Part shown: positions 1 through 49,137 of the stretch, piece after piece
How the letters are laid out: the number at the start of each line of letters is the position of its first letter
How positions within the stretch are numbered: position 1 is the stretch's first letter
NCBI GenBank assembly: GCA_024401455.1
Contig: JAKSLA010000020.1
Coordinates: 1-49,137 of the forward strand
Direction of reading: 5' to 3'
DNA length: 49,137 bases
Origin: Paludibacteraceae bacterium
GTDB taxonomy: Bacteria; Bacteroidota; Bacteroidia; Bacteroidales; Paludibacteraceae
Made by a program: the position numbers and the translations under genes
Notes under the pieces: generated by a model
Told to the model about the DNA's origin: nothing
Seen by the model: only the letters and a program-made list of their open reading frames with translations
The model's database searches: none

Positions 1-655
1 CGGAGAGGGCGGAGATGCGAGCCTTGTCGATGAGGGCCTTCAGTTCATCGTCCGCGCGGTCGTATATTTTGGGGTCAATCCGTTCCATTTTGCCTATGTT
101 TTTAATCGTTTGTATCCAGATGTCCTCATCGGAAAGTTTGCTGATATCAAAAGAGAAGTTGGGAAGGGAGATGTAGTATTTTCGGATCCTATCCCAAATA
201 ATTTCTTTTGTGCTGAGGTCGCACTCCGCTGTTTGGGTTATGACCTCCGTCAGTTCATCCATGGGAGCACCGAGGATGAAAACCCCGATCAAGTGGGGAA
301 TGTCCGTCTCCCGCTCGCTCCAGGCTGTGCCTTTGCCGATGTGTTTGTCCATCAGATTGTAAAGATAGTAATTTGCTCTTGTTTGGAAAAATCGGTGTCC
401 GTAATTCTGCATTTCCACAATCACCTCGTCCCCGTTGGCTAATCGGCAACGCAGGTCGAACGTCACGCCCCGCTGGCTTTCCCGAACTCTTGTGCTCTCT
501 ACGTTTTCAAACACGAGGCTTTCAATTTCCCCATACTCCTTGCCGATAATGATGTTGAGGAACCTTTTCATTACTTTCTCGTCGCCGAAGCAACGTTTGA
601 ACCCGAAATCGGTTCGTAAATCGATAAAAACGGGTCTCTTTTTGAGATTGTCCAT
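1..655 (-). CDS. Rpn family PD-(D/E)XK nuclease / putative transposase, 3' truncated by window edge
   Basis: The first 218 codons are present and the gene runs off the left edge. The ATG at 653-655 is followed by an uninterrupted frame. The start (MDNLKKRPVFIDLRTDFGFK) and the segment FDLRCRL...EVIVEMQ match the PF12784 family (PD-(D/E)XK nuclease family transposase, Rpn). The likely active-site residues are D67, E81 and Q83, the E-x-Q variant of the fold. Family members are DNA endonucleases that promote recombination; a role in true transposition is mostly not demonstrated. The gene stands alone here, transcribed away from the peptide cassette at 972. A -7-like box lies about 70 bases upstream. 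Confidence 0.85.
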   Translation of the reverse strand, partial: MDNLKKRPVFIDLRTDFGFKRCFGDEKVMKRFLNIIIGKEYGEIESLVFENVESTRVRESQRGVTFDLRCRLANGDEVIVEMQNYGHRFFQTRANYYLYNLMDKHIGKGTAWSERETDIPHLIGVFILGAPMDELTEVITQTAECDLSTKEIIWDRIRKYYISLPNFSFDISKLSDEDIWIQTIKNIGKMERIDPKIYDRADDELKALIDKARISALS

Positions 656-723
656 AAATGTTATTATTAAATTCAAAAAAACATGGTAGAAAGCACCAGA
701 CAAAACGCGGATGATTTCTGATG

Positions 724-731
724 CAAAAGTA
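724..731 (-). promoter_or_regulatory. -7-like box upstream of the Rpn gene
   Basis: TACTTTTG on the minus strand fits the Bacteroidetes -7 consensus TAnnTTTG. No clear TTTG element lies 19-21 bases further upstream, so the assignment is tentative. The remaining DNA between 656 and 892 is AT-rich and holds a 14-bp direct repeat (735-748 and 757-770); I see no other gene in it. Confidence 0.35.
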
Positions 732-892
732 GTGAATTTGTTTTAATATGTAATAGAATTTGTTTTAATTGTTTATATCACACCGATGTCATTTAGTTTT
801 GACGAAATATTTATAATTTGCATATAAATTGTATATTCATTCTATTGTATGATATATTTTATAATCTTCTTGCAAAAAAGTACGCATTTTTA

Positions 893-922
893 TTGGATTA
901 TAAGAAAAACAACGTATATTTG
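893..922 (+). promoter_or_regulatory. Bacteroidetes-type promoter of the 28-aa peptide
   Basis: TTG at 893-895 and TATATTTG at 915-922 are separated by 19 bases, matching the Bacteroidetes primary-sigma promoter. The leader from the box to the ATG is 49 bases, the same length as in the second copy at 31428-31476. Confidence 0.7.
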
Positions 923-971
923 TACTGTCTAAAAGACAATAACGAATATTAACCGAATAAATATTAAGATT

Positions 972-1058
972 ATGGCAGCAGCAGTTATTTTTTGCACAGA
1001 GATTGCAGTAGCAATGGCAGTAAAGGTTTGGAACGTCAAGGACGCTCTCAGTAAGTAA
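972..1058 (+). CDS. 28-residue hydrophobic peptide, copy 1
   Basis: The ORF encodes 28 residues: about 16 mostly hydrophobic residues, then a polar, lysine-containing tail that ends VAMAVKVWNVKDALSK. The evidence that it is a gene is its paralogue at 31341-31427: the last 16 residues are identical, the codon differences in this part are mostly synonymous, and promoter, leader and terminator are also conserved. I do not recognise the family. Size and layout resemble small single-pass membrane peptides, including type I toxins, but no antisense RNA is visible, so function is open. Confidence 0.65.
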   Translation: MAAAVIFCTEIAVAMAVKVWNVKDALSK

Positions 1059-1082
1059 CCCTCAATCACATCTTATGAATCT

Positions 1083-1118
1083 ATGAATCGACAGCAGAAT
1101 TTTAAATGCCGACTATAG
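1083..1118 (+). CDS. Possible 11-residue basic micro-ORF
   Basis: ATG to TAG encodes MNRQQNFKCRL, 24 bases after the 28-aa peptide. The stop codon overlaps the base of the terminator hairpin. The paralogous cassette has a similarly placed ORF (MKRRQRPQGLSRM) that ends at the same place in its hairpin. Two examples are not enough to prove translation. Confidence 0.25.
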   Translation: MNRQQNFKCRL

Positions 1119-1155
1119 CCTCGATATCGACACAGTTGATCATCGAGGCTTTTTG
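1117..1155 (+). terminator. Terminator of peptide cassette copy 1
   Basis: Outer stem AGCCTCGAT (1117-1125) with ATCGAGGCT (1142-1150), inner stem ATCGAC with GTTGAT around an ACA loop, one bulged C at 1141, then a T-run. The same architecture with base-pair-preserving changes occurs in copy 2. Confidence 0.8.
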
Positions 1156-1194
1156 TTTGTTATGAGTCAGATAGACTAATTCACGTTATAAAAC

Positions 1195-1223
1195 AAAAAA
1201 AAAGACGCCAACAAGTGACGTCT
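1195..1223 (-). terminator. Terminator after the licD-like gene
   Basis: On the minus strand AGACG (1219-1223) pairs with CGTCT (1203-1207) and is followed by nine T residues. It lies eight bases past the licD stop. Confidence 0.6.
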
Positions 1224-1230
1224 CCTTATA

Positions 1231-2046
1231 TCATAAATTTTCTTGATCTTTATAAGACTTTTCCAAATCAAGCAAATGGAAATTGTGCTGGCGCTGCTTG
1301 GGTCCTGGCGGAATGGTCATATAGTCGCCATACTTCTGAGAAAGGTAAGCATCTGGATTCCCCACACCCATAACCATCTTATCTTCAAATAAAATTGGGG
1401 TTGGATTGCCTACATAGGCGCGCGGCATGATACCTTTGCGACCATCATCATGATCGACCACCAAATCTGAGGCGTCAAAATCGTATTTCTTCTGCATTTT
1501 CTGCATCTTCCCTTGAATCTCTTCCAAGGTATATAACTTTCTACAAAGACGAGGAAGCCATGAAGATGGACCATGCCCATGTTTGAACGGATTTCTGCAA
1601 ACAAGATATATCAAACGCTTCAAACAAAAATAGTGGGCAAAATGAAGACGCTGCATCAATTTGTTGGAAGTCATACCATCCAAAGGAAATACGTCCATAT
1701 AGATGCCACCCAGATACTTCAAATGCATACGCTCAATCAATGTCGTGCTGGCATCCTGGATTTTTGCGAAAGGCAAAGGATACTCCTTGTCCGTCTCAAA
1801 AGCCACCACCTCCATGGGTTGAGGCAACCACTCTGAAGCATGAGCCATCAGAAGATCGTAATCCTTGCGGGGCATACCAATGTCAAGATCGTCGTCCCAA
1901 GGGATAAAACCTTTATGTCGGACAGCCCCTAAAAGCGTTCCTGCAATAATGTAGTAACGAAGGCCATGCTCCTTGCAAACCTTGTCAATCACCATCAGAA
2001 TGTCAAGGATACGAAGTTGAAGCGGTCGAATTTCATAAGTTGCCAT
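1231..2046 (-). CDS. LicD family phosphotransferase
   Basis: The 271-residue protein has the LicD signature: YYIIAGTLLGAVRHKGFIPW leading into the acidic cluster DDDLDIGM at residues 51-58, which binds metal in this nucleotidyltransferase-like fold. LicD proteins move phosphocholine or a similar phospho-alcohol from a CDP carrier to a glycan. It is the last gene of a minus-strand operon, 22 bases after the nucleotidyltransferase, which would make the activated donor. The acceptor is probably a capsule or LPS sugar, but no glycan cluster is present here. The family call is firm; the substrate is inferred. Confidence 0.85.
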   Translation of the reverse strand: MATYEIRPLQLRILDILMVIDKVCKEHGLRYYIIAGTLLGAVRHKGFIPWDDDLDIGMPRKDYDLLMAHASEWLPQPMEVVAFETDKEYPLPFAKIQDASTTLIERMHLKYLGGIYMDVFPLDGMTSNKLMQRLHFAHYFCLKRLIYLVCRNPFKHGHGPSSWLPRLCRKLYTLEEIQGKMQKMQKKYDFDASDLVVDHDDGRKGIMPRAYVGNPTPILFEDKMVMGVGNPDAYLSQKYGDYMTIPPGPKQRQHNFHLLDLEKSYKDQENL

Positions 2047-2068
2047 ACCTTCTGCGATTATCAGTTAA

Positions 2069-2800
2069 TCAATAAAGCGCTGCTGGAATACGCCTCTTGG
2101 CAGCGTTAAAATCATCCACCGTATCCAACTCACAAGAGAAGAGGTCAGTCACATCCAGCACTTGGTAAGTGTGGCCTTTAGGGAAGAGTCGCTCAAAAGC
2201 ACGCTCATAAAAGACATTGACCAGCCCTTCCTTCTCCATCATGACCTCCAACTCTTCGTAAAGCGCCTTGGTGTAGGCACGACCCATACGCTCGATTCCG
2301 AGGCTTTCGCCAATGGCATCAGCAGGATTGCAAGTTTTATTCAATTGTGTAATCGCGCCATTTTTATCAATGATGACCTTGATCTCCTCTTCGCCCAAAT
2401 CATGACGGATAAGAGTCAACAGATTTTCGCTGTCGCTATCAAGAACACGACGCACAATCATCGGATCATACAGCAAATCGCTATCAAGAAGAAGGATGTC
2501 CTCACCGTCCGCCTCGGGACGAGCCAACCACAATGAATAGATATTGTTTGTGGACTCGTAAAGGTCATTATGGATGAAACTAATCTTCAAATCCGAATAA
2601 TTTGCTTTGAGGAAATCTTCTATCTGATGATGCAGATAGCCAGTCACGACAACGAACTCCCTAATGCCATTTTGTTTCAAAGCATCCATCGAACGCTGAA
2701 GGAGCGAACGATTTCCCACCTTCAACAAGCACTTAGGACAGTCATTCGTCAACGGACGAAGACGAGAAGCGATGCCAGCGGCAAGAATTACAGCCTTCAT
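2069..2800 (-). CDS. Sugar/choline-phosphate-type nucleotidyltransferase (LicC-like)
   Basis: The 243-residue protein starts MKAVILAAGIASRLRPLT and continues with PKCLLKVG, the nucleotide-binding loop and lysine of the NTP_transferase family. DSDLLYD near residue 105 is the metal-binding region. With a LicD gene 3' and an aminotransferase 5', the best guess is a CTP-dependent cytidylyltransferase that activates a small phosphorylated amino-alcohol, as LicC does for phosphocholine. Its ATG overlaps the aminotransferase stop by four bases, so translation is probably coupled. A sugar-1-phosphate substrate cannot be excluded. Confidence 0.8.
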   Translation of the reverse strand: MKAVILAAGIASRLRPLTNDCPKCLLKVGNRSLLQRSMDALKQNGIREFVVVTGYLHHQIEDFLKANYSDLKISFIHNDLYESTNNIYSLWLARPEADGEDILLLDSDLLYDPMIVRRVLDSDSENLLTLIRHDLGEEEIKVIIDKNGAITQLNKTCNPADAIGESLGIERMGRAYTKALYEELEVMMEKEGLVNVFYERAFERLFPKGHTYQVLDVTDLFSCELDTVDDFNAAKRRIPAALY

Positions 2801-3888
2801 TTACCTAATGCGATTTTTTTGATGGTTTCACAAACAATCTTATTCTGCTCAGGACGGCCCAACGTGATGCGCAAATGCTTGTCAATGCCAGGCTCGTTCA
2901 TAAACTTAATCTTATAATCCTGATCTGCCATAGCCTTTTGCAAAGCCGGCTTCAACTCAATCGGATACTTGATGAGGATGAAATTGGCTACGGAATCATA
3001 GACCTTGAAACCGGGCAACGAGCCCAACTCTTTGGCATAAAGTTCGCAACCCGCCTTCATCTGCTGAGCCACATTTCGGTAATGCTCGTCGCTTTGGAGA
3101 GCCGCAATAGCCACCTCTTCCGCAAAACGGTTATAACCAAGATACTTGTTGGCACACTTCAAGAACTTCTCCTGATTCTTGCCGATGAACCCGAAGCCCA
3201 TACGAAGGCCCGGCAATCCGTAGAACTTAGAGAGTGTACGAGAAATGATCAAATTACTATGCTTATTGACCAACTTGGCGATATAACTGTTGTCAACAAC
3301 GACAAAAGAGGCATAAGCCTCGTCTATCAAGACAATCACATTGGAAGGAATATGCTCCATCAACCAATCCACCTCATCGGGTGTAAGGCCATTCCCCGTC
3401 GGATTGTTAGGAGAAGCCAACAAAAGAATCTTAGGCTTAACCTCGTTGACCTTGGCAACCACCTCCTGCAAATCATACTTGAAGGAAGTCTCCGTTTCAT
3501 AAAGAGGATATTTATACGTGGTTCCATCCACCTCGTCAGCAATGGAGTTGTAATACCACCAAGAGTATTCTGGCACAAGCATCGTCTTGTTGCCATCCGC
3601 CTCTGAAAGGAAATAATGGACGGTATTTTTTAGGATATCTTCGCCTCCGTATCCGAGCAACACCTGCTTCTCGTCAACTCCGTAAAGTTCTGAAAGAAAT
3701 ACGGAAACGATACTTTTCTTGCCTTCGTCATAGATACGCGTATAAAAGCAAAGTTTGTTTGGATCAAAGTTCTTTATCGCTTCAAGCACTTTAGTTGAAG
3801 GCGAAAAATTGAATTCATTTCTGTCAAGAAAGTTCATTTGTCTGACGTTTTGGGGGAGATAAAATCCCCGATTTGCATATAGGGACAT
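2797..3888 (-). CDS. HisC-like PLP-dependent aminotransferase (fold type I)
   Basis: The 363-residue protein has the class I/II aminotransferase motifs: SPNNPTG at 159-165, DEAY at 189-192, and SRTLSK with PLP-lysine K221 followed by GLPGLRMGFG. It resembles histidinol-phosphate aminotransferase, but no his gene is near. It heads an operon with a LicC-like and a LicD-like gene. In Campylobacter capsule loci HisC homologues make ethanolamine phosphate or serinol phosphate, so a comparable job, supplying an amino-alcohol phosphate, is likely here (inference). The ATG at 3888 was chosen; an internal Met at residue 18 sits closer to the usual family start. Confidence 0.8.
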   Translation of the reverse strand: MSLYANRGFYLPQNVRQMNFLDRNEFNFSPSTKVLEAIKNFDPNKLCFYTRIYDEGKKSIVSVFLSELYGVDEKQVLLGYGGEDILKNTVHYFLSEADGNKTMLVPEYSWWYYNSIADEVDGTTYKYPLYETETSFKYDLQEVVAKVNEVKPKILLLASPNNPTGNGLTPDEVDWLMEHIPSNVIVLIDEAYASFVVVDNSYIAKLVNKHSNLIISRTLSKFYGLPGLRMGFGFIGKNQEKFLKCANKYLGYNRFAEEVAIAALQSDEHYRNVAQQMKAGCELYAKELGSLPGFKVYDSVANFILIKYPIELKPALQKAMADQDYKIKFMNEPGIDKHLRITLGRPEQNKIVCETIKKIALGK

Positions 3889-4018
3889 TCTATAAATACA
3901 TGATTTATAATAGAATCCCTTTGAAATTTCGAAAGGAAAACGCTATTTGCGAGACACCCACATTTCAAGGAAATGGATGATTGCCCTGTTTCATACAAGA
4001 CGCCTTCTTTTCAATCTA

Positions 4019-4053
4019 CAAATATACAAGTTTTATGTATCATTCCGTCAAAG
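4019..4053 (-). promoter_or_regulatory. Probable promoter of the aminotransferase operon
   Basis: On the minus strand TTTG (4050-4053 region) and TATATTTG (4019-4026) lie about 22 bases apart, slightly longer than the usual 19-21. The leader to the ATG at 3888 would be about 120 bases. The rest of the 3889-4247 gap holds no gene that I can support. Confidence 0.45.
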
Positions 4054-4247
4054 TAGTCCGAAAATAGGTGTTTATACTAAATTTTTTGCTCTCTACTTTC
4101 CTACGATAAGACATTTATCCCTAAACTTTGCTAAAATGCCCTTATTCTAAATTTAATTTACTATTTTCGCAAAATAATGTATATTACCGTTCGCATATTC
4201 CCATGGCAAGTAGCCAAGAAGCGGACATCTAAAATGAATTTCACAAA

Positions 4248-4682
4248 ATGAAGATAGCAGTCATAAATAAATCGAAACACCCGTTGCCAGAATATGCCAC
4301 GGAACTTTCGGCAGGTCTTGACCTCCGTGCCAACTTGGACGAAGCGGTGGAAATCAAGCCATTGGAGCGCAAGATGATTCCAACGGGCCTCTATATTGCT
4401 TTACCTAAGGGGTATGAAGCACAAATCAGACCTCGTAGCGGATTGGCTGCCAAACACGGCATTACTGTGCTCAACTCGCCCGGTACCATCGATGCCGACT
4501 ATCGCGGCGAAATCAAGGTCATCCTTGTCAACCTCTCCAACGACCCCTTCAAGATTGAAGACGGCGAAAGAATTTGCCAAATGGTGGTGGCCCAACATGC
4601 CGTTGTAGAATGGCAACCTTGCGACGAACTCGATTCAACCGAACGCGGGGAAGGCGGTTTCGGTCATACTGGTGCTAAATAA
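4248..4682 (+). CDS. dut: dUTP diphosphatase
   Basis: The 144-residue protein hydrolyses dUTP to dUMP and pyrophosphate, keeping uracil out of DNA and feeding dTMP synthesis. All five trimeric dUTPase motifs are present: SAGLD (21-25), [11 protein letters not shown] (61-71), [11 protein letters not shown] (79-89) with the catalytic Asp, GERICQ (106-111) and the C-terminal lid [10 protein letters not shown] (133-142). The length is normal. It is the first gene of a plus-strand run and is followed 13 bases later by the TPR gene, the usual order in Bacteroides relatives. Confidence 0.95.
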
Positions 4683-4695
4683 TTAAACATTGACA

Positions 4696-6459
4696 ATGAA
4701 ATTCAACTTAGATATATGCAAGAGGGCCATTAGCTTCTGCCTCCTTGCCGTCGCCCTGCTGACGGCATCTCTCCCTACAGCCCAAGCCAACGGAAACGAC
4801 GCCGGCCAACCCGACCCTCGCACCACCAAAAAGTTCCAATATTACTTTTTGGAGGCGCTCAGACAACGCTCTCTAAAGCAGTATGATGCCGCAGCAGACA
4901 ACCTGTTGCGCTGCCTCTGCCTGGATCCCAACAAGGCGGCCGTCTATTCGGAACTGGCCAACCTCAACATCTCCTGTGGGAAAAACAAATTGGCTAAAAA
5001 CTATATGCTAAAGGCGGTGTCGCTCGACCCGACCAATATCTGGACCAACCAAGTATTGGCCCAACTCTACACGGACAACAACGAGTACGAACTCGCCGCC
5101 ACCACCTTTGAACAAATCCTGAAAAAAGACCCCGATAATGCGGATTACTACTACTACATGCTTGCCCAACTTTACACCAAAAACCAACAATACGACAAGG
5201 CTATAAAAGCTTGGGACGGATTGGAAGAGACAAACGGCATCAGCGACCGCATCACCATGGAAAAGTTCAAACTTTATGTGGCACAAGATAAAGTGAACAA
5301 GGCTTTCGATGAAATCGACAAATTAATCAAAGCGTTTCCGATGGACACAAAATACAAGGTGCTCAAAGGCGACCTTTACCAAGCCGTAGGTAAAAACGAA
5401 AAGGCGGAATCGGCCTACAAGAGGGTGCTGAAGTCTGACCCTAACAACTCGGTTGCCAAAACCCAACTGGCCATGCTCTACATCTCCAACAAACGTGAGA
5501 ACGAGGGAATGAACATGATCAAATCAGTCTTGGGTGACTCGTTGGCCGACATCGACATAAAGAAGAACATACTCGCCTATGTAAGTCAAGACTCCATCGT
5601 CATGACCCGCATTGACGACTCCATCTTCCTCAACCTCATAAAGATGCACCCCAACGAAGAGTTCCCCTACCTTGCCTACTCCTCCTTCTTGCTTGACAAA
5701 AAGAACTTGGATGGATTTAAATATATGCGCAAGGCATTGGAAATCAACCCGAAATATGAGGATTCTTGGAATCTCCTGATTAACTACTATATGATGGAGA
5801 ACGACACCATAGGCATCTACAACGCCTGCACGGAGGCATTGGAACATTTCCCAGAGAATGCCAACTTCTACTACACACTGGGCATCGTCTATCAAAATAT
5901 GGACAAAAAAGATTCCACCATCTATGCCTGGAACAAGGCGGTGACCCTCCTCAAAAGCCAAAATTTGACTTTGGCCTCAGTCATTCAAGGAAGCGTGGGC
6001 GACGTTTACTCCTCATTGGGGAAAAAGGAGGCTGCTTATGCCGCCTATGACAGTGCCATCGTATTGGACGAAAAGAACATGCTGGTACTCAACAATTACG
6101 CCTACTTCTTAGCCTGCGACGGAAAAGAGTTGCAAAAGGCGGAACGTATGAGCGCCATGACGGTCCAAGCTCACCCGAAGAACGCTACATTCCTCGACAC
6201 GTATGCTTGGGTATTCTTCAAACAAGGCAACTATCTTCTCGCCATGATGTATATCGAACAAGCCCTCGCCAATGGAGGCGGCGACAATGCCGAGTTGCTG
6301 GAGCACTATGGAGACATTCTGTTCATGAACGAGAACAAGGACAAGGCAAATGACTTTTGGAAACGCGCCTATGACCTCCACCAAACAGGGGACCCGTCGA
6401 AATACGAAGGATTAGATAAATTGAAACAAAAGATTGAGAGTGGTACTTATGTTGAATAA
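4696..6459 (+). CDS. Exported tetratricopeptide-repeat protein
   Basis: The 587-residue protein begins with a signal peptide (MKFNLDICKRAISFCLLAVA, cleavage near AQA-NG) and then has TPR units from about residue 45 to the end, with typical spacing such as YDAAADNLLRCLCLDPNKAAVY and YELAATTFEQILKKDPDNADYY. A TTG six bases upstream is also in frame, but the ATG at 4696 fits better. It lies between dut and the DUF4292 lipoprotein, overlapping the latter by 11 bases. Together with the EnvC-like gene this block is a conserved Bacteroidales envelope cluster. TPRs give a scaffold role; the partner is unknown. Confidence 0.85.
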   Translation: MKFNLDICKRAISFCLLAVALLTASLPTAQANGNDAGQPDPRTTKKFQYYFLEALRQRSLKQYDAAADNLLRCLCLDPNKAAVYSELANLNISCGKNKLAKNYMLKAVSLDPTNIWTNQVLAQLYTDNNEYELAATTFEQILKKDPDNADYYYYMLAQLYTKNQQYDKAIKAWDGLEETNGISDRITMEKFKLYVAQDKVNKAFDEIDKLIKAFPMDTKYKVLKGDLYQAVGKNEKAESAYKRVLKSDPNNSVAKTQLAMLYISNKRENEGMNMIKSVLGDSLADIDIKKNILAYVSQDSIVMTRIDDSIFLNLIKMHPNEEFPYLAYSSFLLDKKNLDGFKYMRKALEINPKYEDSWNLLINYYMMENDTIGIYNACTEALEHFPENANFYYTLGIVYQNMDKKDSTIYAWNKAVTLLKSQNLTLASVIQGSVGDVYSSLGKKEAAYAAYDSAIVLDEKNMLVLNNYAYFLACDGKELQKAERMSAMTVQAHPKNATFLDTYAWVFFKQGNYLLAMMYIEQALANGGGDNAELLEHYGDILFMNENKDKANDFWKRAYDLHQTGDPSKYEGLDKLKQKIESGTYVE

Positions 6460-7234
6460 ACGATTCATATACTTCATTACCCTATTGGGACTGCTTCTGT
6501 CTTTCCAAGCCTGCAAAAGCAGCAAGATTGACAAGACAAAGAATACGTCGATGCTACAAAATATCGACTACGAAACATTTAACGTACCCAAAGTGACATT
6601 CAGCGTAAATGGGAATGGCCACTCCATAAGTGTAAACGGAACTCTGCGCATCCGCAAGGACAGTGCCATTATGATTTCCGTCCAACCCTTCTTGGGAATG
6701 GAGGTGGGTCGTGCATTCATCACACAAGACTCGCTTATGATCATCGACCGTATCCATAAACGCTACTTTAAAGCAAGTTATGACGAAGTGGGGAAGAAAT
6801 CGGATATAGGATTGAACTACAATGTTTTCCAAGCCATCTTCACAGAGGCACTATTTGCCTACGACAACCCCAAGGCTAAGATTTCCGACTTCAAGGAGAC
6901 CACAATCGGAGATCTACGTATGTTGCAATATGCCAGTTCAAATGTGATTCAAGAGTTTGTCGTCAACAATGAAAACCGCGTGCAACAAGCATCGGTCATG
7001 TCTGAAAAGACTCCCTACTCATTGCACTGGAGCTACACCAAATTCAATGCGTTGGACAATGGGTATATTTTCCCTCACCAAATCAAATTCCAGACTTCCG
7101 ACGGCAAGCGTCCCAAAAATATGGACATCGACTATAAAAAAATAGAACTTGACAAGAAGTTGAACTTCGACTCCAGCGTTCCTTCCAATTATGAGAAGGT
7201 ATCCATCGAAGATCTGTTGTCTATACTTATGTAA
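6449..7234 (+). CDS. DUF4292 lipoprotein
   Basis: The 261-residue protein starts with a lipoprotein signal (MLNKRFIYFITLLGLLLSFQ then AC), with the acylated Cys in LSFQAC. The remainder, including LRIRKDSAIMISVQPFLGMEVGRAFITQDSLMIIDR split over two strands, resembles the LolA/LolB-like fold of DUF4292 proteins in Bacteroidetes. The ATG at 6449 gives a proper signal peptide; the frame opens earlier with TTG and GTG codons but these would only add a short tail inside the upstream gene. A role in outer-membrane lipoprotein handling is suggested by fold and context only. Confidence 0.75.
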   Translation: MLNKRFIYFITLLGLLLSFQACKSSKIDKTKNTSMLQNIDYETFNVPKVTFSVNGNGHSISVNGTLRIRKDSAIMISVQPFLGMEVGRAFITQDSLMIIDRIHKRYFKASYDEVGKKSDIGLNYNVFQAIFTEALFAYDNPKAKISDFKETTIGDLRMLQYASSNVIQEFVVNNENRVQQASVMSEKTPYSLHWSYTKFNALDNGYIFPHQIKFQTSDGKRPKNMDIDYKKIELDKKLNFDSSVPSNYEKVSIEDLLSILM

Positions 7235-8554
7235 ATGAGAAGATTGTTGGTCATATTATCGCTATTTTTAGGTTGCCTCTTCGTGGGACAACAGGGCTCC
7301 CTTTGCCTTGCCCAAAGCAAAACGAAGACCACACAACAGAAGAAGACGACCACCAAAAAGAAGACACAAACCAATACCAGCAAAACTTCGGAAACGCTAA
7401 AAGACTTGAAGAACAAACAATCTTCCGTTGATAAAAACGTTAAGAAGATAGACAAGTCGTTGGCAGAAACACGTCAATCCACACGCCAATCGTTGAAACA
7501 GTTGGAACAAATCAATTCCGACATCAAACGAAGAAACGAACAGATTGAAACGCAAGGAAAAGAAATCATGGCGCTCGACACCCGAATTACGGAAATGAAC
7601 CGTAACTTGGGCACCATGCAGAACGAGTACGCGTATATGAAAGAGAAATACGTCCAACTCATATACCATGCCTATGTAAAACAAAAGGCACAAGACAAAC
7701 TGCTCTTCGTACTCTCCGCCCCTTCGTTCCACGAGGCTTATATGCGCTTCAACTACATCAACAAATTTGCCACACTCAGACGAGAACAGGCAGAGGCCCT
7801 CGAACGCTCACGCGTAGAATTAGACATTAAGAAGCAAGAGATAGAGTCAACCAAACGCCAATCTGAGAAATTGCTCAGAAGTCAAGAGTCGGAACAGAAG
7901 CAGCTACTCGTAGAAAAGCAGAAGCAGAACGAGATGGTGGCTTCGCTCAAAAAGCAGGAGAAGGAGTTGGTGAAAGAACTCCAAGACCAACAACGCATCT
8001 CCGACCAGTTGAACAAACGCATTCAAGACCTCATTGCAAAACAAGCACAAGAGTCGGCCACCCGAGAGAAGAAGAAGCAGGCCACCCAACCAACAACCAA
8101 AGGAGGCTATGCCATGACCCAAACCGAAAAGGTTGTCTCTGGCGGCTTCGAGAAGAAGCAAGGCTCTCTGCCTTGGCCTGTCAACGGCACCGTCGTCGGA
8201 CACTTCGGAAAACAACAGCACCCTGTCCTGAAGCATGTTACCACCGACAACAAGGGCATCTACATCTCTTCACCCAAGGGGTCGGAAGCCACATTGGTGC
8301 ATGACGGCGTGGTGACCACCTGCTTCGCCGTTCCTGGCAACAACAATGCCATTATCGTGCGCCACGGCAATTTTCTCACCGTCTATTCCAACCTCACCAA
8401 GGTCTATGTAAAGACGGGCGACAACTTGAAGAGCGGCCATAAATTAGGCAAAATATACGAGGATCCGGACGATAAATACAAGGCCACCCTTTTCTTCCAA
8501 ATATGGAAGGAAAAAGACTTGCAAAACCCGGAAAGATGGCTTAAAAAGAAATAG
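7235..8554 (+). CDS. EnvC-like murein hydrolase activator (degenerate LytM/M23)
   Basis: The 439-residue protein has a signal peptide (residues 1-26), a Lys/Thr-rich stretch, a long coiled coil (about 45-275, rich in Gln, Glu, Lys) and a C-terminal LytM domain from LPWPVNGTVVGHFG (about 312) to the end. The zinc-binding residues of active M23 peptidases appear lost: ATLFFQIWK stands where an HxH motif is expected. That pattern fits EnvC-type regulators, which activate amidases at the division site instead of cutting peptidoglycan. The ATG follows the DUF4292 stop directly, so the genes are translationally coupled. Confidence 0.85.
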   Translation: MRRLLVILSLFLGCLFVGQQGSLCLAQSKTKTTQQKKTTTKKKTQTNTSKTSETLKDLKNKQSSVDKNVKKIDKSLAETRQSTRQSLKQLEQINSDIKRRNEQIETQGKEIMALDTRITEMNRNLGTMQNEYAYMKEKYVQLIYHAYVKQKAQDKLLFVLSAPSFHEAYMRFNYINKFATLRREQAEALERSRVELDIKKQEIESTKRQSEKLLRSQESEQKQLLVEKQKQNEMVASLKKQEKELVKELQDQQRISDQLNKRIQDLIAKQAQESATREKKKQATQPTTKGGYAMTQTEKVVSGGFEKKQGSLPWPVNGTVVGHFGKQQHPVLKHVTTDNKGIYISSPKGSEATLVHDGVVTTCFAVPGNNNAIIVRHGNFLTVYSNLTKVYVKTGDNLKSGHKLGKIYEDPDDKYKATLFFQIWKEKDLQNPERWLKKK

Positions 8555-8582
8555 AATAATAAAACTTAAATATAAACTCGAC

Positions 8583-9563
8583 ATGGAGAACTTGGAAAAA
8601 AAAGAAGTGGATTTGATGGATATCCTTAGGATTAGTCTATCATATATTATACTATCTTTCAAACTGTTAATTCGATTCGGAGCTTGGCTGTTACGCTTCA
8701 TCTATCAACAAAAAATCATTATCGGGGCATTTATGCTTATGGGATTGGGCTATGCACTCTTCGAATCAAGAAAGGGAAATCTAAAACACAAGGCAAGCGT
8801 CGAGATAACTATCAACATGCACGACGCCTACTTCTTCAACTCTCTGATCAGTACGTTGGACATGTATTGCCAAAACGAGGACAAGACCTTGATCGGTCAA
8901 AGCCTCAACCTCACTGGCGACGAAGCCAAGGACTTGCTTTCCATTAAGTCCTACTTCATCATTGATGAGATGGTGGACGGCACACCCGACAAGATAGATT
9001 ACGAAAACAAATACAATGCCATGGATACCACATGCGCCCGTATGAAAGACCGTCTTGTCATCGAGGCCATTGTAAAGGAGAATTTACAAATCTTCGAAAA
9101 ATTGCCAGAGGCACTCCTCTTCTACTTCTCCAACAATCCAACGCTGAAGGCAGAGAATGAGATGCGCATGAAGCAAATTGACGAAAACATCTACTCCATC
9201 AACAATGAGATCATCATGTTGGACAGTTTACGTAAAATAGAATATTTCAAACAACCTAGAAATGCTAATTACGGAGCCGACAAAACGGTTATCTTGAACG
9301 AGAAGGAGAAGAAACTCTATCATGAGGACATGCTCAAGTTGGAGTCACGCATCTACGACCTTCAATGGATGAAGGAGATCAACAACAAGTGCGTCAACTT
9401 CGTGAGCGATTTCAGCCTCTATCCAAAGGCTGTCAACCGCATTACCCAATCCATCATAAAGTATGTAGGAATCGCATTCCTCATCGGTTTAGCCATCGCA
9501 CTCGTCCTCTTCTCAAGAAAAGATGTAAAGAATTTTTTGGAAAACAAGAATGGAAATGAATAA
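8583..9563 (+). CDS. Inner-membrane protein with Wzz-like topology
   Basis: The 326-residue protein has an N-terminal cytoplasmic region, a first transmembrane segment at about 40-62, a long charged, helical periplasmic part (about 65-295) and a second transmembrane segment at about 295-315, followed by a short basic tail. This is the layout of chain-length determinant (Wzz/GumC) proteins, but I see no kinase domain and no strong Wzz motif. It is 28 bases after the EnvC-like gene and overlaps the oxidoreductase start by 14 bases. Function is uncertain. Confidence 0.55.
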   Translation: MENLEKKEVDLMDILRISLSYIILSFKLLIRFGAWLLRFIYQQKIIIGAFMLMGLGYALFESRKGNLKHKASVEITINMHDAYFFNSLISTLDMYCQNEDKTLIGQSLNLTGDEAKDLLSIKSYFIIDEMVDGTPDKIDYENKYNAMDTTCARMKDRLVIEAIVKENLQIFEKLPEALLFYFSNNPTLKAENEMRMKQIDENIYSINNEIIMLDSLRKIEYFKQPRNANYGADKTVILNEKEKKLYHEDMLKLESRIYDLQWMKEINNKCVNFVSDFSLYPKAVNRITQSIIKYVGIAFLIGLAIALVLFSRKDVKNFLENKNGNE

Positions 9564-10536
9564 ATATCGTTGGGCGATTTTGGGCGCGGGCCACATTGCG
9601 GAAAAATTCGCGGAAGGACTTGCCGCTTGTCCGCAAGCCATTTGTTACGCCGTAGGTTCCCGCCAAAAGGCAAAGGCAGAGAACTTCTGCCAACAGTTCG
9701 GGTTTGAAAAGGCTTACGGCTCATACGAAGAGATGTTGGCCGACCCGAATGTGGACGTGGTCTATATCGCCACGCCGAACAACTTGCATTACGAGCATAC
9801 TCAACTCTGCCTCAACGCAAGCAAAGCCGTCTTGTGCGAAAAACCTTTCGCCCTCAATGCTGACGATGTAAAGAAGATGTCCGCTCTTGCCCGCAAGAAA
9901 AAGCTCTTCTTGATGGAGGCATTGTGGAGCCGCTTCCTTCCGACCATCAACCGTTTCAAGGCAGAAATGGAGAGCGGGAAATTGGGCAAGCCTCAACTGC
10001 TTCAAGCAGAATTCGGCTTCAAGGCGAAGTATGATGAAAACAGCAGATTGTTCAGCCCTTCGCTGGGCGGCGGCGCGGTTTACGACATCGGTATCTATCC
10101 TTTGTTTTTGGCTCTCTACTTGTTCGGGAAACCGACCTCGGTAGAGGTGACAGCCGTACCGGCTCCTACAGGAACCGACATGACAACCGCCATTCTTATG
10201 AAACACGCTGGAGGCGAAATCAGCGTACTGACAGCCTCATTTGCCATGCGCATGGAGTGCGATGCCAAACTCTATCTCTCGGATGGCTGCCTGCGCCTCT
10301 GCCGTATGTTCCACATGCCTACCAAACTGACGTCCGCTTGTGGCGACGACGAACCTACGGAAATCAAGGTAGAGACCCTCTCCAATGGCTACAACTACGA
10401 AGCTATGGAGGTGATGGCCTGCCTGGACGGAAAGCAGACGGAAAGCAAACTATGGTCGCTCGATATGTCCAACGACCTAATGGAACTGATTGACTTGGTG
10501 AACGAAAAAGCCAAGCAACAATTTATCAAAGAATAA
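9550..10536 (+). CDS. Gfo/Idh/MocA family oxidoreductase
   Basis: The 328-residue protein has an N-terminal Rossmann domain (RWAILGAGHIAEKFAEGL) and the family segment VYIATPNNLHYEHT...ALCEKPFALN, here VLCEKPFALN, whose Lys is the catalytic-region signature EKP. The C-terminal half has the GGGAVYDIGIYPL region with the conserved Asp used in sugar oxidation. Members are NAD(P)-dependent dehydrogenases of sugars, inositols or trans-dihydrodiols. The substrate cannot be read from the sequence. A second ATG six bases downstream is equally possible as start. Confidence 0.85.
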   Translation: MEMNKYRWAILGAGHIAEKFAEGLAACPQAICYAVGSRQKAKAENFCQQFGFEKAYGSYEEMLADPNVDVVYIATPNNLHYEHTQLCLNASKAVLCEKPFALNADDVKKMSALARKKKLFLMEALWSRFLPTINRFKAEMESGKLGKPQLLQAEFGFKAKYDENSRLFSPSLGGGAVYDIGIYPLFLALYLFGKPTSVEVTAVPAPTGTDMTTAILMKHAGGEISVLTASFAMRMECDAKLYLSDGCLRLCRMFHMPTKLTSACGDDEPTEIKVETLSNGYNYEAMEVMACLDGKQTESKLWSLDMSNDLMELIDLVNEKAKQQFIKE

Positions 10537-10560
10537 GTCTTTATTTTTTTATATCGATAA

Positions 10561-11793
10561 ATGGTTCTGAATTATATCTGGGTCGGTTTTTTCTTAGTCT
10601 CCATGATTGTGGCGATTGTCCAATGTTTCTGTGGCGACTATGCGGTGTTTGAGCGAATGGTGAGCAGCACTTTCGACATGGCAGAGAGCGCCGTCATGAA
10701 AATTATTCTTCCCCTTAGCGGTGTGATGATTTTGTGGATGGGTCTGATGAACATCGGCGAGAAGGCGGGCGCCGTCAACTTCTTGGCTAAGATTGTCGGT
10801 CCGTTCTTCAACAAACTTTTCCCCGAAATTCCGAAGAACCACCCTGTACATGGACAACTGCTAATGAACTTCTCGGCCAATATGCTGGGACTCGACAATG
10901 CAGCCACACCGCTCGGCCTAAAGGCAATGGATGGCCTCCAACAACTGAATCCGAACAAAGAGACCGCCTCCAACGCACAAATCATGTTCTTGGCCCTCAA
11001 TACGTCGGGCTTGACACTCATCCCGATTACCATTATGGCTCAACGCGCCATGATGGGAGCAGCCAATCCGACCGATATATTCATTCCTCTACTGTTATCC
11101 ACCTTCTTCTCCACGCTGACAGCCATCCTCTTTGTCAGCTACAAACAGAAGATCAATCTGCTCAACAAAATTGTTATCGGCTGGATAGGTGGTATTGCGG
11201 CCATACTGGGCATTGCAATGTGCTTCCTTTCTCAACTGAGCAACGAAGAGTTGGCTCACGTCTCAAAGATAGCGAGCAATGCCATCCTATTTTCCGTCAT
11301 TGCCGCCTTTGTCTGTGCCGGCGCATACAAACGCATCAACGTTTACGAATCATTCATAGAAGGTGCCAAAATGGGCTTTGAGACCTCCGTCAAGGTGATG
11401 CCCTATCTGGTCGCCATGCTGGTGGCCATAGGCGTTTTCCGCGCCTCAGGAGCCATGGATTATCTGATCGGCGCCATCCGTTGGATGTTCTCCCTACTAT
11501 CGGTCAATACTGATTTTGTGGAAGCGCTTCCTACGGCTTTTATGAAGCCATTGAGCGGTAGCGGCGCGAAAGGCATGATGCTGGAATCCATGATGGTTCA
11601 TGGGGCCGACTCATTCGTCGGAAGGCTCACTTGCCTCTTCCAAGGGGCAGCAGACACGACCTTCTATGTGATTGCCCTCTACTTCGGTTCAGTAGGAATA
11701 CGTAAAACGAGATATGCCGTAACGGCAGGATTAGTGGCCGACCTCGGTGGGGTCATCGCCGCCATCTTCATAGGATACTACTTCTTTCATTAA
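10561..11793 (+). CDS. Nucleoside-recognition (Gate) membrane protein, SpmA-SpmB fusion-like
   Basis: The 410-residue polytopic protein has two homologous halves. The first (about 40-200) contains the SpmA-like segment NFSANMLGLDNAATPLGLKAM and ALNTSGLTLIPITIMA; the second (about 265-405) contains the SpmB-like ALPTAFMKPLSGSGAKGMM and ADTTFYVIALYFGSVG. In sporulators SpmA and SpmB act in spore core dehydration; in non-sporulating Bacteroidetes the fused version is common but its substrate is unknown. It is separated by 24 bases from the oxidoreductase. Confidence 0.8.
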   Translation: MVLNYIWVGFFLVSMIVAIVQCFCGDYAVFERMVSSTFDMAESAVMKIILPLSGVMILWMGLMNIGEKAGAVNFLAKIVGPFFNKLFPEIPKNHPVHGQLLMNFSANMLGLDNAATPLGLKAMDGLQQLNPNKETASNAQIMFLALNTSGLTLIPITIMAQRAMMGAANPTDIFIPLLLSTFFSTLTAILFVSYKQKINLLNKIVIGWIGGIAAILGIAMCFLSQLSNEELAHVSKIASNAILFSVIAAFVCAGAYKRINVYESFIEGAKMGFETSVKVMPYLVAMLVAIGVFRASGAMDYLIGAIRWMFSLLSVNTDFVEALPTAFMKPLSGSGAKGMMLESMMVHGADSFVGRLTCLFQGAADTTFYVIALYFGSVGIRKTRYAVTAGLVADLGGVIAAIFIGYYFFH

Positions 11794-11813
11794 TGTATAA
11801 AAACTAAGGAATT

Positions 11814-12248
11814 ATGATTACATATTACGCTGAAGAGATCAAAATGCCGAAAATCAAAAAAAGAGAGATTTCGGCTTGGGTGAAAATGGTGGCAGCGCAC
11901 CACGGATATAAAGTCGGCGAAATCTCCTACATCTTCTGCTCAGACGAGCATATTTTGGAGGTGAACAAACAATATCTGCAACACGACTATTATACGGACA
12001 TCATCACATTCGACTATACGGAGGAGAAGAAGATCTCAGGCGACCTCTTCATCAGCCTCGACACCGTAGCGACCAATGCCGAGAAGTTTGGCGCCACCTA
12101 TGAGAATGAACTTCACCGCGTCATCATACACGGCATTCTCCACCTCTGCGGCATCAACGACAAAGGCCCTGGCGAACGTGAAATCATGGAAAAATGCGAG
12201 AACGAAGCCTTGGAAATTCTCCAGAAAATGAGAGAGACGCAAGAGTAA
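11814..12248 (+). CDS. ybeY: rRNA maturation endoribonuclease YbeY
   Basis: The 144-residue protein has the UPF0054 core: YLQHDYYTDIITFDY, then HGILHLCGIND at 106-116. YbeY is a zinc-dependent endoribonuclease that helps 16S rRNA 3'-end processing and ribosome quality control. Two His ligands (H106, H110) are present; the third ligand position, His in the proteobacterial HGxLHLxGYDH, is Asp here, a change I recall from other Bacteroidetes members. A strong terminator follows, closing the plus-strand run that began at dut. Confidence 0.9.
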   Translation: MITYYAEEIKMPKIKKREISAWVKMVAAHHGYKVGEISYIFCSDEHILEVNKQYLQHDYYTDIITFDYTEEKKISGDLFISLDTVATNAEKFGATYENELHRVIIHGILHLCGINDKGPGEREIMEKCENEALEILQKMRETQE

Positions 12249-12271
12249 CTCCCACGCATCTATAAAAAGCT

Positions 12272-12307
12272 AAATCCCCCAGACAATTCCGTTTGGGGGA
12301 TTTTTTA
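12272..12307 (+). terminator. Rho-independent terminator after ybeY
   Basis: AATCCCCCA (12273-12281) pairs with TGGGGGATT (12294-12302) and is followed by a T-run. Confidence 0.85.
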
Positions 12308-12378
12308 TCCCAATAATTAGTGAAAAAGAGAACGCGACCGACCCATTTTTAAAAAAATCATACATTAATTCAAAAATA

Positions 12379-12410
12379 TTTGAAAAATTCACGTTTTTCA
12401 CCTACATTTG
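12379..12410 (+). promoter_or_regulatory. Promoter of the effector-immunity island
   Basis: TTTG at 12379-12382 and TACATTTG at 12403-12410 with a 20-base spacer match the Bacteroidetes consensus well. Transcription would start near 12417, giving a leader of about 100 bases. Confidence 0.7.
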
Positions 12411-12413
12411 CAT

Positions 12414-12434
12414 CTGTTACAAATATTGTAACAG
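12414..12434 (+). promoter_or_regulatory. Inverted repeat over the predicted start site, possible operator
   Basis: CTGTTACAA and TTGTAACAG form a perfect 9-bp inverted repeat around ATA. It begins three bases after the -7 box and covers the predicted transcription start, so it could be a repressor site or a 5'-end hairpin of the mRNA. Confidence 0.5.
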
Positions 12435-12520
12435 AAAAGAGAACATTCAATAATAGTTTGCGATTGTCGTCTGGGCTGTTTTGCAGATGATTAATCTCCA
12501 TACAACTAAATTAGACACTT

Positions 12521-15500
12521 ATGTCGAATAAAAATGACTTAAGCGGAGCCTATATCGTGCTGGACGGTGCACTGTTTACTTGCAATCAAGGTGCAACCCC
12601 CAATTCAATCGTGGCAACGAACAAAGAAAAAGTTTATGCACAAAATAAGAAGGTGATAACGACAGAAGATATCACTTTCCAAACTCCCTCGCTCACTTTC
12701 GGAACTTGCTTGCTGAGCACAAACAAACAAGCCGGTCAGCCTTGCGTATATGCCAATGGAGAATGGGACAAAAAAAGTTGCTACGACGAGAAGATCGTAC
12801 TGGACAGCAGCAAAATGTACTGCTCCGCCTGCACCCCCCAAGGTGGAGAAATCACCTGCTTATACCACGGTCAGCAATGCTCCGTCTCGGCTACCGACTT
12901 CGCAAATTTTGAAATAGAATCGGCAGTCTTATTTAATAGCCTCTTGCCTTTTAATGAGTTGGAAAATAAAAAAAGCGAAAAGACAAGCAAGAAGCCCTCA
13001 TTCTCTGTCAACTCCATCGATCTGACTCGTATCAAGAAGAGCGAAAACACCAACATCCCCATTGCCCAAGAAGAGAAAAATCCCAAACATATCCGCCCAA
13101 ACGAAAAACTTATACTTGAGGCTAAAAGGAATTCGAAGGTCAGTTTGGAAGGAGAACCCGTCAGTTGGATCATATTCCAGAAAGAGATCATTAAGGCAAG
13201 CACACCGAAAGGTAAACCGCAAACAAAAATCAAGAACCTAAAGATATATCCTAAAGTCGGCACCCCATTCACCATACAACTGGCCAAAACAGGCAAATAC
13301 TACATTGAAGCTATCGGCAATGGCAATGATTACAAATCATTGAAATCATATTACCAGATGCAAAAAAGCCTTGCTGAGAACGAATGGATCGTGAATAAGG
13401 AGAGAATCCCTTTGGATGCGAAATGTTGCAAGGAAATTGAAGTTTGTGCAAATGATATTGTCAGACTGTCTCCACAAGGAGACTATCCGAAAGTCAACTC
13501 ATCATCAACCTCGGCTTGGGATCTGAAAGATGCCAAGAAGCCACTCTTTCTCCGTGCGGAAAACTTCCAAAAGAGTTTGCCCTCCAATAGCATCTCATTC
13601 GTTGTCAAGCAGAACGAGCCTTTTGTGTTGAAAGTAGATACTATCTTTGAACTGGCCCATGACGAGTTCCTAACCGTTCATTTCAACAATATTTTGTTGA
13701 CCTACATGCTCAACAAAAATGCAAGCACGTCCTTCTACTCGTTCAACCCTCTAACGAAGTTATTCACCCTAAAAGGGCTCAACTCAGGCGATTATAGAAT
13801 CCGCTTCGAACTGAACTGCTTGAACGCCTCCTCCATCTTCAAACCCAAGACATTAGGCGTCGGCGGATTGAGAATCCATTGCATCTCCGACTTCCTTGAC
13901 ATAAAGACCTCCAGCGGAGAGACGGAAAACCCGCAAAACATACGTCCGGGCGATTCGCTCCAATTCAAGGCGGATAGCAGCAAATGCAAGATTGACAGTT
14001 CCAAAATTGAATGGAGTTGGGGCAAAGCGATTCCAAAAAACAATAAAAAGAAACCCAATAAGGCAAAGAAGGAGCCTGAACCAGAACCCGTAAGGACAAC
14101 TAAAAAGTGCGATAAACTGATTATAAATTCCGAAAAGGAAGAGTATAGATTACGGGTAGATGCTTGCATTGAAGACCCCAATTTCCTATTTCAAGACATG
14201 AATGGAGAAAAGGATTTGGAGACAGCAAAGAAATGGTCTTTTGAATGCAATGTCATAAACAACAGGATAAAGCGGATATGGCTCGACGCAGAAGAGGCAT
14301 TTGTGGGCATGACCTACAATTTGTACACAGAATACCTCTACCCCGATTATATTCCTACGAAAGATGGTGAGATCAAAGGTTCGCTAAACGACGAAGTGTT
14401 GACAATGGAGAACGGCAAACAATCGCTCGTTTTCGAAAATCCCGGCAAGCAACAAATATCACTGACGATGGGAAACACAGAGACAGTGACAGAGGAGTTT
14501 GACGTGTACGACATAACGGTTGAAGAGTGGGTTTTCCTCGATTCGGAACAACATATCATCAAGCAGGTTGGCTTCGGAACGAAGTTCCAACTCTCCATCT
14601 ACATACCAGCCTTCAAGTACTTGACAGAAAAGGAGCGCTCAGACATCCGGTTGGAGTTATGGGACGAACGTACGGGTAAGAAATTGGAGACTGACGCATT
14701 GCACAATGTGATGATGGACGATAAGGGCCATATCAATGCCGAACTGACGGGATATGACCTTTCCGAAAGCACGGACGACATCACCCTCTCATGTGCCTTG
14801 GTAAACCTTCCTTATCATGTCAGCGGCCTCAACGACGAGAAGCACAACGGGCATTTCTTCTATGCTAAAGCCAAGAAACTCATCATCAGTGAAAAGGAGT
14901 ACATCAACGGCTTTTTCGCAGGAAGTACGGGCAATCCACAAAAGTCCATCCTACGCTACGGAATGGAGGCAAAGATAGTTTTGTACATGCACAATCTCAG
15001 TCAAAGCAAGATAGAGAACTGCACACTACAACTAGTGGAAAATGACGATTCGGACGACTTGAAGGATACGCTCATCTGGAAAAGTGACATTCCGAAGCCC
15101 AATGACGACGGTCGAGTAGAAATTGTCATTCCAGAAAATATCATCAATGAAGCCGACCACAATGCCGAGACGCCCAGAATCCCACGCCTCTTCTATTTTA
15201 AAGTAGTCTATCACAACCCCATTACGGAGGAATTGTCGCTGCTCCTCGCCTATCCGGCACAAAAAATCGGCGACGATTTCAAGATCGAACTCAATGAAGA
15301 GTCCGTCCAAAAATTAAACTGCAATTACTTTTGGCAGTTGAAGTATGTACCCAATGATGAAGGAGAATTGAACGATGCCATATCTGGACGAGCCCTTTCC
15401 GTCATTGGTGAGGAACTCAAACTGGGCGAAGGCCGAGTACGACGATCGGGAGACTGCCCGCGTTGCAACGAAGAGGCAAAAGAGATGTATGCTAAAGTGA

Positions 15501-16939
15501 TGAGTATAAATCGATTTAATACAGATGAAGAGACCCAACAACGTGTCAAAACAATCTGTGAAACTTATACGAAATATATGGATCGTTTCTATATGAACAC
15601 ATGCTGGATCAAAGCCCACTACTTCGCACAAATATCCGTGGAATCTGGGGCAAATTTAAAATGCAACCCCGAAAACATGAATTACACAAGAGAAAGATTG
15701 GAAGAAGTCTTTAAGAATAGGTTATTCTACACAGATGCAAATGGGCAACAAAATTACCGCGCTGGGATGAAGGAAAAGATTGATGCAATTTACCAATTGC
15801 CAAGCGACCCTAATAACCTATCCAACCAAAGGGCCAAAGCAATTGCCAACTTCATCTATTTCGGAGTAAACGGCAACGGCACAGATAAAGACAGTAAAGA
15901 TGGCTGGATATATAGAGGTGGTGGTATGATCCAACTTACTGGGAAAAGTGTATATAATGGGACGGAAAGAGCCATCGAAGCTTTTCTTGGGAAGAAGATT
16001 TCTTTAGGCGGGGCTGACAAATTAAGTGCTGACGTAGAACTTTCCACAATAGCATCCATGGTTTATCTTGCCAAAAGGAAAATACATCTCAGAAAATTCA
16101 CAGAGAATAAGAATGGGATTAAAAAAATGTATTTCATAGCCAATGGCCAAAATAACGAATATTTTGTCAGTAAATTGGTTGGTTCGGAACATGCTAAAAA
16201 CCAAAACGGCAAAACCAACTTCGATTTAAAACAAGACTTCTTTGATGAATTTTATAAAGCATTTCAGACAAACAAATGTCAATGGGACGAAGAGTTTAAG
16301 GAAGAAGAGGATAATGTCAACATCTATCGCATAGACTTGGATGAGTTCTCATTATACAAATACCAAGAGAATAAAAATAGCGATGAATTCATTTATAAAA
16401 TTTATAACCATGGGAAGAAAGTATGCGAAGATTATCATTTTACGCAAGTATTACTGCCCAAAAGAGGCATAAAGTTGATGCCTTTCCCTGAAAGCGGACC
16501 CAACTGGGGAAGATATGGTGCAAGGGACAAAGGTGGCGACAATTTTGTAAGTGAAACAACGTGTGCTTGCCTGTTAGGCCTCTTCTACTCTCTGCCCCTC
16601 AACGGCCATGATGAAAAGTATTTCTATGACGATATTACAATCTACTCCATAGACAATACCCATAGAGGACACCGGTCGGGAAATGATATTGATGTTAGAT
16701 ACCCTAATGGGACACAGCAACCAGTGCGTTTTTGGGGCGAAACCATTCAACAATGTTTTAATGGCAACAAAGCAAAGTTTATTGCTCATTTGGAGAGTTT
16801 TGTGAGAATAGCCAGAAAATGGTGTTTTGTCAATAATTTTACACACGAAGAAGTTGCTGGAACCACAAAAGCAAAAAGTCATGAACACCACATTCATTTA
16901 GGAAATAAATACTACGAAAGATATATTAAAAATGGATAA
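12521..16939 (+). CDS. PAAR-like (DUF4280) multidomain peptidoglycan-targeting effector
   Basis: This is a 1472-residue protein without signal peptide. Residues about 8-118 resemble DUF4280, the PAAR-like tip domain (GAxxxCxxG...P, then PSLTFGTCL, SKMYCS and GGEITCLYHGQQ). A long beta-rich middle follows, with a Lys/Pro linker near 505-535. Residues about 1025-1190 look like a GH19/lysozyme-type domain: AQISVESG with catalytic-type E1041 and RGGGMIQLTG at 1132-1141. The C-terminus resembles a LAS metallopeptidase (MepA/M15): HRSGNDID at 1384-1391 (H-x6-D) and HEHHIHLG at 1454-1461. I infer a type VI-delivered effector that cuts peptidoglycan glycan and peptide bonds. Three lipoprotein genes follow directly. 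No T6SS structural genes are in the window. Confidence 0.75.
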   Translation: MSNKNDLSGAYIVLDGALFTCNQGATPNSIVATNKEKVYAQNKKVITTEDITFQTPSLTFGTCLLSTNKQAGQPCVYANGEWDKKSCYDEKIVLDSSKMYCSACTPQGGEITCLYHGQQCSVSATDFANFEIESAVLFNSLLPFNELENKKSEKTSKKPSFSVNSIDLTRIKKSENTNIPIAQEEKNPKHIRPNEKLILEAKRNSKVSLEGEPVSWIIFQKEIIKASTPKGKPQTKIKNLKIYPKVGTPFTIQLAKTGKYYIEAIGNGNDYKSLKSYYQMQKSLAENEWIVNKERIPLDAKCCKEIEVCANDIVRLSPQGDYPKVNSSSTSAWDLKDAKKPLFLRAENFQKSLPSNSISFVVKQNEPFVLKVDTIFELAHDEFLTVHFNNILLTYMLNKNASTSFYSFNPLTKLFTLKGLNSGDYRIRFELNCLNASSIFKPKTLGVGGLRIHCISDFLDIKTSSGETENPQNIRPGDSLQFKADSSKCKIDSSKIEWSWGKAIPKNNKKKPNKAKKEPEPEPVRTTKKCDKLIINSEKEEYRLRVDACIEDPNFLFQDMNGEKDLETAKKWSFECNVINNRIKRIWLDAEEAFVGMTYNLYTEYLYPDYIPTKDGEIKGSLNDEVLTMENGKQSLVFENPGKQQISLTMGNTETVTEEFDVYDITVEEWVFLDSEQHIIKQVGFGTKFQLSIYIPAFKYLTEKERSDIRLELWDERTGKKLETDALHNVMMDDKGHINAELTGYDLSESTDDITLSCALVNLPYHVSGLNDEKHNGHFFYAKAKKLIISEKEYINGFFAGSTGNPQKSILRYGMEAKIVLYMHNLSQSKIENCTLQLVENDDSDDLKDTLIWKSDIPKPNDDGRVEIVIPENIINEADHNAETPRIPRLFYFKVVYHNPITEELSLLLAYPAQKIGDDFKIELNEESVQKLNCNYFWQLKYVPNDEGELNDAISGRALSVIGEELKLGEGRVRRSGDCPRCNEEAKEMYAKVMSINRFNTDEETQQRVKTICETYTKYMDRFYMNTCWIKAHYFAQISVESGANLKCNPENMNYTRERLEEVFKNRLFYTDANGQQNYRAGMKEKIDAIYQLPSDPNNLSNQRAKAIANFIYFGVNGNGTDKDSKDGWIYRGGGMIQLTGKSVYNGTERAIEAFLGKKISLGGADKLSADVELSTIASMVYLAKRKIHLRKFTENKNGIKKMYFIANGQNNEYFVSKLVGSEHAKNQNGKTNFDLKQDFFDEFYKAFQTNKCQWDEEFKEEEDNVNIYRIDLDEFSLYKYQENKNSDEFIYKIYNHGKKVCEDYHFTQVLLPKRGIKLMPFPESGPNWGRYGARDKGGDNFVSETTCACLLGLFYSLPLNGHDEKYFYDDITIYSIDNTHRGHRSGNDIDVRYPNGTQQPVRFWGETIQQCFNGNKAKFIAHLESFVRIARKWCFVNNFTHEEVAGTTKAKSHEHHIHLGNKYYERYIKNG

Positions 16940-18269
16940 ACTAATTTATACACTGCTAATAGTTATTGGCTGCTGCAACTGCGCAGAAGAGAAAAAAAAA
17001 GTAAAAGAGAACCCAAATGAAATAACAATGACAACCACAAAGGTAGAATCGGAAAGAAATAGTTTGACCGATGCTCAACAAAGCCTCATACAAAAACACA
17101 TCCAACTTAGATACGACACAACGGTTAACAATGAAGTCCCATATTATTCAAAAGATGTTTTTACGGCTAAGGAATTTGATGCTGAAATAGAATTGAGTTC
17201 ACAATACTACAACCTTAGAAATCTGCAGATATCTGACGAAAAATTCGACAGACGACTAAAGGAAGTCTTTGGTTATGATAAAGTTAGAGACTTCCCCAAA
17301 GATATGCTATGGCGTGATTTTAGCATAAACACTGTCATTGTAGCTCAACCAGAGGATTTCGAAAATTTTTGGATTTCGAAATCCTCCAAAACTATCATGC
17401 ATGATAACTTGGTAGACATTCGGTTTGACGATAACGATAATTATATCCCCAAAGCCTCCCTCAGCGACTCCACTGGGGCAAACTTCACTTGTTGCCATGA
17501 TGAATGGAAAATATCCAAAATCGACCTCTACTATCATTGGAACAACTACATCTTCAACGAGAGCAAGGCCTCAAGAGTTTGGTTGCTCAAGAACGACATC
17601 TACTTCATGACTCATTTGATTACAAATTTTGGATACGATGGCGACATGGAACTCAACAAAGCGCTTTTGGGCGATATCATAGATGGATTCAACTATTCGC
17701 TACATGACCAACCTTTCTCTGTGGTTCACTTCTATCCCGAAGGAAGAATAAAGATCATGGATGGCTTGCTGAAAACAATGGAGGAACTCTCTACGGCTGA
17801 AAATTCTGAATATTTTTATTGGGCTGAAAATGAACTATATAAATATGCTCCGCCTGCTATATACGATTATTATCCGACATTTAAAGATAACAACGATGAG
17901 GACAACGAGGAACATGTTCCCTCTCATGGAGAAGAGCTCACGTTCTCCCGAGAATTAACATTTAAGGAGAGTTGCGAGGTCATCGCCCACATCACCAACT
18001 ACATCTATCCTGTCTATTTAAAATTCATAGACGGAAATATTGATTATGGCGATGTGCGCATGCATGCCATCGGTGTGGATATCCCCAATAGCTTTTGGAA
18101 TGTCATCTTCCGTAGCCACGAAGTGTTTTATGAAATCGAAAGAAACAACGGATATGGCCTGCCCAACATGCAACAACTCCTCGCTTCCATAAAGAACGAC
18201 CCTCGTTTCTATAATGACAAAGGTGTTCTTGCCCCATGGGATTTTGAATACCCTAATGCAGATGAATAA
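16932..18269 (+). CDS. Lipoprotein, candidate immunity protein 1
   Basis: The 445-residue protein has a short lipoprotein signal (MDKLIYTLLIVIG then CCNC), so it should sit in the periplasm. The mature part is acidic and aromatic-rich, with no domain I recognise. Its ATG overlaps the end of the effector gene by eight bases, so both are made together, as expected for an effector/immunity pair. The periplasmic location fits a peptidoglycan-attacking toxin. It is not clearly similar to the next two genes, except that its last codons (ADE then TAA) and the 12-base spacer after them recur after both duplicates. Confidence 0.6.
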   Translation: MDKLIYTLLIVIGCCNCAEEKKKVKENPNEITMTTTKVESERNSLTDAQQSLIQKHIQLRYDTTVNNEVPYYSKDVFTAKEFDAEIELSSQYYNLRNLQISDEKFDRRLKEVFGYDKVRDFPKDMLWRDFSINTVIVAQPEDFENFWISKSSKTIMHDNLVDIRFDDNDNYIPKASLSDSTGANFTCCHDEWKISKIDLYYHWNNYIFNESKASRVWLLKNDIYFMTHLITNFGYDGDMELNKALLGDIIDGFNYSLHDQPFSVVHFYPEGRIKIMDGLLKTMEELSTAENSEYFYWAENELYKYAPPAIYDYYPTFKDNNDEDNEEHVPSHGEELTFSRELTFKESCEVIAHITNYIYPVYLKFIDGNIDYGDVRMHAIGVDIPNSFWNVIFRSHEVFYEIERNNGYGLPNMQQLLASIKNDPRFYNDKGVLAPWDFEYPNADE

Positions 18270-18281
18270 TTTAGAAATGCT

Positions 18282-19238
18282 ATGCAGCTACTAAAGAAAT
18301 TTACAACACTTGTCGGAATCGTCTTATTGTCAATAAGTTGTAACGACTCAAACAAAGAATGTTCGCAGTCACAATCAGGAGAAGAATATGCAAAGAATGA
18401 GGCAAGTCCGACCATCGTACATTCTGCAAATGAGTTCCCGAACGAATGGTGGCAACTACACATCGAAGGTAATGACACCACCGTTCACCCCTACAAGTAT
18501 ATTGTCGTTTCGAACGATACTATATTTTGTTATGATGATATGGATTACGATGTACGACTAATCTGTAAAGACCAAAAAAGTAACGATAAACGTATTATAG
18601 AGGTTATAGCAAACGATGAAAAATATTGCTATGAGGCAACCCTCATCGACGAAAATTGTTGCCGGTGGAAAGTCCCAAGTTATTGGTACGAAGAGGGAAA
18701 TGGTATCTATACCAACGACAAATCCCGCTACAAAACCTACAATTTCGGGATCGACACCATTTACCAAAACATTGGAATTGAGAAGGTGGAGGCTAAATGG
18801 TGGGGCGCATACGAATTTATGAAAACCATCTATATTAATGATACAGAGCCTAAAGACACCTACGATCGGTATTATAGGGTTTTTATTGATTCGGCACTTT
18901 TTGTATTCGAAAATCGCCATCCTTATTATGATGACCTTTTCTCTCTTTATGTGTTTAATGAAAGTGAAAATAGGTTACAATTCACCCAAGGTTTTAATGA
19001 CGGTGTTCCAAAAGACACTTGTCTCGAAGTTCTTTTTGACGGAGAAGACTATTATGTTGATTGTCAATTCTTTACAAGCGACATCCCTTCCTTGACAAAA
19101 TTTTCCAAAAAGCAAGTTTATCGGGAATATATATACTTTTTAAGGGATAAATTTAAATACCAATACGCCAAGAAAATTCCTCATCGAGATGGGGAATACC
19201 TTGAATTGCCATTCATTGAAAGGGATGAGGAGGATTGA
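18282..19238 (+). CDS. Lipoprotein, candidate immunity protein 2 (duplicate A)
   Basis: The 318-residue protein has a lipoprotein signal ending SISC (Cys near residue 20). Residues about 10-172 are almost identical to the next gene, while residues 173-300 have diverged, and the last 20 are conserved again. No known domain is visible. The gene stops at TGA (19236-19238), but the frame continues with WDETLWKEVIADE to a TAA at 19278-19280, suggesting that an ancestral gene was 14 codons longer. It follows candidate 1 by 12 bases. An immunity role is inferred from position and export. Confidence 0.6.
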   Translation: MQLLKKFTTLVGIVLLSISCNDSNKECSQSQSGEEYAKNEASPTIVHSANEFPNEWWQLHIEGNDTTVHPYKYIVVSNDTIFCYDDMDYDVRLICKDQKSNDKRIIEVIANDEKYCYEATLIDENCCRWKVPSYWYEEGNGIYTNDKSRYKTYNFGIDTIYQNIGIEKVEAKWWGAYEFMKTIYINDTEPKDTYDRYYRVFIDSALFVFENRHPYYDDLFSLYVFNESENRLQFTQGFNDGVPKDTCLEVLFDGEDYYVDCQFFTSDIPSLTKFSKKQVYREYIYFLRDKFKYQYAKKIPHRDGEYLELPFIERDEED

Positions 19239-20320
19239 TGGGACGAAACGCTTTGGAAAGAGGTTATTGCCGATGAATAAATTAAAAATACTATGCGATT
19301 AAAGGAACTTATAGCACTTGTCGGAATCGTCTTATTGTCAATAAGTTGTAACGACTCAAACAAAGAATGTTCGCAGTCACAATCAGGAGAAGAATATGCA
19401 AAGAATGAGGCAAGTCCGACCATCGTACATTCTGCAAATGAGTTCCCGAACGAATGGTGGCAACTACACATCGAAGGTAATGACACCACCGTTCACCCCT
19501 ACAAGTATATTGTCGTTTCGAACGATACTATATTTTGTTATGATGATATGGATTACGATGTACGACTAATCTGTAAAGACCAAAAAAGTAACGATAAACG
19601 TATTATAGAGGTTATAGCAAACGATGAAAAATATTGCTATGAGGCAACCCTCATCGACGAAAATTGTTGCCAGTGGAAAGTCCCAAGTTATTGGTACGAA
19701 GAGGGAAATGGTATCTACACCAACGACAGATCTCGCTACAAAACCTACAATTTCGGGATCGACACCATTTACCAAAACATTGGAATCGAGAAGGTGGATG
19801 CTAAATGGAATGGTTTGTATGAAATTTTCAAGACATTTTATATTGACGACACAGAACCAAGGGACTCCTTTTATCGATATTATAAGCTTTTTGTGGATTC
19901 AGCACTATTCATATTAGAAAATCGACAAACTCATTATTATGATTATTATCCTCTTTACGTCTTTAGTGAAAGTAGTAATCTGTTGCAACTTACCCAAGGC
20001 TTTAATGATGACATTCCTAAAGATACTATTGAACTCTTTTTTGATGGGGACGATTATTATATCAGTTTGCGCTGCTTCTCAACAGACTTTCCATCACTAA
20101 CAAAAGCCTCTAAAGAGAAAACAGACCGAAAAGAAATACATTATTTGAGAGATTTACATAAATATAATTACGCCAAGAAAATCCCTCATCGAGATGGGAA
20201 ATACCTTGAATTGCCATTCATTGAAAGGGATGAGGAGGATTGATGGGACGAAACGCTTTGGAAAGAGGTTATTGCCGATGAATAAATTAAAAATACTATG
20301 CGATTAAAGGAACTTATAGC
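18307..20320 (+). repeat. Tandem duplication of the immunity lipoprotein unit (about 1 kb period)
   Basis: Near-identical blocks occur at 18307-18780 and 19315-19788. The tail block from TGA to the next gene start occurs at 19236-19316 and 20241-20320 with a 1005-base offset. Confidence 0.85.
19293..20243 (+). CDS. Lipoprotein, candidate immunity protein 3 (duplicate B)
   Basis: The 316-residue paralogue of the preceding gene has the same lipoprotein signal and shares about 470 nearly identical bases with it (18307-18780 against 19315-19788, offset 1008). The region from about KVDAKWNGLYE to ASKEKTDRKE is clearly different, the pattern seen when immunity paralogues specialise for different toxin variants, or after partial gene conversion. 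It also ends at a TGA followed by the same in-frame WDETLWKEVIADE tail and TAA. A truncated third start lies 12 bases after that TAA. Confidence 0.6.
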   Translation: MRLKELIALVGIVLLSISCNDSNKECSQSQSGEEYAKNEASPTIVHSANEFPNEWWQLHIEGNDTTVHPYKYIVVSNDTIFCYDDMDYDVRLICKDQKSNDKRIIEVIANDEKYCYEATLIDENCCQWKVPSYWYEEGNGIYTNDRSRYKTYNFGIDTIYQNIGIEKVDAKWNGLYEIFKTFYIDDTEPRDSFYRYYKLFVDSALFILENRQTHYYDYYPLYVFSESSNLLQLTQGFNDDIPKDTIELFFDGDDYYISLRCFSTDFPSLTKASKEKTDRKEIHYLRDLHKYNYAKKIPHRDGKYLELPFIERDEED

Positions 20321-20333
20321 AAAAACACAATGA
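20298..20333 (+). pseudogene. Broken third copy of the immunity lipoprotein start
   Basis: The first 24 bases are identical to the start of duplicate B (MRLKELIA), with the same upstream 60-base segment, then the similarity ends at about 20320 and a TGA closes the frame after 11 codons. This is the right junction of a 1005-bp tandem duplication, or the scar of a deletion. Confidence 0.7.
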
Positions 20334-20385
20334 ATATGTATTTGGGTGTATGTATTAGGCATAACTTCAAATATTTTACAAATAA

Positions 20386-20511
20386 AACAAATACAACATG
20401 TATAACGTGCCAACCTATAGTCAACAACTTCACGAAACGCTACACGTCTTCATATACACAAGCGATGGATTCAAACTTCTCGAATAAATTCTTAATCTCT
20501 TTTGATTTCAT
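20386..20511 (-). pseudogene. Remnant of a DinD-like (BRO/DNA-damage-inducible protein D) gene
   Basis: An ATG at 20509-20511 opens MKSKEIKNLFEKFESIACVY, a start like that of DinD-type proteins in Bacteroidetes, but it stops after 23 codons. In another frame REVVDYRLARYTC follows, which resembles the later DinD segment with a DYxLxRYAC pattern. The two pieces joined so closely imply a large internal deletion plus frameshift. The rest of 20334-20551 shows nothing else I can identify. Confidence 0.45.
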
Positions 20512-20551
20512 ACAAACAGGATTAAATAATAAAATAAAACAAACTTCTAAC

Positions 20552-20623
20552 TCAATGCGCCAATGACGCCTTTTATTTATGTCGTTGCTCCAACAGTTTC
20601 ACGCCTTGGGAGCGGTGGGCGTG
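20552..20623 (-). repeat. 72-bp structured direct repeat, copy 1
   Basis: The first 46 bases are identical to copy 2 at 21701-21746. The rest forms a hairpin, CACGCC (20600-20605) with GGCGTG (20618-20623). It lies 41 bases upstream of the DinD-like remnant in that gene's direction. Confidence 0.85.
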
Positions 20624-20628
20624 TATAA

Positions 20629-21688
20629 TTATTTGTCAGTTTGACAAATATATTCCTTTGCGATGGCAATAGAACGATTTAATTTATCTATAAACCACTG
20701 CTTTTCAGGCAACTTCGTTAGATATTGTGCAACTTTTATATTTTCTTCACCCAACATCATAATTTCAACATGCTCAGAATTACCCTCACTGCATAACAAA
20801 AGACCAATAGGAGTTTCCTCTCCGTCTTGCATTTCGTACCGTTGCAAGTATTTCAAATACAACTCCATCTGTCCCTTGTATTCAGGCTTAAATTTACCAA
20901 GTTTTAAATCGATTGCAACCAATCGTTTTAATTTTCTATGATAAAACAGCAAATCTATATAATAATCAATACTATCTATCGAGATTCTTTTCTGACGTTC
21001 TAAAAACGCAAAACCTTGTCCTAATTCCAAAATGAATTTTTCAAGATTAACAACTATTGCATTTTCAAGTTCTTTCTCGGAATACAATCCAGACAAGCCA
21101 AGAAAATCAAGTACGTAAGAACTTTTAAAAACAACATCCGTAATATTTGCTTCCATAATATCTCCGGATACTGGTAAAGTATTTAGTGTTCCAACCTCTG
21201 ACTTCACAGCTATCACACTGCGCTCATAAGACATTGCATCTTGTTGTGCTCTCAACTGTCTAACGCTCCAATGTTGCATTTGACACATCTGTTGATAATA
21301 ATGTCTTTTTGCATCATCAGCTATTGATATCAATTCAACAAAATGACTCCAACTCAATGTTTGCGACAGTGTCGCAAACATATTTTCGTCACTATAAGTT
21401 CTATAAACATTCAGCATTCTGGTCAATGCAGAATAGTTATACCCTCGACCATACTTCATTGATAATCTTTGCGACAATGTCGCAAGAATTTGCTTTCCAT
21501 ACTGAGAGTATGTTTGATACTGCATATCCGTAGCAATAGCCCTACCAATTGACCAATAGAGATTATGTAATTTGAGTGTTTAAAGTTATTGCAACCTTAT
21601 GCGAAGTTGTAACAATAAGCTCTTCAATTCCTTTGTACAAGGAATCTACAACTACACTTATTTGTCCTTTCTGCATTTCCAAATTCAT
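20629..21688 (-). pseudogene. Frameshifted YhcG/DUF1016 PD-(D/E)XK nuclease gene
   Basis: The C-terminal 298 codons (from an internal ATG at 21525) match the YhcG/DUF1016 family: YGKQILATLSQRLSMKYG, YVLDFLGLSGLYSE, and the nuclease core DSIDYYIDLLFYHRKLKRLV followed by AIDLKLGKFKPEYKGQM. The N-terminus is in another frame: ATG at 21688 opens MNLEMQKGQISVVVDSLYKG and runs to TAA at 21563-21565. The downstream frame resumes with LYWSIGRAIATDM, normal for the family. A single-base indel near 21560-21567 explains this. The gene is flanked by a 72-bp direct repeat. A shorter functional protein from 21525 cannot be excluded. Confidence 0.75.
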
Positions 21689-21700
21689 ATCAACAATACT

Positions 21701-21772
21701 TCAATGCGCCAATGACGCCTTTTATTTATGTCGTTGCTCCAACAGTCTTCCGCCTTGAGAGCGATGGGCGGA
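21701..21772 (-). repeat. 72-bp structured direct repeat, copy 2
   Basis: Identical to copy 1 over 46 bases, then a hairpin TCCGCC (21749-21754) with GGCGGA (21767-21772). Two stem positions differ from copy 1 on both sides, preserving pairing. It lies just upstream of the YhcG start at 21688. Confidence 0.85.
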
Positions 21773-21813
21773 TTGCAAAGATAATAAAATTCGGAAAAAA
21801 CACACCTTGTTTA

Positions 21814-22175
21814 ATCCCTAACGGGATAATGGGGTCAATTCACCGCTTGTTCTACCCACGTTTAATCCCTAACGGGATTGTCAGCAACACCAATAAGCGC
21901 AATGTTAATTCACCAGCCAACCGTCGTCGACCAAACCACGCCGTTAGGCGTCAAACGTGGGTAGGTGTCTCACGTGGGTAGCAACAAAATGAAGGACGCA
22001 ACATGTTTCCCCGTAGGGGATAAATCACCAGACAAACATCATCGACCAAACCACGCCGTTAGGCGTCAAACGTGGGTAGGCGTCTCACGTGGGTAGCAAC
22101 AAAATGAAGGACGTGACACGTTTCCCCGTAGGGGATAAATCACCAGCCAAACATCATCGTCCGAACCACGCCCAA
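21814..22175. repeat. REP-like palindromes and 115-bp tandem repeat
   Basis: Hairpin ATCCCTAACGGGAT at 21814-21827 and 21865-21878. Arms CTACCCACGTTT (21852-21863) and AAACGTGGGTAG (21953-21964) are inverted copies. From about 21920 a unit with ACGCCGTTAGGCGT, ACGTGGGTAG and CCCCGTAGGGG repeats with a 115-base period (CCAAACCACG at 21931 and 22046, a variant at 22161). No gene is visible in 21773-22176. The repeat ends right against the PH-domain gene. Confidence 0.8.
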
Positions 22176-22176
22176 C

Positions 22177-22554
22177 TCACCTCAAAATGTGAGCCGCCAA
22201 GTTCCGTTGAATCGCTTTGATATCCGTCTTGCGCGAAAACTCCTTCTGGATGCAACCACCCGCTCCTTTTACCCAAATCTTCATTTCACAATCGTCGTCC
22301 AAGGTCCCAGCCGTCTCGACACTGAAATAAGAGATGTTCTCATAAGGAATGGAAAGATATTCCTTCTTCGCACCCGTCAAACCTTGCACATCAAGAAGAA
22401 TAAGGCGCTTGGTTGTGAATACCCATTTGTCACGAACAACTGAATAGGCATGCTCCAACTCCTCGCCCTCCACCAAAATGTCTTCGAACTCCTTTTTTAC
22501 TGCATTTAGGTCCACCTCCGTAGCGTTACCTAAAACCATACCTAATAATCCCAT
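22177..22554 (-). CDS. Bacterial PH domain protein (bPH_1/PF08000-like)
   Basis: The 125-residue protein matches the small bacterial pleckstrin-homology family: GEELEHAYSVVRDKWVFTTKRLILLD, SIPYENISYFSVETAG and a C-terminal helix. No signal peptide or membrane segment is present, so it is likely cytosolic. The family is widespread and its role is unknown; the fold usually mediates oligomer or membrane contact. It stands downstream of the outer-membrane barrel gene by 73 bases. Confidence 0.75.
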   Translation of the reverse strand: MGLLGMVLGNATEVDLNAVKKEFEDILVEGEELEHAYSVVRDKWVFTTKRLILLDVQGLTGAKKEYLSIPYENISYFSVETAGTLDDDCEMKIWVKGAGGCIQKEFSRKTDIKAIQRNLAAHILR

Positions 22555-22627
22555 GCTATTATAATTTTAGGGAACTTTTATTCCCTGGTTTTCTAATTCC
22601 ACTTTGGGAAACTCCTCGTTTGCCCCT

Positions 22628-23947
22628 TTAGAACAAAAATCCTGTGTTAATGTAAAGGCTGCCCGCACCGTCACGACTGTCGAACGGAACACCATAATCT
22701 ACGGCTATGATGAAATTCTGGTTGATACCGATTCTCAAACCACCACCGGCTGAAAGATGAAGCTTCTCTTTATCCATATTCACAAAAGAGTCATACATCG
22801 CTCTTTCTACAGCATTGTCCTCTCCCCTATAGGAGGTGTCATAGTTTCGAATGGCCGCTGTGCCGTCGGCAAAGCCATTGAGGGCAAAATATACGTTCTG
22901 CTTGAAAAGATGCGTCCTATAGAATTTCCAACGCATTTCGGCATTAAACATAGCCACATCCAATGCCTGCACACGATTACGCAAAACGCCTCGCGTAGTA
23001 CGATAACCACCAAAACCGTCACGGTCATACCCTGGACCTACATAAGTGTAGTAAGGTAAAACATAGAAAGGGGCATAATTGCCAAAAGTGCCTTGATAAT
23101 TAAGACGATAGGCAAACACCAGACGGTCCTGCGCCAAAGGAAGATATTGCCTGAAAGTGGCCGAATAACGATAATAGGATTCTGACGTCCCTAAGGCCTT
23201 GGGTGCTACAATAGCGTGCGCCTCCGCCCAAACTCCCTTTGAGGGGGCTGGTTCAAAATCACGGCTGTCGTATATGAGACCGACACGCAAAGCACTGCTT
23301 CTTCCGCCTTTGGCCTCATCGGTGCCAATGATTCCCCAATCTTGGTACTTCTCATAGAGGGCCTTCCCTCCTAACAATTCTTCGTCTCCCTCCAACGTGA
23401 CATTATCCAACCCAAACCATTTGAAGTGATAACCGGCCTCCCAATAAAGGCGATTGGCTATTATGCTACCGATAAAATCGGCCTTGGCATAAGGGACGAC
23501 CCGCTCCATGCGATAGAACGTGGCATCGACCTTCTCGTCGTATGCCGACTCATAACCATTGAAACCATAGAAATCAAGCATCTTCTCCACCAACAGGCAA
23601 GTGGCGGCCGAGAAACGCACGTTGGGAATGAGATACTTCGTATCGTAGGAGAGCACATATTGCTGACTGCCTTTCGTATAGGCGGAAGCCTCGATATACC
23701 AACTTTGACGTACATTGGGGTAGTAACTGCCATCACCGAAATCATAAATATTAAGCAAGGCTCCGTACTGAAACCCTTTGTTTTGATCAAACGCCACTAC
23801 GGGCAACGGACCGTAAGAAAGGCCTCGCTTTATGATGTCACCCTTCGCCGACAATGTGTCCGCCACCCCCTCAGCCTTCAACTGAACGGAGGAGCAAAGA
23901 GAAGCGCACAATGCCATCACTCCTAAAAAACGTGCTGAAAATCTCAT
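22628..23947 (-). CDS. Omp85/BamA-type outer-membrane beta-barrel protein
   Basis: The 439-residue protein has a signal peptide (MRFSARFLGVMALCASLCSS, cleavage near KAE) and a long beta-barrel with alternating aromatic residues, ending with the terminal strand GSLYINTGFLF. FGGYRTTRGVLRNRV near residue 320 corresponds to the (V/I)RG(F/Y) loop of Omp85 barrels, and FNAEMRWKF and LSAGGGLRIGINQNFIIAVDYG to the last strands. No POTRA domain is visible, so this is a short BamA/TamA-related porin or transporter, not BamA itself. A -7-like TATTTTTG (minus strand, 23965-23972) lies 17 bases upstream, without a clear -33 element. Confidence 0.8.
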   Translation of the reverse strand: MRFSARFLGVMALCASLCSSVQLKAEGVADTLSAKGDIIKRGLSYGPLPVVAFDQNKGFQYGALLNIYDFGDGSYYPNVRQSWYIEASAYTKGSQQYVLSYDTKYLIPNVRFSAATCLLVEKMLDFYGFNGYESAYDEKVDATFYRMERVVPYAKADFIGSIIANRLYWEAGYHFKWFGLDNVTLEGDEELLGGKALYEKYQDWGIIGTDEAKGGRSSALRVGLIYDSRDFEPAPSKGVWAEAHAIVAPKALGTSESYYRYSATFRQYLPLAQDRLVFAYRLNYQGTFGNYAPFYVLPYYTYVGPGYDRDGFGGYRTTRGVLRNRVQALDVAMFNAEMRWKFYRTHLFKQNVYFALNGFADGTAAIRNYDTSYRGEDNAVERAMYDSFVNMDKEKLHLSAGGGLRIGINQNFIIAVDYGVPFDSRDGAGSLYINTGFLF

Positions 23948-24168
23948 AACTTTCTATTTTAGTGCAAAAATAGGGAAAAGAAGAGAGAATTGAGTAATAG
24001 ATGCAAAGTTATCCTTTAGGTAGATAACCGTGTGAATCTCCTCTACGAGGACGGGGAAAAGGAACTTTTCTTCTTCGAAATCCAGACCGGAAACAAAACC
24101 ACCTTATTTTTTGCCAAACCATCTGATGAGAGAAAGGAAAGAGAAAAAAAACATTCCACCGACCTTTT

Positions 24169-24200
24169 TTTGCCGCATCTCGTTTTTTTATGTACTTTTG
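24169..24200 (+). promoter_or_regulatory. Promoter of ychF
   Basis: TTTG at 24169-24172, a 20-base spacer and TACTTTTG at 24193-24200. An inverted repeat GTTGCC/GGCAAC (24209-24227) follows the predicted start site. The gap 23948-24168 holds another short inverted repeat (GTTATC/GATAAC) and no gene I can support. Confidence 0.7.
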
Positions 24201-24258
24201 TAAAGTATGTTGCCATTTGTAGGCAACGCCATAACATAGTAAAACATATTAAGCAGAA

Positions 24259-25365
24259 ATGGCATTACAATGTGGTATAGTCGGATTGCCTAATGTAGGT
24301 AAATCCACACTTTTCAACTGTCTATCAAACGCAAAGGCACAGGCGGCAAACTTCCCGTTCTGTACGATAGAACCCAACGTCGGCGTCATCACAGTGCCTG
24401 ACGAAAGACTTGCAAAACTCGAGGAAATCGACCACCCTCAACGTGTAATCCCCACTACGGTGGAAATCGTGGATATCGCCGGACTCGTGAAGGGTGCCAG
24501 CAAGGGTGAAGGTCTCGGAAACAAATTCTTGGCCAATATCCGTGAAACCGACGCTATTCTCCACGTTCTTCGTTGCTTCGACGATGAGAACGTAACCCAC
24601 GTTGACGGCAGTGTGAATCCTGTCCGCGACAAGGAAATCATTGACACGGAACTTCAATTGAAAGACCTTGAGACCGTGGAAAGCCGCTTGCAGAAGTTGC
24701 AGAAGCAAGCCCAAACAGGCGGAGATAAGAGTGCAAAGGCAGTCTGCGAAATCTTGGAAAGATACCGTACCGCATTGCTCGCCGGCAAATCTGCCCGTGT
24801 GGTGGAACTCTCAAAAGAGGAGAAGGAACTTGTAAAAGACCTCTTCTTGTTGACCACTAAGCCAGTAATGTACATCTGTAACGTAGATGAGGCAAGTGCC
24901 GTAAACGGAAACAAATATACGCAAGCCGTAGCAGAAGCCATCAAGGAGGAGAATGCAGAGATGATGATCGTAGCCGCTGCCATGGAGGCCGACATCACTG
25001 AATTGGAGACTTACGAAGAGCGCCAAATGTTCTTGGAAGAGGCCGGATTGAAAGAGTCTGGCGTTGTCCGCCTAATCAAGGCAGCATATAAGTTGCTCGA
25101 CCTTCAAACCTACTTCACCGCCGGTCCTGACGAAGTTCGCGCTTGGACATTCATCCGAGGCATGAAAGCCCCTCAATGTGCTGGTATCATCCACACCGAC
25201 TTTGAAAAGGGATTCATCCGCGCAGAGGTTATCAAATATGATGATTACGTGACTTTAGGTTCTGAAGCTGCTTGCCGCGAAGCCGGAAAAATCGGCGTAG
25301 AGGGTAAGGATTATGTTTGCCAAGATGGCGACATCATGCACTTCAGATTTAACGTGTCGAAGTAA
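24259..25365 (+). CDS. ychF: Redox-regulated ATPase YchF (OLA1 family)
   Basis: The 368-residue protein has the Obg-type P-loop GLPNVGKST at 9-17, the switch region [20 protein letters not shown], and NVDEA in place of the GTP-specific NKxD, which explains the family's preference for ATP. A coiled-coil insertion (about 130-200) and the C-terminal TGS-like domain ([20 protein letters not shown] to VSK) complete the standard layout and length. YchF binds ribosomes and responds to oxidative stress. It has its own promoter and is followed by a 12-bp terminator-like hairpin. Confidence 0.95.
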
Positions 25366-25377
25366 ACAGTTATCCAT

Positions 25378-25417
25378 ACATCCAACTTATTTTGCACCTT
25401 CAAAGTAAGTTGGATGT
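25378..25417 (+). terminator. Perfect 12-bp hairpin after ychF
   Basis: ACATCCAACTTA (25378-25389) pairs exactly with TAAGTTGGATGT (25406-25417). Only a short T-run follows, so termination may be imperfect. Confidence 0.65.
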
Positions 25418-25444
25418 TTACTATGAAAGAATTAAAAAAGTAAT

Positions 25445-26182
25445 ATGAGACAATCCTACAAAGGTTTTGCTTGGAGACTTGATAATCTCAAGGAAGTGTG
25501 CAACACATTTGCAACAGACATACTTGGTGACTTTGAAACTTTCGTTGCTTTACATGAGGAAAAAGGTATTATGGACGTAGTTGTACGTTATATCCTTGAC
25601 GAAAACACTTTTGGCTACGCACAAATGGGAGATTTCTTCTTCCTTGATGATTGTATGTATGTTATTTCCGATGACGAAAAATTCAAAGATATTCATAACG
25701 AGGAAATTCCTGCTATTGCAGCAGATCTCCACAACTCAGGATGGTATCGTTCCGAGAGATATGTAACACGAGTTATCTATGCGGGAGTAAGGACACCTTT
25801 CAAAGACGATAAAGGAGATTGGATCTATACGGGGGATATGGTTTGCGCTAATGGAGATATAATTAGCGGTGTATGTGCTTTCCCCCCATATAATGACTCC
25901 TATGACATTGACATTCCCAATAACTATGGTCTTATGTTGGACAATTGTATGCTTCCCCTCCGTGATTGCCGAAAGATAGAGCGCCTGGGCACAATCTTCT
26001 TTATGCTTGACAACAACGACACCGAGGTGAATATAGAGCAGATTATCAGTAGTTCTGTTCAACAAGGCACTTTTGATGAAGAATTTATGCTATGCGCTAA
26101 ATTTACGCCATCATATCAAAAAGAATTTTGGAAATACATTGCTCTTAAGGAAATAGGGGCAGAATATAATTGGAGGAGATAA
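25445..26182 (+). CDS. Unknown 245-residue cytosolic protein, paired with the next gene
   Basis: I do not recognise this protein. It has no signal peptide or membrane segment. It is acidic, with alternating hydrophobic stretches suggestive of a mixed alpha/beta fold, for example MGDFFFLDDCMYVISDDEKF and DKGDWIYTGDMVCANGDI. It lies four bases before the PD-(D/E)XK-like gene, and the two form a compact unit between two terminators. A toxin-antitoxin, restriction-like or anti-phage function is possible but not shown. Confidence 0.6.
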   Translation: MRQSYKGFAWRLDNLKEVCNTFATDILGDFETFVALHEEKGIMDVVVRYILDENTFGYAQMGDFFFLDDCMYVISDDEKFKDIHNEEIPAIAADLHNSGWYRSERYVTRVIYAGVRTPFKDDKGDWIYTGDMVCANGDIISGVCAFPPYNDSYDIDIPNNYGLMLDNCMLPLRDCRKIERLGTIFFMLDNNDTEVNIEQIISSSVQQGTFDEEFMLCAKFTPSYQKEFWKYIALKEIGAEYNWRR

Positions 26183-26185
26183 TAG

Positions 26186-26713
26186 ATGAATAGTAATCTT
26201 ACAAAGAATCAAAAAGGAGCCATTGGCGAACATCTTGTAGCAGCAAAACTTCTGGAGCAAGGGCTTGATGTATTTATGGCAAACATGTCAATAAACAATA
26301 CAAAGGCTTACGATATTCTGGCAGTAGTGCCCGACACATTAAATACTCATTTCATTCAAGTTAAGTTTAACAGCACGAAATATTTCAACGCGGGAATGAC
26401 GATTGAACAAGTCCTTGATAAAAATTATCTTTCCCAACATATTGTCGGCCCTTGGATATTCGTAGATGGCAGTCAACCCAATCAATACGATTATTACATC
26501 TTGTCAAAACAAGAAGTTATCGACCTTTTATACCAAGCTCACGACTGGTACTGTAATCATTATTACCGTACAAAGGAAATCAGTTATATGAGCCCCGCCG
26601 GATTCAAATTGACATGGCTACAGGGTAAACATGAAGATGCAACAAAACTTCATGATGCTTTCATAAATCCGATAACGGATGCAAAAGATAAATGGGACAA
26701 AATATCTTGTTAA
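26186..26713 (+). CDS. Probable PD-(D/E)XK-fold protein
   Basis: The 175-residue protein begins with KGAIGEHLVAAKLLEQGLDV, the helix with the conserved Glu typical of restriction-like nucleases, then AYDILAVV with an Asp and FIQVKFN with the QxK/ExK strand. This E...D...QVK order fits Holliday-junction-resolvase-like or DUF4365-like PD-(D/E)XK domains. The C-terminal part (about 105-175) is unrecognised. It would act on DNA if catalytic. It is translated with the preceding unknown gene (four bases apart), and a terminator follows. Confidence 0.55.
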   Translation: MNSNLTKNQKGAIGEHLVAAKLLEQGLDVFMANMSINNTKAYDILAVVPDTLNTHFIQVKFNSTKYFNAGMTIEQVLDKNYLSQHIVGPWIFVDGSQPNQYDYYILSKQEVIDLLYQAHDWYCNHYYRTKEISYMSPAGFKLTWLQGKHEDATKLHDAFINPITDAKDKWDKISC

Positions 26714-26767
26714 TTCTTATGGCGACAAAATCGCAAGAAATTATTTAAGATTTTCTCATTTAAAGCA

Positions 26768-26806
26768 AACGGCTGGCGCGAAGGACACGCACCAGCCGTT
26801 CTTTTT
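26768..26806. terminator. Terminator between convergent genes
   Basis: AACGGCTGG (26768-26776) pairs with CCAGCCGTT (26792-26800), followed by a T-run on the plus strand and a weaker one on the minus strand. It serves the gene ending at 26713 and probably also the one ending at 26823. Confidence 0.8.
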
Positions 26807-26822
26807 ATCATATTCGCAAGCA

Positions 26823-27989
26823 TTATTGCAAACTATACAAATCTGAAACGAAGTCCCAAAGTTGGTCACGCTTAACCTTGAAAACAACGTCGGCGGAAGC
26901 CGTTCCCTTAGGACCAGAACCAGCAAACCAAGCCATGGAACTTGCGTAAGACATGCCCCAAGTACGCTCGATAGCCACGTCGCGAGCCTCAACCTTCTCA
27001 ATCAAATCAGGACAAAGGTAAACAGCCACTGTGATAGGGTCCCAACAGAACTTCAAGAACTCCTCTTGACCATTCTCATAGATAGGGCCCAATGTATCTA
27101 CGATAGCCTGCGTGATCTTTGTTGTGTTCTTTGCCTTGTACATATCATACATATCCTTGCCCTTTAAGCAAGTAACGGCAGCATCGTGAGGAATGATAAG
27201 TTGCTTCTTCCAACCTGCGTTCAAACAGATGTCAACTGCCTCAGGATCATACCACCAGTTGATCTCGATGCGTGGCAACGCCTCTCCCGGAACATCAAAT
27301 ACACCACCCATGTAAACGATGCCCGCAGCCTTCTTGGCAAACTCAGGATCCTTTTGGATGGCCTTGGCAACGTTCGTGTGGCCGCCAATGGCGAAGATAG
27401 TCACCTTACCTGGATTCTCGTTCACTTGACGAATCATGAAATCCCAAGCGGTCTCCTCGACTGGCTTGATAGTTGGCTCCGGCAAATTGGAGGTCGTAGT
27501 CACGCCCTTAGCCTTCATATAATTGTCCGTATATTTAGGCAACTGCGAATATGCTCCAACATAAGGCATATTACCAATAACAGCCATCAAAGAGTCGATA
27601 TTCTTAAATCCCTTCAAAGGAACATCTGTACCAACGGCTACAGGAATATCCGGACGGCCATGGAACTCCAACGCCGACAATACGTCGTATGTTACCGATG
27701 AACACAAGGCATTACCTCCTGCTGTGGTTAGACCCAACAAGTCAACATAGCCCATCTTGTCTGCTTGGAGCAACTCAAATAGAGCATACATATCATCGTT
27801 GATATAGGTGAAATCAGCATCCAAGACAATCTTGTTATTGGCAGAGTCAGTAACAATCTTATACTTCTGCTCAAACTGTTGCTTCGTTGGAGCAGAATAG
27901 CTCTTCTTCTCCGCCTGCTGCTTTACATTACCGCTACATCCTGCTAACAATAGAGCAGATAATGCTACACTAAAATACTTCTTTAACAT
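26823..27989 (-). CDS. Nucleoside hydrolase family lipoprotein
   Basis: The 388-residue protein starts with a lipoprotein signal (MLKKYFSVALSALLLAG then CSG). The mature part belongs to the IU-nucleoside hydrolase fold: VLDADFTYINDDMYAL carries the Asp cluster that binds Ca2+, though the classical DxDxxxDD is altered; IFAIGGHTNVAKAI, AAGIVYMGGVF and EINWWYDPEAVDI follow the family. These enzymes cleave ribonucleosides to base and ribose. The frame extends 67 codons upstream through the small-subunit gene, but the ATG at 27989 gives the signal peptide. It lies downstream of the NSS transporter, so nucleoside uptake or salvage is a plausible link. Confidence 0.8.
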   Translation of the reverse strand: MLKKYFSVALSALLLAGCSGNVKQQAEKKSYSAPTKQQFEQKYKIVTDSANNKIVLDADFTYINDDMYALFELLQADKMGYVDLLGLTTAGGNALCSSVTYDVLSALEFHGRPDIPVAVGTDVPLKGFKNIDSLMAVIGNMPYVGAYSQLPKYTDNYMKAKGVTTTSNLPEPTIKPVEETAWDFMIRQVNENPGKVTIFAIGGHTNVAKAIQKDPEFAKKAAGIVYMGGVFDVPGEALPRIEINWWYDPEAVDICLNAGWKKQLIIPHDAAVTCLKGKDMYDMYKAKNTTKITQAIVDTLGPIYENGQEEFLKFCWDPITVAVYLCPDLIEKVEARDVAIERTWGMSYASSMAWFAGSGPKGTASADVVFKVKRDQLWDFVSDLYSLQ

Positions 27990-28018
27990 AATTATTAATT
28001 TAAATTGTTTTATGATCT

Positions 28019-28120
28019 TTAATCTTTTTTCCCCTTCAACATCCGGCGGAAAAGATAAATAGTTATGAGCGATACACCGCCTTCCACTAAAAGCATGAAT
28101 ATCAATGATGACGTCTCCAT
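28019..28120 (-). CDS. MetS-like small subunit of the NSS transporter
   Basis: The 33-residue ORF begins METSSLIFMLLVEGGVSLIT and ends with a basic tail (RRMLKGKKD): one membrane segment, N-out/C-in by charge. It starts five bases after the NSS transporter's stop codon. Small proteins of this size next to NSS transporters, such as MetS beside MetP in Corynebacterium, are needed for methionine/alanine uptake. Position, size and topology fit. The ORF also lies in another frame of the longer reading frame upstream of the nucleoside hydrolase. Confidence 0.7.
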   Translation of the reverse strand: METSSLIFMLLVEGGVSLITIYLFRRMLKGKKD

Positions 28121-28125
28121 TTCTA

Positions 28126-29973
28126 CTACTTATTAGATTCAAACATATCTCTGTGGTCATCCATTCCCGACTTGTCCCGCTTGGCGGCAAAATAGATCAT
28201 GAGACACATGATGCACAAAAGCAAAAGCAACCAAATACGCGACAAATCCAAATAAAAGACATCGTTCGCCCGCCAGAAGTCGGTCTTGTAAATCACATCT
28301 CCCAAAACCACCAACTGGGCCTCCCTGACACACACTTCATAATCACTGCTAAACTCGTAACTCTTGAAGCCATCGTAGTTGCCGATGACGACGCGCGTCT
28401 TGCCATTGCCCAAATCGCGGATTTGCTCCACCGACCCAATCTTCTCCGAATAGAAGTTTTTACTGAACCAAGCCTTGTTAGGGCCTACATTCTTGTGAGA
28501 AAGTTCGGCAATGATGCTACTACTATCCAACTCCCAACCTCGGAAACTCAAAAGACTCCAATCATCATTCTTGGGTTTAACAAGGGCGGCAATGAAGATG
28601 ATGACAAACATCGTCGGAGTGACGTATTTCAAGATGAACTTAAAGGCCTTAGGCATCATCATTTCGGCGCCGTAATGAATCAATTTCCAACCTTTCTCTA
28701 CCCCCAATACCCACGAGAAGAGAATGGCCTCAAGCATGGCAAATACGAAGAGCGTAATGGTTCCGCCCCAATAGTCGTACTGATCAAACACACCTTCCGC
28801 GAAGAACAAGACCGACGGAAGACCAATGAGGAATGTAGCCATTCCGAACACACAAGCCCCTTTCTTCTGTGACCAGTCATAACTGCGGCTGAAAAAGCCG
28901 ATGGTAGGCATTGCCAAGCCCAACGTAGAAGTAACACTGGCAAAGAAAAGCAAACCAAAGAAGCACATACCCGCCAAGGCCGAAAGAATCGGTCCCCATT
29001 GGGCAAAGAGATAAGGCATTGCACGGAAAGCAAGCCCCATGCCTCCCGTCTGCGTCAATTCCAACACACGGTCGATGCCAAAATAACCGATAGAGATAGG
29101 AATAATGATGGAACTACCAATCACTATTTCGGTAAATTCATTGAAGAAACCCGATGTCATCGAGTTGAGCACGATATCCTCCTCTTTTCGCATATACGAA
29201 GCATAGGTCTGGATGCACCCCATTCCCAATGAAAGCGTGAAGAAAATCTGCCCCGCCGCCGCCAACCAGACCTTTGGATTGAGCAACGAATCGAACTGAG
29301 GCTTCCACATGAAATTCAGACCAAGCACTCCATCAAAATTGGCCCCCGCCTCTCCTGCTGTCAACGTAAACGCCTTATAAACAAGAAATAATCCGAACAG
29401 CAAAAGCATAGGCATACATATCTTAGCCACACGCTCGACGCCCCCTTTCAAACCTCGGCTCAACACCCAAACATTGAGTGCCATACAAAAGGCATAACAG
29501 ACAACCGATTCAAAAGGGATACCCGAAAAAGAAGTGTGAATATTCAGATAATCGTTGAAGAAGTCAGAAACCTGCTTCTCCGTCAAGCCGTTGAACGACC
29601 CCAAAAGTGAATGGACCACATAAGAAAGTGTCCAACTCTCAATGTAGCAATAATAGGAGGAGATGACTACGCTGGAGAAAATGCCCAAAGAACCGACATA
29701 CTTCCAAACCGGATGACGATGCACTTTCTGAAGAATCAGTGGCGGAGCATGATGCCCGAACTGCCCACCAAATTTGCCCGTTGACCACTCTACCAACAGC
29801 ATCGGAATTCCCAACAAAAAGAATGATACGATATAGGGAATGATGAACGCACCACCACCATTCTGCACCGCCTGAACTGGGAATCGAAGGAAGTTGCCGA
29901 GTCCCACAGCACATCCCGCCATGGAAAGAATCAATCCCAGTCTCGACCCCCAAACTTGTTTCTCTTGAGCCAT
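28126..29973 (-). CDS. Sodium-dependent transporter, NSS/SNF family
   Basis: The 615-residue protein has the NSS start WGSRLGLILSMAGCAVGLGN followed by FLRFPVQAVQNGGGAFIIPY, the Na+-binding TM1-TM2 region, and about 12 membrane segments. It is longer than typical bacterial members (about 450): a hydrophilic segment of about 100 residues (roughly 470-570, from KPKNDDWSLL to DFWRANDVFY) lies before the last membrane helix. Substrates are usually amino acids. The gene for a small subunit follows directly. A -7-like TAAATTTG (30000-30007, minus strand) is 26 bases upstream. Confidence 0.9.
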   Translation of the reverse strand: MAQEKQVWGSRLGLILSMAGCAVGLGNFLRFPVQAVQNGGGAFIIPYIVSFFLLGIPMLLVEWSTGKFGGQFGHHAPPLILQKVHRHPVWKYVGSLGIFSSVVISSYYCYIESWTLSYVVHSLLGSFNGLTEKQVSDFFNDYLNIHTSFSGIPFESVVCYAFCMALNVWVLSRGLKGGVERVAKICMPMLLLFGLFLVYKAFTLTAGEAGANFDGVLGLNFMWKPQFDSLLNPKVWLAAAGQIFFTLSLGMGCIQTYASYMRKEEDIVLNSMTSGFFNEFTEIVIGSSIIIPISIGYFGIDRVLELTQTGGMGLAFRAMPYLFAQWGPILSALAGMCFFGLLFFASVTSTLGLAMPTIGFFSRSYDWSQKKGACVFGMATFLIGLPSVLFFAEGVFDQYDYWGGTITLFVFAMLEAILFSWVLGVEKGWKLIHYGAEMMMPKAFKFILKYVTPTMFVIIFIAALVKPKNDDWSLLSFRGWELDSSSIIAELSHKNVGPNKAWFSKNFYSEKIGSVEQIRDLGNGKTRVVIGNYDGFKSYEFSSDYEVCVREAQLVVLGDVIYKTDFWRANDVFYLDLSRIWLLLLLCIMCLMIYFAAKRDKSGMDDHRDMFESNK

Positions 29974-29999
29974 TTTACACCAATTTGATATAATGGAAG

Positions 30000-30007
30000 C
30001 AAATTTA
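30000..30007 (-). promoter_or_regulatory. -7-like box upstream of the NSS transporter
   Basis: TAAATTTG on the minus strand fits TAnnTTTG. The -33 element is weak. Confidence 0.35.
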
Positions 30008-30143
30008 CTTGTTTTTCAGCGATAAACCGCCTCTTATCTTCAATAAAGTTAAATTGTGCCTTTTGAATTTTTAAGTCACTTTTATGATTTCACACCCAAG
30101 AGCGAAAATGTACATTTTCTGAATATAATTCAATCTAAAAGTA

Positions 30144-30151
30144 TATATTTG
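30144..30151 (+). promoter_or_regulatory. -7 box of the 276-aa gene, with a long leader
   Basis: TATATTTG fits the consensus; a TTTCTG about 23 bases upstream is a poor -33. The leader to 30304 is about 145 bases and can fold: AGACTT with AAGTCT and an outer AAGGGG with CCCCTT. Confidence 0.45.
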
Positions 30152-30303
30152 TAAAACAAGGAAGCAAAAAGGGGACTGCACACATAAGACTTTCAAGAAG
30201 TCTCTAAATGTAAGATTAGAAAAGCCCCCCTTAAATAACTACAATCTGATAAGCATATAACTAACTTTAAATAAATAACATAAAACTAATACTGTAAAAA
30301 ATT

Positions 30304-31134
30304 ATGAGTTTCGTTGGTACATATAAAATCATTGCATACATGTCGCTCAACGACAAAAATGAAAGAGTTTGGATTTCTCCAGAAGAACATGAAGCAACCA
30401 ATAAAGAGCGTGGACCTAAGACCGTTTCTTACGAATTCAAGGAAGATGGACAAGTGATGGTCTGGTATTCGAAGGAAGGCATCCCTGAAGCAGAATTGAA
30501 AAAAGCCATAGACGCCGGACAAGTGATGGTCAAGGACAACTGCTTTACAATGGCTGGCCAAGGAATGGCTTGGAAAGAGGAGAACGGCGCCCTTATGGTT
30601 AATATGGGCGGTTGGTCAGTATGTGACATCCATGAAGACGGTTCCATTGAATTTATGTTTCAACGCATCAAGAATGTGGACGAAGGGGCTATTCCTAAGC
30701 AGACAGAGAGCAAAAACATCTACCAAAATGAATTCTTGGGCTACAGCATAGAACTGCCTAAAGGATTTAAGCCACAAAACCGCGACAAGGAGATGGAAGA
30801 AAGCCGCGGCGGAAAACTCTTCTTCGGCTGTGACGGAAACGCCACTATAGACATCACCTCAAACGACCATAGCCAAGCCATAATCACGCCAGAGGAGCAA
30901 TTACAAATGGCTGAGGCATTCCTTAGCCTCGACAACAATGAGACTCTTCTTTCCAAAGAGGTAACGGCTCGCACAATTGCAATGAAATGGAAAGACGAAG
31001 AGGGCATCTTCCGTGGCAACTATACGGTAGAGGCAGACAAAAGAAATTATGTAACCACTTTCTGGTTTGCAGCCAGCAAAGAAAAGGAGTTCAACGAGGC
31101 ATTTGATTTGATCGTTTCTACTTTGAAATACTAA
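30304..31134 (+). CDS. Unknown 276-residue protein with lipocalin-like N-terminal half
   Basis: I do not recognise the family. There is no signal peptide. Residues 1-125 form a strand-rich domain starting MSFVGTYKIIAYMSLNDKNE and resemble lipocalin-like small domains (GxWK-type start, repeated MV and W residues). Residues about 138-276 look like a second alpha/beta domain (NEFLGYSIELPKGFKPQNRD to LIVSTLKY) similar in style to proteins that bind host or stress factors. The gene is monocistronic with a long structured leader. A weak 7-bp hairpin (31134-31160) may end it. Confidence 0.6.
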   Translation: MSFVGTYKIIAYMSLNDKNERVWISPEEHEATNKERGPKTVSYEFKEDGQVMVWYSKEGIPEAELKKAIDAGQVMVKDNCFTMAGQGMAWKEENGALMVNMGGWSVCDIHEDGSIEFMFQRIKNVDEGAIPKQTESKNIYQNEFLGYSIELPKGFKPQNRDKEMEESRGGKLFFGCDGNATIDITSNDHSQAIITPEEQLQMAEAFLSLDNNETLLSKEVTARTIAMKWKDEEGIFRGNYTVEADKRNYVTTFWFAASKEKEFNEAFDLIVSTLKY

Positions 31135-31170
31135 AGAGGCTAAAAAATATGTCTCTTGGGGATTTTTTGG
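31134..31170 (+). terminator. Weak terminator after the 276-aa gene
   Basis: AAGAGGC pairs with GTCTCTT around an AT-rich loop and GGGGATTTTTT follows; the gap between stem and T-run lowers confidence. Confidence 0.35.
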
Positions 31171-31193
31171 GATCCGCCCCTCTTCTTGTCGTT

Positions 31194-31217
31194 CCTCGGC
31201 CGTAGTAACGGTCGGGG
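31194..31217. other. GC-rich 10-bp hairpin of unknown role
   Basis: CCTCGGCCGT (31194-31203) can pair with ACGGTCGGGG (31208-31217), including G-T pairs, around an AGTA loop. It stands between the 276-aa gene and the peptide cassette terminator in an otherwise AT-rich region. Confidence 0.4.
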
Positions 31218-31239
31218 ACGCCCCAAGGGAAAGAAGCCA

Positions 31240-31280
31240 TAAAAAAAGCCCCGACCATCAACCATGTTGATATCGAGGCT
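31240..31280 (-). terminator. Terminator of peptide cassette copy 2
   Basis: On the minus strand AGCCTCGAT-ATCAAC-ATG-GTTGAT-(bulge G)-GTCGGGGCT followed by a T-run. It has the same two-part stem, three-base loop and bulge as copy 1, with several differences that keep base pairing through G-U pairs. Confidence 0.8.
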
Positions 31281-31320
31281 ACATTCGTGATAGACCTTGC
31301 GGTCGCTGTCGTCGTTTCAT
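31279..31320 (-). CDS. Possible 13-residue basic micro-ORF
   Basis: MKRRQRPQGLSRM, ending with TAG at the base of the terminator hairpin as in copy 1. AAAGGAG lies eight bases upstream of the ATG; Shine-Dalgarno sites matter little in Bacteroidetes, so this adds limited support. Confidence 0.25.
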   Translation of the reverse strand: MKRRQRPQGLSRM

Positions 31321-31340
31321 TTTATCGTCTCCTTTAGAAA

Positions 31341-31427
31341 TTACTTACTGAGAGCGTCCTTAACGTTCCAAACCTTCACTGCCATTGCAACTGAAACTAC
31401 TGCGCAAAAGATATAAGCTATTGTCAT
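31341..31427 (-). CDS. 28-residue hydrophobic peptide, copy 2
   Basis: The peptide MTIAYIFCAVVSVAMAVKVW plus NVKDALSK has the same length and the same last 16 residues as copy 1 at 972. In that part the nucleotide differences are nearly all at third codon positions, which points to selection on the protein. The first 12 residues differ but stay hydrophobic and keep IFC at about the same place. It has its own promoter, leader and terminator. Function unknown; a small membrane peptide is likely. Confidence 0.65.
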   Translation of the reverse strand: MTIAYIFCAVVSVAMAVKVWNVKDALSK

Positions 31428-31476
31428 AATCGTAAATATTTATTCTGTTAATATTCATTATTTCCTTATCACACTG

Positions 31477-31508
31477 CAAATATATGCACGATTTTTAATA
31501 TAGCAAAA
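31477..31508 (-). promoter_or_regulatory. Promoter of peptide cassette copy 2
   Basis: On the minus strand TTTG (31504-31507), a 19-base spacer and TATATTTG (31477-31484). The leader is 49 bases long, as in copy 1, and the half next to the ATG is nearly identical. DNA from 31509 to 31673 is AT-rich with no gene I can see. Confidence 0.7.
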
Positions 31509-31673
31509 TATTTATGCGATTTTTTTCATTATAAATACATTTTACTGCATAAATATATAATAAATATTCACCATACATATCAGGAAAGGCTATTTATAGG
31601 ATAACACATTTCTTTATCCGCCTAATTTCCATATATTTACAATCATTTTTTAATAAATACCTCCCATAGCGAC

Positions 31674-31702
31674 AAAAAAGGGCAACGCTGTGAACGTTAC
31701 CC
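31674..31702 (-). terminator. Terminator after the 48-aa gene
   Basis: On the minus strand GGGTAACG pairs with CGTTGCCC (one G-T pair) and is followed by six T residues. Confidence 0.8.
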
Positions 31703-31756
31703 ACTGTTTTGTATCAATTTCGTTAAGATCAATGGGGAAATCCCCATGAAATACTT

Positions 31757-31903
31757 CTATCGTTTTTTCTCTACATCCACCTTATTGGAGGCAGATATTT
31801 CACTAATTCTCTTCTTTAAGTTGCGCAATTTCTGAGAACGCTCCCAAGCCGCCTTTTTGGCTTGATAGTCCTCATATCTTCGTTCCAAATAATTATCTGC
31901 CAT
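31757..31903 (-). CDS. Small basic 48-residue protein
   Basis: The ORF begins MADNYLERRYEDYQAKKAAW and is rich in Lys, Arg and Glu, consistent with one long helix. The MADNYLE start is familiar from small unannotated proteins of Bacteroidetes. It begins four bases after the polysaccharide deacetylase stop and is followed by a terminator, so it is the last gene of the suf/deacetylase operon. Function unknown. Confidence 0.65.
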   Translation of the reverse strand: MADNYLERRYEDYQAKKAAWERSQKLRNLKKRISEISASNKVDVEKKR

Positions 31904-31907
31904 CGTA

Positions 31908-32975
31908 CTATTTATTTAGTTCAATCGAAATGTCACCCCCGTTAGGCATAGCATCAAAAACATATTCATCATAAGAGAATGCTTTTCTAACCTTGCCATT
32001 TTCCAATATGTTAAAAGAGACTGGCTTTACTGACAACTGTTTGCCATCTTGCATCACTTTAACTTTGCACGCATCTTCTACATAGATTCCATCAATAGAA
32101 GATTTAAACAGTAGCGTCAATGGCGTTTGCTCATCCAATGATTTTTCCGCCTTTAGACGAAAAACATACGCCGTTGGAGAACTTTTCACCTTTTCGATTT
32201 TCGTGGCACAGTACTGACGGTGATATCGAATCATATCCGCATAAGTAGCCACCCACAAATCATAAAGCATCAGCGTTTCTAACTGTTGGCGGAAGGTAGA
32301 ATCTATCACCCACGCATAACTGAAGTCTTTGATAGAATCACTATAAATACTATGGTACAGATAGGTTAACATTCCTCCGCTCTGCTCCACATTGCCCAAT
32401 TGGGTAGCAAAATCAGCCAAAGAAGTCTCGGTCATCACACTATAGGCTTTCGTGTCGAAATAGTCCACACTATCTGAAAAGGCAAAATCTTCGCCTGGCA
32501 TCGGGGTCTTGACGCCCCGAGCAGCCACATAGCCACTCTCCTCCAAATAGAGCCTCAACGAATCTGTAAACTCGCCATAAGGATAGGCAAAAGTATGGAC
32601 TCTCTGCTGAGGAATCTCTGCCTCAATCTTCTGCTTAGCCAGCAATATCTCTTGCTCGAATGAGATGCCGTTTGGATGTGGATGCGTCACCGTGTGATTA
32701 GCCACCTCATTGCCCAATGCGACCGCCTTGCGCAAAGGTTCCCAATCGGAAACATTGCCCGTGATGACATTGAAGGTAGCGACCATGCCACGCTTCTGCA
32801 ACTCAGGAACGACAATAGAAGAGTGGCCAGGCGTCCAGTCGTCAAAAGTGAGCGCAACAGCCCCTTTGTAATTATCCTTCCAGTGAGCAACCGAGAGTTG
32901 AGGCTCGAACGGATGGCGATCTGCGCATCCCGCCAACATAAAGGCCACCAAAGCCAGTATCGAAAAGCGAAGCAT
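31908..32975 (-). CDS. Polysaccharide deacetylase-like lipoprotein (CE4/NodB)
   Basis: The 355-residue protein has a lipoprotein signal (MLRFSILALVAFMLAG then CAD). A NodB domain follows: ALTFDDWTPGH with the catalytic/metal Asp pair, then NHTVTHPHP with the two metal His ligands, and TFAYPYGEF. These enzymes remove acetyl groups from GlcNAc polymers or peptidoglycan, or from xylan. The C-terminal 110 residues form a beta-rich domain of unknown type. The ATG overlaps the sufE stop by one base. Confidence 0.8.
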   Translation of the reverse strand: MLRFSILALVAFMLAGCADRHPFEPQLSVAHWKDNYKGAVALTFDDWTPGHSSIVVPELQKRGMVATFNVITGNVSDWEPLRKAVALGNEVANHTVTHPHPNGISFEQEILLAKQKIEAEIPQQRVHTFAYPYGEFTDSLRLYLEESGYVAARGVKTPMPGEDFAFSDSVDYFDTKAYSVMTETSLADFATQLGNVEQSGGMLTYLYHSIYSDSIKDFSYAWVIDSTFRQQLETLMLYDLWVATYADMIRYHRQYCATKIEKVKSSPTAYVFRLKAEKSLDEQTPLTLLFKSSIDGIYVEDACKVKVMQDGKQLSVKPVSFNILENGKVRKAFSYDEYVFDAMPNGGDISIELNK

Positions 32976-33400
32976 TAAAGTCCCATTTTTGACTTGTAAG
33001 CCACGGCATACAAGCGCATTTGCTTCACCATGGCAAGCATGCCGTTCGAACGTGTAGGAGAAAGGTGCTCCTTCAAACCAATGCGGTCAATAAAATAGAG
33101 ATCGCTATCGATAATCTCGTCTGGCGTGTGACCAGAAAGTACCTCAACAAGCATCACTACAATACCGCCAGCAATGTCGGTGTTACTCTCGCCTTGATAA
33201 TAAATCTTACCATCTTTGTATTCAGCCTTTACCCAAACCTTGCTTTGGCAACCTTCGATAAGGTTTTCAGGCACTTTGTCCTCCTCGGCCATCTTTTCAC
33301 CAGACTGACTCTTGTCGATAATCTGTTGGTACTTGTCAAGCCAATCGTCCAAAAATTCGAACTCGGATATAATTTCGTCTTGCTTTTCGTTAATAGTCAT
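32975..33400 (-). CDS. sufE: Cysteine desulfuration protein SufE
   Basis: The 141-residue protein is a standard-length SufE. The active Cys is in LIEGCQSKVWV, and SNTDIAGGIVVMLVEVLSGH is the conserved core. SufE accepts persulfide sulfur from SufS and passes it to Fe-S cluster assembly. It lies 15 bases after sufS in the same operon. Confidence 0.9.
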   Translation of the reverse strand: MTINEKQDEIISEFEFLDDWLDKYQQIIDKSQSGEKMAEEDKVPENLIEGCQSKVWVKAEYKDGKIYYQGESNTDIAGGIVVMLVEVLSGHTPDEIIDSDLYFIDRIGLKEHLSPTRSNGMLAMVKQMRLYAVAYKSKMGL

Positions 33401-33415
33401 AATATCAACTTCTTA

Positions 33416-34639
33416 TTAATGTTGAAACATCTTTCGGGCACGCTCAATGCCTGCCACAAGAATGTCTATTTCTTCTTTCGTGTTGTACATTGCAAACGAT
33501 GCGCGCACCGTACCTTCAATGCCAAAGGCTTGCATAACAGGCTCCGCACAATGATGCCCCGTACGAACGGCAATGCCCAATTTGTCGAGGATGGAACCCA
33601 TATCGTACGGATGAATATCGCCCACCAAGAACGATACCAAACCGCTTCGCTGCGGCGCGTTCCCTATGAAACGCATTCCCTCTATCTCCGCCATGCGAGT
33701 GCGGGCGTACTCCAACAATTCATGTTCGTGCTGAGCAATATTCTCAATGCCCACGCCCTTCACATAGTCCAAGGCGGCAGACAAGGCTGTAGAACCGATA
33801 TAATCGGGCGTTCCTGCCTCAAACTTGAACGGCAATTCATTGAAGGTAGTCTTCTCGAAAGTCACTTTCTGAATCATCTCCCCTCCACCCTGATAAGGCG
33901 GCATGAGTTCCAACCAACGCTCCTTGCCATACAAGACACCTATCCCTGTAGGACCGTATATCTTATGACCTGAGAAGACATAAAAGTCGGCGTCCAAATC
34001 CTGGACATCGACGGCAAGGTGCGGAATAGACTGCGCGCCGTCCACCAAAACGGGAACAGCGTGAGCGTGTGCTATGCGGACAACCTCTTTGACGGGATTG
34101 ACCGTTGCCAACGTATTGGAGACATGAGCCACAGAGACAAGTTTCGTCTTAGGCGTTATCATCCGCTCCAACTCTTCAACCTTCAAAACGCCGTTCTCAT
34201 CAAAAGGAACCACCTTCAAGACAATGCCTTTTCGCGCCTGCAACAACTGCCAAGGGACGATGTTGGAGTGATGCTCCATCTGCGATACGATGATTTCGTC
34301 GCCTTCCGAACATTGGCTGTCGCCAAACGAAGAAGCCACCAAATTGATGGCTTCCGTGGTGCCTCGCGTAAAGATAACTTCGCGAGTCGAAGCCGCATTG
34401 ATGAATGAACGGACATTCTCACGCGCTGCCTCATGCGCCTCCGTAGCCATCTGGCTCAAAAAATGGACCCCACGATGAATGTTGGCATTGCAACTGCTAT
34501 AACCCTCCGTTATCTTCTCAATCACGCACAACGGCTTTTGAGTCGTCGCCGCATTGTCAAGATAAACCAACGGCTTTTTATATATCTGTTTGGCCAAGAT
34601 GGGAAAATCTTGCCTAATTCTATTCGTATCTAATCCCAT
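33416..34639 (-). CDS. sufS: Cysteine desulfurase SufS
   Basis: The 407-residue PLP enzyme converts cysteine to alanine and delivers sulfur for Fe-S clusters. It starts like group II desulfurases (IRQDFPILAKQIYKKPLVYL). The PLP-lysine is in FSGHKIYGPTGIGVLYG, and the catalytic Cys in RTGHHCAEPVM. The next gene is sufE. A -7-like box (TAATTTTG, minus strand, 34683-34690) lies about 44 bases upstream, so the operon may start here rather than at the glycosyltransferase. Confidence 0.92.
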   Translation of the reverse strand: MGLDTNRIRQDFPILAKQIYKKPLVYLDNAATTQKPLCVIEKITEGYSSCNANIHRGVHFLSQMATEAHEAARENVRSFINAASTREVIFTRGTTEAINLVASSFGDSQCSEGDEIIVSQMEHHSNIVPWQLLQARKGIVLKVVPFDENGVLKVEELERMITPKTKLVSVAHVSNTLATVNPVKEVVRIAHAHAVPVLVDGAQSIPHLAVDVQDLDADFYVFSGHKIYGPTGIGVLYGKERWLELMPPYQGGGEMIQKVTFEKTTFNELPFKFEAGTPDYIGSTALSAALDYVKGVGIENIAQHEHELLEYARTRMAEIEGMRFIGNAPQRSGLVSFLVGDIHPYDMGSILDKLGIAVRTGHHCAEPVMQAFGIEGTVRASFAMYNTKEEIDILVAGIERARKMFQH

Positions 34640-34706
34640 ATCAAACTATCTTCAACCCGAATTGATCGGCTTCTTTCAAGTGCAAAATTACAACTTTTAA
34701 TGCGAT

Positions 34707-35822
34707 TTATTTACGCAATTTCGCATAAACATCGGTCATCGCCTTTGCTATGCTCGCATCCGAGAATTTCGCTGCCTGGAGATTGCCGGCTTGAACCATC
34801 TTTTCGGCCAATTGACTATCCGTCAATATGCGTTCTATGGCCGCCGATAGGTCTGCCGCATTGTGACTGTCCACATAGCAGGCCGCCGCCCCACCCGTCT
34901 CCTCAAAACAGGAGCCTGTGGAAGTGATGACTGGCGTTTGACAAGTCATAGCCTCCAAAATTGGTATTCCAAATCCCTCGAAATGAGAAGGATAGACAAA
35001 CAATGTTGCCAACCTGTACAAAACGGGCAAATCTTCCATCGGCACTTGATGCAAAAAGATGACTCTTTTCTCCAAACCATATTTCTGGATAAGTTGCATC
35101 AATTCGTCCTTATAGGCCGATGGACGACCTACCACCACCAATGGAATGTCAATCTGCCCAATGTGCATAGCCTCCAAAATCAACTCGTGATTTTTCCGTT
35201 TCTCTATGGCACAAACAATCAACATAAATGCGGAAGGCAAGGAATAACGCTGACGGACCGCCTCCTTGGTCTCCTCATCCACTTTCTGCGAGAAGATGGG
35301 ACTGCAACCTTGATAGACCACGTCAACCTTGTTTTCATCGACATTGACCAACTCCACCAGATCTTTCTTCGTCTCTTGGCTGATGGCTACCACACGGTCG
35401 GCCACTTCGCAACTACGGACATATTTCTTGCGGAAAGTATATCTGTCGAAAAAAGGATAGAGTTCAGGATTCTTCAAGAAAATCAGATCATGAATAGTGA
35501 CAACCGTTGCCGTATCCTTCGGCAATCCGTAAGGCAACTCGTTACTTAACCCGTGATAGATATCCAATCCGAGGCGTTTGACATCCGACGAACAGCCCGT
35601 CGTTCTCCATAGCGATGAAAAAGTCTTGGAGAAGAAGGAGGAAGGAGCCACAACCGTTGATTCCCCACTCTCGAAAGAGCGTCCGCCTTTTGTCTTTGGG
35701 GTGAACAAAAAATAGTCATTCTGAGGCACTTCCGTAGTAAGAATTCTTATCGTATCACGACTGTAATTGCCTAAACCGCGATTGTTGAAAAAAGCCCGTT
35801 TGGCGTCAAATCCTATTTTCAT
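34707..35822 (-). CDS. GT4-type glycosyltransferase
   Basis: The 371-residue GT-B protein has the C-terminal family 4 signature: CAIEKRKNHELILEAMHIG, then PSHFEGFGIPILEAMTCQTP with the E-x7-E motif. It would transfer a sugar from a nucleotide donor to an envelope glycan. It begins nine bases after the kinase-like gene, which also points to LPS or surface-glycan assembly. The exact sugar is unknown. Confidence 0.85.
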   Translation of the reverse strand: MKIGFDAKRAFFNNRGLGNYSRDTIRILTTEVPQNDYFLFTPKTKGGRSFESGESTVVAPSSFFSKTFSSLWRTTGCSSDVKRLGLDIYHGLSNELPYGLPKDTATVVTIHDLIFLKNPELYPFFDRYTFRKKYVRSCEVADRVVAISQETKKDLVELVNVDENKVDVVYQGCSPIFSQKVDEETKEAVRQRYSLPSAFMLIVCAIEKRKNHELILEAMHIGQIDIPLVVVGRPSAYKDELMQLIQKYGLEKRVIFLHQVPMEDLPVLYRLATLFVYPSHFEGFGIPILEAMTCQTPVITSTGSCFEETGGAAACYVDSHNAADLSAAIERILTDSQLAEKMVQAGNLQAAKFSDASIAKAMTDVYAKLRK

Positions 35823-35831
35823 AACTGATGT

Positions 35832-36587
35832 TTATTTCTTGCCCAAATATTTTTGCTTAAACGCCTTCTTGCGGTCGCGCCTTTTACGCTCCTCGTATTT
35901 ATACTGAAGGAAAAGCCGAACACACTCCGCCTCGTCAAATCCTCGCTTGCGCGCGTAGAGGGTGGCCACACGAGTGAAAAACTCATCATTGCCACAGATG
36001 CGGCGGAAATTATGACAGCCCTTCTCCATGGAAATGGAGCCAAACTCCATTCGGTTTATGTCTATCAACGAGAAGAGGAATTGATCGCCCATACGCTTAT
36101 AGAGAATGTTGCCCGGCGAATAGTCTATATGAAGCACCCCCTTCTCATGAAGTTCGGCAGTGAATTCGGCAAAGGCATCCATCAGAGCCTCCTTGCCCTC
36201 GTTGGTCGTGTCTTCGTCGAGAAACTCGCGAAGGTTGCCGTCCGCCTCAAATTGAAGGCTGACGAAATAAGAGCGGTGGATTAATCCAGACTTACGCGTC
36301 TCAAGATAGGCGATAGGGGCAGGCGTCTCTATCTTGCGCTTCTGCAATTCGAAAGCATACGAATAGGCCCTGAAAGCCTTCGACTTACGGAAAAAAGTGT
36401 AGGCTATACGATTAATGAAAATGGGAACCTTATAGGACTTGACATTGATTTTCAAGCCAGCCACTTCATAAACTCTGATTTTATTTCGTCCGTCATAGAT
36501 ACAAACACCTTCCTTGTCGAAACGCTCTGGCAACGACAAAACGAAATTCTCCAAATGCTTGTATTGGGGATTTATCTCAAACTTCAT
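35832..36587 (-). CDS. Lipopolysaccharide kinase (InaA/WaaP-like) family protein
   Basis: The 251-residue protein has the kinase-like core: VLHIDYSPGNILY with the catalytic HxD and Asn, and FSLIDINRM in place of DFG. The N-terminal half carries VYEVAGLKINVKSYK with the ATP-site Lys. The C-terminus is very basic. Related proteins phosphorylate inner-core sugars of LPS. It is followed by a glycosyltransferase gene, supporting that role. The upstream gap 36588-36700 shows no convincing promoter. Confidence 0.8.
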   Translation of the reverse strand: MKFEINPQYKHLENFVLSLPERFDKEGVCIYDGRNKIRVYEVAGLKINVKSYKVPIFINRIAYTFFRKSKAFRAYSYAFELQKRKIETPAPIAYLETRKSGLIHRSYFVSLQFEADGNLREFLDEDTTNEGKEALMDAFAEFTAELHEKGVLHIDYSPGNILYKRMGDQFLFSLIDINRMEFGSISMEKGCHNFRRICGNDEFFTRVATLYARKRGFDEAECVRLFLQYKYEERKRRDRKKAFKQKYLGKK

Positions 36588-36700
36588 TTTGTGCTATTTT
36601 TTGAAAAAGCCACCTCCTAATGAAGGTAGCAAATGCGAAAATATCAAAGAGCCGCGATATATTCAATTTTTAGACTTTGAAAATTGCGGGGTTTCCTCGC

Positions 36701-37321
36701 TTAAAATTCCTCCGCCCTTTTCCGCTCTATCAAGTTGGAGGCCAGACAATCGGCCGACTGGATGAGTGATAAAAGCGGACAAATCTCCTTCGACTTGTTG
36801 AAGTTCGCCTTCAAATCAGCCGATTGGAAAGGCAAATCCCACGCCGTCATGTGCCAACGAATGGCCATTATCTCATCATCGGACAGATCCAGGCCGCAAC
36901 GCAGCAACACGATCACAGACTTTTCGCCGTGCCCCAACGGGAAATTGGAGTAGTCGAGATCATAACCGGGAACTTCCTCCCACATCCCATACCGGCTCTT
37001 CTCCTTTTTGACGGTTGGCTTATAAATGTCCGCCTTGCAGACATCATGCAGCAAAGCCGCTATGATGACACTATCTTTCGGAAGTTCTTCCAAAAGCGAA
37101 TCATCCATCTCCAACATCGTTTTGCGCAATTTCAACGCTATTTTGCATACGTTGACCGAGTGCTCCACAAGCCCTCCTTCTTGGTTCAGATGAAACTTGC
37201 TGCTGGCAGGCGCTTCAAAAAAACCTAAATCGGACAACTCTTCAATCACCTCCTCTACCCCGTCTCGATCGGTAGAGCGCAAATATTCTAAAAACTCTTC
37301 TTTGTATTCCATAACTTGCAT
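36701..37321 (-). CDS. HD-domain phosphohydrolase
   Basis: The 206-residue protein has the HD motifs: GGLVEHSVNVC, AALLHDVCKADIY with the HD pair, FPLGHGEKSV, and AIRWHMTAW, all metal ligands. HD proteins of this sort hydrolyse nucleotides or phosphodiesters; the substrate is unknown. The ATG at 37321 is used; a second ATG three codons later is possible. It has a strong promoter that faces the promoter of the DUF481-like gene. Confidence 0.8.
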   Translation of the reverse strand: MQVMEYKEEFLEYLRSTDRDGVEEVIEELSDLGFFEAPASSKFHLNQEGGLVEHSVNVCKIALKLRKTMLEMDDSLLEELPKDSVIIAALLHDVCKADIYKPTVKKEKSRYGMWEEVPGYDLDYSNFPLGHGEKSVIVLLRCGLDLSDDEIMAIRWHMTAWDLPFQSADLKANFNKSKEICPLLSLIQSADCLASNLIERKRAEEF

Positions 37322-37347
37322 TCTTTGAGCAGATCGCTCTTGTTATG

Positions 37348-37379
37348 CAAACTTAATTAAGATTTCTCCATCCACCAAA
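37348..37379 (-). promoter_or_regulatory. Promoter of the HD-domain gene
   Basis: On the minus strand TTTG (37376-37379), a 20-base spacer and TAAGTTTG (37348-37355). Confidence 0.65.
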
Positions 37380-37386
37380 AAAAGCG

Positions 37387-37394
37387 TATTTTTG
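37387..37394 (+). promoter_or_regulatory. -7 box of the DUF481-like gene
   Basis: TATTTTTG fits TAnnTTTG; its -33 region lies inside the opposite promoter, so the two divergent promoters overlap. A start near 37401 rules out the upstream TTG at 37392 as start codon. Confidence 0.5.
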
Positions 37395-37433
37395 CCACAA
37401 GTTTTGACAGACATTCAAAAAACAATAAACACT

Positions 37434-38183
37434 TTGAACGCTTTGAGATTAAAAAGATTTTTAACCCCAATCCTAATTACCTGTGCGATCGGATCTATTC
37501 CTGCACAGATGACAGCCCAAAAGAAATGGAAATACGAACTCACATTGGGTTCATCCATGAATGCTGGAAATGTAGATAACTTCAATCTCAAGAATGGTGG
37601 TTCAGCCGTTCGGAACGACAGCCTCATCTCCTTTAACACCGATTACAAGTTCGTCTATAGCAAAGAGAGTGGCATTGAGAAAAACAAAGGCCTCAACGCC
37701 ACCATGAAGTTCGACCTCTACCAATATGACAAATGGTCGCCTTTCCTGGCTTCGGAATTCATGACAAACAAACATAAAGGTTATGACTATAAAATCAGTG
37801 GCTTGACGGGCGTTAAATATCGAATTTATACGAAGAAGGATACGTGCGACTACTCATTAAGTTTGGCCACCGTCGTGGACCGAGTAGATTACACCCCCAA
37901 AGAGGAAAAATTGGACAAATGGAGTTGCCGCATGTCCGTCCGACCTAAAATCAGACAAAAGTTGGGAAGTGCCATAACACTGCTCCACCACTCTTTCTAT
38001 CAACCAGCCATTGCAGATTTCAGCGACTATCTGATTTCCACCAACACGAAAGTGGAGTGCAAGGTAAAATCCTATTTCTTCATCGACTTCTGCTTTGAAT
38101 ATGAATATAGAAGTCTGGTGCCTGCTGAAAAATATAAACACCATGACGTAGAAACGGAGGTTGCGTTGAAGTTTAAGTTCTAA
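37434..38183 (+). CDS. DUF481-like outer-membrane protein
   Basis: The protein of about 249 residues begins with a signal peptide (LNALRLKRFLTPILITCAIG, cleavage near AQMTAQ) and is then strand-rich with alternating aromatic residues: KKWKYELTLGSSMNAGNVDN to the terminal VETEVALKFKF, typical of DUF481/YdiY-like small barrels. The frame has no early ATG; a TTG at 37434 (or 37443) after the predicted transcription start gives a proper signal peptide. Family function is not established. Confidence 0.65.
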   Translation: MNALRLKRFLTPILITCAIGSIPAQMTAQKKWKYELTLGSSMNAGNVDNFNLKNGGSAVRNDSLISFNTDYKFVYSKESGIEKNKGLNATMKFDLYQYDKWSPFLASEFMTNKHKGYDYKISGLTGVKYRIYTKKDTCDYSLSLATVVDRVDYTPKEEKLDKWSCRMSVRPKIRQKLGSAITLLHHSFYQPAIADFSDYLISTNTKVECKVKSYFFIDFCFEYEYRSLVPAEKYKHHDVETEVALKFKF

Positions 38184-38208
38184 AGTTTCGTCTTTCGCTA
38201 AATAAATC

Positions 38209-38244
38209 AGTGGATAGACGTATTCGCCTATCCACTCGTTCTTT
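38209..38244. terminator. Terminator between convergent genes
   Basis: AGTGGATAG (38209-38217) pairs with CTATCCACT (38228-38236), followed by a short T-run on the plus strand. Confidence 0.7.
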
Positions 38245-38267
38245 AAGCTGGTTGGTTAATAGTTATT

Positions 38268-38954
38268 CTATCGTTGAGCAGAAAAGTGCTTTCTAATCTG
38301 CATCTCTATTGCTTGAACAGGCACACCGAGAAACTCATCGACCTTAATGGTCTGGTAACCGTCCGATTTGCCGTTATCGGTCAAAATGGGAGATTGCTCT
38401 TTCACTAATTCGCAAAAATTAAAGGAATAAGCAGAAACAGTCCCCACCACTTCGATATACCAAGCGTGCTGAAGCGAAGGGATATGTTCCAAGCAATTCT
38501 TCAATTTCTCTCGCGTGTAGCGTGTTATTCCTCTGCCATTGGCCTCCACTTCTATTACACCAACAATATCTTCCGTGTCTGCCTTTACTATCGCCAAGTC
38601 AAAATTATAGTTTTTGAGCAAACTCCCCTTGGGTCTCGTCTTTCCCCAATCCAACCCCGCTTTGTCGTAATCAATCTCTTGATCGACCAGATATTCTCCT
38701 GGCATACCGTCGGGAGTTTTAAACTTCCCCCCTATGACGTTACATGTTTCTTGTATTGTCTTTTGGTGCATTCTATTATTCCCACTGCCAAACGCACACT
38801 CTTTGAAAATAACCTTATCTTTCGCCATATTACATCGCTTTGCGTTTCCAACTTTGCCATTCATAAATCGGTAATTCATGATAACCTTATAATCCGAAGG
38901 AAGGATTTTTTCCAAGAGTTCCTTCAAAACTCTCATTACAATTTGTTTCTCCAT
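38268..38954 (-). CDS. Unknown 228-residue protein, possibly nuclease-like
   Basis: I do not recognise the family. The segment NYNFDLAIVKADTEDIVGVI followed by EVEANGRG, with D then E-x-E spaced as in PD-(D/E)XK folds, suggests a restriction-like domain, but Lys is replaced by Glu. Two Cys-containing stretches (RCNMAKDKVIFKECAFGSG) precede it. It is monocistronic and convergent with the DUF481-like gene. The gap 38955-39093 holds no clear feature. Confidence 0.5.
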   Translation of the reverse strand: MEKQIVMRVLKELLEKILPSDYKVIMNYRFMNGKVGNAKRCNMAKDKVIFKECAFGSGNNRMHQKTIQETCNVIGGKFKTPDGMPGEYLVDQEIDYDKAGLDWGKTRPKGSLLKNYNFDLAIVKADTEDIVGVIEVEANGRGITRYTREKLKNCLEHIPSLQHAWYIEVVGTVSAYSFNFCELVKEQSPILTDNGKSDGYQTIKVDEFLGVPVQAIEMQIRKHFSAQR

Positions 38955-39093
38955 TTTATTGAATTTTTAATTCCAGCCCCAAGAACTCACAAATAAGGGA
39001 CTTGGCCTGCTTCTATTTTTTCATAAAAACCACCAAATCCCTTTACTATAATGGCTGGATTAAAAACCGCCTAAAATGAATCGGTATTCTTCC

Positions 39094-41613
39094 TTATCTC
39101 TTCACCACCTTAGCCGTAAAACACTCCTCATTTCCGAGCGCTCTTACAATATAAACACCTGCAGGATAGCTTGCTCCGAATTCAACTTTTGTGGCTTTCG
39201 ACCGTATCTTTTCCATCAAGAGGCCATTGACTGAATAAACCATTATAACATCCAGATTATCAGCATTATAATAGATATACGAATTATATGTTTTATCAAA
39301 GACAACACGACCATTCGCACTTAGATTGTCTGGAGAAGAGACTAAATGGATCGGCTGAATATTTATCTCCCCTAAATAGACATCCGACTCAGCCGACACA
39401 ATAATAAATGTAAATTCGTGCCTTTCTTCTTTCATGAGGTCTGAAAATTTAGTATCAACGAGTGTTGCTAATTGAGTATGAAGATCGTTGTCGTCATAGC
39501 CCTTAAGCGTGAATGTGGAAATAGAATCTCTATCAACTTGGAACAATACCTTTGCATCCTTTTTAGAAGAATAACTGATATCAAAATCTGTTATGTCATA
39601 ATGATAATCGCCCCTCGTTTCAATGGTATATTTGACCCATTCGCCCTCTTTCAGCCTGATGCCTGACGGATCTTCCGAACAAAAGACCGTTGCGTAATCA
39701 TTTCTGACGTTAAAATCCTCATTGTATCCTTCACTCCAATAAGAGATGGATTTTCCACCTCTATCGAAATATCTCATATCCACAACTCCGGGAATAGGGG
39801 TTGGGTCCGAAAAATAAGGGCCCTTCATCTCTTCGATATTGATACTGAAGTTACCATCCACCTCTTGTCCATCTGCATCCTTCACACGAACTACGAACTC
39901 ATAAAAACCCGAACGCAAAGGCAGGCCCGATATAACACCATCCGCACTCATTTCCAAGCCCAAAGGCAAGTCACCCAACGCAAGTTCAAATTGGAAAGGT
40001 TCCTCTCCGCCCACCATCCGGATAGTATCAACATAATCAATGGCACGCAAAGAGGTGTGCAGACTACTCGTTAGAAAATTCAACGGTTCGACCGCCTTTT
40101 TTGGACCACAACGGAACGTCATCGTCGTGCCGTATGGACTGAAGTCCCAAAGATAGATGCCCGAATCCTCTCCACTCTGCCATTTAGCACTTGGATCCGA
40201 CTCGTCCGAGAAGACCGCTGGGCCTGTAGTGGCCGTCCAGAACGGATTTTTGTCCGTCGCAGGGCGACAATCCAACAATTCAGGCTTGCCTTCATAGTTG
40301 TTGTTTCCTCTCTCATTGCTATGCCAGATAAAAATACCCTTATCATTATTCCATGCCGTCGCTATGTGCCTATCACGAATTTCGATGTAATAACTCTCAA
40401 ACCTACTGTCACCCTTTCCATGATAGACAGCCACTGAACCGGGCTCCTGCTTCAAAGTAACCTTCTGCCCCTCCTTCATATCGGTGATGTCAATCTTATT
40501 AGAAAGCCAACCCAATTGGTCAAGTGCCCAAGGATTAGGGAGTTGTGGCGTTGAAGAAAGATAGGTGATGTCTGCTACATTATACTTTGCGGCATTATTG
40601 TCCTCATGATCGTCATAACTGTAAAAATCAGGCCAGCCGCATACAAGATGGCCATTCTCATGGCAGAAGGTGGCCATGGACAACTTATCTCCAATGTCGC
40701 ACAACTGATAGCCGTGCCATACACCAAACCTAAATCCTTTGGAAGTCAGATTGAAGGCGTAGTAGTTCATGTGTGGCCAAAGACCTGTTGCCCATTTGTT
40801 ATCACATCTACCCGCATAGAGGATGTTGATGGCCATGATGCCCCCATCCTTTGTCGTAAGGTCTCTCACATCAAATCCGTCCTTCTCTCTTGTATAAGAA
40901 AGTCAAGCCTTCTCCACGACAGGATAGAATATATCTGTCGTATATTCCGTCGCATCCAACGAAGAATAATAATCCTTCGGTTGGGGAGCCGTATAGAAAC
41001 TGGACGGCACATAATTTATGTATGTCAACTTTCCCCCGGAAATCCACTGGAAATACTTCTTGATGGACATTGCGTTGCCGAAAACGGTTTTCTCGTCATC
41101 GTTCAAATAGGTTTTGATCTGGTCGATGGTAACACTCGATTTCGTATCGGGAAAATCTATCAAGCAACAAACCCCATAAACGGTGTCAGGCAATACGGAG
41201 GCTGCCCTCAATTCGACTTTCGGACGCTCATCCATATGAAGTGATTTTTTCGTCTCGGCAATCTTCGCATCGCGGCTCTCCTTCGAGATTCGCACGCCAG
41301 GCTGAGTAATCATCTTCACTGCCGATGGCGTTTCGCCACCCTTATAGACAATACCCGTGGAGGCATACGCTTTCCCGTCGGAAGAGAGAAGAGCATAGCA
41401 GATGTAACCCGTCTGCTCATCTTTGATAAGGGTGTAGTGGTCTTGACTCTCTGCATCAATATAGAGTTCCGTTCCATAAAGATAAACGGAAACTTTGTCG
41501 CCGTTCGGCTGCGTCATTTGATGCTCCGTGCCATGATAAATCATGGCGAAACTGCTTGCTATACTCGTGGAAAAAAGAGCACATGCCGTTATAAGTCGTT
41601 TGAATGTTTTCAT
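39094..41613 (-). pseudogene. M6 family metalloprotease with T9SS sorting tail, interrupted by one in-frame TGA
   Basis: One frame of 840 codons runs from ATG at 41613 to 39094, broken only by TGA at 40903-40905 (codon 237). The first part has a signal peptide (MKTFKRLITACALFSTSIAS) and the M6 N-terminal region. The part after the stop has the catalytic motif HENGH at codons 318-322 followed by GWPDFY, as in immune-inhibitor-A-like peptidases, then beta-rich domains and a type A sorting domain (VYSVNGLLMEKIRSK...PAGVYIVRALGNE and a basic end KVVKR). The upstream 236-aa product would lack the active site. It is a recent nonsense mutation, a sequencing error or a readthrough case. Confidence 0.8.
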
Positions 41614-41638
41614 GATTCGTTGGTTATTTATCTATCTG

Positions 41639-41724
41639 GGAAACAAATATATGAAACTTTTTGATTACAAAATGTAAATTATCGGAAAACAAATATACGA
41701 AACTTTTTGATTATAAAATGTAAA
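41639..41724 (-). promoter_or_regulatory. Tandemly duplicated promoter region of the M6 gene
   Basis: Two copies of a segment of about 41 bases, offset 46 (41639-41679 and 41684-41724), each with TATATTTG on the minus strand (41644-41651 and 41690-41697) and a shared AAAAAGTTTC block. Either or both boxes could drive the gene starting at 41613. Confidence 0.6.
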
Positions 41725-41743
41725 CAAAGAAAAAATCAAGGCC

Positions 41744-42445
41744 TTATTTCTCAAGGCCCGCAGGCTTATCTTTGACTGCCCTCACCGACTGCCCGACGTA
41801 GCGTTCAATTCGGCGTATGAGGCTACTGTTGGCGCTAAATCCATAGTAGTAAGCCATCGGTGCCGCATAAGCGCTTATGGTAGCCGTCCAGTAGTAACCC
41901 ATTTTAGCACGTGTCTCGCTGTCCTTCTTCTGCTCTGCACTACACCCGGCCGCAGGCAAGAAGATTGTTCGGCCATTGGTTTTACTGGTCCCGATAAACC
42001 CTTCAATCCCCGTACGCTCATAATCGTAAGTCCACTCCCATTGGCAACCCTCGATGAGTTCAATCATCTCCTTGCGCTTCGGCATTCGCCAGCCGTTGCC
42101 CCAAAGTTGCGTAGCGACATCGTCTTCCGGAAGCAAATCCATAATGGAATCCACCACTCCGAATTTTTCCTTGTTACAATATTTTGTCAATGAACTACCA
42201 AAATGTTTATAGTTCACCCATGCAAAGCCATTCTTCGAGACCGTCTCACCCCATGCATACAACTTGCCATAAGGCTCCTGCTGAGAAGTTCCGACGTTGG
42301 CTTTTGCCCAAAGAACCGAGAGCCCCAAATCCACATACTCGTGATTTTGTGTCGCCGACGCCTCCTTCTTCTGTTTGTCAGACGCGACTGCAGCCGTGCA
42401 AGCCATAGCAAAAAAAGCCAATATTGAAATTAATACTTTTCTCAT
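41744..42445 (-). CDS. Exported FISUMP-like domain protein
   Basis: The 233-residue protein has a signal peptide (MRKVLISILAFFAMACTAAV). The mature part has the fibrobacter-succinogenes-paralogous-domain pattern common in Bacteroidales: HEYVDLGLSVLWAKANVG, YGKLYAWGET, GNGWRMPKRKEMIELIEGC, FLPAAGCS and MGYYWTAT. It is probably a surface or periplasmic protein of unknown role. TATATTTG (minus strand, 42474-42481) lies 28 bases upstream. Confidence 0.75.
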   Translation of the reverse strand: MRKVLISILAFFAMACTAAVASDKQKKEASATQNHEYVDLGLSVLWAKANVGTSQQEPYGKLYAWGETVSKNGFAWVNYKHFGSSLTKYCNKEKFGVVDSIMDLLPEDDVATQLWGNGWRMPKRKEMIELIEGCQWEWTYDYERTGIEGFIGTSKTNGRTIFLPAAGCSAEQKKDSETRAKMGYYWTATISAYAAPMAYYYGFSANSSLIRRIERYVGQSVRAVKDKPAGLEK

Positions 42446-42473
42446 ATCTCCGATTTATTTGTTGTCAATATGG

Positions 42474-42481
42474 CAAATATA
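42474..42481 (-). promoter_or_regulatory. -7 box of the FISUMP-like gene
   Basis: TATATTTG on the minus strand; no clear -33 element. Between here and 42662 no gene is visible. Confidence 0.4.
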
Positions 42482-42662
42482 TGATTTTTATCCGTCGAAT
42501 GGAGCCATAGAGCGCAAAAACGAAACAAATCTCTTTTTTGACCACTTATTTTACCCCCCTATGATTAAGAGGACTTGGGAATGAAAAACCGATTGTCCAT
42601 AGCCAATACTTAAAAAATGTTAATTCATCGAGAAGAGGAGTTTTCTGAGAAAATGTTTTTTG

Positions 42663-42670
42663 TAGATTTG
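42663..42670 (+). promoter_or_regulatory. -7 box of the arabinoxylan esterase/GH43 gene
   Basis: TAGATTTG fits TAnnTTTG, with a T-rich TTTTC about 19 bases upstream. The leader of about 150 bases contains a 6-bp hairpin (GAAGCA/TGCTTC). Confidence 0.45.
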
Positions 42671-42829
42671 CCTACGCAATATTATTATTTGAATAGTGAA
42701 GAAGCAAAAAGATCTGCTTCTCAGTACCATGGACATAAAATTGAATTGTACGGATTAAATATCCTACAATAGGCCGTTGGGTCTATTATGAATGAATTTG
42801 AAGGAAACAACTAAAAACCAGATAGAAAG

Positions 42830-45800
42830 ATGAGAATAATCAACAAAACATTGATTGCATCGGCCTTAGGAATGATGCTTTCAATTTCGGCAGGTGCTCA
42901 AAACAATCTTCCAGGTGTAAAGAGTACAATCAATGTGAACGGTAAGAACCGTACCATCGATGTTTACGCCCCTTCAGGAATGGGTGCTAACCGACCTATG
43001 GTGATTTCCGCCCACGGTATGGGTCAGGATATCGGTTACCAGAAACAATGTTCCCGTTGGGACCAAGTGGCCGACACGGCAAAATTTCTAGTTGTCTATC
43101 CTCAGTCGGATGGCTCAACTTGGGATTTGGGCGGCAACGGACAGGATATTGCCTTCATCAAGGCCATCATCAAAGAGATGAGTGCCAAGTATAATATTGA
43201 CTTGGACCGCGTCTATATGTCAGGCTTCTCCATGGGTGGTATGTTGACCTACTCGGTGGCTAACAATATGGCAGACCAAATTGCGGCCTGCGCCCCTATC
43301 TCGGGCTACCCTATCGGCGATAAGACAGCCAAGCCTTCTCGCCCTATTCCTATCTTCCACACCAACGGTGATGGCGACGATGTGGTTCACTACGAGCCAT
43401 GGAAAGGCTATTTCAACGGAATGTACCAAGAGCAACAAGGTGCCTACGCTCAAGCCGAATCTTGGGCTGCTGCTAATGGCTGCGACGGCACTCCAGAAGA
43501 GATCAAACTCAACGGCGCCACTCGCTATCTCTGGAAAAATGGTGAGTGCGGTGTCGAAGTTTGCTTGAACAGAGTCTATAACAGAGGCCACGTCCCTGCC
43601 AATGATGCCTTCTACACTGTGCGTGAAATCTGGAAATTCGTCAGCCGCTACTCTTTGAACTGCGGAGCACCTAAAGAGCCTGAGGCCGTTGCCCCTTATA
43701 ATGGTACTCCTGCTGCCATCCCTGGCACTATTGAGGCCGAGGAGTATGATTTCGGCGGTCAAGGCGTCTCATACAACGATAAAGATTCGGAAAACCGTGG
43801 AGAGGCATTCCGTAATGATGGCGTTGACATCTACAAAGGAGCAACTGGATTCAAGATCGGTTATTGTGAAGAGGGAGAATGGATGAACTACTCGGTGGAT
43901 GTGAAGGAGACTTCAAGATACACCATCAGCATCTCAGCCGGTACCGACAATCCTGATGCTTCGTTCCAATTTTTGATTGATGGTCAAGAGGTTACAGGTG
44001 TAATCTCTGCACCTAACACAGGTAGTTTTACCGACTACTCTACTGTAATGGCTCGTACAAAGGAGATATCAGCAGGCCCACACACGCTTCAACTAAAGAT
44101 TACAGGCAGTTGGGTTGATATTGACAACATGAAGTTTGTAAAATACGAGTCTAATGGCAATGATCCATACGACGAGAATGGATGTGTGACAGGCAACCGC
44201 TCTATTGAAGACCTTGAGAGCATCTTCTCCACCATCAAACTAAGTAACGTCAACCCGAAGGTTAAGCCAACGACCAACCACAACCCTATCATGACGCAAC
44301 GTTATGGTGCCGACCCTTGTGCAATGGTTTACGGCGACTCCGTCTATATCTACATGACGCACGATATCTACGAGTATGAAAATGGCAGTATCAAGAACAA
44401 CGGATACGGCAAGATTACGGAGATCGTCTGTCTTTCTTCTGCCGACCTTGTCAACTGGACTGACCACGGACCAATGAAAGTTGCTGGCTCAGGCGGAATC
44501 TCCAAGGCTTCCAACTCTTGGGCCCCAACTGCTTGCCACGCAAAAATAAACGGAAAGGATCGTTTCTTCCTATATTTTGCCAATAATGCCAATGGTATCT
44601 ATGTGGTAGCAGCAAACACCCCTTACGGACCATGGGAGGATGTGAGAAATGGAGCCGGACTAATCACCCGCGCCACTCCTAACTGCGGAGATGTAACTTG
44701 GCTGTTCGACCCAGCCGTACTTGTTGATGAGGACGGTACAGGTTACCTCTACTTCGGTGGTGGCGTGCCAGAGGGCAAGACAGATAATCCAGGAACAGCG
44801 CGTATTGCCAAGTTAGGCAAGGACTTCATCAGCATTGATGGAACACCTACATCATTGAATCCTCCTTATCTATTTGAGGATGCTGGTATCAACAAGATCG
44901 GCAACAAGTATGTTTACTCATACTGTACGAACTGGAACGTACCAGGCGGCAACCAATTTGGCATCTCTAACGCTGTGATTGCTACCATGACATCTTCCAG
45001 CCCAATGTCGGGCTTCAATTTCGACCGTAAGGTGTTCGACAACCCATCAAGATGGTTGGGGGATAATGGTAACAACCACCACGGATTCTTCAAGTTCAAG
45101 GGCAAATGGTACATCTGCTACCACAGCCAATGGATTCAAAACCAAATCGGAGTGAAAGGTGGATACCGTTGCACACACGTTGACTACGCAAACGTAGATG
45201 AATCAGCAGGCAAAATCATGGGCGTAACAGCAGGTACTGTAGAGGGCGTTGAACAAGTGGAAGATATGAGCAAGGTTGACTTCGTCCAAGCAGAGTGTTT
45301 CGCTTGGCAAAACGGTGTGGATGTTCACTATGTAGGCAAGAGCGTCAATATGGCCGTAAGCGGTAAGGACGGAAGTTGGATCGGCGTATCCAACGTGAAG
45401 CCACAAAATGGCGCTAACATTTTCAAGGCAAGAGTAGCCAGCCCATGCGGCGGTGCCATCAGAGTAACGCTTGACTCTCCAAACGGCACACCTATCGCCT
45501 ACCTCAACGTAACCGGTACAGGATCAAAGACTGACTTCGAAGACTTTGAGTGCAAGATGTTGAATGATATGTATATGTCCCACTCTTTGTTCTTTACTTT
45601 CAGCGGCGAACTTGAATTCGACTCATGGGGTATGGAAATGAGAGACAACACAAAGGCCGAGAGCGTTAAGGCTGAAGTTTCAGAAGCATTGACTATCGAG
45701 CCTAATCCTGCTACTGACGTAGTAACACTTCACGGAGTTGAGGCTGGCGCCATCGTAGAGGTTAGCACCATTGACGGCGCTATCGTAATCTCTCAAATGG

Positions 45801-45898
45801 CAGAAGGTAACGACATGAAGATGAACGTAACAGGCCTCACCAAGGGCATGTACGTTGTAAAGGCAGGCATGAAGGCTGCCAAGATGATTGTGAAGTAA
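42830..45898 (+). CDS. CE1 esterase - CBM6 - GH43 enzyme with T9SS sorting domain
   Basis: The 1022-residue secreted protein has a signal peptide (1-23), then a CE1/feruloyl-esterase-like domain (about 30-280) with SGFSMGG, nucleophile S134. A CBM6-type carbohydrate-binding module follows (about 295-440, IEAEEYDFGGQGVSYND to IDNMKF). A GH43 domain spans about 480-780, with the base D495 in YGADPC and D627 in WLFDPAV. A second possible binding module precedes a C-terminal sorting domain (LTIEPNPATDVVTLHG to MYVVKAGMKAAKMIVK). The combination would remove feruloyl or acetyl esters and arabinose from arabinoxylan at the cell surface. No susCD or other xylan genes are adjacent. A strong terminator follows. 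Confidence 0.88.
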   Translation: MRIINKTLIASALGMMLSISAGAQNNLPGVKSTINVNGKNRTIDVYAPSGMGANRPMVISAHGMGQDIGYQKQCSRWDQVADTAKFLVVYPQSDGSTWDLGGNGQDIAFIKAIIKEMSAKYNIDLDRVYMSGFSMGGMLTYSVANNMADQIAACAPISGYPIGDKTAKPSRPIPIFHTNGDGDDVVHYEPWKGYFNGMYQEQQGAYAQAESWAAANGCDGTPEEIKLNGATRYLWKNGECGVEVCLNRVYNRGHVPANDAFYTVREIWKFVSRYSLNCGAPKEPEAVAPYNGTPAAIPGTIEAEEYDFGGQGVSYNDKDSENRGEAFRNDGVDIYKGATGFKIGYCEEGEWMNYSVDVKETSRYTISISAGTDNPDASFQFLIDGQEVTGVISAPNTGSFTDYSTVMARTKEISAGPHTLQLKITGSWVDIDNMKFVKYESNGNDPYDENGCVTGNRSIEDLESIFSTIKLSNVNPKVKPTTNHNPIMTQRYGADPCAMVYGDSVYIYMTHDIYEYENGSIKNNGYGKITEIVCLSSADLVNWTDHGPMKVAGSGGISKASNSWAPTACHAKINGKDRFFLYFANNANGIYVVAANTPYGPWEDVRNGAGLITRATPNCGDVTWLFDPAVLVDEDGTGYLYFGGGVPEGKTDNPGTARIAKLGKDFISIDGTPTSLNPPYLFEDAGINKIGNKYVYSYCTNWNVPGGNQFGISNAVIATMTSSSPMSGFNFDRKVFDNPSRWLGDNGNNHHGFFKFKGKWYICYHSQWIQNQIGVKGGYRCTHVDYANVDESAGKIMGVTAGTVEGVEQVEDMSKVDFVQAECFAWQNGVDVHYVGKSVNMAVSGKDGSWIGVSNVKPQNGANIFKARVASPCGGAIRVTLDSPNGTPIAYLNVTGTGSKTDFEDFECKMLNDMYMSHSLFFTFSGELEFDSWGMEMRDNTKAESVKAEVSEALTIEPNPATDVVTLHGVEAGAIVEVSTIDGAIVISQMAEGNDMKMNVTGLTKGMYVVKAGMKAAKMIVK

Positions 45899-45945
45899 AA
45901 TTTCACAGTCAAAATGTAAGTTGATTTTTTGAAAACCTTATGATA

Positions 45946-45982
45946 AAGCCGTTTCGGAGATTTTACTCTGAAACGGCTTTTG
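45946..45982 (+). terminator. Terminator after the GH43 gene
   Basis: AAGCCGTTTCGGAG (45946-45959) pairs with CTCTGAAACGGCTT (45966-45979), one G-T pair, followed by T residues. Confidence 0.85.
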
Positions 45983-46050
45983 TTATGTTCGAAAATCATT
46001 GCTTGTCCGCTGTGGGTTATTCGATGAAACGATAGGTAAATACACATTTT

Positions 46051-46127
46051 AGCGTCTGCAAGACGCTACTTCTATAACATGGAACGTAGTTCTATGTGCA
46101 GGGAGATGCCCCATGGGGACGTCTCTA
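46051..46127. repeat. Multi-palindrome repeat element
   Basis: Three adjacent hairpins: AGCGTC/GACGCT (46051-46067), ACAT/ATGT around a GAAC-GTA-GTTC core, and a long one around CCCCATGGGG (46109-46118) with GAGA/TCTC flanks. This looks like a dispersed REP-type element. No gene is visible from 45983 to 46252. Confidence 0.6.
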
Positions 46128-46252
46128 CACACTCTCACCCGTATATCCCTATGTCATTAGTATAAAAAACACAACCAAATATATCGGGATAAAAATAAAG
46201 TAAGAAGCCTTTTCAACAAAGTTTTCCGAAAGAAAAGCGTACATTCAAATGC

Positions 46253-46730
46253 CAAGTGACATTCTCCTTATTGGGATCGTTCTTGTAGAACTCTCTCGCC
46301 AATTTGCGTTCAACAATTAGAAATCACAACTCTTCCAGCACGCCACTTTACGGGTTTTCTCATCAAATACAATGCCGACGGAATGAACCTCCTCGCTTTC
46401 ATTTTTGTATTTTTCCGCATAGCCTTTCGACTTCGCCTGCTCCAACGCAGACTCAAGCAGTTCCTTCTTTTTCGACTCGGGGTCAACCTCATCTTTACCC
46501 ATCATCTTAAGTTCAAATACAAGAGCCATCTTCGCTGTTTGAGCCACGATATCAACACGTTGGCTCGCCTCCATGATCTCGCACTGGTTTGGTATGCCAA
46601 ACAAGCAGAATAAAGTGCGGAGGTGATTGCGGAAATAACCCTCCGTGATTTCTCCCGCATTCTCGTATGGAATGCCAGAGAAGAAATTGCACACCTTATC
46701 CATGAAGGCATTGACATCCTGGTTGTTAAG
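46253..46730. repeat. Near-identical duplicated block, copy 1 (3' part of ATPase gene)
   Basis: About 450 bases match 48293-48770 at a constant offset of 2040, with a single base difference noticed (46656 C against 48696 T). Outside this block the two genes differ throughout. Confidence 0.9.
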
Positions 46731-47918
46731 ATCGTCTGACAAAGAAATCAACAATGGATTAAGAGAGAAATTAGAGTTTCTCTTTAGACTAAGAATGTTT
46801 TTATACCAACTGTCGCGAATCTCAATATTAGGGAAATCGTATCTTATAATCCACTTCGTAGGGGAATATTTTTTCCATTCAGCAATGGATAGATATCCTG
46901 TCTGGAAAGCGACACTTTGTAATTTCAAATCGTCTAAGTCGTATTTATAATCATTCTCATCCAACATCCACTGCTGGGTGATGTCATTCAACTCAAATGG
47001 ATTGTTTCTTACCATATTTAGCAAAAAACGAGGCGTTCCTGTCGCTATCCAATAATTGTCAAATCTTTTGTTTACGAATAATTTTCCAACTGACACAGGA
47101 TTATAGACAGACTCACATCTGCTGACGAATCTCATTCCATTGTAGTATAGCTTCGTATACGAGAGAAACTCGTCACGACTCATCTCCATTTTCTTTGCCA
47201 AATAATCTATATGTTCAGCAAAGTTATGACGAAGTTCATCTTCTGTATATCCCAACAAAGTCGCATAATCCTCATTCCTTGTCAAATCCGTAGGATTGTT
47301 GGCTCCAGAGAAAAGCGAGACATGAGCGAATTTTGTGACTCCTGTGATGAATACAAAACGCTCCTTGTCGTTAGCGGATTTCAATCTCTGATAAAAGTCA
47401 GCCATCAATTCAACCACCTCCTTTGAGTATGGCTTGAACATGGAATCAAGAATAGGCTTGTCGTATTCGTCGATAAGGACAACCACATGCTTCTTATATT
47501 TTCTATAAACAGAATCAATAAGATTGTCAAACATAGTTGGCACATCGGAATCTGCAATTTCTACATCCAAATCTCTGCATGATTTGATCAACTGCATTTT
47601 CATCGCTGATTCAATAGTTCTGATTCCTTCATACGACGAGCCACTTGCCAAATCAAGATGGATCACTGGGTAAGTCTCCCACACATCAGGAGCGAGACGT
47701 TCAATCTCAAGACCTTTGAACAGATCCTTTTTGCCCTGGAAGAAAGCTTTGAAAGTGGAAAGCAACAGACTCTTGCCGAAACGACGTGGACGAGAGAGGA
47801 AAAAACTTTTAGTCTTTCCCATCACCATTTTTGCCACAAATGCCGTCTTGTCGACATATAGAGCATCACTTTTAATCAAATCCTCAAATGTGAATATATC
47901 CGTTGCAATTTCTTTCAT
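46317..47918 (-). CDS. AAA-ATPase-like / DUF1703 PD-(D/E)XK nuclease-domain protein
   Basis: The 533-residue protein has an N-terminal AAA_ATPase-like domain (PF09820-type): YVDKTAFVAKMV, Walker A-like RPRRFGKS at 43-50 and Walker B VVVLIDEYDKP at 145-155. The C-terminal DUF1703 nuclease domain carries D456, E469 and K471 in RVDIVAQ...LVFELKMMG. The family is abundant and expanded in Bacteroidales, often in many copies; it may be selfish or defensive. A -7-like TATCTTTG (minus strand, 47945-47952) lies 26 bases upstream. Its last ~400 bases are shared with a second copy at the window edge. Confidence 0.85.
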   Translation of the reverse strand: MKEIATDIFTFEDLIKSDALYVDKTAFVAKMVMGKTKSFFLSRPRRFGKSLLLSTFKAFFQGKKDLFKGLEIERLAPDVWETYPVIHLDLASGSSYEGIRTIESAMKMQLIKSCRDLDVEIADSDVPTMFDNLIDSVYRKYKKHVVVLIDEYDKPILDSMFKPYSKEVVELMADFYQRLKSANDKERFVFITGVTKFAHVSLFSGANNPTDLTRNEDYATLLGYTEDELRHNFAEHIDYLAKKMEMSRDEFLSYTKLYYNGMRFVSRCESVYNPVSVGKLFVNKRFDNYWIATGTPRFLLNMVRNNPFELNDITQQWMLDENDYKYDLDDLKLQSVAFQTGYLSIAEWKKYSPTKWIIRYDFPNIEIRDSWYKNILSLKRNSNFSLNPLLISLSDDLNNQDVNAFMDKVCNFFSGIPYENAGEITEGYFRNHLRTLFCLFGIPNQCEIMEASQRVDIVAQTAKMALVFELKMMGKDEVDPESKKKELLESALEQAKSKGYAEKYKNESEEVHSVGIVFDEKTRKVACWKSCDF

Positions 47919-47944
47919 TTTCTTTCTTCTTTATTCCGACGTCG

Positions 47945-47952
47945 CAAAGATA
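47945..47952 (-). promoter_or_regulatory. -7-like box of the AAA-ATPase gene
   Basis: TATCTTTG on the minus strand, 26 bases upstream of the ATG; no clear -33. The gap beyond it holds an AT microsatellite (about 48010-48023) and palindromes. Confidence 0.35.
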
Positions 47953-48136
47953 ATCATTTAATGCATAATTCGTAATTCATAATTGTCGGGGAAGCCAACG
48001 GATTGAGGATATATATATATATACTAAATTACGCAAATAAAAAGTCACTCGTCATTTTTTAGAAGAGATCCTAATCATGGCTCTGTTCCAATTTATGACT
48101 GATTTTTTCATTTGAAGAAATCAACAATCTTGTTTA

Positions 48137-48241
48137 TTCCCTAACGGGAAATATTGTTCAGGATTGCATTAGACCTCTACCCACATCATATCCCTAACGG
48201 GATTATCCACACCTACGCCTTTAGGCGTTAAATGTAGGTAG
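48137..48241. repeat. REP-like palindromic element
   Basis: A first hairpin TTCCCTAACGGGAA (48137-48150), then a complete unit at 48177-48241: arm CTACCCACAT, hairpin ATCCCTAACGGGAT, hairpin ACGCCTTTAGGCGT, and inverted arm AATGTAGGTAG. The same family occurs at 21814-22175. Confidence 0.8.
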
Positions 48242-48355
48242 AAAATCATGTCGCTTCTAACCATCTCTTTCTCGTCATCAGACAATGCCCCCCAAGTGAC
48301 ATTCTCCTTATTGGGATCGTTCTTGTAGAACTCTCTCGCCAATTTGCGTTCAACA
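48169..48355 (-). pseudogene. Possible coding remnant downstream of the ATPase copy
   Basis: An open frame without ATG begins next to the ATPase stop and reads LIVERKLAREFYKNDPNKEN, then VTWGALSDDEKEMVRSDMIF, and continues in frame through the REP element to TAA at 48169-48171. The composition is protein-like. The first 20 codons also follow copy 1 at 46317, where the frame then diverges. It could be the 3' end of a gene lost by recombination. I do not recognise it. Confidence 0.3.
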
Positions 48356-48770
48356 ATTAGAAATCACAACTCTTCCAGCACGCCACTTTACGGGTTTTCT
48401 CATCAAATACAATGCCGACGGAATGAACCTCCTCGCTTTCATTTTTGTATTTTTCCGCATAGCCTTTCGACTTCGCCTGCTCCAACGCAGACTCAAGCAG
48501 TTCCTTCTTTTTCGACTCGGGGTCAACCTCATCTTTACCCATCATCTTAAGTTCAAATACAAGAGCCATCTTCGCTGTTTGAGCCACGATATCAACACGT
48601 TGGCTCGCCTCCATGATCTCGCACTGGTTTGGTATGCCAAACAAGCAGAATAAAGTGCGGAGGTGATTGCGGAAATAACCCTCCGTGATTTCTCCTGCAT
48701 TCTCGTATGGAATGCCAGAGAAGAAATTGCACACCTTATCCATAAATGAATTAACATCTTGATTGTCAAG
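48293..48770. repeat. Near-identical duplicated block, copy 2
   Basis: Counterpart of 46253-46730 at an offset of 2040; identity begins at CAAGTGACATTCTCC and fades after 48744. Confidence 0.9.
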
Positions 48771-49137
48771 ATCGTCAGAAAGGAGCAATAAAAGTGGTTT
48801 GATAGAATAATTCTTATTTTTCTTTATCGACAATACGTTCTCAAACCAACTGTCTCGAATCTCTATATTCGGGAAGTCATAACGGATTCTCCATCTCGTT
48901 GGCGAATACTTTTTCCACTCAGAAATCGAAAGATAACCAGACTGAAAAGCTACAGATCTCAAGTCAAGCTCATTCAAATCATATTTGTCGCCATCCATAT
49001 CCATCACCCATTCCTTAGTCAAATCTTGGAGTTTGAACGGATTATCTTTTACCATGTTGAGCAAGAAACGATGTGTGCCGGGCGCAATCCAGTAATTATC
49101 AAATATCACGTTCAGCAATAGATGAAGAATTAGAACC
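48357..49137 (-). CDS. AAA-ATPase-like / DUF1703 protein, 5' truncated by window edge
   Basis: The last 260 codons are present and the frame stays open to the window edge; the TTG at 49118 is not a true start. FDNYWIAPGTHRFLLNMVKD and SVAFQSGYLSISEWKKYSPT match the middle of the full-length paralogue at 46317, with many differences, whereas the last ~130 residues are identical to it, including the nuclease segment RVDIVAQ...LVFELKMMG. This is a second, tandem member of the family. Confidence 0.85.
   Translation of the reverse strand, partial: VLILHLLLNVIFDNYWIAPGTHRFLLNMVKDNPFKLQDLTKEWVMDMDGDKYDLNELDLRSVAFQSGYLSISEWKKYSPTRWRIRYDFPNIEIRDSWFENVLSIKKNKNYSIKPLLLLLSDDLDNQDVNSFMDKVCNFFSGIPYENAGEITEGYFRNHLRTLFCLFGIPNQCEIMEASQRVDIVAQTAKMALVFELKMMGKDEVDPESKKKELLESALEQAKSKGYAEKYKNESEEVHSVGIVFDEKTRKVACWKSCDF

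Follow-up and report, generated by a model that had tools for sequence, protein, structure and literature searches.

The window, by which we mean the whole 49,137-nt stretch of contig JAKSLA010000020.1 analysed here from a Paludibacteraceae bacterium, carries two copies of a compact transcription unit on opposite strands (Table 1). Copy 1 (locus A) is followed by a convergent LicD-family gene and copy 2 (locus B) is preceded by a gene for a polysaccharide deacetylase; another neighbour of the window copies encodes a 276-aa protein with no Pfam match above cut-off. The promoter with its 19-nt spacing, the 49-nt leader and the 28-aa ORF were present in both copies as the initial annotation had described them, and folding of both copies bore out its hairpin with a three-base loop and one bulge. 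However, its layout of one peptide plus a terminator had to be revised, as each cassette is polycistronic and includes a further, CGA-rich ORF (ORF2) that the annotation had overlooked. Elsewhere in the window, three ORFs with no match in Pfam (16932-20243) follow a 1472-aa protein with an N-terminal DUF4280 domain (12521-16939, plus strand), and an AAA-ATPase_like plus PDDEXK_9 protein is encoded at 46317-47918 (minus strand). Proteins with a DUF4280 domain are frequently associated with secreted polymorphic effectors.

Table 1. Features of the two cassette copies in the window.
Feature	Position	Strand	Description and basis
Copy 1 promoter	893..922	+	TTG 893-895, 19 nt, TATATTTG 915-922; fits the Bacteroides -7 consensus TAnnTTTG
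Copy 1 leader	923..971	+	49 nt, AT-rich; conserved in alignments
Copy 1 membrane peptide ORF	972..1058	+	ATG 972, 28 aa; homology, pN/pS, hydropathy
Copy 1 ORF2 (terminal micro-ORF)	1083..1118	+	11 aa, MNRQQNFKCRL; stop codon overlaps the start of the hairpin
Copy 1 terminator hairpin and T tract	1117..1154	+	Hairpin proper 1117-1150
Copy 2 promoter	31477..31506	-	TTG 31506-31504, 19 nt, TATATTTG 31484-31477
Copy 2 leader	31428..31476	-	49 nt; alignments
Copy 2 membrane peptide ORF	31341..31427	-	28 aa; homology, pN/pS
Copy 2 ORF2	31279..31320	-	13 aa, MKRRQRPQGLSRM; stop codon overlaps the start of the hairpin
Copy 2 terminator hairpin and T tract	31240..31280	-	Hairpin proper 31280-31247

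Within its own genome (3.27 Mb, 119 contigs, 90.3% complete, 5.28% contamination), the peptide was encoded at these two places only. The two copies matched each other at the DNA level with E = 4.9e-36 (75% over 240 nt), and the same search revealed no third partial copy, the next match after copy 2 reaching only E = 0.2. As previously noted, the last 16 residues of the two peptides are identical. The accompanying claim that the codons differ mostly at third positions held for this tail, where all three differences over the final 17 codons, counting the stop, fall at the third position, but not for the entire ORF, where the differences are distributed 6/3/6 by codon position. Because of this split, the pair alone is weak evidence for selection and the wider family provides the real test. 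In alignments, the end of the copy 2 ORF was closer to copy 1 than were its locus B orthologues, and gene conversion between the copies is possible; since the K-D-A-L motif also occurs at a third locus (locus C) and in genome G119, retention of an ancestral state explains the copy 2 end equally well.

Homologues beyond the genome of origin, which a real peptide was expected to have, were indeed found. The family consists of stand-alone micro-operons in Paludibacteraceae and was detected in 28 of 358 family genomes, representing three of 33 genera, after one (G048) of 29 genomes above a loose threshold had been discarded. This included four genomes from the genus of the window (g1), 16 from genus g27 and eight from genus g19. 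Other loose-threshold searches of Paludibacteraceae returned 8/200, 21/358 and 34/358 genomes, and all six genomes in a sample of g27 carried a cassette, each already counted among the 16. All four genomes examined from the window's genus encoded the peptide at two to five places each, with loci A and B present in every one of them and locus C in two (three tandem peptides in G003). Those relatives that bear a name are MAGs recovered from horse faeces, yak rumen and the reticulum of water buffalo. A scan of a contig database produced 144 candidates and seven loci, six of them labelled Paludibacteraceae and one Bacteroidales. Profile searches across the order, covering 393 genomes (profile A3) and 314 genomes (profile A6), gave no convincing match outside Paludibacteraceae; sensitivity is limited for peptides of 28 residues, so absence from other families is not proven by this result. 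Most of the order-wide matches inspected (L049-L051, judged by eye, L052, L053 and L108-L112) lay inside longer frames, and TAnnTTTG was absent from about -200 to +260 at L052, L053 and L108-L112, where L110 and L112 are short loci with uncertain anchoring. Seven loose matches (L023, L026, L028, L029, L031, L081 and L107) were attributed to chance, being within other frames or without cassette parts, and others (e.g. L025, L027, L030, L032-L035, L069, L076, L077, L079 and L080) came from genomes that failed the final search.

The anatomy of the cassette was examined across 34 tabulated examples. TAnnTTTG, the Bacteroides -7 consensus as given in the excerpt of PMC4747536, was present upstream in all 34 and lay 54-71 nt before the first peptide start in 33, a spacing counted after setting aside one upstream in-frame ATG of G158; in G098 the distance was 119 nt. 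Each cassette encodes one to three peptides in line, and two or three were found in 21/34. Two were typical of g27 (13/16 cassettes) and three of g19 (7/8), while a single cassette of ten in the window's genus had three. In L012 (1238-1584, G003:C17), three tandem peptide units, 130 nt apart, stand behind one promoter box, representing amplification within a cassette. Across 13 representative cassettes, TAAC occurred no more than 30 nt upstream of 21/26 peptide starts, compared with 3/21 other gene starts in the window.

Peptides of the family are ~23-38 residues long and consist of a single hydrophobic helix followed by a conserved Lys or Arg. Among 46 distinct peptides, the best 16-residue hydropathy was 1.9-2.8 with a moment of 0.04-0.33, the first K/R fell at residue 13-18, and the tails had hydrophobic moments of 0.08 to 0.46. 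A hydrophobic segment followed by positive charge was seen in 46/46, a pattern for which the ORF finder itself selected. The third tandem peptide of g19 (L067, L070-L075) stands apart from the other peptides in its Asn-rich tail, which terminates in NRI (e.g. KKLNNNNNHNQPNRI). Pooling five non-overlapping within-locus pairs (93.7 synonymous and 311.3 nonsynonymous sites), two of which involve tandem copies at locus C, gave 25 synonymous versus 16 nonsynonymous changes, equating to a pN/pS of 0.19 (Fisher test, P = 4e-8). Single pairs from loci A to C ranged from 0.11 to 0.39, whilst copy 1 versus copy 2 gave 0.44. Close g27 pairs differed by 0-3 synonymous and 1-3 nonsynonymous changes (ratio up to 0.63), too few for a test. 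Purifying selection on the peptides is thus supported where it is testable, and the earlier argument from synonymous changes stands for the family, though weakly for the pair of copies on which it had been based.

The initial annotation could not assign the peptide to a named family and this was borne out. Taking a curated cut-off or E of 0.001 as the criterion, 13 peptides compared with Pfam and NCBIfam gave nothing above cut-off (best E 0.028 and 0.041), and 26 peptides yielded no PADLOC system and a best PHROGs match of E 0.051; all matches were therefore below threshold, at E 0.028 or worse. Among the papers searched, represented mostly by the opening lines of their abstracts, none was recognised as describing the micro-operon family. 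KdpF, CydX, AcrZ and MgtS are small single-helix bacterial membrane proteins, and the cassette peptides share with them a length of under 50 aa, one hydrophobic helix and the lack of a signal peptide. They differ in that the cassettes have no constant adjacent partner and combine tandem paralogues with a terminal micro-ORF, and the peptides showed no relationship in Pfam, NCBIfam or the sequences of solved structures.

TisB, Ldr, Ibs, DinQ and ZorO are type I toxins, which the cassette peptides resemble in length, hydrophobicity, single helix and multiple paralogous copies. A type I toxin-antitoxin system, in which a membrane-depolarising hydrophobic toxin is silenced by an antisense RNA, would also suit the antisense TAnnTTTG boxes found in 9/16 g27 and 4/8 g19 cassettes (13/24 outside the window's genus), including one at +43 shared by seven g27 cassettes with an MVTAL- or MGTAL-type first peptide. 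However, the +43 box lies within coding codons, box positions vary between subgroups, and the same promoter-box scan found an antisense box in 0/10 cassettes of the window's genus. The computed folds of the two window transcripts were no more stable than those of shuffled sequences (z = -0.43 and -0.83), and their genome holds no third partial copy as a source of antisense RNA in trans. Many cassettes are polycistronic and syntenic within genera, and several tandem cistrons under one promoter would be unusual for such a system. The excerpt of PMC12390103, a 2025 paper, states that before its own cyanobacterial case the type I systems known had been confined to Proteobacteria, Firmicutes and Tenericutes. 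We regard this explanation as unlikely. Of the two classes suggested earlier, type I toxins and membrane regulators, the notion of a membrane peptide fits, but that of a type I toxin is not favoured, given the lack of antisense boxes in the window's genus and the ordinary folding of the window mRNAs.

Conservation was also observed outside the peptides, as alignments showed leader and hairpin sequence to be kept between loci and genera. Both window terminators fit AGCCYC-N5-30-GRGGCTTTT, for which shuffling gave an expectation of 0.03 per window and two matches in 1/100 shuffles. In four whole genomes, TAGCCTC...GRGGCTTTT was found only at cassettes (G000 2, G003 2, G102 1, G112 1), compared with 0, 0, 0 and 1 for the backward pattern. 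Among 17 g1/g27 hairpins (of 19 distinct), 98.7% of cells pair, and nine cells changed on both sides, a number reached by 0/500 shuffles, although eight of the nine represent a single g1/g27 difference. The covariation check proposed earlier gave a divided answer: three of five measures of pairing and covariation were higher than in any of the 500 shuffles, but the count of pairs with double-side change (two) was reached by 63/500. As the rows had been cut at the stem, covariation supports the view that the hairpin has been maintained, as would be required of any terminator.

The conserved leader and the cassette-specific, covarying hairpin raise the alternative of a dual-function or regulatory small RNA, in which leader, CGA tract and hairpin would be the product and the ORFs secondary. 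Against this, the peptides are under codon-level selection, the g19 hairpin has a different sequence from that of g1 and g27, and the window contains no Rfam family at gathering score, three matches around copy 1 having E values of 2.8-4.3. The CGA triplets bear on the same question, with 27 of 28 lying in the frame of ORF2 (13 ORF2), which favours a codon-level explanation over a frame-blind RNA motif. Taken together, an RNA product seems distinctly unlikely.

ORF2 is the last cistron, comprising 9-19 codons, and its stop abuts or enters the terminator stem; in the window, the TAG stop runs into the first stem bases (TAGCCTCGAT). Defined as at least nine codons ending at -1 to +8 relative to the start of the hairpin, ORF2 occurred at the hairpin in 20 of 21 ORF2-distinct cassettes (of 34) compared with 1.3 expected from spacer shuffling; as the 9-aa floor and position range were set post hoc and the cassettes are related, the associated probability is not to be taken literally. 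The exception was G098, whose hairpin lacks an ORF2. Spacers ranged from 31 to 79 nt across the three genera in which the arrangement is found. A stop within a terminator-like hairpin is also seen at an ordinary gene in the window (41739-41759, minus strand, stop at 41744), so the arrangement is not unique to ORF2. Of the twenty distinct ORF2 peptides, those of loci A and B and of most g27 cassettes are Arg/Lys-rich, with a net charge of +3 to +8. However, those at locus C are acidic (MDQQSDNDN and MDQQIEVNN, net -2 and -3), and a charge close to neutral (0 to +1) is seen in g19 and G119/G146; a basic-peptide role is therefore not universal.

Codon usage in ORF2 was strongly skewed. Across 13 cassettes, one per lineage, Arg was encoded by CGA in 27/45 instances (AGA 10, CGG 5, CGT 2, CGC 1), compared with 62/498 Arg codons in long window ORFs, where AGG and CGG are rarer still (binomial P = 6e-14, for lineages that are not fully independent). 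By genus, CGA accounted for 21/22 Arg codons in g1, 28/49 in g27 and 1/5 in g19. Where an inosine tRNA decodes it, CGA is translated slowly in the organisms studied, which gives rise to the idea of a slowly translated last cistron. An ORF2 with uncommon Arg codons that runs into a terminator would also suit attenuator leader peptides controlling a downstream gene. In 31 cassettes with enough flank (three of 34 had too little), the next ORF of at least 90 aa was on the same strand in 18, including 7/8 g19 cassettes (a common 125-126 aa gene) and 3/4 at locus B, and attenuation gained a little from this count. The remaining 13/31 are convergent, including both window copies and all three visible locus A cassettes, and the downstream gene differs between loci. 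We consider attenuation very unlikely.

Heterogeneity between loci was equally apparent in the wider neighbourhood. Immediate neighbours at loci A, B and C differ and no single gene adjoins all cassettes, although a TPR-type cluster is common to regions A and C several kb away. Within genera, clustering of flanks by tblastx or blastn identified a common upstream flank in 14/16 g27, 7/8 g19 and 4/4 locus B cassettes; locus A cassettes formed two upstream pairs and shared a downstream gene in 3/4, the fourth ending near a contig edge. Searches of viral contigs, plasmids and phages recovered no family member. This synteny, together with the empty mobile-element searches, makes the unit look self-contained and vertically inherited within genera.

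Export-type genes were found at some loci. MacB-like permease, ABC ATPase, HlyD and outer membrane efflux genes adjoin the locus C cassette of G002 (L042, 6220-10832), efflux protein and HlyD genes lie upstream of the G119 cassette (L044, 7911-10277), which RecQ also adjoins, and G146 has the same export clusters as these two. Such genes would suit a secreted peptide, and the possibility of leaderless multi-peptide bacteriocins or PSM-like secreted peptides gained a little from them. Like aureocin A70, garvicin KS and the phenol-soluble modulins, the cassettes encode tandem, short, leaderless paralogous peptides, and their length is similar to that of aureocin A70, which comprises four peptides of 30-31 aa with a net charge of +4 to +5 in the excerpt of PMC6131525. 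Unlike leaderless bacteriocins, the cassette peptides have a continuous hydrophobic segment and lower charge (1-5 K/R, up to 2 D/E), and no export or immunity gene is adjacent at window loci A and B, whose neighbours are of other kinds. Nor were export-type genes present within 6 kb of locus C in G003, and the cassettes are vertically conserved at fixed loci. A secreted product is accordingly very doubtful.

Direct support extends to the existence and homology of the cassettes, purifying selection on the peptides, the ORF2 excess, its codon bias and synteny. We interpret the cassette, with a rough probability of 0.53, as a vertically inherited, self-contained operon for membrane microproteins whose last cistron is a micro-ORF, often basic and slowly translated, a function that we infer from these features. 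Against this interpretation, the length and hydrophobicity of the peptides are also typical of type I toxins and leaderless bacteriocins. Judging from the consensus, a housekeeping-type Bacteroidota promoter would drive a short AT-rich mRNA, from which one to three paralogous peptides would be translated, using start regions that are separate but alike. Each peptide is predicted to form a hydrophobic helix of ~16 residues followed by the conserved Lys/Arg and a short, often amphipathic tail, which would face the cytoplasm by the positive-inside rule. The paralogues probably pack together or with a larger membrane protein, and may act as small structural or regulatory subunits. The CGA codons of ORF2 suggest slow translation, and ORF2 might serve as a basic partner peptide or as a cis element holding the last ribosome at the 3' hairpin.

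A more specific proposal, which we consider rather unlikely as a whole, is that the membrane-microprotein operon represents a two-part gene design, in which tandem membrane micropeptides are coupled to a micro-ORF rich in CGA and the ribosome translating this micro-ORF halts on the terminator stem. The speed of translating 9-19 codons would then set the 3' end of the mRNA, its read-through or its stability, or the cationic peptide would act with the membrane peptides.

Genes this small escape routine annotation. Three gut and rumen genera nevertheless keep them, mostly at fixed loci and with coding-level selection where testable. Should the membrane peptides prove to have a partner, they would represent a lineage-specific subunit absent from the family libraries searched. 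Finally, if ORF2 behaves as its codon usage implies, it would provide a naturally occurring example of a terminator-linked micro-ORF that slows the ribosome.
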